Under the pieces are notes generated by a model, which did not search any database, had not been told where the DNA came from, and saw only the letters and a program-made list of their open reading frames with translations. A stretch of DNA of 64,000 nucleotides from a bacterium (lineage in GTDB: Bacteria; Eisenbacteria; RBG-16-71-46; CAIMUX01): assembly GCA_030431975.1 (NCBI GenBank), contig JAUIHP010000002.1:395014-459013 (forward strand), written 5' to 3'. The position numbers and the translations under genes are program-made. Shown one piece after another: positions 1 to 64,000 of the stretch (its first letter is position 1; each line of letters opens with the position of its first letter).

Positions 1-1668
1 ACCGACGGTTTGCTTGATCTCGGCCGTGATCCCCGGCGCGTAGAAGGCGGGAACGGCGTCGGCGGCGACCCCGCCGGTCCGGGACGCGAGTTCGGGAACC
101 AGTCCCTGCCAGAGATCTTCGGCCTCAGTGAAGTAGTTCAACTTGGGGACGGAGTAGATGAGTGGAGGGATGTCCTCCGACTCACGAAGATCGTCGACGG
201 CGCGCAACATCTCGGGCGTAATGGCCTCACCCCAGTAGCTGACCTCGAATCCTTTGTTCCACGCACCGGAGGTTCCCCCCATCCATTCCGCGCGATACCC
301 GAGCCCCCACGGTTCCGACTGAAACGCGATGAAGAAGGAAGCCAACGGAAGTAGCAACGTTGCTGTCGCTCGTCCCCCCCAACGCTCGAACACCCACTGC
401 GCAAACGTCGCCGCCAACAGTCCGACGGAAACGAAGACAAAGACGAACTGGCGCGTAATGTCATGATTGGGCGTGCTCGGCAGCCAGCCGGTGACGAGAG
501 TGATTCCCAGTCCGGTGATTCCGAGGGCCGGAACCCAGTGCTGAAGCGCTTGCTGCCGCAACGATCTGAAGAAGGCAGCCAAACCGAAGCCGACCCCGGG
601 TACGAACGAAACGAGTGTCGTTGTCGGCAAGGCCGCCGCCGTCTCCACGAGCCGGTAGTGCCAGGGCGGCCGAAAGCCCCAGTTCTCGCCCATGTAGTAG
701 ACGGCAATGGGAATCCAGTCACCGCGACTTCCGACCTGACCGAGATAGTCGACAAAGCGGCCCCATCCTCCCTGCCATGGCCAGAAGAAGGGGTCGAACA
801 GGACCAGGGAGAGTGGAGCGGCAACCACACCAATTACACAGCTGATCCAAAAGCGCGGCATGCGCCAGCCGCCGAGAATGCCGGCGGTTCCCAGCGCCCA
901 TAGGATGGCCAACAGGTTCGTGAACTTGCCGGCAAACGCGGCCGAACACACGGCGAACCAAAAGACGAGCCAAGTCCAACGTCGTGCGCGCAGAGTTCGC
1001 AAGAGAACAAGCGGACACATGCACCAGAAGAAAAGCTGCATGGCCTCCGTCGCACCGAGGTGGGCGTGTCCCCAAACCGCGGGCACCCCCGCCAGAGTCA
1101 GCACTCCGAAGACGGCCGCAAACGGGCTGACCGACGTTCTGAGAAGAAAGTAGAACGCAGCCGCAGCGAAGGCAAAAAGTAGGGCCGTCACCGCACGGAA
1201 CGCAATGAGGTCGTGGTCCGTGAAGGCTCGTACGAAGCTTCCCGCCACTCCCATCCACGTTTCGTTCAGCGGAGGATGGCCGTTTTGCCCGGGATGCTGC
1301 AGCCAGACTTCGCTGATGCGCTCCCGCGAGAACAGTTCGCCCTGCGAGTAATGTCCGCCCTCCGTCACGCCGACGATTTCACCAAGCCACTCGGATTGAA
1401 GACGGGCGAAACGAAAGTAGGTCGGCTCATCCCACGTCAGTCCATAGTCATCGAGTCCGGGAAGCGCCAGCAGAAAGAGGACAAGAGCTAGGGTCCACGG
1501 CAGCCAGCGATCAAAGAGGCTTGGCCCGCCCCAGGAATTCGCCCGGGCATCCCGGCTCGACCCCGAATCTCGTTTCGGTCCGGCATGGGGACTCCACCCA
1601 GCGTGGAGACTCCGGCCGGGCGGGTCTTCGCGATTCTTCAGGCCATTCACTTCAGAATGCAGGCTCAC
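1..1668 (-). CDS. GT39/ArnT-like membrane glycosyltransferase (C-terminus cut by window edge)
   Basis: The minus-strand frame is open from 1668 to position 1 (about 556 codons) with no stop, so the 3' end lies outside the window. The proposed GTG start overlaps the hflX stop (GTGA), which suggests translational coupling. An N-terminal hydrophobic segment is followed by W-D-E-P (Asp about residue 80) and a H-P-P-L block near residue 131. This is the layout of PMT/ArnT-type GT-C transferases that use a polyprenyl-phosphate sugar donor, in which the first periplasmic loop carries an acidic pair. Many further hydrophobic segments follow. The acceptor is unknown. Alternative GTG starts exist a few codons downstream. 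Confidence 0.8.
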   Translation of the reverse strand, partial: MSLHSEVNGLKNREDPPGRSLHAGWSPHAGPKRDSGSSRDARANSWGGPSLFDRWLPWTLALVLFLLALPGLDDYGLTWDEPTYFRFARLQSEWLGEIVGVTEGGHYSQGELFSRERISEVWLQHPGQNGHPPLNETWMGVAGSFVRAFTDHDLIAFRAVTALLFAFAAAAFYFLLRTSVSPFAAVFGVLTLAGVPAVWGHAHLGATEAMQLFFWCMCPLVLLRTLRARRWTWLVFWFAVCSAAFAGKFTNLLAILWALGTAGILGGWRMPRFWISCVIGVVAAPLSLVLFDPFFWPWQGGWGRFVDYLGQVGSRGDWIPIAVYYMGENWGFRPPWHYRLVETAAALPTTTLVSFVPGVGFGLAAFFRSLRQQALQHWVPALGITGLGITLVTGWLPSTPNHDITRQFVFVFVSVGLLAATFAQWVFERWGGRATATLLLPLASFFIAFQSEPWGLGYRAEWMGGTSGAWNKGFEVSYWGEAITPEMLRAVDDLRESEDIPPLIYSVPKLNYFTEAEDLWQGLVPELASRTGGVAADAVPAFYAPGITAEIKQTVG

Positions 1669-3020
1669 ACCTCAACGGTGTCGACCCGAAAACCGGCCCG
1701 TCGCAGTCCGACCACGTCTCCGGGATCCAGCCAGACCTCACTCCACACGGAGTCTTCGTGGAAGTTCTCACTCTTGGTTTCGCCGCGTTGGGTCAACGCT
1801 CGAAGCTGACCGAGTCGGCCGACGGCACATTCCACGCGGACCAGCGTTCGCAAATCCCGAATCGCTTCGGCGATCCCGACTCGCACGCGCTCGCGATCCT
1901 CCTGCTGTAGTGCCGAGATTCGGAGTGCGTTGGGAAACCCGACCCGGATTTCCTCATCACGACTTTCGCCGCCGTCGAAAGACTCGAACTGGTCCGCCTT
2001 GTTGAAGACAAGAAGACGCGGCTTCTCTTCTTCCAGAATGGAATCCAGGACTTCGTCGACCGATCGCATGTGGCTGAGATAGGCCGGGTGACTTCCGTCG
2101 ATGACATGAACGAGAAGGTCGGACGTCTCCACTTCGCGCAGCGTTGCTCGGAACGATGCCACCAGGTGATGGGGCAGCTTGCGGATGAACCCGACGGTGT
2201 CCGACAGCAACACCGAGTAGTGTCCGTCGAGGAACAGCTTTCGCGTCGTCGTGTCCAGAGTCGCGAAGAGCTTGTCCTCCTCGAGAACTTCCGATTGCGT
2301 GAGGCGATTGAAGAGCGTCGACTTTCCCGCGTTGGTGTATCCGACCAGAGACGCACGGAACTCCCGCGTGCGACGCCGGGATTGAATATCTCTTTCCTTC
2401 GAGACCTTCTCCAGACGTCCTTCCAGAACCGAGATCTTTTTCCGCACGGCCCGGCGGTCGACCTCGAGCTGCGTTTCTCCCGGCCCCCTTGTGCCGATAC
2501 CCCCACCGGTACGTGCGAGATGGCCCCACATTCCGACCAGGCGCGGAAGTAGATACTGCAGCTGGGCCAGTTCGACTTGAATGCGAGCCTCACGCGTCTG
2601 GGCTCTTTGCGCAAAGATGTCGAGAATGAGTTCACTGCGGTCGATGACCCGGACCTTGAGTTCCTTCTCGAGATTGCGGATCTGAGCCGGACTCAGGTCT
2701 TCGTCGCAGATGAGCAGATTGGCTTCGTGCTCTTCGACCAGGTCCTTCGCTTCAGTCTGCTTGCCGCGGCTGAGAAAAAAGCCGGGATGAACACTGCTCT
2801 TGCGCTGATGAAGTCGACCGAGAACCGTGGCTCCAGCCGTCTCGGCGAGAAAGGCCAACTCCTCGAGCGTTTCCCGTGACTCATCGGCGCGATCGCCGAA
2901 TCCGACGAGGACTGCGCGTTGCTCGGGCGTTCTGTCTTTCGTAATTAGCGTAGTCGTCCCCTTTGTTTCACTCGTCGAAGAAGAGAACGAAGCTCTCTTC
3001 GTCGTGAGACTCACCGTCAA
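1665..3020 (-). CDS. hflX: GTPase HflX
   Basis: Ribosome-associated GTPase HflX, which in known bacteria splits or rescues stalled and heat-damaged 70S ribosomes. Visible: the N-terminal HflX domain with its conserved GTRGPGETQLE stretch, a coiled linker, then the G domain with G1 GYTNAGKST, G3 DTVGFI and G4 NKAD. At 451 aa it is of usual family length. The TTG start at 3020 overlaps the preceding acetyltransferase gene by about 50 nt; GTG at 3014 is an alternative, since roughly the first 25 residues are not family-like. Its stop overlaps the start of the downstream glycosyltransferase gene. Confidence 0.95.
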   Translation of the reverse strand: MTVSLTTKRASFSSSTSETKGTTTLITKDRTPEQRAVLVGFGDRADESRETLEELAFLAETAGATVLGRLHQRKSSVHPGFFLSRGKQTEAKDLVEEHEANLLICDEDLSPAQIRNLEKELKVRVIDRSELILDIFAQRAQTREARIQVELAQLQYLLPRLVGMWGHLARTGGGIGTRGPGETQLEVDRRAVRKKISVLEGRLEKVSKERDIQSRRRTREFRASLVGYTNAGKSTLFNRLTQSEVLEEDKLFATLDTTTRKLFLDGHYSVLLSDTVGFIRKLPHHLVASFRATLREVETSDLLVHVIDGSHPAYLSHMRSVDEVLDSILEEEKPRLLVFNKADQFESFDGGESRDEEIRVGFPNALRISALQQEDRERVRVGIAEAIRDLRTLVRVECAVGRLGQLRALTQRGETKSENFHEDSVWSEVWLDPGDVVGLRRAGFRVDTVEV

Positions 3021-3501
3021 TAATCTGGGCTCGCTTCTCGATACCGTAGGACTGGAAACCGTAGGAAGCGTAGAGTTCCCGTGCCGGCGTATTCGCCGCG
3101 TTCACGGTCAGTCGGACCTGTAGCACTCCGTCCAGTTCGCGGGCACGAGACACGACATCATCGAGAAGTTTGCGACCGAGTCCTGTTCCGCGGTGGGAAC
3201 CCAGAACGTACATCGTCCAGACAACGGCTTGATGGCGTCGCCGCTCTCCCGACTCACGGAAGATACCGGCCATGCCGACGAGTTCCGAACCATCAAAAGC
3301 ACCGACAACGAATCCGTGCTCACTCGGGCTGCAGCGTTTACGGAAGAAGTCCAGATCCTCAGCGCTTTCTCGGGCGTAAGTCGATCCGAAGGCGGACGGA
3401 TCTGTGGTCAGCGCTTTCAGGCGAATCTTCCGGAAGGCCTCGGCATCCTCGCTGCCCAGCACCTGAAGGCGCGCCACTCTTTGTTGCTTCGCATCATTCA
3501 T
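2968..3501 (-). CDS. GNAT-family N-acetyltransferase
   Basis: 177-aa GCN5-related N-acetyltransferase, single domain, cytoplasmic. Motif A is visible as HRGTGLGRKLL, the acetyl-CoA pyrophosphate-binding R/Q-x-x-G-x-G signature, after the beta4 strand AVVWTMYVL. A motif-B-like segment (NTPARELYASYGF) follows. It resembles the RimI/PhnO class, but the substrate cannot be read from sequence. ATG start. It overlaps hflX by about 50 nt and probably shares its transcript. Confidence 0.88.
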   Translation of the reverse strand: MNDAKQQRVARLQVLGSEDAEAFRKIRLKALTTDPSAFGSTYARESAEDLDFFRKRCSPSEHGFVVGAFDGSELVGMAGIFRESGERRRHQAVVWTMYVLGSHRGTGLGRKLLDDVVSRARELDGVLQVRLTVNAANTPARELYASYGFQSYGIEKRAQIIDGESHDEESFVLFFDE

Positions 3502-3711
3502 CCGGGAAGACTAGCCCGATCTATTCTTGAACGTCTACAGCGGTGGCGAATCCCCTGGCGCAGGGCGCGGCCGCAGCGCTTCGTTGTTTCGGACAAAAAA
3601 GACGACACCCCGGCGCCAGTCGTGACCGATGCCGGGGATGGCGTCGGATCCCACCGGTCCGCGAAGGACACGGATGGGATCCTATTGGAACTGTTTCAGG
3701 CTGCGATCGGC

Positions 3712-5355
3712 TTAGTACATACCGCCGAAGTCGCCGCCCATACCGCCGTGATCACCACCGGCCGGAGCCGCCGGCTTCTCCTCCGGAATCTCTGCGATGA
3801 GAGCTTCCGTCGTGAGCATGAGACCCGCGATGGAGGCCGCGTTCTGCAGAGCAGAGCGGGTCACCTTGGTGGGGTCGATGATTCCAGCTTCGAACATGTC
3901 GACGTACTCGTCCTTGTCGACGTTGTAGCCGAGCGTCTTCTTACCGTTGCGAACCTCGGCCACGACAACCGAACCCTCGACACCGGCGTTGTTGGCCAGC
4001 GTGCGAAGCGGCTCCTCGATGGCGCGACGGAGAATCTGGACACCGATGGCCTCGTCACCGCCGATGCGCATGTTGTCGAGAGCAGCCTGGCAGCGGATGA
4101 GAGCCGTACCACCACCCGGGACGATGCCCTCTTCGACGGCAGCGCGGGTTGCGTGGAGCGCGTCCTCGACGCGAGCCTTCTTCTCCTTCATTTCGGTCTC
4201 GGTCGCGGCGCCGACGTTGATGACGGCAACACCACCGGCCAACTTGGCCAGACGCTCCTGCAGCTTCTCGCGGTCGTAGTCCGAGCTGGACTCCTCGATC
4301 TGCCGACGGATGGTCTCGCAGCGGCCCTTGATGTCAGAGGCCTTACCGCCACCCTCGATGATCGTCGTCGTCTCCTTGGAGATCGTGACGCGCTTGGCCT
4401 TGCCGAGATCCTGCAGCTGAGCCGCTTCCAGCTTCTGGCCGAGCTCTTCGGAGATGGTCTGACCACCCGTGAGGATCGCGATGTCCTCAAGCATGGCCTT
4501 GCGACGATCGCCGAAGCCCGGAGCCTTGACCGCACAGATCTGGAGCGTACCGCGGAGCTTGTTCACGACGAGAGTCGCGAGAGCCTCACCCTCGATGTCC
4601 TCGGCAATGATGAGGAGCGGACGACCGGCCTGGCTGATCTTCTCGAGGACCGGGAGGAGGTCCTTGAGGTTGGAGATCTTCTTGTCGTGGATGAGAATGT
4701 GCGCGTTCTCCATGACGACTTCCATCGTGTCCTTGTCCGTCACGAAGTACGGGGACAGGTAGCCGTTGTCGAACTGCATACCCTCGACGAGATCGAGCGT
4801 GGTGTCGATGGAGCGGGCCTCTTCGACGGTGATCGTTCCGTCCTTGCCAACCTTGTCCATGGCCTCGGCGATGATGGCGCCGATTTCCTTGTCACCGTTG
4901 GCGGAGATCGTACCGACCTGCTTGATCTGGCTGTTGTCCTTCACGTTCTTGGAAAGACCACGGAGCTCTTCGATGATCTTCTCGACGCCCTTGTCGATGC
5001 CGCGCTTGAGGTGCATCGGGTTGGAGCCGGCCGTGACGTTGCGCAGACCCTCGCGGAAGATCGCTTCGGCGAGAACCGTAGCCGTCGTCGTACCGTCACC
5101 GGCGACGTCAGAGGTCTTGGAAGCGACCTCGCGGACCATCTGTGCACCCATGTTGCGGTACGGATCCTCGAGAGAGACTTCCTTGGCGACGGTGACACCG
5201 TCCTTGGTGATCGTGGGGGAACCCCACTTCTTTTCGAGGACGACGTTGCGACCCCGCGGTCCGAGCGTGACCTTGACGGCCTTGGCCAGCATCTCGACAC
5301 CCTCGAGAATCTTCTGACGGGCTTCGGTCTTGAAGAGCAACTGCTTCGCAGACAT
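3712..5355 (-). CDS. groEL: 60 kDa chaperonin GroEL
   Basis: GroEL/Cpn60, the ATP-dependent folding chamber that works with GroES. The 547-aa length is typical. Visible are the N-terminal [12 protein letters not shown] nucleotide-site region, the [13 protein letters not shown]-binding motif, the apical domain, the [12 protein letters not shown] signature and a glycine/methionine-rich tail ending in GGMY. The ATG is preceded by a strong Shine-Dalgarno (AGGAGGT). It lies 152 bp downstream of groES in the same direction, the usual groESL order. Confidence 0.99.
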
Positions 5356-5507
5356 TCGTGTCTACCTCCTACTTGGAGTGATTCGTTCCGTACTTGAAAT
5401 CTTCAGTTCGTGAGTTCTGTCGTAGTCCGGCACCACCGGTCGGGGCCTCCCCGACCGCTCCGGAGGAAACGGGCGCAAGCCCGTTTCCGCATCCACGTAG
5501 GACGCGA

Positions 5508-5813
5508 CTACTCGAGGACACCGAGGACGTCGTCCTCGCGCAGGATGAGGTACTCTTCGCCGTCGATCTTGACTTCGGTACCTGCGTACTTGCTCATCAG
5601 GACCTTGTCGCCCTTGGCGACGTCCATCGGAACGAGCGAGCCGTCGTTCTTCTTCTTACCGGGGCCCACCGCGATGATCTCGCCCTGGGTCGGCTTTTCC
5701 TTGGCCGTGTCCGGGATGATGATGCCTCCCTGCATCGTCTCGGCTTCCTCGACTCGACGGACGAGAATGCGGTCGCCGAGCGGGCGGATTTTCGAGGCAG
5801 TCTTCGTTGCCAT
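5508..5813 (-). CDS. groES: 10 kDa co-chaperonin GroES
   Basis: 101-aa GroES, the heptameric lid of GroEL. Visible: [12 protein letters not shown] at the N-terminus, the mobile loop around [17 protein letters not shown], the G-x-V-x-A-V-G-P-G strand, and the C-terminal [14 protein letters not shown]. The start is fixed by a very strong Shine-Dalgarno (AGGAGGAAGC) 4-5 nt before the ATG. It is the first gene of the groESL pair. No CIRCE element was seen upstream; a sigma-54-like promoter sequence is present instead (5949-5964). Confidence 0.98.
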
Positions 5814-6478
5814 CAGGAGCTTCCTCCTACCTTCTGGTCTTCAGTGTTTTGGTCATCGACAGGCGATGATCGGGATCATGGGGATGCCCCGTCCGGACGT
5901 CAAAGACGAGGAAGGAGCACCCGACCGTTTACTTCCGGGGTCCGTGATACAAGGCCCGTGCCAACAAAGCAATCGGGCGCCTAAACGACTTTGTGACAAC
6001 AGGTTACAGAAGAATGGGCTTTCGGTTGGCTTGGGGGCCGACCTCGAGCCTGCCGCGTCGTGTTTCGGAATGACACCGCTCGGTTAGAAAGCGAGGTCCA
6101 TTGCAAACGGACCGAGATGGCCGTAACTCTTTGTGGTGCAACTGTCAAGCAGCCTACAGGGCAATCCTTTCCACGTGTCCCAGATTGAAACGGCCAGCAG
6201 ATCGCGTTTCACAATGGAACGTTTTCTGGGCTGTCGCGCCAGGCTGCGGCGGCGGCGGGCCGAAATCCTCGCCGTCCACAACGCCCGGGCTCGAACTACG
6301 ACGCGGCACGCTACTTTCGACGGAAATGGCTATGGAGGCCCGGGCGGGCCGTTCGACAGCGGAAGTCCTTCAGACCAGAAGACTTCCGATTCGTCGAGCG
6401 AGACAACCACAGCACGGGGACGTTGCCGGGTCGGTTCGGACCCTTGCAGATCGCCGCACCGCCCGGGAGAACATCGAG
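5814..6478. other. Non-coding stretch between groES and the 6479 gene
   Basis: No open frame here looks protein-like. It contains the groES leader with a 14-bp perfect palindrome (ATGATC-GG-GATCAT, 5866-5879), the sigma-54-like site at 5949-5964, and otherwise unremarkable sequence. The open frame that extends the 6479 gene back to 6101 has a composition unlike protein and is not included in that gene. Confidence 0.5.
5949..5964 (-). promoter_or_regulatory. Sigma-54-like promoter upstream of groES
   Basis: Read on the minus strand the site is TTGGCACG-GGCC-TTGT. The sigma-54 consensus is TTGGCACG-N4-TTGC. Spacing and the -24 element are exact; the -12 element has GT instead of GC. The predicted start of transcription is about 124 nt before the groES ATG. 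A near-identical site occurs at 19915-19930 upstream of the polysaccharide exporter gene. Confidence 0.45.
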
Positions 6479-6997
6479 ATGGAGAGAGCCACAGAGAAGC
6501 CGGGATCGGGAGATCGTTTCCTCGCCAACCTGGCCTACCTGGTCCCCGGATATCAGGGCTACCTGCACCAGGAGTCTCGACAAAGCGAGGACGCCCGGTT
6601 GCGTCACCGGGTCCTGGGTCGAATCGCCGAACTCATCGACATCCTGAACGACCGCGTCCGCATCATGCGGGACTGCACGCTCGACCGAGGTGCGGATCAA
6701 CTGATGCAACGCATCGAGCGACTGGAGAGACTGGAAAAGGCCGTCCGCTACGCGCCCTATGGCTTCGTCGGTTTCTTCGACGCCCCGGAAGTGACCGAGA
6801 CGTTCCTTGAAAGTCTGCTCGAGTTGGATCTTCTACTGTTTCAGGACCTGGACGAGGTGATCGAAAAGACGCGCGGCGCCAGCTTTCCGCCGGCGACCCG
6901 GTCGGGGTTCGAGCAGTTCTTTGCCGATGTCGACGCGGGCATCGAACGGATCGAAACTCGGCTCGTTCGGCGGGACAAGCTTCTGGGGAATTGCTGA
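6479..6997 (+). CDS. Hypothetical alpha-helical cytoplasmic protein
   Basis: 172-aa protein, not recognised. It has no signal peptide or membrane segment. It begins with a conserved-looking YLVPGYQGYLHQESRQ stretch, followed by charged amphipathic helices rich in Arg, Glu and Leu, then an aromatic patch (RYAPYGFVGFFDAP) and an acidic C-terminal half. I chose the ATG at 6479, preceded by GGGAGAAC, because residues encoded upstream lose all protein character. It ends just before, and converges with, the large secreted-protein gene at 7000. A regulatory or scaffolding role is possible, but nothing in the sequence shows it. Confidence 0.6.
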   Translation: MERATEKPGSGDRFLANLAYLVPGYQGYLHQESRQSEDARLRHRVLGRIAELIDILNDRVRIMRDCTLDRGADQLMQRIERLERLEKAVRYAPYGFVGFFDAPEVTETFLESLLELDLLLFQDLDEVIEKTRGASFPPATRSGFEQFFADVDAGIERIETRLVRRDKLLGNC

Positions 6998-6999
6998 GT

Positions 7000-9864
7000 T
7001 CAGCGAACCACATTCAAGCGTCGGGTCGCCGACTCCCCCGCGGCGGTGACGCGAACGAAGTAAATCCCGGCCGGCACCTTCCCACCCCGATCGTTGGAAC
7101 CTTCCCAGAACAATGTGTGCGCACCTGCTGCCCCCGTCCCGTCCAATAGATGTCGGATGCGCCGCCCGCGTACGTCGAACACGGTGACCTCGATCTCTCC
7201 TTCATAGGGAAGCCTGTACTCGAGTCGTACTCGATCTTGCATCGGGTTGGGTCCGAGTACGCGAAGTCCGAGGGCGTCCGGTCGAAGCCGGGTTTTCGTT
7301 TCGTCCTCCAACTCATCGGTTCGAGCAAGAAGGACTTCGAACTCTCGCTCCCGCGGTTCCAGAGCGGACTCGCCCGCCTCTTCCGACCCTAGCACGCGAA
7401 GCGCGTCGCGGCTGAGTATCCGAATGGCCCAGCCGTCCGGGACGGTGCCGTCCGACGTCCACCGGAGCGTACAGTCGCGTTCGGCCGGCACCGAGGTCTT
7501 CAGTCTCCAAGACACGGTCGACGTGGGAAGCCCCCGAAGATCCTGGGTCCAGGGAATCTCTCCTTCCCGGTCCGAGAAGAAGGAGATCGAGCCGCCGATC
7601 GCCCGCGGTTCGACGTAGTCAACTGCGTCCTTGCCGTCCGAGTGTTGAGGCCCGACGCCGACGACGACGTCATCCACCACACCTCCGCTCGTGATACTCA
7701 GTCTCAATCGCCACTCGGTCTCGGTCCCGGTCTCGGTCCCGGTTTCGGTCCCGGTTTCGGTTTCGGTCCCGGCTCCGGTATCGGTCCCGGAAGCGCGGGC
7801 GACACCCGGATTCGGTGCGGCCGGATCGATGCGAAGCCTCGCCGTAGTCGTCCCGGAGTTGAAGTAGCTGTAGCCACGCCAGGGCTGCAACCGGTTCGTC
7901 ACGTCCGGCGCCCGCCACTGTCCGTCAAAAGCGTAGGGCCCGTCGGCCGCGCCCACCGTAACCGTCGCTGCCGTGGAAGGAAGCTCCTCCGCAAACGGAT
8001 TCGCGATGTCATTCCAACCGGGTTCCAGTTCGATTTCGAACGGTTCCAACGCGCGCGACGAGAGCGTGGAGACGTCGAAGCTTCGACCGGTCTCGAGGTG
8101 AAGTACCCAGTAGGCCTGCCCCGCCGCGAAACGGGACGCGGAAGCGGCGGGATACTCTTCGTAGTCAGAGTCGACGAACTTGAAGAAACGCCAAACCGTG
8201 TCGGCGTACGCACCCAGGTCATCGAAGAGGACCGAGCTCACGTTGCGATCGCCGGTCTCGCCGGGGATGGAGATCATCCGGTATCCGGTTTGCTCGCCCC
8301 CGCCCGGTAGTTGAAAGGGAGCCACTGCGGTCGTCGACGAGGTCGTGACGGCAAAGACGTTGGCCGGCGCGTTTGCCGGCAAGGTCCCAATGAGGTCACC
8401 TTGTGAGAGTTCAAGGTAGTACTCCAGGCCGCCGAGCGTGACTTCGTTCCCGGGAATCTGGACGGTGTACGTCCCGAACTGCTCCGTGAAGCCGCGGGAA
8501 ACCCAACGGAGGCCGTCCGCGCTCCACTCCCGGTGCCACAAGGTGAGCGCGGGTTTTCCGGGAGGCCCTTCTCCGTTCAGGGTCGTCGTCAAGGTCAGGG
8601 CCTGCCCCACTGCCGCGGTCGTCACCGCCGTGTGTTCGATCGCGGGAAGAGTAAAGACGACGCCCGTCCCGGTGGCTTCGATCGCGGTGCAAAGAGCGCC
8701 CGCGATCGACAGGTTGCAGCTTTGGGGACCCTTCGATTGAGGCCGGAAGCGGAGCGTCCGCTCGACCTGCGAGTCCGGTGCGACCGAGATGGATGATGTT
8801 CCGATCAGTTCAAAGTCGCCGCAGGAGAAAGAGACCTCGCCAACCAGGGCTTGGTCACCCAGGTTCGCGATCGTAAAGGGAAGATCGGCCGTCTCCCCCA
8901 CTTCGACGTCGCCAAACTCGAGCGATGACACGGAGACTTGGCAAACGGGACCCGGCACTCTCTTTTCGATACGGATGTCGTCGAGGAAGACACCTCGACC
9001 GGTCAATCCATCGGTGTTGCTTTCAAAAACGAAGGCAAGGTAGAGCGACTCGGTGTTCCGGTAGTCGCTCATTCCGAGGGCCTCCCGCACTTCGAAGCGC
9101 CCCGACTCCCAAACTCCGCCGGCCCGACTGGCGCGCCATCCCAGGAAGTTGAACCCGTCCGTGGCCATACCAAAGTAAAGACTGTCTCCCGGTTGAGTAT
9201 CGAACCAGGCGTCGAACTCGACGAAGACGGAGTCCGCATCGCGTGCATCGAACGGCCCCCAAACCATCCAGGAGGTCAGGTCATCGACATAGTCGTCGTT
9301 GGCCGGATCCAACTGTGGAAACTCCGGCGAGCTTTCCGAGAAACCGACGCACCAGCCGGCCTTGCCTTTCACGAAGTCTTCCTCGTCCCAGCGGTACGGC
9401 GCAAAGTCCTCGTTGAAGAAAACGCGCCAATCGTTGGTAGCCGGAAAGCCGTTCTCGAATCCTTCTTCGAGAACCGTGACGTAGTTCGGGTCGTCGCCGC
9501 GGGAGCGGAAAGGCCGTGGTCCGGTCTCCAGGACTGTCTCCATGGCTGACTCGGAGTGGACAGAGAGCGATGTCCGCAGACTCTCGGCGGACACTTCTTT
9601 CGAGGACGCCCCCAACGTCAGAAAATGAAAGATGAGGACGACGCCGACAAACAACAACGCCGGGATGCGTCCGAGGGCATCGGCCATCTTCCCAGTCCCA
9701 ATGTTCGTCGCAGCCGCGACCTTCACAGCGACACTCTTCTTGGCGAGACGCTTCGTAGTGACGCTCTTCGTAGTGAAGCTCTTCGTAGCGACGCTCTTCA
9801 CAGCGACGCTCTTCTTGGCGACTCTCCGCACAGCCGCACCCTTCGCACGACGATGAACGTTCAC
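7000..9864 (-). CDS. Large secreted multidomain protein with C-terminal FlgD/T9SS-like Ig module
   Basis: 954 aa, GTG start overlapping the upstream stop (GTGA). Order: a lysine-rich N-terminal pentapeptide array (residues 17-48, KSVAT-like); a hydrophobic segment (about 69-87); a jelly-roll-like region (ending GVFLDDIRIEKR); a choice-of-anchor-D/ASH-like Ig domain (LEFGDVEVGETADLPFTI); more beta-rich domains; a Thr-Glu-Gly low-complexity linker; and a C-terminal FlgD-Ig/T9SS-like module (VFDVRGRRIRHLLDG then PAGIYFVRV). Probably exported to the surface. The basic repeat-rich stretch ahead of the hydrophobic segment is odd for a signal peptide and may not be part of it; the true start could be internal. 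Confidence 0.75.
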   Translation of the reverse strand: MNVHRRAKGAAVRRVAKKSVAVKSVATKSFTTKSVTTKRLAKKSVAVKVAAATNIGTGKMADALGRIPALLFVGVVLIFHFLTLGASSKEVSAESLRTSLSVHSESAMETVLETGPRPFRSRGDDPNYVTVLEEGFENGFPATNDWRVFFNEDFAPYRWDEEDFVKGKAGWCVGFSESSPEFPQLDPANDDYVDDLTSWMVWGPFDARDADSVFVEFDAWFDTQPGDSLYFGMATDGFNFLGWRASRAGGVWESGRFEVREALGMSDYRNTESLYLAFVFESNTDGLTGRGVFLDDIRIEKRVPGPVCQVSVSSLEFGDVEVGETADLPFTIANLGDQALVGEVSFSCGDFELIGTSSISVAPDSQVERTLRFRPQSKGPQSCNLSIAGALCTAIEATGTGVVFTLPAIEHTAVTTAAVGQALTLTTTLNGEGPPGKPALTLWHREWSADGLRWVSRGFTEQFGTYTVQIPGNEVTLGGLEYYLELSQGDLIGTLPANAPANVFAVTTSSTTAVAPFQLPGGGEQTGYRMISIPGETGDRNVSSVLFDDLGAYADTVWRFFKFVDSDYEEYPAASASRFAAGQAYWVLHLETGRSFDVSTLSSRALEPFEIELEPGWNDIANPFAEELPSTAATVTVGAADGPYAFDGQWRAPDVTNRLQPWRGYSYFNSGTTTARLRIDPAAPNPGVARASGTDTGAGTETETGTETGTETGTETEWRLRLSITSGGVVDDVVVGVGPQHSDGKDAVDYVEPRAIGGSISFFSDREGEIPWTQDLRGLPTSTVSWRLKTSVPAERDCTLRWTSDGTVPDGWAIRILSRDALRVLGSEEAGESALEPREREFEVLLARTDELEDETKTRLRPDALGLRVLGPNPMQDRVRLEYRLPYEGEIEVTVFDVRGRRIRHLLDGTGAAGAHTLFWEGSNDRGGKVPAGIYFVRVTAAGESATRRLNVVR
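7716..7788. repeat. 6-bp-step low-complexity tract (Thr-Glu-Thr-Gly linker)
   Basis: GGTCTC/GGTCCC/GGTTTC hexamers repeated about a dozen times on the plus strand. On the coding minus strand they encode a TETG-rich flexible linker inside the 7000-9864 protein. Confidence 0.85.
9721..9816. repeat. 15-bp in-frame tandem array (KSVAT-like pentapeptides)
   Basis: Imperfect 15-bp units, minus-strand consensus AAGAGCGTCGCTACG, encode about six five-residue steps (KSVAV, KSVAT, KSFTT, KSVTT, KRLAK, KSVAV) near the N-terminus of the 7000-9864 protein. Confidence 0.85.
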
Positions 9865-10964
9865 TGGTGCTCCGGAGGTTCGGGCAAGGTCTCCGCCCCT
9901 CCGCCTCCCGGACCGACGGGATCTCCACCTCCATCATCGCCGCCTCCGAAGAGAACTGCGGCCAACCCGCCGAGTGCAGCCACTCCCGCGCCAATCCAAA
10001 GCCAGCGACGTCTGGAACCTTCATCGCCATCTTCCGCCGAGGCCCGCTCCACGTTACTTCCCGTGTTGCGATCTCCGGCCGCGTTGCTCTGCTGACTTTG
10101 ATCCGTCCCGCGCCCGCGGTCCCCGGAAGAACCGGGCGCTCTATCCGCCTGCCCTCTGCCACGGTCGCTGCCCGCGGTTTCACCGGAACTGACCGGAGCT
10201 TCGCCGCTTCCCAAAGCTTCCACGGTCCACCATCCGGTCGAGGGATAGCGCGTCAGTTCGCGACCGTTGGCGTCGGTAACCCGCAGGTAGTAACGAACGC
10301 CCGCGGCCTGCATGGCGGAAGCGGGAATCTCCGACGAATAGGTGCTTCCGGATTCGGGCCGCAGTCGCGTGAAGCGCAGTCGCGAACTTCCAACGACCTG
10401 AAACATCGCGTAGAGCTCGTCCCTCCCCAGCTCCGGAGCTTCGACGACGATCCGCACCGGACTTCCGACCGGTGCGGCAGTGACGGGTCGATGCTGCAGG
10501 TTCGGGGGCGCGCCTTCGGTGACGGGCAGGGCCAGAGTGGAAAGGAACTCGGCCACGAACTCTCCGCTGCGAACGAACAGATCGTCTTCGGAGGGAGCCC
10601 GTACTTCACGTTGCAGCACGTTGCGCGCCAATCCGACCTCGGCGACGAAGAGACGCAGGCGGTACTCCGCTTCCACTTCGTCGATGGTTCCCCAAACGAC
10701 GCGGTCTGCTCCGATGCGACTTCCGCGGTCGACGACACAACCCAGCTCTCGGCACGGGTTCTTCTCGCGGATCAACTCGAGCCGTGAATCATTCGCGACC
10801 TCCTGCCGCCAGAACTCGCCGAGAAACTCGGCCGTGGCTGCAGGAACGGCATCTCCGCTGGGATCGAGCACGGCGACCCGAGTCTTTCCCTGCGCCCAAA
10901 CGAAACCGGGCGCGGGAAAGATCAGGAGGACGGAAAGAACGACTGTCAGCAGGCGCCGAAACAT
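9861..10964 (-). CDS. Exported protein with C-terminal membrane anchor, unknown function
   Basis: 367 aa. A clear signal peptide (basic MFRR, hydrophobic stretch, cleavage near WAQG) precedes a domain beginning TRVAVLDPSGDAVPA, which resembles TolB-N/FlgT-like periplasmic modules that bind or sense (not assignable further). A beta-rich middle domain contains YYLRVTDANGREL, then a Ser/Gly/Asp/Arg-rich linker, one transmembrane helix (about residues 322-340) and a glycine-rich tail. Starts 5 bp after aceE and overlaps the next gene by 4 nt, so the three probably form one transcript. Comparable architecture occurs in PEGA-type envelope proteins. Confidence 0.7.
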   Translation of the reverse strand: MFRRLLTVVLSVLLIFPAPGFVWAQGKTRVAVLDPSGDAVPAATAEFLGEFWRQEVANDSRLELIREKNPCRELGCVVDRGSRIGADRVVWGTIDEVEAEYRLRLFVAEVGLARNVLQREVRAPSEDDLFVRSGEFVAEFLSTLALPVTEGAPPNLQHRPVTAAPVGSPVRIVVEAPELGRDELYAMFQVVGSSRLRFTRLRPESGSTYSSEIPASAMQAAGVRYYLRVTDANGRELTRYPSTGWWTVEALGSGEAPVSSGETAGSDRGRGQADRAPGSSGDRGRGTDQSQQSNAAGDRNTGSNVERASAEDGDEGSRRRWLWIGAGVAALGGLAAVLFGGGDDGGGDPVGPGGGGAETLPEPPEHQ

Positions 10965-10969
10965 CGAAC

Positions 10970-13648
10970 TCAGGACTTGGGTACGGCGTCCAGGGCTCCG
11001 GGTTCGAGTCCCAGTTCCGAGATCCCCTCCCGCAAGGTTTCGGAATCGATTCCGCCTTCGCGGTAGAGAGCCACAAGAGCCGTCAGGGCTACGTGCTCGG
11101 CATCGATCTCGAAGAAGCGGCGCAGGGCTTCACGCGTATCCGAACGTCCGAATCCATCCGTTCCCAAAGAATGGAAGGCACCCGGAACCCAGGGACGAAT
11201 CATGTCCGGCACCGATTTCATGTAGTCGCTGACGGCGATGGTCGGGATCTCACCATCGAGCACGGTAGACACGTAGGGCCGCCGCTCGGCTTCGTCCCAG
11301 TTCAGACGGTTCTGACGTTCGACCTCCAGGGCTTCGCGACGGAGTTCGACGTAGCTGGTCACGCTCCACACTTCCGTCGGGATTCCCAGGGCCTCGAGCT
11401 TCTCCTGTGCAGCAAGAGCCTGCATCATGATCGACCCGCTTCCCAGAATCCGCGCCTTGGCCTTCTTCCGGCCGTCGGAGGGTCCACGGAACTTGTAGAT
11501 TCCTTTGAGAATCCCTTCCCGCACGTCCTCCTCGGGCATCGGCGGCATCTTGTAGTTCTCGTTGTAGACGGTCAGGTAGTAGATGACGTCTTCACCGTTT
11601 TCGTACATCCGGTGCATTCCGTCTTCGATGATGACCGCAATCTCGTAGGCGAAGGCCGGGTCGTAAACGACGCAGGCCGGGTTGGTCGACGCCAGCACGA
11701 TGCTGTGACCGTCCTGGTGCTGCAATCCTTCGCCGTTCAGTGTCGTCCGGCCCGCGGTGGCGCCCAGCATGAAGCCGCGAGCACGTGAGTCCGCAGCCGC
11801 CCAAACAAGGTCGCCGACACGTTGGAAGCCAAACATCGAGTAGAAGATGAAGAACGGAATCGTCGGGAAGTCCATCGTCGCATAGCTCGTCCCCGAGGCG
11901 GTGAAGCTGGCCATGGAGCCGGCCTCGGTGATGCCCTCTTCGAGGATCTGACCGTCCTTGGACTCGGAGTAGCTGAGCAGCATCTTGGCATCGAGCGGTT
12001 CGTACTTCTGACCGAGAGCGGCGTACAGTTTGAACTCCCGGAAGAGCCCTTCCATACCGAAGGTGCGGGCTTCATCAGGAACGATCGGCACGATGTGCTT
12101 GCCAAGTTCCTTGTCCTTGAGCAGCTTCCTGAGGAGCCGAACAAAGGCCATCGTCGTCGAGACCGCTGGGCCGTCACCGGTTCCGCCGTGGAACTCTTCG
12201 TAAAGACTACGCTGCGGCAACGGGATGTTCACCGTCGTCGTGCGTCGCTGCGGAAGGGTTCCGTGGAGCGCCTTGCGACGTTCGTGCAGATACTGGATCT
12301 CCGGGCTGTTCGGCCCCGGATGATGGTACGGCGGGATATCCTCGATCTGTTTGTCCGTGACCTCGAGTTCCAGGCGATCGCGGAACTTCTTCAGTTCCTC
12401 TTCGCTCATCTTCTTGATCTGATGCGTTGGATTGCGCCCTTCGAACTTCTCGCCGAGGGTCCATCCCTTGACCGTCTTGGCCAGAATGCAGGTCGGCGCG
12501 TGTTTGTAGGAAACAGCCGCCGCGTAGGCGTTGTAGATCTTCCGAATGTCGTGTCCGCCGCGGCGAAGCTTTGGCAACTCTTCGTCGGGAAGATGGGAGA
12601 CCAGAGCCTTGAGTTCCGGATCGTCGAAGAACTTCTCGCGAATGTAGTCCCCGGACTCGGCCGCGAGCCGCTGGAACTCACCGTCCAACGTCTCGTTCAT
12701 CTGGCGAACGAGGGCGCCTTCGTAGTCGCGTTTGAGGAGATCATCCCACTCCCGACCCCAGATGACCTTGATCACGTTCCAGCCCGCGCCCTTGAACGAG
12801 CCTTCGAGCTCCTGAATGATCTTGCCGTTCCCACGAACCGGTCCGTCCAACCTCTGCAGGTTGCAGTTGATGACGAAAATGAGGTTGTCGAGACCCTCGC
12901 GCGATGCGAGACCGATAGCACCCAACGACTCCGGTTCGTCGGTCTCGCCGTCTCCGAGGAAACACCAGACCTTCGCGTCACTCGGTTCGATGAGTCCGCG
13001 CGACTCCATGTAGCGAAGGAAGCGCGCGTGATAGATCGCGTTGATGGGTCCGAGCCCCATCGAGACCGTCGGGTACTCCCAGAACTCCGGCATGAGCCGC
13101 GGATGCGGATAACTCGACAGACCTTTGCCGGTCGATTCGCGACGGAAGTAGTCGAGTTGTTCCTGACCCAGGCGTCCTTCGAGGAAAGCGCGAGCATAGA
13201 CGCCGGGAGCCCCGTGCCCCTGAATGTAGATGGCGTCGCCCGGTTGGTTTCCGTCCTTGCCCCGGAAGAAATGATTGAAACCGACTTCGTAGAGGCTGGC
13301 CGAGGAAGCGTAGGTCGACATGTGTCCACCCAATCCGTCGACGACGTGGTTGGCGCGCGTCACCATCACAGCGGCGTTCCAACGGATGAGGCGCCGGATT
13401 CGTTTCTCCATGCGCTCGTCGCCCGGATAGTCGAGCTCCTGCTCGGGGCTGATCGTATTGATGTAGCGAGTCTGCGTGGTCGGGGGCAGTCCCACTCCCA
13501 GCATCCGCGCCCGCTTGAGAAGACGGTAGAAAATGAAGCGGGCGCGCTCCGGGCCCTGTCGCTCCACGACCTGGTCCAGGGCCTCGACCCATTCCCCGGT
13601 CTCCTGCGCATCGACATCCGGTAGCTGCTGTTTGAACTGATCGAACAC
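10970..13648 (-). CDS. aceE: Pyruvate dehydrogenase E1 component, homodimeric type
   Basis: Thiamine-diphosphate E1 that decarboxylates pyruvate and acetylates the E2 lipoyl domain. Long segments match the known AceE family: SSYPHPRLMPEFWEYPTVSM, the ThDP motif GDGETDEPES ending in NCNLQRLDGPV, DEARTFGMEGLFR, GRTTLNGEGLQHQDGHS, and the C-terminal LGTDGFGRSDTREALRRFFE. The open frame extends to 13744, but I place the start at GTG 13648 (VFDQFKQQLPD), giving 892 aa, close to E. coli AceE (887 aa). No E2 or E3 gene lies nearby, which is unusual for this family. Confidence 0.97.
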   Translation of the reverse strand: MFDQFKQQLPDVDAQETGEWVEALDQVVERQGPERARFIFYRLLKRARMLGVGLPPTTQTRYINTISPEQELDYPGDERMEKRIRRLIRWNAAVMVTRANHVVDGLGGHMSTYASSASLYEVGFNHFFRGKDGNQPGDAIYIQGHGAPGVYARAFLEGRLGQEQLDYFRRESTGKGLSSYPHPRLMPEFWEYPTVSMGLGPINAIYHARFLRYMESRGLIEPSDAKVWCFLGDGETDEPESLGAIGLASREGLDNLIFVINCNLQRLDGPVRGNGKIIQELEGSFKGAGWNVIKVIWGREWDDLLKRDYEGALVRQMNETLDGEFQRLAAESGDYIREKFFDDPELKALVSHLPDEELPKLRRGGHDIRKIYNAYAAAVSYKHAPTCILAKTVKGWTLGEKFEGRNPTHQIKKMSEEELKKFRDRLELEVTDKQIEDIPPYHHPGPNSPEIQYLHERRKALHGTLPQRRTTTVNIPLPQRSLYEEFHGGTGDGPAVSTTMAFVRLLRKLLKDKELGKHIVPIVPDEARTFGMEGLFREFKLYAALGQKYEPLDAKMLLSYSESKDGQILEEGITEAGSMASFTASGTSYATMDFPTIPFFIFYSMFGFQRVGDLVWAAADSRARGFMLGATAGRTTLNGEGLQHQDGHSIVLASTNPACVVYDPAFAYEIAVIIEDGMHRMYENGEDVIYYLTVYNENYKMPPMPEEDVREGILKGIYKFRGPSDGRKKAKARILGSGSIMMQALAAQEKLEALGIPTEVWSVTSYVELRREALEVERQNRLNWDEAERRPYVSTVLDGEIPTIAVSDYMKSVPDMIRPWVPGAFHSLGTDGFGRSDTREALRRFFEIDAEHVALTALVALYREGGIDSETLREGISELGLEPGALDAVPKS

Positions 13649-13772
13649 GCTTTGCCCTTTCTCAGGAGGTCCAAACCTGTTTTCGGTCTCTGAGGACAGT
13701 AGGTGAGCCGGAAGATGGAAACAACCCGTCCCTGTGACGAACACCGGCAGCCGCCGGCGCAGTTAAGTCCTT

Positions 13773-14921
13773 CTACAACCCTGCATTCCAGTCGGCGAAG
13801 ACGGTCCAGACTTCCGTCGGCGCCCCGCTGACGTCACCGAGGCCGCAGATCCGAAGCCAGTCGATGAGATCGCTGCGCGCTTTGGCGTCATCGGGGAAAA
13901 TGCGATCCGCTCTGTCCTCGGCTTCGCTCTGAAAGAAGTCATAGAGCGCAAACCAGGTCACTTCTTCCAGGTGGTCGGGGGCGTCTTCGAGGTACTCCGT
14001 GAGCCGTTTCGCAAAGTCGGCGGCCTCGTTGACCGAATCCCGTCGAAACCCGGTCTCGACGATCGACACCGGCAGATCCGTCGATGCAGCGACGACTTCG
14101 GCGATTCGTGCCGTGAGCTCTTCCGAGGAGAGTTCCTGTTCGAACGAGTCATCGGTTCCGAGGATCGACCAACCGACACGGTCGAGTTCGGGTTCGAGAT
14201 AGTCGACGAGGTCGGTGGGCACTTCGTCCCCCGCGGAGAAAATGGTTCCGACATCGGGCCCGCCGCCCGTGGAGAGAAGGGAGTCCTGCCCGGCCGCAAC
14301 GGCGTTTCGAAAATCTTCACTCAAGGTTCCATCATCTTCGAGAAGCTCGTTGACGTTGCGACCGACCCAGATGTGGTCGATGGTTCCCCGTCCCCGATCG
14401 CGAAGGTCCCGGAGAAAGCGGGCGAAGCGAACCCGAACGTTGGCGGTTCCGAGCGCTTGCCCCCGCAGATCGTCCGGCAGTCGCCCCAGATGCTCCCCGT
14501 CGATCAGCGTCACGACGACGGACAGCGACACTCCCCAGGTCAGGCTTTGACGGACGTGATCATCGACCGGCTTCCAGTCGTAGTTTCCGATCGCCAACTC
14601 GACCGCTCCCCATTCGATTTCAAACTGTCCGTAGGAGAAGCCGGCTCGCCGAAGGTCGGTGTAAGCCTCGACGAAAAGTGGATCCCCTCCCGGGGCTCCG
14701 CGCTGCAGGACATGGACGCCAAGGGGCAGGCGTTCCGGAGGGGGTGGTTGGGTCGAGTCGCCGCCGCAGGACCAGAGTCCGAGACTGGCGACGAGAACCA
14801 GGATGGCAGAGCAAACGTTGTTCAACCGACGAGGCTCGGGGCCCGCAGAGGACGAACGATCGGAGACGTCCGAGGGGGGCGGGGACGGAGAAATGCAGTG
14901 CTTCGTGGGTAAGAGATCCAT
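13773..14921 (-). CDS. Predicted lipoprotein with TIM-barrel glycoside-hydrolase-like fold
   Basis: 382 aa from ATG 14921. An extended N-terminus is followed by a hydrophobic stretch and a lipobox (L-W-S-C at about residues 49-52), then a proline-rich linker. The mature part reads like a (beta/alpha)8 barrel: GVHVLQRG, FEIEWGAVE, the strand ending HIWVGRNVNE, and IVETGFRRD late in the barrel, which could supply the second catalytic acid. These resemble clan GH-A hydrolases, but identity and substrate are unproven. It lies upstream of aceE on the same strand with a 124 bp gap. Confidence 0.65.
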   Translation of the reverse strand: MDLLPTKHCISPSPPPSDVSDRSSSAGPEPRRLNNVCSAILVLVASLGLWSCGGDSTQPPPPERLPLGVHVLQRGAPGGDPLFVEAYTDLRRAGFSYGQFEIEWGAVELAIGNYDWKPVDDHVRQSLTWGVSLSVVVTLIDGEHLGRLPDDLRGQALGTANVRVRFARFLRDLRDRGRGTIDHIWVGRNVNELLEDDGTLSEDFRNAVAAGQDSLLSTGGGPDVGTIFSAGDEVPTDLVDYLEPELDRVGWSILGTDDSFEQELSSEELTARIAEVVAASTDLPVSIVETGFRRDSVNEAADFAKRLTEYLEDAPDHLEEVTWFALYDFFQSEAEDRADRIFPDDAKARSDLIDWLRICGLGDVSGAPTEVWTVFADWNAGL

Positions 14922-15073
14922 GAGGTCATCATAGCGCCTGGCCGGACCGCGCGGCGAACGGTCGGTTCCGGCAAGCCGACCTCGGGGGGAGTGGGAGTTT
15001 GACGAAGAGGACCAGGCCTGTCTTTCGTTCGTGCTGCGTCGCGACGGCTGCAAACGGCTGCTATCCTCCCGCC

Positions 15074-17041
15074 GTGAAACGGCGTCCCGACGACATCCCA
15101 GTCTTCGTCTTGATGTGGGTCTTCGTGTTCGCCTTCGCCTTCATCCTCTGCGGATCCACTTCTGTTGTTGCGGAGCGCGTCACGTTGCCGCTGGACAAGT
15201 CCGTGCCCTACCAGGTTCGGTCGGGAGAGGCTCCCTATGATCTGGTGGACCGCCCGGTCGGGGTGTTTCTGATCCGAACGGAGACGGGACGTGTCCTGGC
15301 TCGACTTCCCCAACTCGACATCGATGACGTCCTGGAAGGGTTGAGCGGAGATCCGCTGAGCTCCCTGCCCGTTCCCAGTTCGCTTCCGCCCGGCGTCACT
15401 CCGGAGCCCGGCTGGCCGCTCGCGCTCCCGGCCGTGCCCGCCGGCTCGCCGGCCCACGCCGACTTTGACGGGGACGGATTCGCCGAGATCATCGTCGCCC
15501 TGGTCGACGGTACGGTTCTGGCGCTGGACACGTCCGGCAACCCTCTTCCAGGTTGGCCGATGCAGCTCGGGGGCGCCATCCATCACGGTCCCCGCATCCT
15601 CGACATCGACGGAGACGGCAATCTGGAGATCCTGGTGGGGACGGACCTCGGCTTCGTCCACGCGCTTCGCATCGACGGCGTGACCTCTCCTCCCGGCTGG
15701 CCGGTCTGTCTCGATGCCCGCTCCCAGGTGGAACAGGTTTGGGCGGCGCCCGCTGTGGCCGACCTCCACTCGCACCGGGGACTGGAGATCGCCGTCGTCG
15801 GCACGCAGGGGACCCTTCAGGTGTTTGGCTCGGACGGGGTCACCCTCCCCGGCTGGCCCATTCGGATCGCTCCGCTGCCCCAGGCCGAGCAACCGCCGGC
15901 GTCCTATGCCACACCCGCGGTGGGTGACCTCGATGCCGACGGGGACGTCGAGATCGTCGTCGGGTTCAATCATGGGGTCGTCGCATCCTTCGACCCGGAC
16001 GGACGGCCGACCTTGGGGTGGCCACAGATCCTCCCCCACCTGGTTCGCGCGGGCTTCGGTCCGATTCAGGCGTTGGACTTGGACGGCGGAGGGGGACTCG
16101 AGGTCGTCCTGGCCACCGACCGAGGTTTGGCCGGACCTCCCGTTCTGTGTGTCCTTCGGCAGGACGGCCGGATCCTTCCGGGCTGGCCGCAGGATCTCGC
16201 CGAGCCGGTCAACGGCGGCGTCGCTCTCGCCGACCTGGACGGCGATGGCGCAAGAGAGATGATCTTTGCCTCCATCGGTGGAAACGGCCGGGTCGAAGTG
16301 CGGGATCTTCGCGGCGCCGCCAAGCCGGGTTGGCCCCGAGAGCTACCGGCGGTCTCCTTCGATCAGGGCGTCGTCGTTGCGGATCTCGATCCCACGCCCG
16401 GGTTGGAAATCGCAGTGCTGGGTAGCGCCGCAGACTACGGGGCCGCAAGTCTGCTCTACATCTTCCACGCTGACGGCCGGGTGATGGATGGCTTCCCGTT
16501 GGGAGTCGGCGGTACCGACGCCTACGACGGCGGACTGACGGTCTGCGATCTGGACTCCGATGGGCGGAACGAGCTGTTGGTGGCCCGTGGCGGGACGGCA
16601 CAGCTCGACCTCTACCGGTTCTCGTCGGGCGGTGAACGAGCCTGGAGCCGCTCCGACTTCGGACAGGAAGTCGTCGGAGAACGTCAGCCCGCGGAGGCAA
16701 GCCCAGTATCGATCGTCGGTCCCGTGGAGACCCAGCCGCTCTCCGTCGACGATGCCCGCGTCGACTCCGCAACCGAACTTCCGCCGGACCTCGACCCGAA
16801 CAAGACTTTCCGGTTCCTTCTGCGCAACGAGGTCCGAGTCGGCCTTCGCGTTCTGGACGTGCGAGGTCAGGAGGTTCGACGGCTCATCGAGGATTCCCGA
16901 CTACCGTTGGGTTTCTATGCGGTGGAGTGGGACGGACTTCTGCAGAGCGGAACTCCGGCGACGACCGGAGCCTACTTCTACGAGCTTTCGCTGAACGGGG
17001 TCCCGTCCCGAAAGCAACTCGTCGTTCTTCTTTCGCCGTAA
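15074..17041 (+). CDS. FG-GAP/VCBS beta-propeller surface protein with C-terminal FlgD-Ig-like module
   Basis: About 655 aa from GTG 15074 (ATG 15113 is an alternative; no strong ribosome site at either). A hydrophobic signal segment (VFVLMWVFVFAFAFILCG) is followed by about seven propeller blades, each with a calcium-binding-type loop (ADFDGDGFAEII, LDIDGDGNLEIL, GDLDADGDVEIV, ADLDGDGAREMI, CDLDSDGRNELL) and a recurring P-G-W-P turn. The C-terminus has the FlgD/T9SS-like module (VLDVRGQEVRRLIED then TTGAYFYELSL). Such proteins are usually surface-bound and adhesive or carbohydrate-binding. Divergent from the lipoprotein gene at 14921. Confidence 0.85.
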   Translation: MKRRPDDIPVFVLMWVFVFAFAFILCGSTSVVAERVTLPLDKSVPYQVRSGEAPYDLVDRPVGVFLIRTETGRVLARLPQLDIDDVLEGLSGDPLSSLPVPSSLPPGVTPEPGWPLALPAVPAGSPAHADFDGDGFAEIIVALVDGTVLALDTSGNPLPGWPMQLGGAIHHGPRILDIDGDGNLEILVGTDLGFVHALRIDGVTSPPGWPVCLDARSQVEQVWAAPAVADLHSHRGLEIAVVGTQGTLQVFGSDGVTLPGWPIRIAPLPQAEQPPASYATPAVGDLDADGDVEIVVGFNHGVVASFDPDGRPTLGWPQILPHLVRAGFGPIQALDLDGGGGLEVVLATDRGLAGPPVLCVLRQDGRILPGWPQDLAEPVNGGVALADLDGDGAREMIFASIGGNGRVEVRDLRGAAKPGWPRELPAVSFDQGVVVADLDPTPGLEIAVLGSAADYGAASLLYIFHADGRVMDGFPLGVGGTDAYDGGLTVCDLDSDGRNELLVARGGTAQLDLYRFSSGGERAWSRSDFGQEVVGERQPAEASPVSIVGPVETQPLSVDDARVDSATELPPDLDPNKTFRFLLRNEVRVGLRVLDVRGQEVRRLIEDSRLPLGFYAVEWDGLLQSGTPATTGAYFYELSLNGVPSRKQLVVLLSP

Positions 17042-17078
17042 CGCGGCGAAACAGGTCCGCGGGAGCCCCGAGTCAAAG

Positions 17079-17166
17079 GGCCGGGGGCAGAGTTCCTCGG
17101 AAACCGGGCATCAGAAGGCCGGGCGCAGAGGGCCTCGGGAACCGGGTATCAGAAGGCCGGGGGCAG
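17079..17166. repeat. 38-bp tandem repeat (2.3 copies) spanning a stop codon
   Basis: Copies at 17079-17116 and 17117-17154 differ at 5 of 38 positions, and a third partial copy covers 17155-17166. The TGA stop of the minus-strand 17149 gene lies inside the second copy, and the same TGA is duplicated in the first. Confidence 0.9.
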
Positions 17167-18375
17167 TTGCTGGAAGGTCACGCCGACGCCCATCCGGAAG
17201 AACGTCTCACGAAGCCCGACCTCGTCCTTGTCACCGCGACGCCCGAACTCGACCAGTCCGTCGACGAAGCCCCGATCGAACTGCACGGGAATGCCGACAC
17301 CGCCGGTCAGAGCCCACTCTTTGATGGGATCACCGGTCGGTGAAGGAAGTCCCAACTCGTCGTAGCGATAACCGAGGCGCCAAACCGTGCGGCGGGAAAG
17401 CCGGGAACGAATCGTCGCAGCAGGGTCGCTGAGCCGGCGGACTCCGATCCCGATGTGCACGCCGTCCTGGAAGTCGTTGAACGTCGAGGTGTTGTCGTCC
17501 AGCACTTCGGCGTCGCTCCACATCGTCGTCGAGTAGTCCGCGAGGACTTCCCAGCGCTTCGTCATCCGAAACGCTCCACCGATTCCCCACGTGCTCGGAT
17601 AGTCGTACTTTCGGCGCTGTTCGGAGGTGACTCCCGAGTCGTTCTCGAGAAGCGACTTGAGACGCGCATTCGAGACCTGTCCGAAGTAGGCCCCCACGGA
17701 AACGCGCTCCACCGGACGCGCCTGGATTCCGAAGGCCGCCGACTTCGCATTCTCGACGCGTGTCCTCAGGACCGTCTCAGTGTCGGTCACATCGCCGTCG
17801 AAGAAGTCATCCTCGGACTGTTCCCGAAGCGTGCCACCGACCCAGCCGAACCGGGCGCCTACGGAAACGACGTCCGCGATGGGGACGGCAAACTCCGCAT
17901 AGAGCTGTCCGATACTGCCTGCGCCGTGAATGGTCCGCGTGAACTCGTCGTCCGCCCCTTCGTTGAAGACGGACTCGATCGTGTAGCGACCGTCGGTAAG
18001 GTCGCGGAAACCGGCACCCCAGCGGAGGGAGCCCGGCCACGGTATGGCGAGCCGGATCCCGGGCAGCCTCGTACCGCCCACTCGGGTGCTGCCGTCGGAA
18101 TCGCGAGTCGTGATCCAATTGTTCTCGGTGACGAGACCCGCCTGCACCTGCGGGCGAATGACCCAACCGATGGCGGCCGGGTTGTTCACGCTCATCTGGT
18201 ACGGGTCGACTGAACCGATCGACGTCCCGCCCGTTCCGCGTGCGGCAATGTCGTAGCCGTCCCGCGGGAGTCCCAGTCCTTCGCTGGCGAAGAGAGAGCC
18301 GGCTTCCGCGGACGGCGTGAAAACGGCGAGCGCAAGCGCACTGCAAAGGAGCGCCGGGATTCGCAAAGTGTTCAT
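17149..18375 (-). CDS. Outer-membrane beta-barrel protein (FadL/OmpP1-like)
   Basis: 408 aa. A cleavable signal peptide (cleavage near SAEAG) is followed by a glycine-rich N-terminal plug-like segment (YDIAARGTGGTSIGSVDPYQ, then NNPAA), a hallmark of FadL/OMPP1-like barrels. Alternating amphipathic strands follow to a C-terminal aromatic residue (LPPAF). Probably a transport or assembly barrel in the outer membrane; the substrate is unknown. The ATG overlaps the stop of the preceding lipoprotein gene (ATGA), so the two are likely cotranscribed. Confidence 0.8.
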   Translation of the reverse strand: MNTLRIPALLCSALALAVFTPSAEAGSLFASEGLGLPRDGYDIAARGTGGTSIGSVDPYQMSVNNPAAIGWVIRPQVQAGLVTENNWITTRDSDGSTRVGGTRLPGIRLAIPWPGSLRWGAGFRDLTDGRYTIESVFNEGADDEFTRTIHGAGSIGQLYAEFAVPIADVVSVGARFGWVGGTLREQSEDDFFDGDVTDTETVLRTRVENAKSAAFGIQARPVERVSVGAYFGQVSNARLKSLLENDSGVTSEQRRKYDYPSTWGIGGAFRMTKRWEVLADYSTTMWSDAEVLDDNTSTFNDFQDGVHIGIGVRRLSDPAATIRSRLSRRTVWRLGYRYDELGLPSPTGDPIKEWALTGGVGIPVQFDRGFVDGLVEFGRRGDKDEVGLRETFFRMGVGVTFQQLPPAF

Positions 18376-19646
18376 TGTCCCGAATCCTCCCAGCGCGGAT
18401 CCAACGGCCTCGAGGCCACAACCTCGATGCGCGGCCGGAAGGCGGCGGAGTCCGCCTCGGAGGAGTAGACCTGCAACTTGGCCCGTTGCAGCCCCTCTCC
18501 CAGAATCCGGAGGGTCAATCCGTCGTTGTCTTCCTCACCATCAATCCAATCCTGCAGGGTCGTTCCGAAGTCGAGTCGGAGAACTTCTGTATCCTCCTCG
18601 ACTTCGATCACGTCAGTGGCAAAGGCGGCTCGTGAAACCGTGTCCGGCTCGACGGCCTCGGTCCATGGCCCCCGGTTCGCATAGACGCCGACCGAGAACG
18701 GTTCGTCGGGACCGTATTCGTACGTACCCGGTACGATGCGAAGGAAGAGCTCAGCCCGGTGGATGGTGTCGCCCCGCTCCAAATCCAACCCCGAAAGATC
18801 CGGTCGGATGAGAGCCCGGGACGCGATTTCCTGGTCGAGGAGCAACGTCGGAGCATCGCCGGGCTCTGGCGCCCGGTTGTCGAAAATGAGGTACCCGTCC
18901 TGGACCGGCTCGAGGTTGAGCACGCCTTCGCCTTCATAGTCGATGGTCAACTCCGGAGTGATCGTGACCACGGCGTCATCGTCCACGGCCACCGCTTCGG
19001 ATGAAAGCAGGACGATGCTGCCCATGTTGTCGGACTGGAGTTGCAGGCCGATTCCGCGATTCGTCTCCGGCTCTTCCAACCATCGTTCGATGAGAGAGAC
19101 CGGAAAACTCAGAATGTCCGTCTTGAGCTGAACGAGAGCCGAGTCGGGATTATCCGGGTTGAACCCGACCGTATCGGTCTGCCGGGCAACCGGGTCGGCA
19201 AGGAGAGGGGGCCCCTCGAGGGGGATCTCGTTCTCCGTCCATTCCGGGATCGATGGGTCGACTTCGTGGGCATCGACCGCGACCTCATCTCCGGTTCCGC
19301 CGGACAACCGCACCGAAAGGGAGACGCTGGTGATCACCCGGTCCTCATCGACGTTGTCCACGTCGAAGAGCATGTAGGCGACCGAGGAGTACTCCGGTTG
19401 GCGCAATAGGAGAAGCGAACTGCGTTGGCCGCTTTCCCCCTGGGACCGGTAGCTTCGGTCCTCGCCGATGGTCACCGTGTCGAGCGTATCCAGAGGGGCA
19501 TCCAGTCCGCGCGTCGAACCCGGATTGAAAAGATCGCTCTCGCCCTCACTGCAACCGGGCCCTGTGGCCAGCACACCGGCCGTCGCGCCGACCAGGGCCG
19601 CCACGGTCAGCCAGCGGCGACCCCATCTTTCAGTTTCTATAGTCAC
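18372..19646 (-). CDS. Lipoprotein with DNRLRE-like beta domains
   Basis: 424 aa. The N-terminus has basic residues (GRRWLT), a hydrophobic stretch and a lipobox-like G-P-G-C near residue 32. The mature region shows two similar halves, each with a short LLL(R/D)Q strand, a following domain of paired beta strands and an acidic loop, as in DNRLRE-domain secreted proteins. It precedes the beta-barrel gene with a 4-nt overlap, suggesting a surface complex: a lipoprotein plus an outer-membrane channel. Function is otherwise unknown. Confidence 0.7.
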   Translation of the reverse strand: MTIETERWGRRWLTVAALVGATAGVLATGPGCSEGESDLFNPGSTRGLDAPLDTLDTVTIGEDRSYRSQGESGQRSSLLLLRQPEYSSVAYMLFDVDNVDEDRVITSVSLSVRLSGGTGDEVAVDAHEVDPSIPEWTENEIPLEGPPLLADPVARQTDTVGFNPDNPDSALVQLKTDILSFPVSLIERWLEEPETNRGIGLQLQSDNMGSIVLLSSEAVAVDDDAVVTITPELTIDYEGEGVLNLEPVQDGYLIFDNRAPEPGDAPTLLLDQEIASRALIRPDLSGLDLERGDTIHRAELFLRIVPGTYEYGPDEPFSVGVYANRGPWTEAVEPDTVSRAAFATDVIEVEEDTEVLRLDFGTTLQDWIDGEEDNDGLTLRILGEGLQRAKLQVYSSEADSAAFRPRIEVVASRPLDPRWEDSGQ

Positions 19647-19914
19647 GGAGTCGCATCCTAGAGAGGCCGGTGAGGTAGGTCAATCGAGCCAATGAGTTGA
19701 ATCGTCACAAACGAGGACACCCGGGCGGGGACGGCTGGGTTCCCGGCCGAACCGCCCAATTGGTCGATTCTCCCCCTTCGTCGGGCAAACCGCTGCCCCA
19801 CAACCCCGTGACCGGCCCTCCAGGGCGACTCCTGTGCAGACCTCCTGCGACTTATGACGCGACACCCGCAACGCTCGTCGCGCCAAACCGTTGGAAACAC
19901 TTGGCGCGACCCGA

Positions 19915-19930
19915 TTGGCACGGAGGTTGT
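19915..19930 (+). promoter_or_regulatory. Sigma-54-like promoter upstream of the Wza-like gene
   Basis: TTGGCACG-GAGG-TTGT, with an exact -24 box and exact spacing; the -12 box is GT rather than GC. It is the same variant as the groES site at 5949-5964. It points at the polysaccharide export gene starting at 20266. Confidence 0.45.
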
Positions 19931-20139
19931 TCCTTGGGTACCTGAGAACGAGATCGCGCCGGAAGCGGACCCGTCCCTTCCGCCTCGCGATCAAGGAACG
20001 CCGCCACTGGAGACACCGCTACTGGAGCGGACTCGGACAACGAAACCCTGAGTCGAAGGGAGGACGTATCGAAACGAACGAGCCCAACGAGACATCCCCC
20101 CAAGCCCACTCATAGGTCGGCTACCCCTCCGGCCGTCCA

Positions 20140-20167
20140 GCGGCCGCCTTCCCCCCGAGGCGGCCGC
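20140..20167 (+). terminator. GC-rich hairpin, terminator or attenuator candidate
   Basis: Perfect 10-bp stem GCGGCCGCCT / AGGCGGCCGC with an 8-nt C-rich loop, followed by TCTTGTTC. The T tract is weak. With no gene ending upstream on this strand, it may be an attenuator in the leader of the 20266 gene. Confidence 0.5.
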
Positions 20168-20265
20168 TCTTGTTCGTCGCCGAGTGATGGGCGTCACCAA
20201 TCCTCGGGCAACAACTGCTAAGCTGAACTCGAGGATGGCACCGGCACGGCGACGGAGGAGATTCC

Positions 20266-21588
20266 TTGCTGCAATCGAACGAGGTCCGCGCACCTCGACT
20301 CGCGACAATTCCATTCCTGTTCTTCCTTCTCTTTTTCATCCAGCTCGATCTGAACGGAAACATGGCTCTCGGCCAGTCGTTTTCCGATCTCCGGGAAATG
20401 GCCCGAAGCCGGGAACTGGGTCTGGAAGGTGACCCGGGTACCGCGCTGGAGCACCCGGTCGACCGGAGCGCGTATGAGCTCGTACCCGGTGACGTGGTCC
20501 TGGTTGGCGTCTGGGGTCCTCGCCCGGAAACGTTTCAGACCACGGTGACGCCGGACGGTCACCTGTTGATCCCCGACCTTCTGGGAATCCCGGCCGCGGG
20601 TCTCACTCTGGAAGAAGCGGAAGAGGACGTGACCCGCGAACTGAGGCGCCTTTATCCGAGGGAGTCGATCCGTCTGCACCTGCTTCGGCTGGGTGCCTTT
20701 CGAGTGGCCATCACCGGGGCCGTGGTTTCTCCGGGGCTGTATGAAGTGACCGGGGCCAGCCGGCTCTCCGACCTGGTCGCGCTGGCCGGCGGGTTTCGGG
20801 CCGAAGCGGGATTCCGGCAGATCCGGATGGTTCGTCCTTCCAAATCCCTCGCAGCGAACCTCTCACCGGACATGAGGCCCGAGCCGCAAGTCCAAGAAAT
20901 TGATCACCTTGACTGGCTACTGCATGCAGGCCCGGATGCCAACCCGGCTCTCGGGCCGGGAACCCGGATCGACGTCCCGTTTCGCGAAGACTACGTCGAG
21001 GTGGGAGGCGCTTTGGGCGGAAGGATCGGCGAACCGATGCCCGAAGGCGGCCCCATTCGGGCCAGCCGTGACGACCTCGAGCCTGCCACCTGGGTCCGCA
21101 TGGAGTGGAAGGATGGCGACAATGTCGGCGACCTCCTCGCTTTTGCCGGTGGCCCCGGGGAAGCCTCGACCGGACGGGCGGTCCTCTGGGAACCGGACGG
21201 GGACCGGCGGGATCTCGATCTCCGCAACCCGGTCGACCTCGCCGAGCCGTTGGAGCCATTCACCCGCATCGAGGTCGAGCACGCTGAGCGGTGGGTCTAC
21301 GTCGTGGGTTCGGTCCGGGTTCCGGGGCGCTATCCCTACTACGCAGGCCTTTCGGCTGGGGACTATGTCCGCAGCGCCGGCGGCGAGTCGGACACCGGAC
21401 GCGGATCGGGTTGGACCGTGACCCTGGCCGACGGCCGCACCTTTGATGCCGGTGACCAAAGCACTCCCGTCGAGCCGGGAGCGGAGCTTCGGGTGCCGGA
21501 GCGTCGGTCGGTGTGGTTGTCGCGCGTTCTCGCTCCGGTGACGAGCGCCGCAGCGCTCGTGATCTCGGTCGTGGCCATCAGTCGTTAG
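20266..21588 (+). CDS. Polysaccharide biosynthesis/export protein (Wza-like, SLBB domains)
   Basis: 440 aa, TTG start with GGAGGAGA in front. A signal-anchor segment is followed by the polysaccharide export domain (YELVPGDVVLVGVWG, then TVTPDGHLLIPDLLGIPAAG), then SLBB-type beta-grasp units beginning FRVAITGAVVSPGLYEV and WVYVVGSVRVPGRYPYYAG, and a C-terminal hydrophobic helix. Homologues form the outer-membrane exit channel for capsule or exopolysaccharide. The C-terminal helix fits the Wza-type membrane-spanning helix. Tail-to-tail overlap of 11 bp with the GT4 gene. Confidence 0.9.
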   Translation: MLQSNEVRAPRLATIPFLFFLLFFIQLDLNGNMALGQSFSDLREMARSRELGLEGDPGTALEHPVDRSAYELVPGDVVLVGVWGPRPETFQTTVTPDGHLLIPDLLGIPAAGLTLEEAEEDVTRELRRLYPRESIRLHLLRLGAFRVAITGAVVSPGLYEVTGASRLSDLVALAGGFRAEAGFRQIRMVRPSKSLAANLSPDMRPEPQVQEIDHLDWLLHAGPDANPALGPGTRIDVPFREDYVEVGGALGGRIGEPMPEGGPIRASRDDLEPATWVRMEWKDGDNVGDLLAFAGGPGEASTGRAVLWEPDGDRRDLDLRNPVDLAEPLEPFTRIEVEHAERWVYVVGSVRVPGRYPYYAGLSAGDYVRSAGGESDTGRGSGWTVTLADGRTFDAGDQSTPVEPGAELRVPERRSVWLSRVLAPVTSAAALVISVVAISR

Positions 21589-22774
21589 TGACGCGGGAGA
21601 TGAGCTTCTCCCAGCAGGCCGCCGTGTGGTCCCAAGTACGGTGATTGCGAACCCACTCCGGACCCGGGCTCGGGCCACTCCAAGGCCAGTCGGCCGCAGG
21701 TGAGCCGTCCTCTTTCCAGCGACGGACCAACTCCTCCAGGCTCCTTCTCCACGCAGCGGGGTCCGAGGGTACGACCTGGCCGGCGCCGATCTTTTCCAAC
21801 GGCGGATCACGAAAGACACCGCTGGCCAGGACGAACCGTCCACAGGCCATTCCGAATACGACCTTCATCGGGTCCCCGGCGATCGCGGAGAGCACCTCTT
21901 GCCGGTATGGCGCGACCACGCACTCGGCCGCCTGGAGTCGGCGCGCCGCCTCCGCCTCCGGAAGCGGTCCCAGGAAACGGACCCGGTCGCGTGCCGGACT
22001 CCGCTCTCCCCAGCCGCGCCAGTGGTTCGCATCCGGGCCGTCCCCAATCACCCAGAGGCGGGATTGGGGAACCGACTCGACAGCCTGAAGGACCCAGCGG
22101 AACTCGACGTGCCGGCTTGCGGTCCCGGCGTAGGCAACCAGGAAATCGTCCGGCCCCACGCCGCCGGCCTCCCGCAGTTGTCTGCGAGCGACAGGGTCGA
22201 GGCTCGGCGGCACCGGCGCCCCGTTCGGAACGACGCCGAACCTGGCCCCGTCCAGCCCGTGATTCTCCCGGTGACATTCGATCAACTCGGGCGTGACACA
22301 TCCGACGACCGCCGCCCGCTCAAGCAGCCGCCGCTCAACGGAACGGGCCAAGGCCGCCCGCGGTCCGGACCGGCCGCGCAGATGCCCAGCCACCGAAGCG
22401 TTGGACTCCACGACAAGTGGCAGCCGTACTCGGGCGATCAGCGGAGCAAAGGAAAGGACGTCGCTTCGCGCCAGTAGCAGGTCCGGTTCGACCCTTCGGA
22501 CAAGATCCTCGAGAACCCGAGAGCCGCGGATCTGGGTCAAGACCCAACCCAGCTTGGGCACCGAGGAGAGGGAAACGCGGGTCAGCTCGGGCCCGCTGCG
22601 ATCCCACGACTGTCGCCCGTGAACCGATGTTCCCACGACCCACACGCGGTGCCCCCGCCTTTCCAACGCCTCGGTCAGTCGGCGAACATGCACACCGTGG
22701 CCTTCGTCGGAATCCGGATCGACCCCGACGTGGAAGAGGATTCTCCAATTGTTGGCTGACACCCGGGTCGTCAC
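21578..22774 (-). CDS. Glycosyltransferase family 4
   Basis: 398 aa, GTG start overlapping the O-antigen ligase stop (GTGA). It has the GT-B fold pattern: an N-terminal Rossmann half with a glycine-rich loop (DEGHGVHVRRLTEAL), then VVPNGAPVP at the domain junction and a C-terminal half with AYAGTAS, FLGPLPEAEAARRL and a KVVFGMACGRFVLA segment corresponding to the usual E-x7-E donor-binding region. There the usual first Glu is replaced, since the sequence reads DPMKVVFGMACG. Likely adds a sugar during assembly of the polysaccharide made by this cluster. Confidence 0.85.
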   Translation of the reverse strand: MTTRVSANNWRILFHVGVDPDSDEGHGVHVRRLTEALERRGHRVWVVGTSVHGRQSWDRSGPELTRVSLSSVPKLGWVLTQIRGSRVLEDLVRRVEPDLLLARSDVLSFAPLIARVRLPLVVESNASVAGHLRGRSGPRAALARSVERRLLERAAVVGCVTPELIECHRENHGLDGARFGVVPNGAPVPPSLDPVARRQLREAGGVGPDDFLVAYAGTASRHVEFRWVLQAVESVPQSRLWVIGDGPDANHWRGWGERSPARDRVRFLGPLPEAEAARRLQAAECVVAPYRQEVLSAIAGDPMKVVFGMACGRFVLASGVFRDPPLEKIGAGQVVPSDPAAWRRSLEELVRRWKEDGSPAADWPWSGPSPGPEWVRNHRTWDHTAACWEKLISRVTND

Positions 22775-24210
22775 GCCGAGGCCGGAGGGTTCGGAGGCCG
22801 CTTCAGAGAACGCTGCGGAGGATTTTTCGGAGAACGAGAATGCGCCGGGCCATTGGCGGCAGCTTCACTCGCCCACGAGACGAGGATCCCACCCCACGCC
22901 CAAAGAAGGTGGTTTGCAGGAAGGTCGCCACTGATCTGTACGTTGACGAAGAGGAACACGAAAACGACCGCTGCCAGTCGGACCTGGGGGAGATTCGCCC
23001 GCACTCCGGCCGCCGCCCGCCGGGCAACGAAAACGCACCAACCGACAAAGAGACCGACGCCGACAAGACCGTTCTCGACCCATAGCTCGAGAAAGATGTT
23101 GTGGGGGTAGAGCCGGACGTCTTCGAAACCGGCGACGACGCCGTAGCCTCCCGTCCCGACGCCGACGAGCCCGGGACTGCTGCCCAGATCCCAGACGGCC
23201 TTTAGCAACATGACCCGGACGGCGTTGGAAACGTCGTGTCCGGTAAACGGAGAGGCGTCGGTCGCGCCCTGGATCTCGATCCAGGCAAAGCCCGCAAGAA
23301 ACGCCAGCCCGAGAATGGACGCGATGGCGAACCGAAGCCGGAACCGGCCGCGAAGTGTCCACCAGAATCCGGCGGAGAGAACCAGCGCCAGGAGAGGCCC
23401 CCTCGATCCGGCCGAGTAGAAGACATACGCGAACAGGATGACGAGAGCGGTAGCCAACGTCCGCGGAACAACACGCTCACCGGCGGCCGCAATGGCCACG
23501 AGGATTCCAACACCGGCATATCGCGCAAGCCAGATCGGGTTCAGTCCCAACGCCTTCAGGCGCGTCTCGAATCCCCAGAACTCCGAGCGTAGATTCCAAA
23601 GGGCGACCAGGGAAATCAACGTGACGACGACGAGGACAGCCCGGTAGAAGTGCCTCCGCTGCTGAGTCTGGTGATCGAAACCAAGCCCCCGAAACGCGGC
23701 CACAGCCAACACGGTCAGTGGAACGTTCTCGAGCAGAAAGATGATCGTCTTGGACCGGCCGTAGCTGGGTCCGGGCGAACCCAACGTGCGGACGGCCAGC
23801 CAAATCCAGAGCGCCAAAGTCCAAAGGACCACCGGGTCTTCGGTGATGCGCCGGACGACGTTGCCGTACCGCGCCAGGCCGCGTCCGGAGTCTGTCCGAA
23901 AGCCCACCTCCCACAAGGCCCCCCAAACGATCCAGGCCACCGGGAGCGCCACGATCACCTGTTGCAGGAAGAGATCATTCCCTGTTGTCCCGGTGAAACG
24001 AAGCGGCCAAAAGATCGCCATCCCGTGGGCAGCTACGGCCAGGGCCACAGCCGGCCGGCGAACGATGAAGAGAAGAAAGGCGACTCCGAACACCGCCGTG
24101 ACCACGAGCGGGGACCACGCGGTCAACGCCACGATGACGAGGTCGACGACGAGAATGATCGGGAGCAGCCGTCGCCACGACGGTGCGCCTTCCGCGACCG
24201 TCAAGGTCAC
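22771..24210 (-). CDS. O-antigen ligase/polymerase (Wzy/WaaL family) membrane protein
   Basis: 479 aa with about 11-12 predicted membrane segments. The hallmark periplasmic loop motif is present near the C-terminal third: YPHNIFLELWVENGLVG, the H-N-x-x-L-E-x-W-x-E-x-G-L pattern of the Wzy_C/O-antigen ligase family. Acts at the inner membrane to polymerise or ligate polysaccharide units on undecaprenyl carrier. GTG start overlapping the Wzz gene stop by 4 nt. The basic, proline-rich tail is dispensable-looking. Confidence 0.9.
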   Translation of the reverse strand: MTLTVAEGAPSWRRLLPIILVVDLVIVALTAWSPLVVTAVFGVAFLLFIVRRPAVALAVAAHGMAIFWPLRFTGTTGNDLFLQQVIVALPVAWIVWGALWEVGFRTDSGRGLARYGNVVRRITEDPVVLWTLALWIWLAVRTLGSPGPSYGRSKTIIFLLENVPLTVLAVAAFRGLGFDHQTQQRRHFYRAVLVVVTLISLVALWNLRSEFWGFETRLKALGLNPIWLARYAGVGILVAIAAAGERVVPRTLATALVILFAYVFYSAGSRGPLLALVLSAGFWWTLRGRFRLRFAIASILGLAFLAGFAWIEIQGATDASPFTGHDVSNAVRVMLLKAVWDLGSSPGLVGVGTGGYGVVAGFEDVRLYPHNIFLELWVENGLVGVGLFVGWCVFVARRAAAGVRANLPQVRLAAVVFVFLFVNVQISGDLPANHLLWAWGGILVSWASEAAANGPAHSRSPKNPPQRSLKRPPNPPASA

Positions 24211-25385
24211 GAAGCGGAGACCCGACGCAGCAGTCCGCGAAGTTTGAACTCAGCGGCCAACGTCTCGAGACGGGCAAACCGCTCGGGCTCGTTTTCCCGC
24301 ATGCGGCGGAAGGCCTCGAACACGATGACCAGTGCCAATGACGCCAGAAATGCGAGAACGGTCGCCCCAATGCAAAGAATGGATCTCTTGGGACGGATCT
24401 TCTTCTCCGCAGGCCGCGCCGGGTCGAGGACGTAGATCGTCGGGGTGTCCCGCTCTTCCTGAATCCGGTAGCTCTCGTACTCCCGCCGCAGGAACTCGTC
24501 CAACGCCTGGTGAACCTGCACTTCACGAAAGGCCCGCAGGTAGTCCAGGGAGAGCTTGGGAAGCTCCCGCAATCCGGTGCGCTCCGCATCCTCCCCCGTT
24601 TCCAGTTCACGCAACTTGGATCGCATTTCCGCGACCTCACGTTCGAGGCTCGCCCGGTCCGGGTGTCCCGGTCCCAAGCGGCTGGAGAGAATGTCCAGCT
24701 CCACTTCCTTGAGAACGATCTGCGTTTCGAGCTGGGTCAGGGCACGGACGGCCCCCCGAACCTGTTCCTCCGGATCCAGAATCCCCGTCGTCTCCTGCAG
24801 CGAGCGCAATGTCTCTTCGGCATCGACGAGGGCGGCTTGGGACGCTTGAAGACGATTGTCCAGGAACTTCCGGGCCTGGCCCGCGGCGGAAGTCCGTTTC
24901 GTCCGGTTGACCTTGTCGAGTTCCCGAACGAAGGCGTTGGCCATGGCTGCGGCCAGTTCCGGATCTTTGTTCTCGACGTGAATGAAGATGATCCCGTGGC
25001 CCCCCACTCTGACCGTGACCTGGGCTCGGAGGATCTTCATCGCCACATCGAGGTTGTCGACCTTGTAGACCTCCATGAGGTCGAACTCGTCGATGATCGC
25101 CTCAACGACGGTTCGACTGCGTAGAATCGCCGCATAGACGTCCGAAGGGGACGCCCAGACCGGAAGGTGGTTGCGCCCGGCGCCCAAAGCGGAGACCGCA
25201 ACCAGCGACGACAGGGATCCTAAGGCGAAGGATTCTTCCTCGGGTGGAAAGACCGAGGCCGTCGATCGATACCAGTTCGGTAACAGGAGTGAAACGGCTA
25301 CAGCGAGGATGCCGACGACGAAGGTGTTGATGAAGATGAATCGTTTCCACCGAGCCAGCGCGAGCAGCTGGTCGATCCAGGGCAT
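24207..25385 (-). CDS. Polysaccharide chain-length determinant (Wzz family)
   Basis: 392 aa from ATG 25385, chosen because it follows AGGAGGCGG and removes a protein-unlike extension up to 25544. Transmembrane segment 1 (about residues 18-36), a periplasmic domain with two long coiled-coil stretches (around the ASQAALVDAEETLRSLQE and ASLEREVAEMRSKLREL segments), then a P-x2-P-x-K-like motif (DPARPAEKKIRPKRS) and transmembrane segment 2. No C-terminal tyrosine kinase domain. It sets polymer length with the adjacent Wzy-type protein. First gene of a three-gene overlapping operon. Confidence 0.9.
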   Translation of the reverse strand: MPWIDQLLALARWKRFIFINTFVVGILAVAVSLLLPNWYRSTASVFPPEEESFALGSLSSLVAVSALGAGRNHLPVWASPSDVYAAILRSRTVVEAIIDEFDLMEVYKVDNLDVAMKILRAQVTVRVGGHGIIFIHVENKDPELAAAMANAFVRELDKVNRTKRTSAAGQARKFLDNRLQASQAALVDAEETLRSLQETTGILDPEEQVRGAVRALTQLETQIVLKEVELDILSSRLGPGHPDRASLEREVAEMRSKLRELETGEDAERTGLRELPKLSLDYLRAFREVQVHQALDEFLRREYESYRIQEERDTPTIYVLDPARPAEKKIRPKRSILCIGATVLAFLASLALVIVFEAFRRMRENEPERFARLETLAAEFKLRGLLRRVSAS

Positions 25386-25542
25386 TCCGCCTCCTGTTGC
25401 CTGGGAGATTTTCGCTCCGATCCGCCGGGGCCAATAGGTAGCATAGGACAGCTTTGGGTAGCGTCGCCACCGGTCGTCCGTCCCGGCTTTCGCGACCGTC
25501 CGTCGGCGGGAAGCACTCCAAGATGCGTTTGGGAGGCATTGC

Positions 25543-26337
25543 ATGCGAATCGGCTTCGCTCAAATCGAGCCACGAATCGGAGAGCCCGAACTCAACCGGG
25601 AACGCGCCCTCGAGGCCGTCCAGCAGGCTCGTCACGCCGACCTCCTGGTTCTGCCCGAGCTTTGCAACTCAGGCTATCGGTTCGAGAGTTCCAGCCAGGC
25701 CCGGGATCTGGCCGAAGACGTCAACGGTCCGTTCGTCCAGTCTTTGGCGGGCGCCTCCCGAGAGTATGGAACAACGCTCGTCGCCGGGTTCTGTGAGAAG
25801 GCAGAGGAAGGACTCTTCAACAGTGCGGTTCTGGTCACGCCGAACGGCCGGATCGGACTCTACCGAAAGCTTCATCTCTTCCTTGACGAGAAGGATCATT
25901 TCCTGCCCGGAGACTTGGGCTTACCCGTCTTCGAAGTCCCTGACGGATCCGACGGCACCGTTCGCATCGGGATGCTCATCTGCTTCGACTGGCAGTTCCC
26001 CGAGAGCTGGCGAACCTTGGCTTTGCGGGAAGCGGACATCGTCTGCCATCCATCCAATCTGGTGCTTCCGGGACTGGCCCAGCGTTGTGTCCCGGTCCAC
26101 GCCCTCCTCAATCGACTCTTCGTCGTCACGTCGAACCGAGTCGGCGCGGAGAGCGATCTCACCTTCACCGGAGGGTCGCTGGTGGCTGCTCCCAAAGGGG
26201 AGGTCCTGGCCCACGCACCCGAGTCCGAAGTCGAGGTAACGGTCGTCGAGGTCGATCCGAAGGCGGCACGGGACAAGTCGGTCACAGCCAGAAATGATCT
26301 CTTGGCCGATCGCCGTCCCGAGATGTACGAGACCTAA
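25543..26337 (+). CDS. Carbon-nitrogen hydrolase (nitrilase superfamily amidase)
   Basis: 264-aa cytoplasmic amidase. All three catalytic residues are visible: Glu in LVLPELCNSGY (about residue 39), Lys in LYRKLHLF and Cys in GMLICFDWQFPE. It hydrolyses a C-N bond of a small amide; the compact single-domain length fits omega-amidase/N-carbamoyl-type members, but the substrate is not determinable. ATG start. It is divergent from the wzz operon (about 157 bp apart) and functionally unlinked to it as far as can be seen. Confidence 0.93.
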   Translation: MRIGFAQIEPRIGEPELNRERALEAVQQARHADLLVLPELCNSGYRFESSSQARDLAEDVNGPFVQSLAGASREYGTTLVAGFCEKAEEGLFNSAVLVTPNGRIGLYRKLHLFLDEKDHFLPGDLGLPVFEVPDGSDGTVRIGMLICFDWQFPESWRTLALREADIVCHPSNLVLPGLAQRCVPVHALLNRLFVVTSNRVGAESDLTFTGGSLVAAPKGEVLAHAPESEVEVTVVEVDPKAARDKSVTARNDLLADRRPEMYET

Positions 26338-26369
26338 CCTCGATTCGACCCGACAGACTGATCAGGGAA

Positions 26370-26398
26370 GGCGAGCGGGTCGAGGGAAAACGCTCGCC
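26370..26398 (+). terminator. Hairpin downstream of the amidase gene
   Basis: An 8-bp stem GGCGAGCG / CGCTCGCC with a 13-nt loop, about 32 nt after the amidase stop. There is no T run, so it is a weak terminator candidate. Confidence 0.35.
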
Positions 26399-26603
26399 CC
26401 AGCACCTTCCCGCCACCTACCCGGAACATTTTGCCCTTCTCCTTCAGTCGACCCCAGAGCCCGCGTCTCCCGCAAATCAATCTTCAAGTAGTCCGTCGAA
26501 ATTGACGTTCCTTCTCTATGTGGAACGCCGAATTTTGGGGGAAGACCGACACCAGCGGACGTCTCTTCCCCAACGCTGACGACGACAAGTAGGAGGTTGA
26601 GCC

Positions 26604-27155
26604 GTGCGCAAGAATGATGGTTTCACGATGGTCGAAGTCATCGTGATCGTCGCCGTGATCGCCATTCTCGGTGGGATTCTGACCCCGATGGTGATCAAGG
26701 AGATCGGCAAATCGAAGATGACCCGTGCCGGAGCCGACATGGCAGCCGTGGCGACGGCCTTCACGCAGTACTACGCGGACACGGGCTACTGGCCGGAGCG
26801 GTATGACGGATCGAACGACCGCCGAACGACGCTCCGGAACTACGACTGTTTCTACGACAACACGCGCAACCTCTCGGGCTGGGACGGCCCCTACCTCGAG
26901 AAGGGCGCGGACAATGGCGGCGCCCGTGTCGCGGCGAATCGTACCGATGGAGTCTGGGACGGCGTCATCGATCCGTGGGGACGACCCTTTCGCGTCGTCT
27001 ACGGCCGAGCCGGCGGCACCAGCGTCGGTGGTGGCATCGCCGTCGTTTCCTCAGGGCCGAATGGTCGTTTCGACACGGCCGACGCAGACGCCCTGCTTGG
27101 AACGGCGACCGACGATGACCTGGTTCACATCGTGACCTCCCGCGTCGGACTCTAG
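26604..27155 (+). CDS. Type II secretion major pseudopilin-like protein (GspG-like)
   Basis: 183 aa. GTG start preceded by AGGAGGTTGA. Short basic leader ending MRKNDG, then the prepilin cleavage/methylation motif G|FTMVEVIVIVAVIAI with Glu at +5, a hydrophobic N-terminal helix, and a globular head with DPWGRPFRVVYG and a C-terminal SSGPNGRFD...DDD calcium-loop-like segment typical of GspG. It polymerises into the pseudopilus or pilus. First gene of the cluster running to 34179. No prepilin peptidase gene is in the window. Confidence 0.88.
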   Translation: MRKNDGFTMVEVIVIVAVIAILGGILTPMVIKEIGKSKMTRAGADMAAVATAFTQYYADTGYWPERYDGSNDRRTTLRNYDCFYDNTRNLSGWDGPYLEKGADNGGARVAANRTDGVWDGVIDPWGRPFRVVYGRAGGTSVGGGIAVVSSGPNGRFDTADADALLGTATDDDLVHIVTSRVGL

Positions 27156-27205
27156 TCAGCTCGAGGTTTGCACTGGGCTAGACGGCCCCAAAGATCGAGG
27201 CAAGG

Positions 27206-28399
27206 ATGCCACTGGTCGAGTACCGCGCCCGGGGTGAAGACGGACGTCTTCACACGGGCCGCACAGATCTAACCCGGATCACCTCTCTCCGCGAGGAGTT
27301 GCGGGAGCAGGGCATCTTCCTGGTGGAAACCAGGAAGATCGGCCCGGGTCGTTTCGTGCGTCGTAAGGTCACCCGTCGCGAGCTGATCTTCATCGCCTAC
27401 CACCTTCAAACCGTCGTCCGCGCCGGCATTCCGCTGATCGCGGGACTGCAGGACCTGAGCGAGCAGTCCCCCAACCGCTACCTGAAAAGCGTCCTCGACG
27501 ATGTCGTCGACGCGTTGGGATCGGGCTCTTCCCTAAGCCAGGCGCTGGGCCGCCATCCCAACGTCTTCCCCGAAGAATTCGTCCAGATGACGATGTCCGG
27601 AGAGGTCAGCGGCCAGCTCGACGAATCGCTCGACCGTTTGGTTCATCTCCTCGAGTGGCAGGAACAACTCGTGGCGCAGGTTCGCCAACTCGTCGCCTAC
27701 CCGATCATGGTTCTCATCGCGCTGGCCGGACTGCTCGTGCTTCTTCTGACCTTCGTCATCCCGCGCTTCGGAAGCATTCTCGATAACCTCGATGTGGAGC
27801 TGCCTCTTCCGACCCGGGTCCTCATGACGATGAGCCAGTTCTGTCTCGACCACTGGCCGGCGTTGCTCGGTCTGACCATCGGCGCTGTGATCGCGGGCTT
27901 CCTTCTGCGTCGGTCCAGTGCGGTCCGCATCGCCGTCGATCGCTGGTCCCTTCGAATTCCCATGTACGGAAACCTTCGCCTGTCCCTCATTTCGAGTCAG
28001 GTCTCGCACTTTCTCGGCGCCTTCATCGATGCCGGCGTTCCCATCGGTGAAGGACTGAACATGATCGCGCGATTGAGCACCAACTTTCATGCACGCCGCG
28101 TTCTGGGTCGCATTCGTGACCGCGTCTTCGAAGGTGAAACTCTGACCGAAGCCTTCGCCGAGTCCGGTCTCTTTCCCCGACTGGTTCTGCGCATGATCTC
28201 GATCGGCGAAGAGTCGGGAACCCTTCCGGAGTCGCTGAAGAAGGCAGAGGACTACTACGACCGGGAAATCCCCAGACGCGTCAAGACGCTGATGGACGTC
28301 GCCGCGCCGACACTGACCGTTGTCCTGGCCGCCGTTCTCTGCTTCGTCGTTTTGGCCGTGCTTCTGCCGGTCTACAAGATGTACGGAGCCCTGACATGA
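27206..28399 (+). CDS. gspF: Type II secretion/type IV pilus inner-membrane platform protein GspF/PilC
   Basis: 397 aa. Two tandem T2SSF domains are visible: each begins FIAYHLQTVVRAGIPLIAGL or VSHFLGAFIDAGVPIGEGLN, with conserved M-x-S/I-x-G-E-x-S/E-G-x-L (MTMSGEVSGQLDES; MISIGEESGTLPES). Three membrane helices. It anchors the pseudopilus base and couples to the GspE ATPase. It starts 50 bp after the GspG-like gene and overlaps the next pseudopilin gene by ATGA. Confidence 0.95.
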   Translation: MPLVEYRARGEDGRLHTGRTDLTRITSLREELREQGIFLVETRKIGPGRFVRRKVTRRELIFIAYHLQTVVRAGIPLIAGLQDLSEQSPNRYLKSVLDDVVDALGSGSSLSQALGRHPNVFPEEFVQMTMSGEVSGQLDESLDRLVHLLEWQEQLVAQVRQLVAYPIMVLIALAGLLVLLLTFVIPRFGSILDNLDVELPLPTRVLMTMSQFCLDHWPALLGLTIGAVIAGFLLRRSSAVRIAVDRWSLRIPMYGNLRLSLISSQVSHFLGAFIDAGVPIGEGLNMIARLSTNFHARRVLGRIRDRVFEGETLTEAFAESGLFPRLVLRMISIGEESGTLPESLKKAEDYYDREIPRRVKTLMDVAAPTLTVVLAAVLCFVVLAVLLPVYKMYGALT

Positions 28400-28986
28400 G
28401 CCGGGCGTCCTGCAGAAACCGCCGGGGCCTGACCATGGCCGAACTGATCGTCGTGCTCGCGGTCATGGCCGTGCTGGCCGGTGTGGCGCTTCCGGTGACG
28501 ATCCACCAAGTCGGAAAGGCCAAAGTCAGCTCGACCCGGCACGAGATCGCCGACCTCGCGGAATCGATTCGCGCCTACGCCAAGGACGTCGGGTACGACC
28601 CGGCTCAGGTTCGCTGGGGCCGCTTCCCCGCGGAGGCTCCGGGAGCCGGTCGCTATCGCACGATCCTGGGTACGGATCTCGAAGAGAATCTGACCGGCAG
28701 TGGTTGGAACGCAGCGTTACGGCGGGGTTGGAACGGTCCATACGTCAGTTCCGAGCGGACGCAGACCGACCCGGACGGCCGCGGCACCGAAAGTGCGATC
28801 GAGGCCTATCGCGTCGACGGCTGGGGCCGGTACTACGTCTACATGAACCGAAACGCAACGGGCGGCCGTGTCCGCCTGACGGACTCTGAACGTGTCGTCA
28901 CGCTGACCAGCGGCGGTCCGGACCGTGATCCGAGAACCGACGACGACAACATCAACGTGATCGTCTACCGCGGTCCGATCTACTGA
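28396..28986 (+). CDS. Pseudopilin 2 (GspG/GspH-like)
   Basis: 196 aa. Leader MSRASCRNRRG, then LTMAELIVVLAVMAVLAGVA with Glu at +5 of the mature pilin. The globular head ends in a VTLTSGGPDRDPRTDDDNI segment, a GspG-type calcium-loop pattern, and then VIVYRGPIY. It overlaps the gspF stop by 4 nt, and its own stop overlaps the next start by 1 nt. Probably a minor or alternate pseudopilin in the same filament. Confidence 0.85.
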   Translation: MSRASCRNRRGLTMAELIVVLAVMAVLAGVALPVTIHQVGKAKVSSTRHEIADLAESIRAYAKDVGYDPAQVRWGRFPAEAPGAGRYRTILGTDLEENLTGSGWNAALRRGWNGPYVSSERTQTDPDGRGTESAIEAYRVDGWGRYYVYMNRNATGGRVRLTDSERVVTLTSGGPDRDPRTDDDNINVIVYRGPIY

Positions 28987-29708
28987 TGGGCCGCAAACCA
29001 ATGAGCCCCAACCGAGGAATCGACAGGACGGAATCCGTGAGAAGGCAGTCCAACATCCGGTCCGCGCGACGGCGACTTACCGCAGGGTTCAGCCTGATCG
29101 AGATGATCGTCGTCATCGCGATCATGGCCGTGCTGGCCGGCGTCGCCGTTCCCACAGTGGACTTGTTGCAGACACGGACCCGGTCGAATCGAACCGTCGA
29201 CCAGATGGAGGTCCTCAAGTCTTCTCTGGACGAGTACTTCGTCGACCATCTCGGTTATCCCGCCCAACTCGACGACCTGGAGACGGACGGCTACATCTCC
29301 AGTTCCTTCGGAGCGGGAGATGCGTTCCTCGACGGTTGGGGAAACGGCTTCACCTACGCCACGACAGGGACCTCGGCCGCGGTTTCGAGCCTCGGCCCCG
29401 ACCAGGTCGCCTCGGCGGACGACATCGACCTCAACGTCGACGGCTCACCCATCCTCCGGACTCGGACCCGCGAAAACATGGCCACGATCCATCTCGCTCT
29501 GCAGCGCTACGAGGACGCCCGCATCGACTCCGGCCTGCCGGTGCTTCCGTCCCAATGGTTCGACGCCAATCCCTTGGCCTGCGCTCTGGGACTTCTGGTC
29601 ACCCACGGCTACATCGAGAACGACTCACGCTATCAGGCGGATGCCTGGGGCTCTGAGTTTGCCTTCACCGGTTCGCCCGACGTCCACGTGGCGAGCGTGA
29701 ACCTTTAG
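28986..29708 (+). CDS. Pseudopilin 3 (GspG-like)
   Basis: 240 aa from the ATG at 28986; a GTG at 29037 would give a more normal 17-residue leader. Cleavage motif G|FSLIEMIVVIAIMAVLAG. The head has DGWGNGFTYATT, a SSLGPDQVASADDIDL loop similar to the other two pseudopilins, and an additional C-terminal half (from about residue 160) with a second DAWGSEFAFTG-like strand, as though the head were partly duplicated. Same operon. Confidence 0.85.
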   Translation: MGRKPMSPNRGIDRTESVRRQSNIRSARRRLTAGFSLIEMIVVIAIMAVLAGVAVPTVDLLQTRTRSNRTVDQMEVLKSSLDEYFVDHLGYPAQLDDLETDGYISSSFGAGDAFLDGWGNGFTYATTGTSAAVSSLGPDQVASADDIDLNVDGSPILRTRTRENMATIHLALQRYEDARIDSGLPVLPSQWFDANPLACALGLLVTHGYIENDSRYQADAWGSEFAFTGSPDVHVASVNL

Positions 29709-29715
29709 GGACGCT

Positions 29716-31245
29716 ATGCGCAGCTGCGGCATTGAAATCAATCCGACGAGCGTAAGGTACGTCGTACTCGATCGCGGTCGCAGAGGAACACGCGCCGTTT
29801 GCAACGGTCGGGTGCCGGTCGACGCCGACCAGAGTCCGATTCACGTCCTCACGCAGCTCCGAAACTCCGGAGAGATTCCCCACCGCATCCGTGTCGCCAC
29901 GGGGCTGGAAAAGAGCCAACTAAAGTCTCTCATCCTCCCCCCCATGCCGCAGGACGAACTCGAGAAGGCCGTTCAGCACGAGATCTCCCGCGAGTTGGAG
30001 ATGGTTGATGAGGAAATGGCCGTCGGGTATCAGGTCCTCGGCCGGGAGCCGGGCGGCAAACGTCGCATTCTCGTTGCGCAAACGCCGAAACGAAGCGTCC
30101 AAGGTCTCGAGCTGGAGCTGCATGAAGCCGGCTTCGAAGTCGAGGCTTTGACGACAAGTAGCGTCGCACTGCTGAGCTATGGCCTGACCGAACTGGACCT
30201 TTCCAAAGAGCAGCAGGCCATCGCCGTCGTCCACATCGGACAGCAGCGAATGCTTCTAACCGTGCTGGAGCGCGGTCGCATTCGGCTCATGCGGGACCTG
30301 GGACTCGGTCTCGACATTTCTCTCTTTGGAAGCCTGAGCCTCGGCGCAACAGGAACGACTGGTGCTGCGGCGCCCGCCCTCGACGGCGACGACATCGACT
30401 GGGAACTGCTGGACAGCCTCAGCCGCGGCCTTTCCGAAGTCAATCAGGTCGCGGGGCAGATCCGTCGGACGCTCGAATATGACGCGAGCGAATCGCCGGA
30501 TCTTCCGGTCGCCCGAATGCTTCTCGCCGGCGACGTGACCCGTGCCGAAGCGATGGTTCCCTTGATCTCGAACGAGATCTCTCTTCCCATCGAACTTCTG
30601 GATCCGACGGACGAGCTGGGACTGCAGGATGACACCGAGTTCGGTGGCGAAGGCCCCTCCTACGCCTTGCCGTTTGCCTTGGCCAAGCCGCGTCGCGCTG
30701 ACGCCTTTCTACATCTCGGTCAGAGACCGCGAGCCAAGACCAAGGACCTGCGAGGGGCGGCGTCTTCTCTGGCGTTGGGATTCGGCGCCTTGGCCACCAT
30801 CGTTTCGATGCAGTTCGGCGAAGACATCCGGCAACTCACCGAAGCGCGCGAGTCTCTCTACGATGATGTCGCGTCTCTCGAAGAACAGTTGGGCGCGAAA
30901 GGCCAAGGCCTCAGCTTCGCCGGACAATCGGCGTCCATGCGATCCATTCTCGAGAATGCGTATCCGCTCGAGGCCTGGGTATGGACGGCAAGCCGGGTTC
31001 CTCATCAGGAATCCATCGAGTCCCTCGTCCTGGAGCGAGTTGGTAGCGTTTGGTCGGCCCGACTCGAAGGCACTTTCCGGAGTCGCCCACTGCCGACCGG
31101 TGAGTTGGACTGGAGCCGGTTTCAACAAATGCTGGAGCAGGAGCCCCGGGTTCGGGATCTGACGGTTTTGCCCGTCGACGGCGCCTCGTCCGGATCGGGC
31201 ATCCCGCTTTCCGTCACCTTTACCTGGGACGGGCAACCACAATGA
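29716..31245 (+). CDS. PilM-PilN (GspL-like) fusion protein
   Basis: 509 aa. Residues 1 to about 340 look like the actin-like PilM/GspL cytoplasmic domain: GIEINPTSVRYVVLD phosphate-1-like start, LILPPMPQDELEKAVQHEI, and the AIAVVHIGQQRMLLTVLERG second phosphate region. They are followed by a basic linker, one membrane helix (SLALGFGALATIVSM), a coiled coil and a small periplasmic ferredoxin-like PilN part. It connects the GspE ATPase to the periplasmic apparatus. In type IV pili these are normally two genes; T2SS GspL is fused. Confidence 0.82.
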   Translation: MRSCGIEINPTSVRYVVLDRGRRGTRAVCNGRVPVDADQSPIHVLTQLRNSGEIPHRIRVATGLEKSQLKSLILPPMPQDELEKAVQHEISRELEMVDEEMAVGYQVLGREPGGKRRILVAQTPKRSVQGLELELHEAGFEVEALTTSSVALLSYGLTELDLSKEQQAIAVVHIGQQRMLLTVLERGRIRLMRDLGLGLDISLFGSLSLGATGTTGAAAPALDGDDIDWELLDSLSRGLSEVNQVAGQIRRTLEYDASESPDLPVARMLLAGDVTRAEAMVPLISNEISLPIELLDPTDELGLQDDTEFGGEGPSYALPFALAKPRRADAFLHLGQRPRAKTKDLRGAASSLALGFGALATIVSMQFGEDIRQLTEARESLYDDVASLEEQLGAKGQGLSFAGQSASMRSILENAYPLEAWVWTASRVPHQESIESLVLERVGSVWSARLEGTFRSRPLPTGELDWSRFQQMLEQEPRVRDLTVLPVDGASSGSGIPLSVTFTWDGQPQ

Positions 31246-32246
31246 GAGCCCTCCTCGACCGAATCGAATTGTGGTGGTACGCGCGGCAGGCCGGTAGATC
31301 CCAACCGATCTGGCCCGTCGTTCTCATGCTCCTCGGTTTCGTCCTGTTTACGTTCGGCGCCGTCCGTACGGGGATGAGCCTTCGCGCGCGGGAAGTCCTC
31401 CGTAATGAGGTCGCCCGGCTCAGCGATGAGATCGTGGATCTGGAGGCGGCGGCTTCCATGCAGATCGGCGGTGGAAACCTTGCAACGAAGGAAGGCTACT
31501 TCGAGGGCGCCATCCCCTACGGCCGCGTTCCAGGTCCGATTCTTCAGGAGCTTCTGTCCAAACTGAAGGACGCCGGAGTCACCGACTACGAGTATCGAAT
31601 CCGGGAACCTCTGAAGACCTTGGATCCGCAAGCACGCGCCAACGATGAGTATGGCGACGAATTCGCCGACGACTACGGGAACGAGGACGACGATCAGCTT
31701 TGGGACGAGGACGACTGGGAGTCCGACTCCAGCGGCGAGTCGCAATCCGCCGTAGCCGCTGCCACCTCAGACGTCATCGAAGTGACCCCGGGACTCACGC
31801 TGTTGCAATGGACCGTCGAAGTCTCGGTTCGCTCGAGCTACGCGAAGATCCTGCAGTTCGTCTCCGGCCTGGCCAAGGCCGAACGCCACTGGCGCGTCTC
31901 CCATCTCGAAATCAGCCGAATGAGTCCGTACCTCGAAGCCAGCTTGGTACTCAAGACGTTCACCCGGGCTGACGGCAAGGAAGAGGCCGTCGAGACCCTG
32001 GGGCCGGTAGCGTTCCACAATCCGTTTGTCGTCGAAAGAAGAGAACAGGGAACCGGCCGAGCCTTGCCGCCGACTCCAAAACTGCGGGCCGTCCTTGCGG
32101 GATCACAACCGCGCGCCTGGCTTGGAGACCACATCGTCACGACCGGAGAGACCGTAGCGTCCTGGACCGTGGAGGAGATCGATGAAGAAGGAATCTGGAT
32201 ACGCCACGCCGGCGGACGCCGAATCCGCCTTGCTGTGGCAGGCTGA
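31242..32246 (+). CDS. PilO/GspM-like protein with a GspC/PilP-like C-terminal domain
   Basis: 334 aa. One N-terminal membrane helix (WPVVLMLLGFVLFTFGAV), a coiled coil (LRNEVARLSDEIVDLEAA), a PilO-like domain (LTLLQWTVEVSVRSSYAKIL), an acidic Asp/Glu linker inserted in the middle, and a C-terminal ~50-residue module (LRAVLAGSQPRAWLGD...GETVASWTVEEIDEEGIWIR) that follows the homology-region pattern of GspC/PilP, which contacts the secretin. Overlaps the PilMN gene by 4 nt and immediately precedes the secretin gene. Confidence 0.75.
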   Translation: MRALLDRIELWWYARQAGRSQPIWPVVLMLLGFVLFTFGAVRTGMSLRAREVLRNEVARLSDEIVDLEAAASMQIGGGNLATKEGYFEGAIPYGRVPGPILQELLSKLKDAGVTDYEYRIREPLKTLDPQARANDEYGDEFADDYGNEDDDQLWDEDDWESDSSGESQSAVAAATSDVIEVTPGLTLLQWTVEVSVRSSYAKILQFVSGLAKAERHWRVSHLEISRMSPYLEASLVLKTFTRADGKEEAVETLGPVAFHNPFVVERREQGTGRALPPTPKLRAVLAGSQPRAWLGDHIVTTGETVASWTVEEIDEEGIWIRHAGGRRIRLAVAG

Positions 32247-32247
32247 C

Positions 32248-34179
32248 ATGATGGCCTCTTGCAACGGCCGGATGTCGCCGAAAGTTTCGCCCGTCGACGT
32301 CGCATCACCGCGAGGAGTCGCTTCGGTCGCGTTGGCCTTCGGAACCGCACTTGCCGCGCTCCTTCCGGGTGTCACAGCCGCGGAGTCCTGGTTCGTTATG
32401 GCTGACCGGATTCCTGTGTCCGAGGAACAGCGGCTGACCCTGTCCCAGACCGACCTCGACCTCGAGGAGACGTTGCGGCTTCTGCTCGACGAAAGCGGTT
32501 TGAGCCTGGTACTGGAAGGCCCTCTCCCGGACCGCACTCAGACCCGAATCTACGACGCCACGCTGGGAGAAGCCCTGGAGTCCCTGGCGAGGGCTCACGA
32601 CTTTTCCTACCAGGTCGAAGGCAGCTCTCTCGTCGTCTCGACGACAGAGACGCACACCTTCCGCATCGACTATCTGGGAGATCCCGATGCGAACTTCTGG
32701 GTCGATCTCGACGAGTCCATCGTCGCCCTGCTCGGAGATGACGGCAGCTTCAATGTCTCCCCAAGATCCGGAAGTGTCACCGTCATCTCGACGCCGTCCC
32801 GCGTTCGCGAGGTCGGTCGTTATCTCGAGGAACTCGAGACCATCCTTTCCGAGCAGGTTCACATCGAAGCCAAGATCATGGAGATCTCCCTCGATGATGC
32901 CCTTCGCATCGGCGTCGACTGGACCGGGTTCGAGGACAACTGGGAAAACTTCGAACCCAGTACATCTGCCGGAGGACTCCTTCAACTGCGTACGACGGAG
33001 GATCTGGGCGGCGTCTTCCAAATGGGACTGCTGCGCACGGACAAGCTCGACATTCTGATCGAGATGTTGGAACAGGAGGGCAACCTCGAGATTATCTCCC
33101 GTCCGCGCGTCGCCGCCATGGGCAACGAGCCTGCGACCTTTCGCATGACCGAAAACGTCCCCTACTACGAGATCGAAGTCATCACGACCGAGGGAAGCGA
33201 GCCCTACGTCCAGTACGAAGTGGACTTCAAGGAAGCAGGGGTCGTCCTGGAAGTCTTCGCCCAGGTCGGCGACGACGAAATGGTCATGCTGAAGGTTCAT
33301 CCGACGGTGACCACGGTCACGGGATTCACCGAGTCGCTCCCCAACCTTCCCCCCCAACCGATCATCGACGTTCGCGAAACGGAGACCTCGGTTCGCCTTC
33401 GCGAAGATGAGACGCTGGTCGTCGGCGGAATGATTCAAACCCTGGAGTCGGAACAGATCGACGGGATTCCACTCATCTCCCGGCTCCCTCTGATCGGTGG
33501 GCTCTTCCGCCGAACGAACATCGAGGAGCAGCGCCGGGAGCTGGTCATCCTGCTGACTCCACGGCTCATCGGGGATGCGTTGACCGCAAGACTACGAGAC
33601 TCCGGGACGGGGATCCGAATCGAACCCACATGGATGCCGTTGGAACCTCGTAGCGCCTTCGCAGCCCACGAGCACAATCGCGCCCTGGACGCCTTTGACG
33701 CGGGGGACGTTCCGCGGGCCGTGGATCATGCGCGTCGAGCTGTCGCCTTTGCCCCGGGTTCGGCCGAGGTCCGCACGAATCTCGCCTACTTCCTGGCGCA
33801 GGCAGGTCGGATGGAGGAAGCCCGTGTCCAGTGGCAGAAGATCGCCGGTACGACCGGACGCGTCGTCGCCTGGTCCCGGACAAATCTGCTGGCGCTCGAT
33901 GCAGCCCTGCGTCGGGATTCGCGTCGCCTTGACTGGATTCTGGAGAATGCAGACTCACCGCTCATCCGCGCCGCCGCGCTCGTCAACGAAGGCATCCGCC
34001 TCAAAGACCAGGGACGGTCGGAGGAAGCCCTGGCCCTCCTCGAGCGAGCCAAGAGCGAGATCGAGGTTCCGGCCCTCCACAACGTGGTCGACGAACTGAT
34101 CCTGAGCTGGGAACAGCCACGAACGCAGGCGCTCCCGGGATGGGAAGAGACGGAGAGCAAGGCCGCGGCAGGAGAGTAA
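32248..34179 (+). CDS. Secretin (GspD/PilQ family) with C-terminal TPR-like tail
   Basis: About 643 aa from ATG 32248; an ATG at 32182 with GGAGGAGATCG in front would overlap the preceding gene by 65 nt. Signal-peptide-like segment, STN/secretin N domains (EETLRLLLDESGLSLVLEG), and the secretin core with VHIEAKIMEISLDDALRIGV, PRVAAMGNEPATF, RLREDETLVVGGMIQ, and the signature IPLISRLPLIGGLFRRTNIE...ELVILLTPRLI. About 150 residues of helical, TPR-like repeats follow (from HNRALDAFDAGDVPRAVDHA), which is unusual for GspD/PilQ. Forms the outer-membrane exit pore. Confidence 0.93.
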   Translation: MMASCNGRMSPKVSPVDVASPRGVASVALAFGTALAALLPGVTAAESWFVMADRIPVSEEQRLTLSQTDLDLEETLRLLLDESGLSLVLEGPLPDRTQTRIYDATLGEALESLARAHDFSYQVEGSSLVVSTTETHTFRIDYLGDPDANFWVDLDESIVALLGDDGSFNVSPRSGSVTVISTPSRVREVGRYLEELETILSEQVHIEAKIMEISLDDALRIGVDWTGFEDNWENFEPSTSAGGLLQLRTTEDLGGVFQMGLLRTDKLDILIEMLEQEGNLEIISRPRVAAMGNEPATFRMTENVPYYEIEVITTEGSEPYVQYEVDFKEAGVVLEVFAQVGDDEMVMLKVHPTVTTVTGFTESLPNLPPQPIIDVRETETSVRLREDETLVVGGMIQTLESEQIDGIPLISRLPLIGGLFRRTNIEEQRRELVILLTPRLIGDALTARLRDSGTGIRIEPTWMPLEPRSAFAAHEHNRALDAFDAGDVPRAVDHARRAVAFAPGSAEVRTNLAYFLAQAGRMEEARVQWQKIAGTTGRVVAWSRTNLLALDAALRRDSRRLDWILENADSPLIRAAALVNEGIRLKDQGRSEEALALLERAKSEIEVPALHNVVDELILSWEQPRTQALPGWEETESKAAAGE

Positions 34180-34241
34180 CGACCTGAGGGGTTGGTCGGC
34201 TCAGTCAGGCCGGACGAGTCAGGCAAACTGAACGCATTGAG

Positions 34242-35837
34242 TCACGCTGCTTCGGCCGGTCGAACTGTGGGCGCTGCAGCCGGAGCGACTTCGTCCGGCG
34301 TGTAGTCTCCGAGGACCCGCACCATCTCTTCGACCGTCGTCCACCCTTCGGCGACCCGCCGCGTGGCATGCATGCGCAACGTCTCGAAACCGTCGGCCTT
34401 CGCCGCTCGTTCGAGTTCCCGCACGCTCTTCCCCTCGACGAATCCCCTGCGCACGGTCTCGGACATCTCTAGGATTTCGAAGACCGCGAATCGCCCCTGA
34501 TACCCCTGTCCTTCACACTCCGTACAACCGGCGCCGACTTGTAGATTCAGCGGTTGACCTTCGGGCCACTGCAACGCAGCACGTTCCTCCGGCGTGGCCG
34601 GACGGGCGTCACTGCAGAACTTGCAGTTCTTCCGCATGAGACGTTGCGCCATGATCCCGTTGATCGTCGTCGAAATGAGGAACGGCGGAATCCCCATGTC
34701 ACGTAGCCGGGTCAGGGTCTCGACCGCCGTGTTCGTATGCAAAGTACTAAGAACGATGTGGCCTGTAAGAGAGGCTCGCATCGCGATCTCCGCCGTTTCC
34801 TTGTCACGAATCTCACCGACAAGAATGATGTCCGGATCCTGTCGCATCAGGGCTCGCAGTCCGGAGGCAAATCCGAAACCAGCCTTCTCCGAGATCTGGG
34901 ACTGGCGGATTCCGGCGAGGCGATACTCGACCGGATCCTCCAGGGTCATGATGTTCTGGCTCTCGGTATCGAAAAGCTGAAGTGCACTGTACAAACTGGT
35001 CGTCTTACCCGAACCAGTCGGTCCGGTCACGAGGAGCATTCCGTGGGGACGCCGCACGATTGCCGCGATCGCCTTCTGGTCCTCCTCCTGAAATCCGAGT
35101 TCCGCGAACCCGATCTGGACGTTGCTGCGATCGAGAACACGCAGGACGACGTTCTCTCCATTGACAGTCGGCGTCGTCGACACGCGGAAGTCAATACTCT
35201 TGCCGTCGATCTGCACGTCGAACTTGCCGTCCTGGGGCAGGCGGCGGTCGGAGATGTCGAGACCGGCCAGGATCTTGATTCGCGTCGACACCGGTTGATG
35301 AAGAGCAAAAGGAAGACGCTGCACCACCGCGAGAACCCCGTCTATACGGAAGCGAATGAGCAGTTCCGTTTCCTCCGGTTGGAGGTGGACGTCGGTGGCA
35401 CGAACCCGGCGAGCTTCAAAGAGCAACTGATCGACGAGCTGGACGATCGGAAGTTCGGAACCGTCGGCGCCCTTCTTCGATATCCGCGTCGCCTCTGCGG
35501 CGACGGCCTCCAACTGATTCGATCCGCTCTGCCCACCGTAGACCCGATTGATGAGCTCACGAAGTCGGGCTTCCGGTAGTTTGACCGGTAAGGGCCGCTT
35601 CTTCGAGACCAGTTCAATGTAGTCCAAGGCCTCGAAGTCGCTTGGGTCTTTCATTGCGACTTTGATGTGCGGGCCCTCGACGGCAATCGGCATGATCGTG
35701 AAGCGGACCGCGAGCTGGTATGGAATCAAAGCGGTCGCGTCGGCGTCGGGAACGAACGCTGAACTCTCGAGGTCGCTCTTGGGGGTCTGCGGTTGGTAGA
35801 GGCGGCGGGCCTCACCTGGGGAGTCGTCTCTCGCCAT
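34242..35837 (-). CDS. gspE: Type II secretion/type IV pilus assembly ATPase GspE/PilB
   Basis: 531 aa. GspE-N domain (from about residue 30), Walker A GPTGSGKTTS, Asp box VGEIRD (Walker B ILVGEIRD), His box TGHIVLSTLHTNTA, and the C-terminal tetracysteine zinc site (CKFC ... CTEC). Hydrolyses ATP to drive pseudopilus or pilus assembly together with GspF and the PilMN protein. It lies on the opposite strand from the rest of the cluster, convergent with the secretin, and starts directly after the response-regulator stop (TAG-ATG), so it is tied to the signalling operon. Confidence 0.97.
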   Translation of the reverse strand: MARDDSPGEARRLYQPQTPKSDLESSAFVPDADATALIPYQLAVRFTIMPIAVEGPHIKVAMKDPSDFEALDYIELVSKKRPLPVKLPEARLRELINRVYGGQSGSNQLEAVAAEATRISKKGADGSELPIVQLVDQLLFEARRVRATDVHLQPEETELLIRFRIDGVLAVVQRLPFALHQPVSTRIKILAGLDISDRRLPQDGKFDVQIDGKSIDFRVSTTPTVNGENVVLRVLDRSNVQIGFAELGFQEEDQKAIAAIVRRPHGMLLVTGPTGSGKTTSLYSALQLFDTESQNIMTLEDPVEYRLAGIRQSQISEKAGFGFASGLRALMRQDPDIILVGEIRDKETAEIAMRASLTGHIVLSTLHTNTAVETLTRLRDMGIPPFLISTTINGIMAQRLMRKNCKFCSDARPATPEERAALQWPEGQPLNLQVGAGCTECEGQGYQGRFAVFEILEMSETVRRGFVEGKSVRELERAAKADGFETLRMHATRRVAEGWTTVEEMVRVLGDYTPDEVAPAAAPTVRPAEAA

Positions 35838-36245
35838 CTAGGCCACCCTTCGGGAATCTGCTTCTGCATCATCCAAGCCCATGAGCCTCTTCACCGTTCC
35901 GTAGAGTTCGACGGACGAAAACGGTTTGGTCATGTGCGCATCGCTGTCCACCTTGGCCTGCTCCCAGCCCGGACCGACGGCGCGCCCCGTCAGAATGATC
36001 GTGGGAACCGATTTCCATGCTTCGGTTCTGCGGACGATTCGAACGAAGTCTCCACCCGACATGCGCGGCAGGTAGAAGTCGCACAAGACGACCGCCGGCA
36101 GCGGCCCTTCTTTCAACAACTCGATCCCTTCCTCCGCCGACTCGACCGCTTGAGTACGGATCCCGGCCCGTTGGAGCACCGCGCTTGCAGTGCGGCGGAT
36201 GACGACATCGTCGTCGATGATCAGGACCATTCCTTCCTCAATCAT
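35838..36245 (-). CDS. Single-domain response regulator
   Basis: 135 aa from ATG 36245 (8-nt overlap with the preceding gene; an in-frame longer start exists at 36278). A CheY-like receiver only: acidic pocket IIDDD, phospho-acceptor Asp in VVLCDFYLPRMSG, switch Thr in IILTGRA, conserved Lys in HMTKPF. No output domain. It sits between an RsbU-type phosphatase and gspE with no gaps, so it may link signalling to secretion or pilus activity. No histidine kinase is in the window. Confidence 0.93.
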   Translation of the reverse strand: MIEEGMVLIIDDDVVIRRTASAVLQRAGIRTQAVESAEEGIELLKEGPLPAVVLCDFYLPRMSGGDFVRIVRRTEAWKSVPTIILTGRAVGPGWEQAKVDSDAHMTKPFSSVELYGTVKRLMGLDDAEADSRRVA

Positions 36246-38346
36246 CTTTGGACCAGTTCCTTTCACAGTAGAGGACATTGGGTGGCCCAGGTTCGTAGCG
36301 GACCACGTCCGTCAGTTCATGCAGGAGAAAGATTCCGAATCCGCCCTCGGGCAGATCTTCAGGATCGGGCTTGTTCACGTCGACGGCCGTCATGTCAAAA
36401 GGAACTCCCGGGGCTTCGACCCGGCAGGCCAGACCTCCGCTCTGGAGGTTCCAACAAACCTTGATCTCCTCATCCTCGGAGAGGCCGCCGTGCTCGATGA
36501 TGTTGGCCACGGCCTCATGGACGGCGAGCTTCAGGTCCGAAGCACATTCCGCCCTGTCGCTTTCCAGCGGGTGCGCCGCCAACAACTCGTCGAGCGCTCC
36601 GTTGACCCGTTGCATCTCTGAGACTTGGGCCAGAATGTTCACTTCGCACGACGGCGCGGACTCGGACTCGCACGCGGACTGCGCTGCGCTGGTTCCCAGT
36701 TGGTCAACCGGGTTGGCGCACAGGACCAGAATCGTCTGGTCGTCCGACTGCGGCGCTCCCTTGCTGTAGCTCTCAACGTCTTCGACAATCAGTTTGCGTA
36801 TGGTTTCCGCATCCGTGGCGGAAGAGGACGCAAACAACTCTTCCAGTCGCTCGTCCGTGTAGAAACCGTGCTCCGTGTTTCGGGCTTCCGTCACTCCGTC
36901 GCTGCACGCCAACAAGGTCGCCCCCGGCCCGAAAGGAAGGACGACCGGGTCCATCGCGTCAGGAGGAAAGACGCCGAGTGGTGCCTGCTCGGGATCGATG
37001 CGCATGAACGGTTCCGTCGGACCGGACCGGAACAAGACCGGCGAATGCCCCGCATTGGCCAAACGGAGTTCCGCTTTCTTCGGATCTAGGAAACCGAGAA
37101 CCAAAGTCACGAACTTGCCGACTTCTTCCAAGTCGTCGTACAGCACCTTACTCAACCCTTGGAGCAGCGCATTGGGCATCTGGGACAATGGAGTCAACGA
37201 ACGAAAGACGGTCCGGGTCATCGCCATGATGAGCGCCGCCGGCACACCTTTCCCGGTGACGTCACCCAGGGCAAAGGCGATTCGACCGTCGTCGAGATGC
37301 TGCACGACGTAGAAATCTCCCCCAACGCTGGAAGCCGGGATGCACGACGCCGCTACCGTGTAGCCATCGACGGTCGGCACGCTTCGCGGCATGAGCATTT
37401 CCTGGATCTCACTCGCGATTTCGACTTCACGTTGCAGCTTGGTGTTGGCCACGACCTGACTCTGCAGACGATCTGTTTCCAGGAAGCCTGCGGCGATCTC
37501 GGCCAGCGTCTGCAGGTGTTTGACCTGACGGACTCCGAGTTCCATACCGGGAAGTTCCTGTGCCCCGCAAACCAACCACCCGATGATTTCACCCTGAACG
37601 AAAAGTGGCGCCGCAACGAAGGTTTCCGGCTCGTAGCCAACGAAGGCTTCGTTGCGCCGAAAGCACCGCTCCTGGATCGAATCGGCTCGTTCCCGGTGAT
37701 AGTCGTCCTCTACGGGCCACAGAATGAAGTGACTCGATCCGGACTCCTGGGCAGCAAAGAACGCGATGTCCGAAGCAAACTGCCGACTCACCTCCTCGAG
37801 GAGGACGGTGATCTTCTCGTCAAGCGCCCACGTCCCGCTCGTTTGGCCGATGATCTGATAGAGGGAAACGAGCTGGTTGGTGTTTCCAATGTGATCCTGG
37901 ACGACGCGGTCAAGTTCGTCTTCCGTCTCCATCGCCGCCTGCAGAAAGGAACCGAGGGCGCGGAGTGCCCCAGCGGCGGCCTTTCCGTCGGACGAAGAGT
38001 CACCTTCGATCTCGATGGCCCCGGTCTCGCCCATGGGAATGGTGCAGGTCGATTGGGCGCTCACCGCGGTCACAGCCGCACCCGTCGTCCCCTCAGCCAC
38101 CGCCGGCACAGAGGACCACACGACGTCGCCGGCTCCGTTGCGAACTCGCCAGACCGCTTCCGCTCCCCCGATCTCGACCGCCATCCGGGAAAGAGTTGCC
38201 TCGTGCTTCCAAAGCAGCTGTCTCAGGGTGTCGTCAGACTTCAATGGATGCTCCAGAGTTGGATGTGAATCCCCCGGGGCGTTTTCGTGGGCCCCAGGCT
38301 TGTCCTCCGCCTCCTCGTCGGCCGGTCGAGGCGTCCTCAAAGTCAT
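36238..38346 (-). CDS. PP2C-type SpoIIE/RsbU phosphatase with GAF-like and RsbW-like kinase domains
   Basis: 702 aa from ATG 38346. Order: N-terminal linker, a GAF-like sensor region (about 180-330), a short coiled coil (VEIASEIQEMLMPRSVP, the classic RsbU connector), the SpoIIE phosphatase with metal-binding GGDFYVVQHL and DVTGKGVPAALIMA, LANAGHSPVLFR and CSDGVTEARN, and a C-terminal HATPase_c domain (VHEAVANIIEHGG N-box; GGFGIFLLHELTD G-box). This combines phosphatase and anti-sigma-kinase-like activities in one chain of a partner-switch system. The antagonist substrate is probably the divergent STAS protein at 38522. Confidence 0.93.
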   Translation of the reverse strand: MTLRTPRPADEEAEDKPGAHENAPGDSHPTLEHPLKSDDTLRQLLWKHEATLSRMAVEIGGAEAVWRVRNGAGDVVWSSVPAVAEGTTGAAVTAVSAQSTCTIPMGETGAIEIEGDSSSDGKAAAGALRALGSFLQAAMETEDELDRVVQDHIGNTNQLVSLYQIIGQTSGTWALDEKITVLLEEVSRQFASDIAFFAAQESGSSHFILWPVEDDYHRERADSIQERCFRRNEAFVGYEPETFVAAPLFVQGEIIGWLVCGAQELPGMELGVRQVKHLQTLAEIAAGFLETDRLQSQVVANTKLQREVEIASEIQEMLMPRSVPTVDGYTVAASCIPASSVGGDFYVVQHLDDGRIAFALGDVTGKGVPAALIMAMTRTVFRSLTPLSQMPNALLQGLSKVLYDDLEEVGKFVTLVLGFLDPKKAELRLANAGHSPVLFRSGPTEPFMRIDPEQAPLGVFPPDAMDPVVLPFGPGATLLACSDGVTEARNTEHGFYTDERLEELFASSSATDAETIRKLIVEDVESYSKGAPQSDDQTILVLCANPVDQLGTSAAQSACESESAPSCEVNILAQVSEMQRVNGALDELLAAHPLESDRAECASDLKLAVHEAVANIIEHGGLSEDEEIKVCWNLQSGGLACRVEAPGVPFDMTAVDVNKPDPEDLPEGGFGIFLLHELTDVVRYEPGPPNVLYCERNWSKDD

Positions 38347-38521
38347 AATCGGAGGTCGATCCCCACATCTTGACGGCCAGCCCCCGAACCTGGCTCCGCT
38401 TGGCGTCCTCCTCGAGGGTCTCTCCGAATCGCACTCCGGACGCACCCGAAGCTAAAGACGTCCCGCCGTCGGGCCGATTTTCACTTCGAAAGCGTTCACG
38501 GCATTGACCGGAGGAATTGAG

Positions 38522-38875
38522 ATGGATCTCCAGTTCGAGGATCACGGCGGCATCTGCGTCATCCGAACGCTCGAGACCGAGCTCGGCGCCGACAAGTCGG
38601 AGCAACTGCGCGAGCAGTTGTTGGCCAAGCTCGAAGAGAATCCGAATTGCGCTCTCGACCTGAGCCAGGTGGGCTTCATGGACAGCTCGGCTCTGGGAGC
38701 TCTCGTTGCGGGAATCAAGAGCGTTCGCGGTCGGGGGCACCTCCGCCTCTTCGGTCTGCAGCCGTCGATCGAGAACCTGTTCCGGCTCACCGGAATGAGT
38801 CGAATCTTCCCCTCGGATTCCGATCAGTCGAGCGCAGTCGAATCCATTCGCAAAGCCATGGAGGCCGCTGCCTAA
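38522..38875 (+). CDS. STAS-domain anti-sigma-factor antagonist
   Basis: 117 aa from ATG 38522 (GGAGGAATTGAG in front). Single STAS fold of the SpoIIAA/RsbV type: ALDLSQVGFMDSSALGALVAG contains the regulatory serine pair after D, then GHLRLFGLQPSIENLFRLTGM. Phosphorylation by an RsbW-type kinase and dephosphorylation by an RsbU-type phosphatase controls its partner. It is divergent from the 36238 gene that encodes exactly those two domains. No sigma factor gene is in the window. Confidence 0.93.
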   Translation: MDLQFEDHGGICVIRTLETELGADKSEQLREQLLAKLEENPNCALDLSQVGFMDSSALGALVAGIKSVRGRGHLRLFGLQPSIENLFRLTGMSRIFPSDSDQSSAVESIRKAMEAAA

Positions 38876-38969
38876 GCGACCTCCTCGTCCGCCCCACCTA
38901 GCAAATCCAAGCCGGATCCCGCATTCTCCCCACGTCTCACTCTTTATCGAGCGGGACGGAAGGACTGGA

Positions 38970-40412
38970 ATGAAGGGCATTGTCGTCGGCGCCGGCGGAA
39001 CCACCCGCGAGCTTCTTCGCCGCCTCAGCACCACCTGGGAAATCACCGTTGTCGAACAGGACCGGGCCAGTCTCGAGCTGGCTCGCAAGATTCGCCCGTT
39101 TCGCGCCGTTCTGGGGGACGGGTCGAGCCGCATCGTCCTGGAGCGCGCCGGCTTGGATACGGCCGATGCCCTGGTTGCAGCCACCAACAACGATGACGTC
39201 AATCTGGAAGTCTGTCGCATCGGGAAGTCCGCGGGCCTGACCCGGATCGTTGCGATTTCTGCCGACCCGGAGCGCATCCCCGACTACCGGGAACTTCAGA
39301 TCCCCGCCTTCTCTCCCGACCAGCTTCTGGCACGCCGCCTCGAGGAAGGCTTGGAGTCCCGACGCGTCAGTTCCCAGTCGTTTGCCCGAGGGCGCGCGGA
39401 AGCCATCGAGTTCGAAGTCGCGGAAAGTTCATCCGTACGCGGTCGCGCCCTCAAGGACCTACGCGCACGTAGCTGGGTCGTCGGGACCATTCTCCGCGAT
39501 GACGAGCTCCTCATTCCGCATGGCGACACCCGCTTCCAGCCCGGCGACCTCGTTACGGTGGTCGGCGCGGGCGCGGACTTCGCGGAGATTCTCCGCACGT
39601 TCACCGCGGGAGAGGCGCGTTTCCCTTTGGATCACGGAAAGAACCTCGCCGTGGCTCTGGAAGAGAAGGGACTGGAGCGCACGGTCGCGGAGACATCGCA
39701 TCTGATCAAACACTCGCGGGCCACGTCTTTGCTGCTCATCCAAAAAGACCCGGATGTCATTCGTGACATTGACGAAAAGGCAAGACAAGACCGGCTGGTC
39801 GATATGGTCAACGCAAACTCGGACGGTGTGGAAACGTTGACCCGTCTCGTAAAGACGGGACCGGAACGGACACTCGAGCAGGTCACCCTGTCGGAGAGCA
39901 TCGGAATCATCGTGCGCTCCGCCCCCGGAGGAGGCGCGGCCGGACTCTGGCGCGCCCGACGCATCGTCGCAATGGCCCGTAAGACCCGTCGGCCGGTTTT
40001 GATTTCCCGCGGGTCGCATCCCTACAACCGGATCCTCGTCACAGCTCGCCGAACCCGGGCCGGGCGCACCGCCGCACGGACGGCTATCGACCTTGCCGTT
40101 CAGAACAAGTCGGAGCTCATGGCCCTTGCCACCGTCGATCCCGTTTTCCTGGCCGCTGCCGACGCTCCGCAGGAAGCCCGTCTCGCCATCAGCTTCGTGC
40201 GTGAGGAAGCGGCCGTCCTCGGGCAACCCGTGAAGAGCCGGATCCGCCGAGGCAACCCCGTCCGAATCTTTCTGGAAACGGCGAGAGAGGAGTCGGACCT
40301 TCTGGTTTTGGGCGTCGATCCCGAAAGGAAGAATCGTTTTCAGATGGGAGTCGTCGAACACCTGGCCCACCGAGCCAAGGTTTCCGTCCTGCTCGTTCCA
40401 TCTCGGGAGTAG
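38970..40412 (+). CDS. TrkA-like potassium regulator with two universal-stress-type domains
   Basis: 480 aa. RCK/TrkA-N Rossmann domain at 1 to about 118 (VVGAGGTTRELLRRL dinucleotide loop, then VEQD; LGDGSS; AATNNDDVN), a TrkA-C domain about 140-220 (GRALKDLRARSWVVGTILRD), and two USP-like alpha/beta domains (about 225-340 and 345-480; the second ends EHLAHRAKVSVLLVPSRE). It binds nucleotide to gate ion flux. It is followed after 2 nt by a CPA2 antiporter gene, so the two probably form one transport system. Confidence 0.88.
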   Translation: MKGIVVGAGGTTRELLRRLSTTWEITVVEQDRASLELARKIRPFRAVLGDGSSRIVLERAGLDTADALVAATNNDDVNLEVCRIGKSAGLTRIVAISADPERIPDYRELQIPAFSPDQLLARRLEEGLESRRVSSQSFARGRAEAIEFEVAESSSVRGRALKDLRARSWVVGTILRDDELLIPHGDTRFQPGDLVTVVGAGADFAEILRTFTAGEARFPLDHGKNLAVALEEKGLERTVAETSHLIKHSRATSLLLIQKDPDVIRDIDEKARQDRLVDMVNANSDGVETLTRLVKTGPERTLEQVTLSESIGIIVRSAPGGGAAGLWRARRIVAMARKTRRPVLISRGSHPYNRILVTARRTRAGRTAARTAIDLAVQNKSELMALATVDPVFLAAADAPQEARLAISFVREEAAVLGQPVKSRIRRGNPVRIFLETAREESDLLVLGVDPERKNRFQMGVVEHLAHRAKVSVLLVPSRE

Positions 40413-40414
40413 CC

Positions 40415-41602
40415 GTGCACGAGGCCACCACTCTCATTCTCATCGCCGCCGGCGCACTCGTGCTCCCACTTCTCGCCGGACGCCTGCTCGTCCCCGCCGT
40501 CGTTCTCGAGATTTTCTTCGGCGTGGCCATGGGACCGCACGGACTGGGTCTCATCGAACACTCGGAGTTGCTCGAATTCCTCGCGGAGTTCGGGTTCTTT
40601 CTGCTCATGTTTCTTTCGGGATTCGAGATCGACTTCGGCAAGCTGGGACGTCAGGGTCCCGGGCAAATCGCCACGGCACTACTCATCTTCGGGTCCACTC
40701 TGGGTTTGGCCTTCCTCTTCGCCCACCAGATGGGCTTTGGCCCCTTTGTCACCTTCCTTCTTGCAACGACTTCGATGGGCTTGGTCGTTCCGACACTGCG
40801 ATCAACCCGGCGCACGCACACTCCATTGGGACAGTCGATTCTCATCTCCGCGGCCCTCGCCGACTTCCTCACCATGATCGGAGTCACGCTCTTCGCGCTT
40901 GCCTACGAACACGGGGTCGGATGGCAACTGACGAAGGTCCCCGCGCTCTTTGCGATCATTGCTGTCATTCTCCTGGCGTTGAGGACAGCCGCCTACTGGT
41001 ACCCGGAGAAGTTCGAACGCCTCTTCAGTCCCGACGATCCGGAAGAGATGGGCATCCGAACGAGTTTGGCGCTCCTCTTCATCTTCGTCGGACTGTCGCT
41101 GGCCTTGGACGTCGAGCCCATCCTTGGGGCCTTCCTCGCCGGGACGGTCTTCTCCCTGGTCTTTCCCCATCGCGGATCGCTGGAACGCGAACTCTCCGGA
41201 TTCTCGTTTGGATTTCTGATTCCGATCTTCTTCATCCATGTCGGTGTGAGCTTCGACATCGGAGCCCTGATTCAGCCGCAAACCCTGGCCGAAGCCGGGC
41301 TCATCATCGTTGCGGCTTTCGCCGTCAAATTGATCCCTTCCCTGTTCCTACTTCTGCGCGGGATTCCCCTGCGGGAGGCCCTCTCGGCGGGCGTCCTCCT
41401 CTCCGCGCGGCTCAGTCTCGTTATTGCCGTGGCGGCCCTCGGTCTCAGGCTGGGGTTGATCCGACCGGAGCTGGAAGCGGAGATCATTCTCCTGGCCGCC
41501 GCAACCACGACATTTGCTCCGACAATCTTCCGTATGTTGTCTCCTCCCTTGCCGTTGGAGCCCAAGCCGAACGGACTGCCGGAACCCGTTCAGGACCTCT
41601 GA
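40415..41602 (+). CDS. CPA2-family cation/proton antiporter (KefB/Na+-H+ exchanger type)
   Basis: 395 aa, GTG start, about 12 transmembrane helices. Shows the NhaA-fold features of CPA2: GRLLVPAVVLEIFFGVAMGPHGLG in helices 1-2, SGFEIDFGKL after helix 3, ALADFLTMIG in the helix 5 region, and FFIHVGVSFDIGAL near helix 10. It lacks its own RCK domain, which the adjacent TrkA-like protein would supply. Exports K+ or Na+ in exchange for protons; the cation is not determined by sequence. Confidence 0.9.
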   Translation: MHEATTLILIAAGALVLPLLAGRLLVPAVVLEIFFGVAMGPHGLGLIEHSELLEFLAEFGFFLLMFLSGFEIDFGKLGRQGPGQIATALLIFGSTLGLAFLFAHQMGFGPFVTFLLATTSMGLVVPTLRSTRRTHTPLGQSILISAALADFLTMIGVTLFALAYEHGVGWQLTKVPALFAIIAVILLALRTAAYWYPEKFERLFSPDDPEEMGIRTSLALLFIFVGLSLALDVEPILGAFLAGTVFSLVFPHRGSLERELSGFSFGFLIPIFFIHVGVSFDIGALIQPQTLAEAGLIIVAAFAVKLIPSLFLLLRGIPLREALSAGVLLSARLSLVIAVAALGLRLGLIRPELEAEIILLAAATTTFAPTIFRMLSPPLPLEPKPNGLPEPVQDL

Positions 41603-41643
41603 CCTTCCCCGAAACTCGCAAATGTCCAAGGTTGGGGGCCTCG

Positions 41644-41665
41644 GCTGCCTGCGGCTGCAGGCAGC
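41644..41665 (+). terminator. Perfect hairpin after the antiporter gene
   Basis: Nine-bp stem GCTGCCTGC-GGCT-GCAGGCAGC, about 40 nt after the antiporter stop. It is not followed by T residues, so a Rho-independent role is unproven. Confidence 0.4.
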
Positions 41666-41800
41666 ATGAGCCCGGAGCATCCAAAACATGAGATTTCTGA
41701 TATCATAGAAGGCCTAGTGTTAGACGCTCGGGCGAGGCGCCTCCGCATCCGGCTCTTTTCTCGGGTCCACTCTCATACAAAACACACCCAGGGGGGTTAG

Positions 41801-43789
41801 ATGAACCGCTACCTGACCGTGCTTGGAGCAGTGGCCATGCTGCTCTTTTCGGCGGCACTGGCTGAAGCATCCGTTCCGCGTAAGGTCTTTGGAGAAGAGT
41901 TCGGGGCCAGTTGGTGAACGTTCTGCCCATACGCGCGGTGCGCGATGTCGCAGATGGAAACCGAGTTCCCAGGCCAGTTCATTCACGTTGATACCCACGT
42001 TTCCGGAGACCTCTTCTTCGGTTCCGAAGCCAGTGCCCGTGGCTCCCGCTACGGCGTCAGTGGAATTCCGGATGTGTGGTTCGACGGCCTCGTCCGTAAC
42101 ACAGGCGCAGGCAGCTGTGCCGCAGCCGCCAGCACATACCGCAACCGCATCAACGCCCGGATCGCCGCGACCAGTGGCCTTTCGCCCATCGATGTGGACG
42201 TGGTCATGGAAGTCGCCGGCGGTATGGCCACCATCACCGGAACGGCCGAGCTTGTCGACGACGTGACCCTGCCTGCCCTCCAGATGACTCTCTTCGTGGT
42301 CGAGGATCCGGTCGTCGAGTGTTGTGACTCCCAAGGCAACGACACCTACAAAGCGGTCAGTCGCGGGATCCGTTCGAACCCGATCACGTTGACCTTCGGC
42401 GGAGGAACGGTCGATGTGGTGGAGAGCTGGCCGGTCGACGCGAGCTGGAACGCCGACAACATCTACGCCGTGGCCGTAGTAGAGAACGTCAGCGCTCCCC
42501 GTGAGATTCACAACGCTGAGATCTTCCGCAGCTTCCTCCGGATCGCCTTCGACACCAACGTCGTTTCGATCCCGGACGCGAACGGAACGGTCGAGGTCAC
42601 GGGAACGATCACCAACGGCAACGATGACGGCGACAACTTCGACCTCAGCGTTTCCAGTGATCTGGCCTGGGCTCAGGAGTTCCAGCTCGAGGGTGACCCG
42701 ACCTGGTACACCAACACGACAATCTTCCTCAACTCCGGAGAAGATCGGGGCGTGACGTTCCGTGTAACCACGGACGGTACGGCCGCCAAGGCCAACAGCT
42801 ACCTGACGGCCAACGGCGCGGTCTTCTCGGCGACGGGAACGCTGCGTATCTTCAACGGTTCTCCCTCCATCCTCCTCGTCGACGCCGAAACGTCGGGCGA
42901 ATGGGAGCAGGCCTTCGAGGACGCCGTCGACCAGATGGGCTTCTTCTATGACTACAACGAGTCGCCGGCCAACGGTGGTCCGCTCTTCAACCTGACGAAC
43001 GGATACGACCTGGTGATCTGGCACACGGGTTACTCCTCGGCCGCCATGGGTGCGGATCAGGGTGCCGGTCTTGTTGAATACCTGAACAACGGCGGAAACC
43101 TGCTGCTGTCGTCGATGCAGTTCAACGCTGCGCAGGGCAACACGCCTGCGCTGCAGGCGCTGCTCGGAATCGACAGCATCGTCGCCAACGGTGGATCCGA
43201 TTTCGCCAACGGCGTGAACGGCGACCCGATCAGTGACGGCATGGCCTGGGACCTGGTCTGGCCGCAGCCTTCGGCCAACCGTTCCGACGACATTACCCCG
43301 ACGGCCACGGCCGCCGTGGTCTTTACCGACTCCGATGGAGACAAGAACACGATCCGGCACGAGCTGGTCGGTGGTAACCGCACCGTTTACTGCTCGATCG
43401 TCCAGGACGTCTTCGACGACGGTAAGATTCCTGTCGCCGAAGCCATGATCAACTGGTTGGTCGGTGGCTTGGATCCGGCGGACGTCAACGACGCTCCGTT
43501 CGTTTCGAAGGTCATGGGTGTGAGCCCGAATCCGTTCCGCAACGGTACCGATCTCAGCTTCGCGCTCTCTGACTGGGCCGCGCAGATGCCGGTTTCGGTC
43601 AAGGTCGTGGACGCCAGCGGTCGTCTCGTGCGGAACCTCTTCCAGGGCAACCTGGAGGCCGGTTCGCACAACATCACTTGGGATGGAAACGACTCCAACG
43701 GTCGCTCCGTCGCCAACGGCCTCTACTTCGGTATCGTCCGCAACGCGGACGGTGAGCAGCGGGCCAAGATCGTTCGGATGGCCGACTAA
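41801..43789 (+). CDS. Predicted secreted selenoprotein: Omp28/thioredoxin-like domain with U-x-x-C, C-terminal sorting-like module
   Basis: 662 codons read through one in-frame TGA (41915-41917, residue 39). ATG 41801 follows GGGGGG and encodes a textbook signal peptide (hydrophobic core VLGAVAMLLFSAALA). It is followed by FGASW-U-TFC, so the TGA takes the place of the first Cys in the W-C-x-x-C redox motif of thioredoxin-like/Omp28 proteins. The fold continues with PGQFIHVDTH and a GVSGIPDVWFDG cis-Pro region. Later parts are an Omp28-like VVEDP..., a Rossmann-like region (LLVDAETSGEWEQAFEDAV) and a C-terminal FlgD/T9SS-like module (VVDASGRLVRNLFQG, GLYFGIVRN). Without read-through the remaining 614-codon frame would lack any export signal. 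Alternatives: sequencing error or nonsense mutation of Cys. Confidence 0.78.
41922..41954 (+). promoter_or_regulatory. Bacterial SECIS-like hairpin just after the in-frame UGA
   Basis: RNA pairing: UCUGC (41922-41926) with GCAGA (41950-41954); CAU (41928-41930) with AUG (41945-41947); CGCGC (41932-41936) with GCGCG (41940-41944); bulged A 41931; apical loop GGU (41937-41939). There are 19 nt between UGA and the loop. The published bacterial SECIS rule asks for an apical loop 16-37 nt after UGA with a G in its first two positions; both are met. It lies inside the coding region, as in E. coli fdhF. Confidence 0.7.
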
Positions 43790-43843
43790 GTCGACCACGT
43801 CCGAAACGCCTTCGAGGAGAGCCAAGCTCTTCTCTGAGATAGG

Positions 43844-43881
43844 AAGCGGGTGAAGGGAAATCCTTCACCCGCTTCGCTTTT
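43844..43881 (+). terminator. Strong intrinsic terminator after the selenoprotein gene
   Basis: Perfect 13-bp stem AAGCGGGTGAAGG / CCTTCACCCGCTT with a 5-nt loop GAAAT, followed by CGCTTTT. It lies about 55 nt after the TAA stop of the 41801 gene. Confidence 0.92.
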
Positions 43882-43987
43882 CAGTGTGGTGACAGACTTC
43901 TCGTCGACCGCGAAAGCGGGCTAGGAGAAGGGGTTCTCTGGCAGATCTGCCGCGCGCGGCGGGCGGGGTGCGGAAAGAAGGCAACGG

Positions 43988-44716
43988 CTAGGCGGGCAGA
44001 GCGTGACCCTCATCACTCTCGGACCGCCCCCCCAGCAGAAGCGCGATACCGCTGGCCAGGAGCGGTCCCACAAAAAGAACTTCGACGACGCCCCCGGTCG
44101 GTCTTCCTCCCGGCTGAAACAAACCAAAGAAGTGAATGAAAAAGGCGGCAGCAACGAGAAGCAGGAGTCCGCTGACACGCGGAATCCGCCTGGCCAACCC
44201 GGCCAGAACGAAGAACGGCACGGCCAAAAGAGGATGCAGAAGCAGGGCGGTCCACCCCGTCCACTCTGAGCCGGTGTTGGCAAGAACGGCAAAGACCAGC
44301 CACACCATGCCGAAGACGATCAGAATGCGACGAGCCGCGTTGGCCGGACCCCAATAGTCCATCAGGGAACTGAGAAACCACGCGAACCAGGCCAGGATCA
44401 GAAACAGAGTCGCGACCGTTTCCTCTCCCCCGTAACTCCCACCGGTCCGGAAGTAGGCGACGAAGAAGAACGCAACCAGACCGACGACGAGGTACGCGTG
44501 GTAGCCCGCCCGGTGATCGGAGTGGCGCTGGAACTCGTCCTTGTCACCAAGCCATCCGACTTCGCGCAAGAGGCCCGGGCCAAACGTGCCCAGAGCGGTC
44601 AGCAGCAGGAACCACCAGCTGATCCGGGTCAGAAGAAACCCGGCAATGGCGAGTCCTCCCGCGATCAGGGTCACACGGGAGAAGCTCCAACGGCGCCTAT
44701 CGGCTTGCTCGGTCAT
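43988..44716 (-). CDS. Multi-pass membrane protein, unknown function
   Basis: 242 aa with about seven hydrophobic helices (for example VVGLVAFFFVAYF, ILAWFAWFLSSLMDYW, GLLLLVAAAFFIHFFGLF). The cytoplasmic loop between helices 2 and 3 contains DKDEFQRHSDHRAGYHAYL, a polar His/Asp-rich stretch. No known transporter signature was recognised. Its ATG overlaps the end of the XRE regulator gene by 20 nt; such XRE/membrane-protein pairs are common two-gene units in which the regulator controls both. Probably autorepressed through the operator at 44947-44983. Confidence 0.7.
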   Translation of the reverse strand: MTEQADRRRWSFSRVTLIAGGLAIAGFLLTRISWWFLLLTALGTFGPGLLREVGWLGDKDEFQRHSDHRAGYHAYLVVGLVAFFFVAYFRTGGSYGGEETVATLFLILAWFAWFLSSLMDYWGPANAARRILIVFGMVWLVFAVLANTGSEWTGWTALLLHPLLAVPFFVLAGLARRIPRVSGLLLLVAAAFFIHFFGLFQPGGRPTGGVVEVLFVGPLLASGIALLLGGRSESDEGHALPA

Positions 44717-44936
44717 CGTCCTCTCCTTTGCTCAAATGAAAGAGGTCCTCAACGGAAACGGAAAAGAGCGCGGCCAGCCGGAGGGCCAGGGCAACGGATG
44801 GGGTGTACTTTCCCTTCTCGATGGAAAGGATGGTCTGCCGCGTAACTCCGACACGCTCCGCGACTTCCTGCTGTGTCATCTCCTGGATCAAGCGGTGCTG
44901 GCGCAATCGACATGAGATTTCAGTTTCGCGTCTCAT
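44697..44936 (-). CDS. XRE-family helix-turn-helix regulator
   Basis: 79 aa, a Cro/C1-type HTH filling the whole protein: LRQHRLIQEMTQQEVAERVG (helices 1-2), VTRQTILSIEKGKYTPS (recognition helix and wing), then LALRLAALFSVSVEDLFHL. It closely follows the small YgzD-like regulators usually paired with a membrane protein. The start at 44936 is only 10 nt from a perfect palindrome, so autoregulation is likely. No Shine-Dalgarno is evident. Confidence 0.92.
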   Translation of the reverse strand: MRRETEISCRLRQHRLIQEMTQQEVAERVGVTRQTILSIEKGKYTPSVALALRLAALFSVSVEDLFHLSKGEDDDRASR

Positions 44937-44946
44937 GCCCAGAAAA

Positions 44947-44983
44947 GTACAGTTAACTGTACATTTGGTACAGCAAACTTTAC
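44947..44983. promoter_or_regulatory. Twin palindromic operator upstream of the XRE gene
   Basis: A perfect 16-bp palindrome GTACAGTTAACTGTAC (44947-44962) and a degenerate copy GTACAGCAAACTTTAC (44968-44983). Centres are 21 bp apart, two helical turns, as for cooperative dimer binding. The perfect copy is 10 nt before the regulator start. Confidence 0.75.
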
Positions 44984-45080
44984 TTATGGTCAGTTACGGA
45001 TCGCCGTATGGAAGCCGACGAGACGGAGTCGGAAGGAGACACCTTCGCGGGAGTTTGAGTAGACTGAGGACCGGGCTAAG

Positions 45081-47768
45081 TTGCGGCCTACATGGACTTT
45101 GAAACGGACTCTCGCGACGCCTGGTCGTTTGATGCCTGGGCCGTTTTGGAAGGAGCGACCAAGAATCCGCGAATCGTCACTCCAGTCTCTGACCTTGCAC
45201 CTTTCCGAGACCCCTGGCGGCGGCCTGGAGAAGATCGTCGTCGAGTATCGGGACGGGGAACGGCGCACCCGTCAACGCGGTCGGGACTGGAAAAGCAATG
45301 CGCGCACGGAGACCCTGATCGCGGCTCTCGCTCTGCTCGTCCTCCGGGGCGACGCGACCGGGGAGCCTGGGCTCGACGGCCGGAAGAGCCCGGAGGAAGC
45401 TACGCTTTGCGCACGGATTCATGACCTTTGGCACACCCCGCGAAAACGCCCGGAGTCCCACTGGCTCGATTCCGTCTTCGATCGGGATACCCGCGACCTC
45501 CCCTCGCCGTTGGCGGCCGTGCTCACGAAGACCGGCTCACGTGAAAGAGCGGTGGTCGGGTTGGCCGAGGGAGTGGACGGGGCGAACCTCCGCTTCTTCC
45601 GGCTTGGGCGTCCCTTGCACCGAAAAGAACTCGCTTCGATCCTCCAGTCTTCGATCGGGATCCGCCACGAGTTCGCAAAGGACTCTCGCGCTCTCTGCCC
45701 GCAGTTCACAGGTGGATTCTTTGGACGGGAGACCCTGCTCGAGGAGTTGCAGCGACTGGTTGCGACACACGCGCTGATCGTTCTCGTAGGTCCGCACGGG
45801 ATCGGAAAGACTCGGTTGGCTTGCGCTGCTGCGCAACTCTGGCGCGGACCGACGGTGTTTCTGCGCGCCGACCCGACGGATCCGTTTCGAAGTGTCGCGG
45901 AGCACCAAGGACCGGAGGGAAGCGGCACTCTCTACATCATCGACCAGGACTCTACGGTCGAGACGTCCACTCCAAACGAGGCGTCCTCTTGGTCTCCGGA
46001 AGGGACCTCGACGCGAATCGCGGCTTCGGTCCACGTCGAGCCTTCGGATCGCTTCCTGGTCACCGCGTTGGAGCCGCTCGGAATCGATGGTGAGCGAATC
46101 ATTCTCGTCCCACCGCTGACGGTTCCGACGCTCTCTGTCGGCGCGGAAGACATTCTGAAGTCGGTCGAGACTCCTCACACGGCAGCCGAGCAACTCTTCC
46201 TCGACCGGGCCGGACAGAACGCCGCCACAACCGACACGCTGCTGCTAAGAACCGTCTGCAGTCTCACCGGAGGCGTACCGCGCGTCCTCGAACTTGCGGC
46301 CGATGCCTTGGACCGATTCCCGCTCTCCGCACTTCCGGAGCTCCTGGAGACACAGCCGTCACTGCTTTCCTCCCGTCGCGGTGAGACGGGTACGGCGCGG
46401 GGCGCGCTGGACCGGCTGATGCGGGAAACGTTCACCCGACTCTCCCCTGCCGAGCAGAGCGCGCTTCGCTGTCTTGCCTGGCTTCCACAGGGTTGGTCCT
46501 TGGAAGCGGCCGGCAGCGTGACCGCCTACTTTCCTGCCGTGCATGACCGGCTGTTGGCGTGCGGAATCGTCGCATCGATCGGCCCCGACAATTTCGACAT
46601 CATGACCCCGCTCAGACACGGGCTCCGTCACGGCTGGGCGGATTTCGATCCTTCGCTCTCGGCCGCTGCCGCAGGCTCCGTTCTGGATCTTGCACTACAG
46701 CAGACCCCGACACGGGGCGGGGCGAACGCCACGGCTGTTTCGGAAACGCTTCACGCCGGACTCGATGTCGCCCTGACCTCGAGTCGCCTTCCGGAAGCGA
46801 CCCGACTACTCCAGCGGTTGTTTCCGCTTTGGATCGTCACCGGTAAGTGGACGACCGGTCGCGCCATCTGTCGGCGTCTTCTCGAGCACCCTGGGCTCGC
46901 ACCGTCAGACCGGATAGCGGCACTGAGTGTCTCCGCAGGTTTGGAGTTTCAGCAGGGAGAAATCCCGGTTGCTCGTACGAGCTACGAAGAGCTGTTGCGC
47001 GAAGCACAGACGGCATGCGATCCGCACGCAGAAGCGCAGGCGCATCACGGGCTCGGCAGCATCGCCTTCCGCACCAACCATCTCCAGGAAGCAGAGTCGC
47101 ACTTTCAGGACGCGTTGCGCGGTTGGTCGGTCGCCGAGCACGGAGCCCAACGCCTTCTGGCACTCAACAACCTGGCCGCCGTCGCCGCATCTCGAGGTGC
47201 GATGGATGTCGCCACCACCCGTTTCGAGGACGTGGCCAAGACCGCGCGGCAGGTCGGCGACGATCGTACACTCGCCAGTACGCTTCACAACCTGGGCCTT
47301 CTGAGATGGCAGATGAAGGAAGAGAGTGAGGCGGAGCAACTCTTCTCCCAAAGCCTGAAGGTTTGGGATCGTCTCCGCGATCCTTGGGGACGGGCCAACG
47401 CGATGAATAGTCTGGCCGCGATCGCCTTGGCCAAAGGGGACCTTGGAAAGGCGCGGGAAATGCACACGGAGAGCCTGCGCGTACGCGCCGAAACCGAAGA
47501 TCTGCCGGGGGTCGCCGGGTCACTCGAGGGGTTTGCGAGCTTGGCGTTGGCGGCGGGGGCTCCGGCCCGAGCTCTGCAGCTTCTGGCCGCGTCGGCGTCT
47601 ATTCGTCAGGAGTACGAAATTCCGTTGGACGACGGAAACCAGCGAAGAGTGCAGGCGGAAGAAGAACGCGCTGCCGCGGCACTCGAACCTCACGCCGTGT
47701 CGGTGGCCCGGACCTTGGGGCGTGCCATGACCTGGAGGGAAGCGGTTGCCTTCGCACTCGAACGCTGA
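45081..47768 (+). CDS. STAND-type ATPase with C-terminal TPR repeats
   Basis: Up to 895 aa. The real start is uncertain (TTG 45081, ATG 45132). An N-terminal region of unknown fold (about 40-200) precedes an NTPase of the STAND/AAA type: FFGRETLLEELQRL, Walker A VGPHGIGKTRLA, a Walker-B-like strand TLYIIDQD, and GGVPRVLELAADALDRFPLS (the GLPLAL-type motif). A winged-helix-like segment (LSPAEQSALRCLAWLPQGW) and at least six TPRs follow (for example AEAQAHHGLGSIAFRTNHLQ). These proteins are signal sensors or regulators. An alternative frame at 45092 also looks coding, so an N-terminal frameshift is possible. Confidence 0.8.
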   Translation: MRPTWTLKRTLATPGRLMPGPFWKERPRIRESSLQSLTLHLSETPGGGLEKIVVEYRDGERRTRQRGRDWKSNARTETLIAALALLVLRGDATGEPGLDGRKSPEEATLCARIHDLWHTPRKRPESHWLDSVFDRDTRDLPSPLAAVLTKTGSRERAVVGLAEGVDGANLRFFRLGRPLHRKELASILQSSIGIRHEFAKDSRALCPQFTGGFFGRETLLEELQRLVATHALIVLVGPHGIGKTRLACAAAQLWRGPTVFLRADPTDPFRSVAEHQGPEGSGTLYIIDQDSTVETSTPNEASSWSPEGTSTRIAASVHVEPSDRFLVTALEPLGIDGERIILVPPLTVPTLSVGAEDILKSVETPHTAAEQLFLDRAGQNAATTDTLLLRTVCSLTGGVPRVLELAADALDRFPLSALPELLETQPSLLSSRRGETGTARGALDRLMRETFTRLSPAEQSALRCLAWLPQGWSLEAAGSVTAYFPAVHDRLLACGIVASIGPDNFDIMTPLRHGLRHGWADFDPSLSAAAAGSVLDLALQQTPTRGGANATAVSETLHAGLDVALTSSRLPEATRLLQRLFPLWIVTGKWTTGRAICRRLLEHPGLAPSDRIAALSVSAGLEFQQGEIPVARTSYEELLREAQTACDPHAEAQAHHGLGSIAFRTNHLQEAESHFQDALRGWSVAEHGAQRLLALNNLAAVAASRGAMDVATTRFEDVAKTARQVGDDRTLASTLHNLGLLRWQMKEESEAEQLFSQSLKVWDRLRDPWGRANAMNSLAAIALAKGDLGKAREMHTESLRVRAETEDLPGVAGSLEGFASLALAAGAPARALQLLAASASIRQEYEIPLDDGNQRRVQAEEERAAAALEPHAVSVARTLGRAMTWREAVAFALER

Positions 47769-50016
47769 TGCGAAAGGGCCGGAGGGTCTGTCTGGCCGGC
47801 GGAATGGGGCCACCATCTGGTTCCGCGCTTGGATCCTTCAGTTCGCGCTGTTGGCTCTTGCCATCCTACTTTACCGGTGGTTCGGCCACTCCGCGATCGA
47901 GAGCGGCCACGCCGGACGATCCTTTCCTTTGATCAATGAGGTCTTCGCGGAACGATCCGACATCCCGGTCACCCGGTTCCTGAGCACGGCGGATTGGCTC
48001 GTCGACAACCTGGTCTTTGCCGGGATCGTCTTCCTGCTTGTTCAGCTCTTCGCTATCGTCGTGATGAGACGTCGTAGGCAAACTCCGGTCGCAAGGGAAG
48101 CTGGAATCGAACGAGTGGAAAAGGACGCAGAAGCCGACACAAGTTTGACGCTCAGCGGAACCAAGAAGGTTCTCTTTTCCCTTATCGTCCTCCTGATCCC
48201 CATGCTTTTCGTGCTGCTTCCCTACATCGCGCGGTACCACCAGTACCGCACCGGTCTCGAAGCGCCGCCCGGACTGGAAGACGGAACCTACGACCCACCC
48301 GAGATGCCGGAACTGACTCCGGAGCAGCTTCTGCAGGTAGGCAAGGGGCACCAGGCCCGGAAGCCGCCGCTGCAATCCTATCTCAACTATCCGAGGGAGA
48401 AGTCGCCGGGAACGGTTCGCGTCGGCATCTTCGGCGGTTCGTTTTCTCTGGGAGAGGAAGCCGCGCTCGAACACGACACGGCAACTCATCTCGAGCGTTT
48501 ACTCGCCGAAGGCGGGGCCCCACACGTCGAGGTCATCAACTTCGGTGTCAGCGGATTCGGTGTCAGCCAGGCTGCGCTTCTATGGGAGTACATCGGCAAG
48601 AACTACGACCTCGACTACGTCGTCATGATGCCGTTCTACTTCCACGTTACGCGGGACAATTCATTTCTTCACACGGACAACCACTTCGGCCCCATTCACG
48701 GGATCTACGTCGCCGAAGGCGATACCGCAAAGTATGTACCGATCGTCGGAGAAGACCGACTCGACTCCTGCCGGAAGTACTTCTCGCCGTTTCAACCTTT
48801 GCGGTACTGGCGCTACGACGACCGGGTTCCAATGGCTTTTCGTCCCCTCCTACCCCAACCGTACGGACGCCGCGGCAACCCCTTCTACTACGCAGACGAC
48901 GCACGGTCCGCGACCCACAACATGTACCGCCGCCTCTACGAAAAGATCGCGGCCGAGACCAGGCAACTCATCGTCTTTGCGGATCCACGGATCTACCCGA
49001 AACTGGCCGCGATTCACGGCGGAAACATCCACGTGTTTCCTTCGATGCTCGACAACTTCCGGGAGCCGGGCTCTTCTCTTTATCGCGCGCCCTTCGATCA
49101 TCCGAGCGGAATCGGTTACGAGATCTACGCGGCGGAGCTGGCGGCTCTGCTCCTGGGACGGGAACGTCCCGAGTTCCGCGCACTGTGGGTTTCGGACGAA
49201 CTTGCCGATGCGTCGGGATCTGAGTTCGAGCTAAAGACTCTACGAAACGTTCATCAGACCGGACTCACGATCGAAGGGTCAGTCGTTGCCGAACTTCGTC
49301 AGAGACGAGCAGGTGACTCGAGGCGAGGAAGGTATCGGCGCAGCGTTCACTTCGACGAAGAAGACGTCTCGGGATTGGTCATGTACTCGAAGAATGACTT
49401 CCGCCTCTTCATTCCACTCTCTTTCGTGCCCAAGGGCGGGGACGAAGTCCGGTTGGAGTGGAAGCAGGAAGGACGGGACCGGCACCGGCTCCTCGGGCGC
49501 GTTTCTCGCATGCGTGGTCCCCTTGGTCAGGTGTCCCTGGAATGGATGCGCCTGAGACTCGAGCCGGACGCCGAGACTTTCGTCCAGTGGGTCGACGGCG
49601 ATGAGCTTGGGTTCCTCAACATCGAGTCGCGGGCCGAGGTCTCGGAGGTCAAGGTCACGATCGGCGGCGAACTCGCCCTCACGGGGCAGACACGCGAACT
49701 CAGAAAGCGCCGCATGCCCGGTGGCCTGGGGAGACTTCTGCTGGGGGATCCCTGGATCCGAACCGTGACGGTACTCGAACCCACGATTTCCAGTTTCATG
49801 TACTTCCGAGGTTGCGCCGGTCAGTACGTCGACGTGTCCGGGCTCACGGAGGAAAGCGGCGTTCTCGGCCTGAGACTTTCGGACCGGGAGGGCAACGTCG
49901 ACACCCTTCCGCTGTTCCAGTACCAGGCGGTCCCGGCACAGGCTCCGCCCTTCGAACCGCGTTATGCCGCGCCGATCCGCCCCCGATCGACGAGCCCACT
50001 TTCTCCTGAACGGTAG
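47746..50016 (+). CDS. Membrane-anchored SGNH/GDSL-hydrolase-like protein
   Basis: 756 aa. TTG start with GGAGGGAAGC in front, overlapping the STAND gene by 23 nt. Three N-terminal hydrophobic segments precede an SGNH-type domain: VGIFGGSFSLGEEA supplies the block I serine, VINFGVSGFGVSQAAL block II, and PFDHPSGIGYEIYAAELA has the D-x-x-H-like block V position, but spaced as D-H. The C-terminal ~250 residues are beta-rich without a known match. Such proteins often deacylate or acylate cell-surface glycans. Catalysis is unproven because the last motif is atypical. Confidence 0.72.
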   Translation: MPSHSNADAKGPEGLSGRRNGATIWFRAWILQFALLALAILLYRWFGHSAIESGHAGRSFPLINEVFAERSDIPVTRFLSTADWLVDNLVFAGIVFLLVQLFAIVVMRRRRQTPVAREAGIERVEKDAEADTSLTLSGTKKVLFSLIVLLIPMLFVLLPYIARYHQYRTGLEAPPGLEDGTYDPPEMPELTPEQLLQVGKGHQARKPPLQSYLNYPREKSPGTVRVGIFGGSFSLGEEAALEHDTATHLERLLAEGGAPHVEVINFGVSGFGVSQAALLWEYIGKNYDLDYVVMMPFYFHVTRDNSFLHTDNHFGPIHGIYVAEGDTAKYVPIVGEDRLDSCRKYFSPFQPLRYWRYDDRVPMAFRPLLPQPYGRRGNPFYYADDARSATHNMYRRLYEKIAAETRQLIVFADPRIYPKLAAIHGGNIHVFPSMLDNFREPGSSLYRAPFDHPSGIGYEIYAAELAALLLGRERPEFRALWVSDELADASGSEFELKTLRNVHQTGLTIEGSVVAELRQRRAGDSRRGRYRRSVHFDEEDVSGLVMYSKNDFRLFIPLSFVPKGGDEVRLEWKQEGRDRHRLLGRVSRMRGPLGQVSLEWMRLRLEPDAETFVQWVDGDELGFLNIESRAEVSEVKVTIGGELALTGQTRELRKRRMPGGLGRLLLGDPWIRTVTVLEPTISSFMYFRGCAGQYVDVSGLTEESGVLGLRLSDREGNVDTLPLFQYQAVPAQAPPFEPRYAAPIRPRSTSPLSPER

Positions 50017-50037
50017 AACTCCGCTGAAAAGTAGGTT

Positions 50038-50193
50038 GTGGCCGGAGGATTGCGGACGGGATCCCGCTAAGTGTTTCTGGGTCGTTGACGTTACAGCGAC
50101 GATCCGCCGTTGTCGTTCTCCCCCCGGTTTGATCCCCAAAGGACGCTGTGTCGTCGCAGGTTAGGAATCCGGCGTCCGCAATCTTCCGTCCAC
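50038..50193. repeat. 156-bp element bounded by 21-bp imperfect inverted repeats
   Basis: Left end GTGGCCGGAGGATTGCGGACG (50038-50058) is the reverse complement of 50173-50193 at 19 of 21 positions. The interior has no convincing open frame. It could be a MITE-like element or a structured untranslated region upstream of the methyltransferase gene. Confidence 0.6.
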
Positions 50194-50289
50194 ATCCCAA
50201 AAGTATGTCGGGTCTCCCGGCGGCCCTGCGCAGGAGGGGTTGAACGGCAGAAATCAACCCGAATCGAGTACATACGAAGGAGACCTCCG

Positions 50290-51135
50290 ATGACACAGAC
50301 CACGACCCAGGCCCCGACCCACGCCCCGACCCAGCCGGACTACACCGCCATCAAGGCCAAGCAGCAGGCAACCTGGTCCGCCGGTTCCTATTCCAAAGTC
50401 GGATCCACGCTGCAGATCAGTGGGGAGCGGCTCGTCGAATGGGTCGACGCTCGCCCCGGCGCAACCTTTCTCGACGTTGCCGCCGGAAACGGCAACCTGA
50501 CCCTGGCTGCGGCGCGCCGGTTTTGTCAGGTCACATCATCCGACTACGTTCCGGAGCTGCTCGAGGCCGGACGGGCCCGGGCGGAAGCCGACGGTTTCGA
50601 TGTCCGCTTTCGTCACGCCGATGCCGAGGAGTTGCCGTTCGACGAAGGATCGTTCGACTACGTCGGATCCACTTTCGGGGTCATGTTCACCGCCAACCAG
50701 GAGGCCGCCGCAGCCGAGCTCATGCGGGTCTGCGCTCCCGGCGGGAAGATTGCGTTGGCGAACTGGACACCGGACGGATTCATCGGACAGATCTTCAAGA
50801 CGATCAGTCGCTTCGTGCCGCCACCGGCCGGTCTGCAGTCCCCCGCCCGTTGGGGAACGGAAGAGTTCCTCCACGAGCAGTTCGGCCCGGACGCACAGTC
50901 GATCCAGGTCCGTCGCCGCACCTTTGACTTTCGCTACCAGTCCGCCGAGCACTTCCTGAGCTACTTCAGGGAATTTTACGGTCCGACGAACCGGGCGTTC
51001 GCTGCCGTTGGGGCTCGTGCTCCGGAACTCGCGGCCGCCATCCTCGAACTGTCGGAGTCTTCAAATGTCGCGACGGACGGAACCCTGAGGGTGCCTTCTG
51101 AGTACATCGAAGTGGTCGTGGTCAAGAAATCGTAG
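50290..51135 (+). CDS. SAM-dependent class I methyltransferase (type 11)
   Basis: 281 aa from ATG 50290 with AAGGAGAC in front. The N-terminal Thr/Pro/Ala-rich tail is disordered. The Rossmann core shows motif I FLDVAAGNGNLTLAAA, the acidic strand 2 position SSDYVPELL, motif post-II FRHADAEELPFDEGSFDYV, and the APGGKIALANW strand with a C-terminal cap. Substrate not identifiable; similar to UbiE-like small-molecule methylases. Stands alone between the repeat element and the PARP-finger gene. Confidence 0.9.
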   Translation: MTQTTTQAPTHAPTQPDYTAIKAKQQATWSAGSYSKVGSTLQISGERLVEWVDARPGATFLDVAAGNGNLTLAAARRFCQVTSSDYVPELLEAGRARAEADGFDVRFRHADAEELPFDEGSFDYVGSTFGVMFTANQEAAAAELMRVCAPGGKIALANWTPDGFIGQIFKTISRFVPPPAGLQSPARWGTEEFLHEQFGPDAQSIQVRRRTFDFRYQSAEHFLSYFREFYGPTNRAFAAVGARAPELAAAILELSESSNVATDGTLRVPSEYIEVVVVKKS

Positions 51136-51248
51136 TTGGTTCGACCCGCCAGTGCACTGCGGGTAGCCACGGCTGGAACATCCCCAATAAGGCCGTCGGA
51201 TCCCATCGGGAACCGGCGGCCTGCTCCATTTCGGTCCAGTGCCTTCGG

Positions 51249-52049
51249 TCAGTCGCGGTTGACCAACGCGGCTACTTCCTCGAGGTCAGCCTCGGTTAGG
51301 TCGGAAAACCAGCGGATACGGCCCATCACTTCGCGAGTCCCGAAGTACTCCGCCGCGCACGGGGCGTGAATGTTGCCCGATGGTTCGAACATGCCTTCCT
51401 GGTAGAAAACCAGTTTCAATCTCCAGTCGCCCTTCTCGATCAGTTCCCGACAGTGGCGGCAACGAGCCCGCCCTGACGGAGCCCGCTCCGCCCCATCGAG
51501 TCTTGGCAACCGTTCGTGCTCGGTCCCGGACTCGGCCAAAGAGATCCAACTGGGGTCGATGCGGGAATCGGTGGACGCCGGGCCGTCCGACGTCGAAACA
51601 TCCCCTGCCGAGACGCTTTCTGGAGATGCATTTGATGCGGAGTCGTTTGATGCGGAGTCGTCCGATGCGGAGGCGCCCGATGCGGAGTCGTCCAATGCCG
51701 GGGCGCCTTCCGCGAAGTCCTCCGATGCGGAGCCGTGTGATGCGGAGTCGTTTGATTCGGAGCCGTTTGATGCGGAGTCGCCCGCTGCCGAATCGCCTTC
51801 CGCCACGCCTTTCGATGCGGAATCGCTCTCTCCCTCCCGGGCAGCGTCCTCCGCATCACTCATCGCCTCGAGAATCGCTTCCGGCCGTTTGTAGCATGCA
51901 CAAACGGGATGGAACCAAAGCGTCATCTCTCCCTCACCAAACATGTTTGGCATTCGCTCGCCGAAACGCAAAACACCCTTGTCGATCTTCTTTCCACAAC
52001 CTCGACACTTGGCGCGACCGGACGGAGCCGACTCGAACACGTGACCCAC
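51249..52049 (-). CDS. Protein with two PARP-type zinc fingers joined by a repeat linker
   Basis: 266 aa, GTG start with a GAGGAGG ribosome site. The N-terminal domain reads APSGRAKCRGCGKKIDKGVL...WFHPVC, and the C-terminal one APSGRARCRHCRELIEKGDWRL...HAPC. Each has the C-x2-C-x..H-x2-C spacing of PARP1-type DNA-break-sensing fingers. Between them is a low-complexity Ser/Ala/Asp pentapeptide linker (DSASN-like) encoded by a 15-bp array. No catalytic ADP-ribosyltransferase domain. Likely DNA-binding or nick-sensing; in bacteria such fingers are found in DNA-repair-associated proteins. Confidence 0.85.
   Translation of the reverse strand: MGHVFESAPSGRAKCRGCGKKIDKGVLRFGERMPNMFGEGEMTLWFHPVCACYKRPEAILEAMSDAEDAAREGESDSASKGVAEGDSAAGDSASNGSESNDSASHGSASEDFAEGAPALDDSASGASASDDSASNDSASNASPESVSAGDVSTSDGPASTDSRIDPSWISLAESGTEHERLPRLDGAERAPSGRARCRHCRELIEKGDWRLKLVFYQEGMFEPSGNIHAPCAAEYFGTREVMGRIRWFSDLTEADLEEVAALVNRD
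51601..51835. repeat. 15-bp in-frame tandem array (DSASN-like pentapeptides)
   Basis: Degenerate units around TTTGATGCGGAGTCG (plus strand), about fifteen of them, code on the minus strand for a D-S-A-S-x linker in the 51249 gene. Confidence 0.9.
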
Positions 52050-52149
52050 CGATGAACCTCCTCACATTCCCCGCCGAATGAGACTGGTCCAAGGGTACAC
52101 TCCGGCGCGACGAAGGTCGCCGATCATCACAATCTTCAAGGAGCCCCCC

Positions 52150-52734
52150 ATGAGCTCGGACATGCGGCTGATCGAGGGATACACCTGCCGCCCGTTGCAG
52201 CCGGATGAGTTTCGGCCGTTCTTCGACCGGCATCATCGGAGTATCTTCCGCGACCACTCGATGCTGGATCTCGACTCGATCCTCTCCGACGAGGAGCGGG
52301 AAAGGAGCGCACCCCTTCTGGAGAGGGCACGTGGTCTCTATCGGCTGACACTCGGCGTCTTCTGTGGAGACGAACTGGTCGGCTGGACCTTCGGACGTCA
52401 GGAGACTCACGAAAGGTACTACATGACGAACACGGCTCTGCTGCCGGAGCATCGAGGAAAAGGCGTCTACAAGGCGCTCCTTCCCGCCGTTCTCTCCATC
52501 CTCGAGAAGGAAGGGTTCCAGGTCGTCTACAGTCGGCACTCCGCGACCAACAACGAAGTGATCGTTCCGAAACTCAAGGCGGGTTTCGTCATTTCCGGAA
52601 TGGAGCTGTCCGATCTGTTCGGAACGTTGGTCTACCTGTCGTACTTCTTCAATCCGGTCCGGCGTCGAGTCGTCGATGTTCGTTGCGGGCAGGCGACACC
52701 CGACGAAGAGATTCGGCGTGTCCTTGGGTATTGA
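52150..52734 (+). CDS. GNAT-family N-acetyltransferase
   Basis: 194 aa from ATG 52150 (AAGGAG in front), preferred to the ATG at 52078 whose N-terminal extension lacks protein character. Motif A is LLPEHRGKGVYKALL. It is distinct in sequence from the 2968 acetyltransferase. The C-terminal tail is longer than minimal GNATs (about 40 extra residues with a YLSYFFNP patch). Divergent from the PARP-finger gene. Substrate unknown. Confidence 0.88.
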   Translation: MSSDMRLIEGYTCRPLQPDEFRPFFDRHHRSIFRDHSMLDLDSILSDEERERSAPLLERARGLYRLTLGVFCGDELVGWTFGRQETHERYYMTNTALLPEHRGKGVYKALLPAVLSILEKEGFQVVYSRHSATNNEVIVPKLKAGFVISGMELSDLFGTLVYLSYFFNPVRRRVVDVRCGQATPDEEIRRVLGY

Positions 52735-53198
52735 CCTCGACCGAAGTCAACGAACCAACCCTATTAAGGGCAGGGATCGTCGAGCGACAAGATTGCGGAA
52801 GAGTGCACCAGTCGGGGCCGCCGCAGCCAGAACGACGCAGAGGTAGTCGATGCGGAACGCCATAGAGTAGACCGTAACCGATGAATCGGTAGTGATTGAA
52901 GTTCTCCGCAAGGCACGACGACGACAAAGAGATTGAGGGCAAGCACAAAGCGGTAGCTGTGGCAGATTTCGTCATCGCAATAGACCGTCACGAATAGTTC
53001 GGGCTGGGTCGATCACTCCGCACCGTCGCCGACACCGATTAACGTACATATGTTCGTTTTCTTGTTGACTTCTACATTGTCTCCGTTTAAGTTCCACCTT
53101 ATACGTCGTCATGGAAGGCGACGCCCCCGATCCTGACACAGACTCCGAGCAAACTACGCCGGCATTCTCGATACCGACATCGAGCAGGTTGCACCGAC
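52735..53198. other. Non-coding stretch upstream of the HNH nuclease gene
   Basis: About 460 bp without a plausible gene. The region 53040-53100 is AT-richer than its neighbours and contains a good sigma-70-type promoter (53065-53093) and an 8-bp ACATATGT palindrome just before it. The lower GC could mark a foreign insert boundary. Confidence 0.45.
53065..53093 (+). promoter_or_regulatory. Sigma-70-like promoter of the HNH gene
   Basis: -35 TTGACT (53065-53070), 17-bp spacer, -10 TAAGTT (53088-53093). It points at the HNH gene start about 105 nt downstream. Confidence 0.5.
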
Positions 53199-55733
53199 AT
53201 GCGCATCGACCACAAAGCTATCGCTGTCTATGAGCGTGAGATCCTGGCCCCCGCTTTGGGTTGGCCCAAGGAGTCCTTCGTTCGGCCGCCTCGTGTGCAT
53301 GAAACTCGACTCGACCAGCAAGTCAGGGACACGCAGTCGCGTATCGCCGCAACGAAGCTGTCCCGGATCGACTTGTTGGGTCGCATCCGGCGGGAGGTCG
53401 ACCCGCTGGATCTCGGGTACTCACGGACTTCGGTTTTTGCGAATGAAGAGCTGGGAATCAGTCATCGATCCTTTCAGGACGCTGCGCGCATTTCACGCGA
53501 GACTGAAACGCGACCACTACTTCGTCGCGCGATGGCGGAAGGGATCATCTGCGAGTCCAAAGTCCTGACGATCCTTCCTGTCCTGGATGTTGACAATGAA
53601 GTCGAGTGGTTGCGAACCGCCTGCTCGCTCACAAACAAGGCTCTCAGAGAGCGCGTGCAGCGGGAGAGGGATCTAAAGAAGGAACGAGCGGTGGCGGAGG
53701 AAAGAGGTCCCGCAAAGGAGTTGTGCGGGAAGGAAGAACCCGAGAAAGAAAACCCGACGAAAGAGCGACGGGAAGACCCCGATCCGCGCGACTTCGGCCT
53801 AAGGAGTCTGAACGATCTCAACGGGTTCGGGAATCACGGAGCAAACCACCGCTATCACCGCGGGATGTGGCTCCTGGTCGATGTCGAATGCCCGACCCAG
53901 TTTCGCTGGATCTTCGAGGCCTTCTGCGAAGACGTCGCACGTCGGACCGGCGGTCCGGCAAATAGTAGCCAGGCCCTCGAGGTCCTGCTGGCCGAGTTCG
54001 AGGCTTCAAACTTCGTCGATCTGTATGAGCCTCCCGACGAACCGCCGGAGTTCTTCGAGAACGAAACCGACGGTGGAATCAGGGAGATACCGCAAACCGG
54101 TGGCAAAGGTATGTCGGTGATTCGCGTTTCCAATCACGACGACTACGTCTTGAGCAAGACTCGACTAGCCGAACTGGATGCCGTGATGGCATCGGAGTTC
54201 GGGAGCAACGGCGGCGCGGAAGCCGTGGTCGAGGACCTCGTAGGTGGGAACGCCGCCGGAGGGAGCCTAACGGGTACGGGTCTGTCGGGCGCGAATCCAA
54301 CGGGAAAGAGTGCAACGGGTACGAACCCATTGGGTACGAACGCTGCAAACTTGATCCGTGAGTTCCGATCTCTTGAAGCGAAGCTTCGGTCTCTTCGCAA
54401 TCATCTGGCTTGTCTGCTCTATGACATTCGGAGCACGCACGCTTGGCGGCCGCTCGGTTTCGACTGCTTCCGTGAGTATGTCGAAGATCGCTTGGACGTT
54501 TCTGTTCGGACCGCCAACCAGTGGATTCGGGCGTGGCAGACTCGCTCCCGCACGCTGCATGAAGCTCAGTCCGCCGAGGAGCTTCGCACGACATCACTTC
54601 TCGCACTCAGCCGAATCGAACGCGCCGGAGCGGGCGGAGAGAGCATGCGTTTGTGGCGTCAGCGCGCAACGGAAGTGACCGCCGCGGTTCTCGAACAACA
54701 GGTCCGTTGGGCAATGGCGCACGAGGATCTATTGCCGATGCCGAGAAGTGCCGATGACGATCTTGGCGACGCCGATCTTGGCGACATCGATTCTGGTGAC
54801 ACCAATCTTGGTGGTAACGATCTTGGTGGCACAAACCCTGGTGACGACCCCGGTGACACCAATCTTGACGATACCGTTTCTCGGCCCCCTCGGCTTCGCC
54901 TCGCTCCACCGTCTGAAGTTACCTGGCCTGCGATCGCGGACCGTCTTCGTCGGACTCCGGAACTGATTTCTCTGCCCGCGTTCCATGAAGCCGCTTTCGA
55001 ACACGACGCCGAGATCCAGCGCGATGCTATGTCGGCATGCTGGGTCGACGGGAGCGACACGTGCGTCGGGAACGACACTAATGACACGGACGACCCGGAC
55101 TGTGATCCTGCAGGTGAGTCGGTCGGTGTGGGCGCCGCAGGACTCGACACTCAGTCGGATCCAACTGAGGTGCCCGAAGCCACCGACGATGTCCCGCCTG
55201 ACCCGACGGCGATGTCCAAAGCGGCCGCCGACTTCTTCGGGAAGATTTCTGCGTGCTACTGGGAGGAGATGCTTCGAGTGCCGGATCCGACCGAGAAATG
55301 CACTTCTGTCATCCGTCTTCGCACCGACATCGACCTGCTGGACGCTCTCGATCGCACGATTCGCCGAGTCCAGGCCGCACACGGAGAGGACAAACCGGAT
55401 TGGTGGTGCCTGGAACTCATGATTCTGTATGTCCGCAATGGATGGGTCCTGGGAGACCGGGACTTTCGCCGCCGAACGGCCGAGTTCAACATCCTGGCTC
55501 GCGACGGCTTCCAGTGCACCTCTCCACGATGCAACGCGCGCACCAACCTAAACGTCCATCACATCGACTTCCGGTCCCAGGGCGGCAGCGACGATCCGTC
55601 GAACCTGACGACACTTTGCGCTGCCTGTCATCTGCAGGGGGTCCACACTCGGGCAACGATCGCGGTGGGTGGGATGGCTCCGCATGACCTGCGATGGAGT
55701 TATGGTGCCGATGCGAAGCTGGGCTTTGTCTAG
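53199..55733 (+). CDS. Large HNH endonuclease-domain protein with pentapeptide linkers
   Basis: 844 aa. C-terminal HNH domain: FNILARDGFQCTSPRCNAR, LNVHHIDFRSQGGSDDPSN, LCAACHLQGVH, with C-x4-C...HH...N...C-x2-C and the conserved tail LRWSYG. This is the type found in DUF222-like HNH families with long helical N-terminal parts. The N-terminal ~450 residues are helical with a charged segment. Two pentapeptide arrays (about 350-380 and 522-557) interrupt it. The nuclease motif is intact, but whether the protein is a mobile-element relic is not shown. Convergent with the next gene, 10 bp apart. Confidence 0.85.
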   Translation: MRIDHKAIAVYEREILAPALGWPKESFVRPPRVHETRLDQQVRDTQSRIAATKLSRIDLLGRIRREVDPLDLGYSRTSVFANEELGISHRSFQDAARISRETETRPLLRRAMAEGIICESKVLTILPVLDVDNEVEWLRTACSLTNKALRERVQRERDLKKERAVAEERGPAKELCGKEEPEKENPTKERREDPDPRDFGLRSLNDLNGFGNHGANHRYHRGMWLLVDVECPTQFRWIFEAFCEDVARRTGGPANSSQALEVLLAEFEASNFVDLYEPPDEPPEFFENETDGGIREIPQTGGKGMSVIRVSNHDDYVLSKTRLAELDAVMASEFGSNGGAEAVVEDLVGGNAAGGSLTGTGLSGANPTGKSATGTNPLGTNAANLIREFRSLEAKLRSLRNHLACLLYDIRSTHAWRPLGFDCFREYVEDRLDVSVRTANQWIRAWQTRSRTLHEAQSAEELRTTSLLALSRIERAGAGGESMRLWRQRATEVTAAVLEQQVRWAMAHEDLLPMPRSADDDLGDADLGDIDSGDTNLGGNDLGGTNPGDDPGDTNLDDTVSRPPRLRLAPPSEVTWPAIADRLRRTPELISLPAFHEAAFEHDAEIQRDAMSACWVDGSDTCVGNDTNDTDDPDCDPAGESVGVGAAGLDTQSDPTEVPEATDDVPPDPTAMSKAAADFFGKISACYWEEMLRVPDPTEKCTSVIRLRTDIDLLDALDRTIRRVQAAHGEDKPDWWCLELMILYVRNGWVLGDRDFRRRTAEFNILARDGFQCTSPRCNARTNLNVHHIDFRSQGGSDDPSNLTTLCAACHLQGVHTRATIAVGGMAPHDLRWSYGADAKLGFV
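54235..54348. repeat. 15-bp in-frame tandem array (L-T-G-T-N-like pentapeptides)
   Basis: Units such as ACGGGTACGAACCCA code for x-x-G-T/A-N pentapeptide steps inside the HNH gene. Confidence 0.85.
54762..54872. repeat. 15-bp in-frame tandem array (D-L-G-D-x-like pentapeptides)
   Basis: Units such as GATCTTGGCGACGCC and AATCTTGGTGGTAAC, about seven copies, in the second half of the HNH gene, just before the HNH-proximal region. Confidence 0.9.
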
Positions 55734-55743
55734 AGCTATGGCC

Positions 55744-58164
55744 TTACTCATCCAGCCGTTCACGGGAGCGGGACCTGAGATCCTCGGACGTCCCGACCTC
55801 TACGTAGCGACGATCGTGCACGTCCGCCTCCTCGAGTCGGCCGAGCTTACGCAGCACGGTGGCGAGATGATGATGGGCCTCGTCGTAGCCGGGATCGACA
55901 GCAAGGACTTCCCGAAACAACGCAGCACTTCGGGCCCACGACGACTCGTCCTCCTCGTCTCTGTACGCATAAGCAAGGTTGAACAACCCCTGTCGATGTC
56001 GGGGCGCGACTTCCAACAACTCTTCATAAACGCGGATCGAGTCACCGCGTCGTCCCAGACGCTGGTACGTGAAGCCCAGATTGAAGAGAAGCTCCTCTCC
56101 CCTATTCGAACTCTTCCTGGCGTACTCCCCCTCCAGAACAACGAGTGCCTCGTCGAACTGTCCGGCGCGAATGAGATCCAGGGAATGTGGAGTCGCCGCT
56201 TCCAACGTGTCCAATCGCACCTTCGCCCATCCCTGGTGAGGATCGATGGACAACAGCTCCTGATAAGTCTGCCGCGCTTCGCGGACTCGTCCATGACGCT
56301 CGTAGAACTCGGCGAGAAACTGATAGCCTTTGACATAGTTGTCGCGCAACGAAAGCGCAGTGCGCATCTCGCGTTCTGCCTCGGCCACGTTCCCCGCCTG
56401 GTCCAAGCCGTACCCGAGAAACAGATGCGCTTCGGCCAGATCCGGCCACAGGCGGACGGCCTGACGAAGGTGTGGAAGTCCTTCCTCAACCCGTCCTCGC
56501 CTGACGTAGGCGTGTCCAAGGTTGATGTGGGCCCAGGCGTAGGGGCCCAACCTAACCGCTTCCTGAAATTCGAAGAGCGCCTCCTCGGATCGACCGACCT
56601 CCTCCAAGGCCAAGGCGTAGTTCATGTGCGCTCTCCAGGTACCGCCGTTGGCGGCGGCGTCGCCCCAAAGCGAAACGCCGGAGGACCAGATTCGAGATCG
56701 TTCCATCGATGCTGCAGAAAGCAACGCAAGCAAGACACATCCCACAACAACCAGCCCCCGACGCGCCGCCGGGCTCCAGGTGCGGGCAGCTCGCACCGTG
56801 ACGATGGCAATGATCGTGGTGAATCCGATCAAGGAGAGGTAGACCCGATGCTCGTTGACGATCTGTCCCAACACCGTCGCATAGGTCGTTACCAGTAGGC
56901 AGACCGGGAACCACAAGGTCCAGAAAACGAGATGACGGTGGCCCCGCAGGAACCAAAGGACTATAGCGATTGTGACGATGACGGCGACGGACACCAGGAA
57001 CGTCGGGTCGGTGGCGGACGTGACCTCCGCGAACTCCGGATCGATGTTCTGCCCAAGTGGCAGGAATGCAAGCTTTAGATAGTAGAAAACCAGCGCCTTG
57101 GTCTCAGTTAGATAGTGGATGAAACGAGGTCGAATCGTCTCGCTGGGACCGACAGCGTTTGGGAGAACAGCGCCGCGGATGTAGATGTACACCATCGCGG
57201 CAACGGCATAGGGAATCAGCCTCCGAGCCCAGGCTAGCAGACTCGACAGGTGCGTCCGGTTCGCAAGCGTCTTCGCCACTGACCGGTCCCCGCACAACAG
57301 CTCCCAAAGGAGCAGGTTGACCGGAAGGGTGATGGCAATCGGCTTACTCAGAAGCGCGAGAAAGAAACATAGAACCGAACCCGTCCTGAGTGCCCAGAGC
57401 CACCGGACCCTGTGTCGTTCTTGTCGAAGTTCGGAATCGCTCCGCACGTAGAGGAGAAACGCTGTCAGGTAGAAGACGGCTGTGATCGGCACGGACTGCG
57501 AGCTGATGTAGACCACGGACTGCGAAGCCAATGGATGAACGGCGAAAAGCGCAGCCGAGACAAACGCAACATGTTCTCCGTTGCGCTGGGTTGCGTTGCG
57601 CTGGGTTGCGTTGCGCTGAGCTTCGTCCCGCTGGGCTGCGTTGGGCTGTGCTGCGTTGGACTGTGCTGCGTTGGACTGTGCTGCGTTGGACTGTGCTGCG
57701 TTGGACTGTGCTGCGTTGCGCTGAGCTTCGCCGCGCAGGGCTTCGCCGTGTCGGGCTGCGCGGCTTCCTCGAAGATTCCCCGACAAAGACGTGGTTCCGC
57801 GGGCGGGAACTGCCCTTCCTGCTATAGCGAATCGGAGGATGAGCAAAACCAGAACGGCATTCAGCCAGTGCAGGATGAGGCTCACGACATGGAAGGGCCA
57901 CGTCTCCCCGTCTCCGAGGCTCCAGCAGAGGGCCATCGACGTGAGGAACATGGGCCGGTAGTCGCGATTTCCCTCGAGAATGGAAAAGGTCGTCGGATCG
58001 GTGAAGAAAGAGGGCACGTCGGCGAGAGAACGAACCGATGGATTCTGAGGAATGACGTGCCAGTCGTCGAATTCGAAAGGATTTCGCAGCGAGGGCGCAT
58101 AGGACACGCCGACGAGGACCGCGAGGACGGCAATCTGCAGAAAAAGGAAGGTCCGCCGGCTCAT
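55744..58164 (-). CDS. TMTC-like membrane protein with TPR repeats
   Basis: 806 aa from ATG 58164. Signal-anchor helix, then FEFDDWHVIPQNPSVRSLAD, an N-terminal signature of TMTC/GT-C-type proteins, with about 10 membrane helices, then at least six TPRs (WRAHMNYALALEEVGRSEEA; LFNLGFTYQRLGRRGDS). A 15-bp repeat array inserts an A-Q-S-N-A pentapeptide run into the first long loop (about residues 160-200). Eukaryotic TMTCs are O-mannosyltransferases; whether this bacterial member transfers sugar is unknown. Its neighbours GT2 and GT4 suggest glycan work. Confidence 0.78.
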   Translation of the reverse strand: MSRRTFLFLQIAVLAVLVGVSYAPSLRNPFEFDDWHVIPQNPSVRSLADVPSFFTDPTTFSILEGNRDYRPMFLTSMALCWSLGDGETWPFHVVSLILHWLNAVLVLLILRFAIAGRAVPARGTTSLSGNLRGSRAARHGEALRGEAQRNAAQSNAAQSNAAQSNAAQSNAAQPNAAQRDEAQRNATQRNATQRNGEHVAFVSAALFAVHPLASQSVVYISSQSVPITAVFYLTAFLLYVRSDSELRQERHRVRWLWALRTGSVLCFFLALLSKPIAITLPVNLLLWELLCGDRSVAKTLANRTHLSSLLAWARRLIPYAVAAMVYIYIRGAVLPNAVGPSETIRPRFIHYLTETKALVFYYLKLAFLPLGQNIDPEFAEVTSATDPTFLVSVAVIVTIAIVLWFLRGHRHLVFWTLWFPVCLLVTTYATVLGQIVNEHRVYLSLIGFTTIIAIVTVRAARTWSPAARRGLVVVGCVLLALLSAASMERSRIWSSGVSLWGDAAANGGTWRAHMNYALALEEVGRSEEALFEFQEAVRLGPYAWAHINLGHAYVRRGRVEEGLPHLRQAVRLWPDLAEAHLFLGYGLDQAGNVAEAEREMRTALSLRDNYVKGYQFLAEFYERHGRVREARQTYQELLSIDPHQGWAKVRLDTLEAATPHSLDLIRAGQFDEALVVLEGEYARKSSNRGEELLFNLGFTYQRLGRRGDSIRVYEELLEVAPRHRQGLFNLAYAYRDEEDESSWARSAALFREVLAVDPGYDEAHHHLATVLRKLGRLEEADVHDRRYVEVGTSEDLRSRSRERLDE
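57580..57745. repeat. 15-bp in-frame tandem array (A-Q-S-N-A-like pentapeptides)
   Basis: TGCGTTGGACTGTGC-type units on the plus strand, about 11 with four nearly identical in the middle, encoding AQSNA steps on the minus strand within the TMTC-like gene. Confidence 0.92.
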
Positions 58165-58271
58165 GACCCGTCCAGCCGTGGCCAAGTGGTGCGCAGCCGA
58201 TTCCGAGGCCGCGATCGTTCTTGTCGTCCGTTTGTCTGCCGAGTCATAATCGTCGTAGCGATAAGCAATTC

Positions 58272-59339
58272 ATGGAACATCAATTCTCGCATCACCCAAC
58301 GCGGAACTCCATCGGGAAGGTCGTGCTTCCTTCTCCGTCCCCGCAGTCTCTCGTCGCTCTGGTCGTCGTTCCCTGCCTGAACGAGGAGCAGACTGTCGAG
58401 CATGTCGTCCGCGGGGTGCCCCGTAACGTTCCTGGCGTCGAACGAATCGACGTTCTCGTCATCGACGACGGCTCTTCGGACGGAACCGCCCGGGCCGCCG
58501 ATTCCGCAGGGGCGGAAGTCCTCAGCCACACGAAGAACCTGGGTCTCGGGGCAACCTTCCAAGAGGCTGTCCGGGTCGCCCTCTCGCGAGGAGTCGACAT
58601 CCTCGTCAACATCGATGGAGACGGCCAGTTCGACCCTGCAGACATTCCTCAACTCATCGCGGGAATCGTCGACGGACAGGCCGACATGGTGACGGCATCC
58701 CGATTCCTCGAGGGCGGTCCGGAGCCGTCGATGCCGGGGATCAAGAAGTGGGGCAACCGTCGCGTCGCCCAGATCGTGCGACTGCTCACCGGAAAGTCGT
58801 TCCGGGACGTCTCCTGCGGCTTTCGGGCCTTTTCCCGTGAAGCCCTGCTGCGGATGAACCTCTTCGGCAGCTTCACCTACACACAGGAATCGTTTCTTGA
58901 TCTGGTCTTCAAAGGCATGACCATCGTCGAGGTACCGGTTGAAGTCCGAGGGGTCCGGGAGTTCGGCTCTTCGAGGGTCGCGGCCAGTCTGCCGCGTTAC
59001 GCTCGTCGGTCCCTTCAGATCATGATGCGAGCGTTCATCTCCTACCGGCCGTTCGTTTTCTTCGCAACCATCGGTACGATCTTCTTGGTCTTCGGAACTT
59101 CGCTGCTGGCGTTCCTGGGATGGCACTACCTGCGAACCGGTGCCTTTTCGCCGCACATCTGGTCCGGCTTTGTCGGTGGTTCCACGGTCTTCCTCGGAAT
59201 CTTCACGTTCGTCATCGGACTCATCGGTGACATCCTCCTCCGAATCCGGCTGAACCAGGAAAGCCTGCTCTACTTCCAGAAGCGATCGGACTGGGAACGG
59301 TCCCGAGCCGGGCGAGAAGCCGGTCGGGGCTCTGTTTGA
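58272..59339 (+). CDS. Glycosyltransferase family 2 (DPM1/DolP-mannose synthase-like)
   Basis: 355 aa from ATG 58272 (a TTG at 58221 is possible). GT-A fold: VVVPCLNEEQTVEHVV, DVLVIDDGSSDGTA, nucleotide-binding VNIDGDGQFDPADI (the D-x-D-like DGD), and CGFRAFSREALL. C-terminal membrane helices after the catalytic domain (FFATIGTIFLVFGTSLLAF) resemble polyprenyl-phosphate-sugar synthases, which load a lipid carrier. Next gene overlaps by 4 nt (TTGA). Confidence 0.92.
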   Translation: MEHQFSHHPTRNSIGKVVLPSPSPQSLVALVVVPCLNEEQTVEHVVRGVPRNVPGVERIDVLVIDDGSSDGTARAADSAGAEVLSHTKNLGLGATFQEAVRVALSRGVDILVNIDGDGQFDPADIPQLIAGIVDGQADMVTASRFLEGGPEPSMPGIKKWGNRRVAQIVRLLTGKSFRDVSCGFRAFSREALLRMNLFGSFTYTQESFLDLVFKGMTIVEVPVEVRGVREFGSSRVAASLPRYARRSLQIMMRAFISYRPFVFFATIGTIFLVFGTSLLAFLGWHYLRTGAFSPHIWSGFVGGSTVFLGIFTFVIGLIGDILLRIRLNQESLLYFQKRSDWERSRAGREAGRGSV

Positions 59340-60325
59340 GTTCTCCCGACGAGAGCCCGAAAGAAGGGGCCGACAGAACTCACGTCCTCGTTTCGATCAT
59401 CATCGTTGTCGTCTTCTTCGTCGGCGCGGCGTACTACCTGGCGCAACGTCCCCAGGAACTCTCCCGATTGCGGGGCCTGCCGCTCCGCTGGCTGGCGGTT
59501 GCGGCTATGGGCATCGGGACCTCTCTGGTTTCCAACGGACTCTTCATCAAACTTACGATGCAGGGCTTTGGAGTCAGCATGCCGATTCGCGAGTGGCTTC
59601 CACTTTCGCTCGCCGTCTCCGGTCTGAACTATGTCAGCCCTCTGCGGGGCGGCGCGGCTCTCCGCGGTGCCTACCTACGACGCCGATATGGATTCTCGTG
59701 GATCGACTTTGCCACAACCTTGGCTGGAGCCACCGCCGTCGCGCTTCTGACTCACAGCGTGCTGGGTATCCTGGCCCTTCTGGCGCTCCGGGGACGAGGA
59801 GCACAGATCGACATTCCCCTCCTGCTGTTCTTCAGCATCCTCGCCGCGCTCCTGGCGTGGACATTGTTCTTTGGAGGAGGAGGTTTCTCGGCTTCGAAGT
59901 CTCGCCTCCTCAAGCCGCTGGCGAGAATGGCCCAGGGTTGGCAGGACCTGCGGGGCCATCCCGGACTTCTCCCTCTCCTGCTGCTCAACGGAGGGCTCTT
60001 CTTCATCTCCAATGCCTTCGCGTTCTACGCGGCCTTCCGCGCGTTGGGAATCTCCCTTGGTATCGCGGAAACCACGTTCTACGTAGCATCGACGGGAATC
60101 GCATCATTGGTTGCATTGACGCCCGGCGCTCTCGGAATTCAGGAGGCGTTCAGTCTCTATATGTCGCGTGTCCTGCCCTATTCACCGGCCGATGCGCTGA
60201 TGGCGCAGCTCATCGTACGCGTCCTCGCTGTGAGCATTCTGGCGATCACGTTCCCCTTCGCTATGAAGATGTTGAACTCGGCCACTCCACAGTCACCGTC
60301 CCTCGATCGAAGGCAGGACGTCTAG
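59336..60325 (+). CDS. LPG-synthase-type (UPF0104/AglD) membrane protein
   Basis: 329 aa, TTG start overlapping the GT2 stop. About eight helices with the YbhN/AglD family pattern: the LNYVSPLRGGAALRGAYLRR loop (conserved P-x-R/G-x-G) and ASLVALTPGALGIQEAF near the C-terminus. Such proteins act in lipid-linked glycan or lipid synthesis, often next to a GT2. Translational coupling with the GT2 gene supports a shared lipid-sugar role, possibly flipping. Confidence 0.88.
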   Translation: MSSPDESPKEGADRTHVLVSIIIVVVFFVGAAYYLAQRPQELSRLRGLPLRWLAVAAMGIGTSLVSNGLFIKLTMQGFGVSMPIREWLPLSLAVSGLNYVSPLRGGAALRGAYLRRRYGFSWIDFATTLAGATAVALLTHSVLGILALLALRGRGAQIDIPLLLFFSILAALLAWTLFFGGGGFSASKSRLLKPLARMAQGWQDLRGHPGLLPLLLLNGGLFFISNAFAFYAAFRALGISLGIAETTFYVASTGIASLVALTPGALGIQEAFSLYMSRVLPYSPADALMAQLIVRVLAVSILAITFPFAMKMLNSATPQSPSLDRRQDV

Positions 60326-61447
60326 CCGCGGCTCGTCGTCCAGAACCGTTCGGACGATAGAGTCGAGAGCAAATTCTCGCCGTAGCCGTTCGAGTCCCTC
60401 GACGAATTCGGACCGGGCGGCCTTGGCCATCACTCGGATGCCTTCAGACAGGCCTACCGCGTTGGCCTCGACGACGTGCCCGCCACCATGGTTCCGAAGG
60501 ACGGATCCCATGTCTCCAACGTTCGTCGCAAGAATCGGACAGCCGGCCTGCGCCGCATCCGAGAGGATGACGGGTATGCTTTCGATCCGCGACGGAATCA
60601 CCGCAACATCGGCGTGTTCGAGAAACGCGGCCGCGACCGTTCTGTCCGCATAGCCGTGGAGTCGAACCGTTTCCTCCAGTTGAGCCGATCGAATCCGATC
60701 ACGAATCTCGGACTCCATGGCGCCACCTCCGAAGAGATGGAACCGCAAGCCTTGGGTCTCTTCGCTTCGCAGCAACTCGACGGCATCGACAAGCAGATCG
60801 ACTCCTTTGTGCGGGTGGAACCTTCCGATGTAGACGAAGTGACGGTACCCGTGTTCCAACTCGATCGGACGATCGAGACCGAGCGGCAAACGGCGTGTGG
60901 AAGGCACGAACTCGCAAGGCCGACCGGCCAACTGCGCCGTTTCCTCCGACAGACTCATCCCGTCGGAGAAAAGTCGGCTCGCTCCTCGCAACACCTTTCG
61001 CACGCGTCCCCGTGTCGCGCGACGTCTACCGTAGACCCAGATGTCGGAACCCAACGTCCAGACAGCGTACGGCACGTTGGATTCGACCGCCTGCGCCAAC
61101 CAGCCGCCGGGAACCGCCCACATCGACAACACGAGATCGGGACGCGAAGAGCGAACCCAATCCTTCAACGCTCGGCGGCCGTTGCGGACCACCGTAAGCA
61201 TCGCGACCCAATCGACCGGGTTCGTGACTTGTAACGTCGAAAGGGGTCGATCACCGGTCCACTCATACCGACGGACTTCAATGGAAGGATCGACCACGAC
61301 TTCGCCGGCGCGGCTTTGTGTGAGCACACGCACTCTGTGCCCCTGCGCCGCTGCCTCCAGAGCAAAGTCGCGCACGAAGTGTCCGGCGGCCGCTTCAGCA
61401 TCGTCGGGACGCAGCGGGTAGGAACTCGTTACAATGATCACATCCAT
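60293..61447 (-). CDS. Glycosyltransferase family 4
   Basis: 384 aa from ATG 61447 (MDVIIVTSSYPLRPDDAEAA); the upstream ATG 61471 and longer frame look non-coding. GT-B fold: AAGHFVRDFALEAAAQGH loop, YIGRFHPHKGVDLLVDAVEL, FGGGAMESEI, and the donor-binding E-x7-E region read as IPSRIESIPVILSDAAQAGC. Overlaps the 59336 gene tail to tail by 33 bp and is divergent from the metalloprotease gene. Likely part of a local glycan-building group. Confidence 0.88.
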   Translation of the reverse strand: MDVIIVTSSYPLRPDDAEAAAGHFVRDFALEAAAQGHRVRVLTQSRAGEVVVDPSIEVRRYEWTGDRPLSTLQVTNPVDWVAMLTVVRNGRRALKDWVRSSRPDLVLSMWAVPGGWLAQAVESNVPYAVWTLGSDIWVYGRRRATRGRVRKVLRGASRLFSDGMSLSEETAQLAGRPCEFVPSTRRLPLGLDRPIELEHGYRHFVYIGRFHPHKGVDLLVDAVELLRSEETQGLRFHLFGGGAMESEIRDRIRSAQLEETVRLHGYADRTVAAAFLEHADVAVIPSRIESIPVILSDAAQAGCPILATNVGDMGSVLRNHGGGHVVEANAVGLSEGIRVMAKAARSEFVEGLERLRREFALDSIVRTVLDDEPRLDVLPSIEGR

Positions 61448-62906
61448 GACTGAATCGTCAGCAAACTCCATCACTCGCGTGATCGATGGTGGAAAAAGCG
61501 CGGGATCGTTTCCCGCATCCGACAGTACAGGTTGTCCCGAAGCCTTCGGAGTGTTCCGCCGGATCGCTCCGGTCCTTGTCGTCCTCTCTACTTTCGCGAC
61601 GGTGTGCTCTGCGGAATCCGAAACGCCGGAGTGGCGAATCTTCCTCGAATGGCTCCGTGACGAACAGCAGGAATTGACGACAAACCTCAAGTCGGTCCGC
61701 GAATCTCTCGAGCAGCGTGCTCAGTTGGAAGGCGGGGACGCCCTGGAACGACTTCGCCCAAAACCTCCTGAGCCACGTCCTTCCGGATACGGGATCTTGC
61801 CGACCATCGTCGAGAACGAGGCGATCGAACCCGTTCCCCTGACCGCCCAACATTACTCGCTGGAAGGTCTGGCGAGGGAGTACACCGCGGTCTTCCGAGA
61901 CGCATCGCTGCTCTTGCGGAAGACGAAGGCTGGTTCTCCTCCCCTGCTCCAAAGTACGGACGAGTTGCTCTCGCTGGAGCGACACGCCGTTCGACTGGAC
62001 GAGCATCTCGGCTACCACGAAACATGGCAGCAGGCTGTGATGGACTATCCCGGTTTCTTCGCCGGTCGGAATCGACTTCACAGTCAGATGCTGGAACACT
62101 TGGACCTGCTCGATCAGGCCGCAGTGGCCCGAAACGAAGAACGACACGAGCAAGGGGCAGCCCTCGAAGCGCAAGCGGCCGAGCGTCGCCGGAATGTTTC
62201 CGACGCCGTCGCGCCGTTCGTCACGACACCGGGACTTCGCGTCGAAGACGGCGTTCTAGCCGTTCCGATCCACACGGACATTGAGGATGAATCCTTCCTC
62301 GCCGCCTTCATCGAAGCCGTCGAGACGTCGCTCCGCAGACCGACTGTGCGAGAGGTGGAAGCACCGTCGGAGGCGGGATCCGTTTTCCACTCCGGATCCC
62401 AATCAAACTCCGATTTGGAGTCGGTATCCGTGACGATCCCGACTGTGGAAGGGGTTCCTCCGTTGAAGGTGGAGGTAGAACTTCATCGGGTGAAAACTCG
62501 GGACCTGTATGCAGAGGCTGAACTTCCATATCACGGAGACTCGATCAACACGAAAGCCCATGTCGAAAAGTTCATCCAGCGTTTTGGTCCGTCAACTCTG
62601 GTGTTGTCGACGGGCGCGCACCGTACCGTCGCAGAGATCGGTCGTTCGATCATTCTCGGGCCGGAGAACCGCTCGCCGAGAAGTCTGGCTCACGAATTCT
62701 GTCACCTTCTGGGCTTCGCAGACGCGTATCTCCGAGCCTTCGAGGGCGACCCAAACGATCCCGCAGGTTGCACACTCGTTGAATGGACCGGACTCCAAAA
62801 CAACATCATGGGGAGCCCGAGCCGTGGGACATGGACTGTCGCCATGGAACAAACCGTCGCTACGCACTACGGCCAGGGCCCGAAGCGCTCAGGACATAAC
62901 GACTGA
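61434..62906 (+). CDS. Secreted metzincin-like metalloprotease
   Basis: Up to 490 aa. An N-terminal hydrophobic segment (IAPVLVVLSTFATVCSAES) looks like a signal peptide, so the true start may be nearer GTG 61548-61551 than 61434. A long helical prodomain-like stretch (about 65-240) precedes a C-terminal catalytic part with HEFCHLLGFAD, the HExxHxxGxxD zinc motif, and a Met-turn-like NNIMGSPSRG. The combination fits metzincins with Asp as third ligand. The rest matches no family I recognise. Its start region is shared with the divergent GT4 gene. Confidence 0.75.
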   Translation: MITSMTESSANSITRVIDGGKSAGSFPASDSTGCPEAFGVFRRIAPVLVVLSTFATVCSAESETPEWRIFLEWLRDEQQELTTNLKSVRESLEQRAQLEGGDALERLRPKPPEPRPSGYGILPTIVENEAIEPVPLTAQHYSLEGLAREYTAVFRDASLLLRKTKAGSPPLLQSTDELLSLERHAVRLDEHLGYHETWQQAVMDYPGFFAGRNRLHSQMLEHLDLLDQAAVARNEERHEQGAALEAQAAERRRNVSDAVAPFVTTPGLRVEDGVLAVPIHTDIEDESFLAAFIEAVETSLRRPTVREVEAPSEAGSVFHSGSQSNSDLESVSVTIPTVEGVPPLKVEVELHRVKTRDLYAEAELPYHGDSINTKAHVEKFIQRFGPSTLVLSTGAHRTVAEIGRSIILGPENRSPRSLAHEFCHLLGFADAYLRAFEGDPNDPAGCTLVEWTGLQNNIMGSPSRGTWTVAMEQTVATHYGQGPKRSGHND

Positions 62907-63060
62907 GATAAACCTGAGTCGAGCTGATGGATATCGTCGTCTCGTCGCGATATTTGACCTCAGTTGCTGTAATGAAGTAGCATCACCACGGTTTTTCTCG
63001 GTCCAGTCCTGTCCCTGAACCCATTCGACTGAGGTCGCACCCATTGCTGGAGGTGCTCCA

Positions 63061-64000
63061 TTGCGGCGTTTCTTGAAGGCGGCTCTTTCCGCCTGTGCAC
63101 TCTCGCTCGGCCTTCTTCTGTTCGCTTCTGAAGACCAGGCTCAGGCTGGAGATATCGTCTGGAACTTCCAAGGCACCCTAAGCGACAGCATTGGTGTTCC
63201 ACTAAACGGCGACCTACCTTTTCGTTATCGCCTCTTTGACGCAGAGACCGGCGGCAACATGTTCTACGAGGAAACAGACACGGTTTCCGTCGTCGACGGA
63301 TGCTACGCCACCCTGATCGGCGAGAACGGCGACATCGAACCGCTGTTCTTCCTCGGACGCACGCTGTGGCTCGAGGTCTCGATCTTCGACGACCCGGACT
63401 TCATCGTCCTGGATCCAAGGACCCGTCTCGCCGACGTGCCGGTCGCCTCCTACGCACGGACCGCCGCATTCGCGATCGCCGGAAACGAGGGCCCCGCCGG
63501 AGCGCCGGGCGCCACAGGTCCGACTGGACCCGCAGGACCCACAGGCCCGCAGGGAGACCCCGGACCGACAGGAGCCCAAGGCCCAACCGGAGATATCGGA
63601 CCGGCTGGTGCAACCGGACCCGCTGGACCGCAAGGCGACGCAGGACCCACCGGCGCTCAGGGCCCGACCGGAGACACTGGACCCGCCGGCGCAACCGGAC
63701 CCGCTGGACCACAAGGTGACGCTGGACCCACCGGCGCACAGGGACCGACCGGAGACACCGGCCCCGCAGGAGCAACTGGACCCGCAGGACCGCAAGGTGA
63801 CGCAGGTCCCACCGGCGCCCAAGGCCCGACCGGAGACACTGGACCCGCCGGCGCAACTGGACCCACGGGACCGCAGGGCGACGCAGGACCCACCGGCGCA
63901 CAGGGACCGACCGGAACCACTGGACCCGCAGGCGCAACCGGACCCGCTGGACCGCAAGGCGACGCAGGGCCCACCGGTGCCCAAGGCCCGACCGGAACCA
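63061..64000 (+). CDS. Collagen-like secreted protein (3' end beyond window)
   Basis: TTG start preceded by TGGAGGTG; at least 313 codons, no stop before the edge. A signal peptide ([20 protein letters not shown], cleavage near QAQAG) leads to an ~115-residue globular N-domain ([17 protein letters not shown]...[11 protein letters not shown]), then an uninterrupted Gly-X-Y collagen-like region from about residue 140. It repeats a nine-triplet (27-residue) unit of [21 protein letters not shown]. Likely a surface or extracellular fibrous protein. Large opposite-strand frames here are repeat shadows. Confidence 0.9.
63540..64000. repeat. 81-bp tandem repeat array encoding collagen-like triplets
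   Basis: At least five copies of an 81-bp (27-aa, nine Gly-X-Y triplets) unit, for example [12 protein letters not shown] then [15 protein letters not shown]. Copy-to-copy changes are mostly synonymous. The array continues past the window edge. Confidence 0.9.

Follow-up and report, generated by a model that had tools for sequence, protein, structure and literature searches.

The window analysed here is a stretch of 64,000 nucleotides of bacterial DNA, and the in-frame TGA at its positions 41915-41917 is very probably decoded as selenocysteine (Sec), which would give a predicted secreted selenoprotein of 662 residues with a thioredoxin fold. The Sec would most likely occupy the place that the first cysteine of a C-x-x-C motif holds in relatives. 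In the sequence this reading is based on a single TGA, on the occurrence of only TGA or cysteine codons at its position in 43 sequences, and on the genes for the Sec machinery; the predicted model, with a fold like that of HBP35, adds to it.

The reading frame

On the plus strand, 41801-43789 forms one frame from ATG to TAA, which translates into 662 residues when TGA is read as Sec. As the preliminary description had it, exactly one TGA lies inside this frame behind a signal peptide; it is codon 39 and the first position of U-x-x-C in GEEFGASW-U-TFCPYARCAM. Codons 1-23 are hydrophobic and end in A-x-A, with cleavage predicted there. The elements of the gene are as follows.

41790..41796, plus strand: Shine-Dalgarno-like AGGGGGG before ATG 41801, from sequence, with a putative function
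41801..43789, plus strand: coding sequence of the predicted selenoprotein, from the frame and homologues
41801..41869, plus strand: predicted signal peptide, codons 1-23, from sequence
41915..41917, plus strand: in-frame TGA, codon 39, predicted Sec of U-x-x-C, from the frame and aligned relatives
41924..41926, plus strand: TGC, predicted resolving Cys42 of U-x-x-C, cysteine in 42 of 43 aligned sequences
41919..41956, plus strand: predicted SECIS stem-loop, conserved core 41933-41945, loop GUG (or GGU with the register shifted by one)
43843..43875, plus strand: intrinsic-terminator-like hairpin of 15 pairs, from a terminator scan

The scan found three terminator-like sites against a shuffle mean of 2.3, the one at 43843-43875 being the longest, and given this hairpin the selenoprotein gene may stand at the end of its unit or be its sole member. 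An open reading frame of 701 amino acids on the minus strand (window 41720-43825) covers the gene and is probably a shadow of G+C-rich coding.

Probable exchange of selenocysteine and cysteine among relatives

A profile of the N-terminal domain was searched against 47 genomes of the phylum (E <= 1e-5) and gave 46 matches in 12 genomes. Three of these stop short of codon 39 and were left unread, whereas 43, the window's own included, span it. At this codon the 43 sequences have TGA in 26 cases, TGC in 15, TGT in two and nothing else. The profile, some of whose sequences had originally been retrieved with the window protein, favours its kin, but does not by itself favour TGA over other codons. 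The earlier proposal that the TGA stands where the first cysteine of CxxC would be, to be checked by looking for cysteine codons in homologues, is supported by the 17 sequences with such codons. In every match with TGA it is the sole one of the matched domain, frame and leader are intact around it in the Sec relatives, and by eye a hydrophobic leader lies upstream of each of the 26 listed Sec codons. Cys42 is kept in all aligned sequences but one, a Cys-form relative (L095, G006:C534) with Gly at this position, so that its motif is C-x-x-G and one of the two active-site residues is left.

Of the 12 genomes with matches, 11 have TGA forms, and the twelfth, G015, has Cys forms only. In the window's genome, G000, four members were found, all with TGA at the Sec position; the three paralogues of the window protein carry one TGA each in the same place (ATW-U-TFC, FFT-U-PFC and YSE-U-PFC), and the first of them is 42% identical to it over residues 1-660. 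On one contig, G010:C172, a TGA form and a TGC form adjoin. Among the database homologues P0003 is the nearest, with 53% identity and, according to its protein record, Cys39. A quick tree was built from 43 rows, with P0003 included and a row of 96 residues omitted; 15 of its 40 inner branches have weak support. It requires seven or more changes between the Sec and Cys labels, five of them imposed by starred branches, and it groups the window protein with P0003 as its sister (98*).

The organism-named records among the homologues are from Candidatus Eisenbacteria, with one weak match to the tail from Eiseniibacteriota, and a profile run against the protein database matched 10 proteins. A DNA pattern of TGA plus hairpin matched 37 stretches in named genomes, five of which encode relatives, all from Candidatus Eisenbacteria, that appear to be counted already under G001, G005, G007 and G010. 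The other 32 look like chance matches, scoring at most 12.6 bits or nothing against the profile. A comparison of P0001 with genome contigs matched 16 stretches, none of them a relative.

The hairpin downstream of the UGA

The rules for bacterial SECIS elements (bSECIS) were taken from section 5 of PMC13188914, and the window's locus agrees with them. They are passed by 24 of the 26 Sec sequences and 14 of the 17 Cys sequences, and also by 91% of 104 background positions; for that reason, in G+C-rich DNA, I dropped these rules as a test on their own. A bSECIS hairpin after the UGA is support, not proof, for selenoprotein status.

In one stronger test I used a narrower hairpin rule, with 400 synonymous recodings per row. 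The mean z was -1.06 in the 26 Sec rows and -0.12 in the 17 Cys rows (Stouffer -5.39 and -0.49, respectively), combined values that overstate independence, as the rows share ancestry. A p of 0.5 or less was found in 24 of 26 Sec rows and eight of 17 Cys rows, and a p of 0.05 or less in six and three, respectively, the TGC neighbour in G010 being among the latter. Not one of the 400 synonymous versions was as stable as the window's hairpin, while in two Sec rows most of the shuffles give the more stable hairpin (p = 0.75 and 0.855).

At 16-28 nucleotides after the UGA, 18 of the 26 Sec rows have GCCCG-GUG-CGGGC, GCGCG-GUG-CGCGC or a variant. In these 18 rows, which were chosen for the place and form of the hairpin and leave out eight with other arrangements, 92.2% of the cells pair against 83.6 in shuffles (0 of 500 as high), and the covariation score is 0.264 against 0.116 (0 of 500). 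One pair of columns covaries, with CG in 11 rows, GC in six, UG in one and none broken; five of the six GC rows belong to one family, f1, and one to G008, hence there are few independent events. Two of the five covariation measures are not above the shuffles, namely the number of pairs changed on both sides (1, a value reached by 479 of 500 shuffles) and that of further pair types (5, reached by 320 of 500). Among the 16 Sec rows with the R-C motif, Arg46 is encoded by CGG in 15 and by AGG in one, as against 257 of the 854 arginine codons across these genes. In the two Cys rows that have A-R-C the stem is preserved, but the codon is CGC, giving the loop CUG (GCU when shifted) as opposed to a start in G-G or G-U. 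Taken together, I lean towards the synonymous and covariation tests pointing to a selected hairpin.

Machinery and use of stop codons

The genome of the window (6.19 Mb, 59 contigs, 97% complete) contains the genes that the preliminary description had proposed to look for: selC, the tRNA-Sec, at 70.7 bits (cut-off 47; also called by ARAGORN), SelB at 366.5 bits summed (242.25), SelA at 493.7 (267.9) and SelD at 373.2 (125). Its selD (L038, C52:182266-183189) has one in-frame TGA of its own; SelD containing Sec is a known type. Across the phylum set, 40 of the 47 genomes have SelA over the cut-off; tRNA-Sec also exceeds its cut-off in 40, reaching at least 63 bits in 39, where low scores close to the cut-off may stem from serine tRNAs, L002 being an example. 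As TGA forms were found in 11 of the 47 genomes and SelA and tRNA-Sec each in 40, the presence of the machinery does not discriminate. Of the 11, SelA is not over the cut-off in G002 (68% complete) and G005 (75% complete, a fragment at a contig end), nor is tRNA-Sec in G002, G004 and G009. In G015 (86% complete), a single genome with two Cys forms only, no SelA match was found.

Other systems are known to insert tryptophan or cysteine at UGA, and the codon could likewise be read here, free of selenium, by a near-cognate tRNA or in a reassigned code. I consider this very unlikely, as release factor 2 is present (496.1 bits, cut-off 370) and, of 24 long open reading frames hand-picked in the window, 17 end with TGA (TAG five, TAA two), in agreement with the earlier view that the code is not reassigned; among these 17 is the frame just upstream of the gene, ending at 41600-41602. 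Moreover, the other 17 aligned sequences have cysteine and never tryptophan, and tRNA-Sec, SelA, SelB and SelD are present together with a SECIS-like hairpin downstream.

Alternatively, the TGA may be a true stop that separates a leader of 38 residues from an independent protein of 614 residues starting at ATG 41945 (P0002), as databases annotate it. Indeed, out of 22 database matches, 15 of the 16 that were aligned begin after the TGA. However, I saw by eye no ribosome-binding site before ATG 41945, the part downstream of the TGA starts without a signal peptide, P0003 runs unbroken through the position, and TGA alternates with cysteine codons only. A true stop is thus very unlikely, and the idea put forward earlier that signal peptide and downstream part belong to one protein is supported. 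A sequencing error or a nonsense-mutated pseudogene, as might be suspected from a lone TGA in an open frame of 662 codons of a draft assembly, is extremely unlikely, given that the TGA recurs at the same codon in 26 sequences from 11 genomes, with the matched domain otherwise free of TGA and with frame and leader intact around the codon.

Predicted domains and export

If codon 39 is read as Sec, the protein combines the following predicted domains.

41864..42535, plus strand: thioredoxin-like/Omp28-like N-terminal domain, residues about 22-245
42866..43468, plus strand: class I glutamine-amidotransferase/ThuA-like domain, residues about 356-556
43520..43774, plus strand: FlgD-Ig/type IX type-A sorting-like C-terminal domain, residues 574-658 (PF13860, TIGR04183)

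The C-terminal domain matches PF13860 at 46.1 bits (cut-off 27) and the type-A sorting domain TIGR04183 at 25.9 bits (cut-off 23). Sequence and predicted model together place the U-x-x-C on a thioredoxin-like fold, and the model (pTM 0.60 as a whole) suggests a fold like that of HBP35 with the motif at the active CxxC position. Residues 350-561 dominate the Foldseek and VIA-align lists, which were made from the whole model; the structural list includes oligosaccharyltransferase chains over residues 354-662 at an rmsd of about 8 A. The amidotransferase/ThuA-like domain has a stretch resembling a nucleophile elbow, GGNLLLSSM, in which by eye there is no cysteine.

In the same genome, a homologue of SprA (490.4 bits summed over its frame) and eight proteins of the PorV family over the cut-off together suggest a type IX translocon. 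The selenoprotein is predicted to leave by type IX secretion, a call that consists of homology to a common Ig-like tail. Such a C-terminal tail is found in most of the 150 matches listed for this genome, spread over many contigs and in the window itself at about 7027-7257 on the minus strand, and the genome appears, from these sequences, to export many proteins with an Ig-like tail.

The following course of events can be proposed. SelB and Sec-tRNA would read the UGA, helped by the hairpin directly downstream, the signal peptide would carry the chain to the periplasm, and the C-terminal Ig-like domain would direct it through the type IX system. At the surface, the pair U39/C42 could reduce or exchange disulfides, comparable to C48/C51 of HBP35, with Sec in place of cysteine as the faster nucleophile, and the middle domain, which is amidotransferase-like, may serve to bind a ligand. 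In a wider sense, I see about even chances that Eisenbacteria have an expanded set of surface selenoenzymes exported by type IX secretion, in which Sec-thioredoxins are fused to amidotransferase-like and Ig domains, with several paralogues per genome that are hidden from present annotation and act extracellularly in the chemistry of disulfides, heme or oxidants.

Place among known selenoproteins

The preliminary description had regarded a Sec version of an Omp28-like protein as undescribed, which is only partly right, as the 'Omp28-related selenoprotein' of NCBIfam, NF045500 (GOS_C, 2008), is of the same kind. PMC13188914 lists NF045500 as GOS_C with UxxC, and PMC2398784 contains the first report of GOS_C, with 74 Sec and 312 Cys sequences and a thioredoxin-like fold, and gives no function. 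Both kinds share the thioredoxin-like fold, the UxxC, the existence of Sec and Cys versions and the relation to Omp28. However, the window protein is longer, with Ig-like, amidotransferase-like and FlgD-Ig/type IX tail domains, and has four Sec paralogues in its genome. NF045500 is its best NCBIfam match, with a score of 61.6 bits, below the model's cut-off of 200, which makes it by sequence a predicted relative of the NF045500 kind; the highest score among 15 scanned proteins of the family is 72.6, so that all fall short of 200 bits. Within this known kind, the forms from Eisenbacteria make up a divergent variant with several domains. The likeness to Omp28 itself stays below the cut-offs, with 19.6 bits to PF11551 over residues 82-231 (gathering 34.9) and 20 bits to NF033782 over residues 22-172 (cut-off 150). 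My search of the literature retrieved no paper that joins Omp28 with a selenoprotein or a selenoprotein with Eisenbacteria, nor did the multi-domain Sec variant from Eisenbacteria appear in it.

The thioredoxin fold of the model is likened to that of HBP35 (5y1a), a surface thioredoxin of Porphyromonas gingivalis. In the excerpts available of the sources, HBP35 is cysteine-based (C48/C51), with 344 residues shorter than the window protein, and binds hemin in its C-terminal part; those excerpts do not mention an amidotransferase-like domain, which the window protein has.

As a rule, selenocysteine occurs in enzymes of the cytoplasm or periplasm, and a family of multi-domain Sec proteins that are likely exported to the surface would widen the places where bacteria use selenium. 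Because 15 of the 16 aligned database proteins begin after the Sec position, these lack both the signal peptide and the active site. The NF045500 model misses all of the scanned proteins; a model able to detect them could be started from the 26 Sec and 17 Cys sequences.

Three sequences, L104, L105 and L106, form a separate Sec subgroup with STT-U-GGC or STT-U-YGC. At E 1e-8, NF045500 has no match to these or to L067. The three instead match the Omp28 lipoprotein model NF033782 at 47.6-55.1 bits (cut-off 150), and as judged from these motifs and scores they are a putative second Sec branch of the superfamily.
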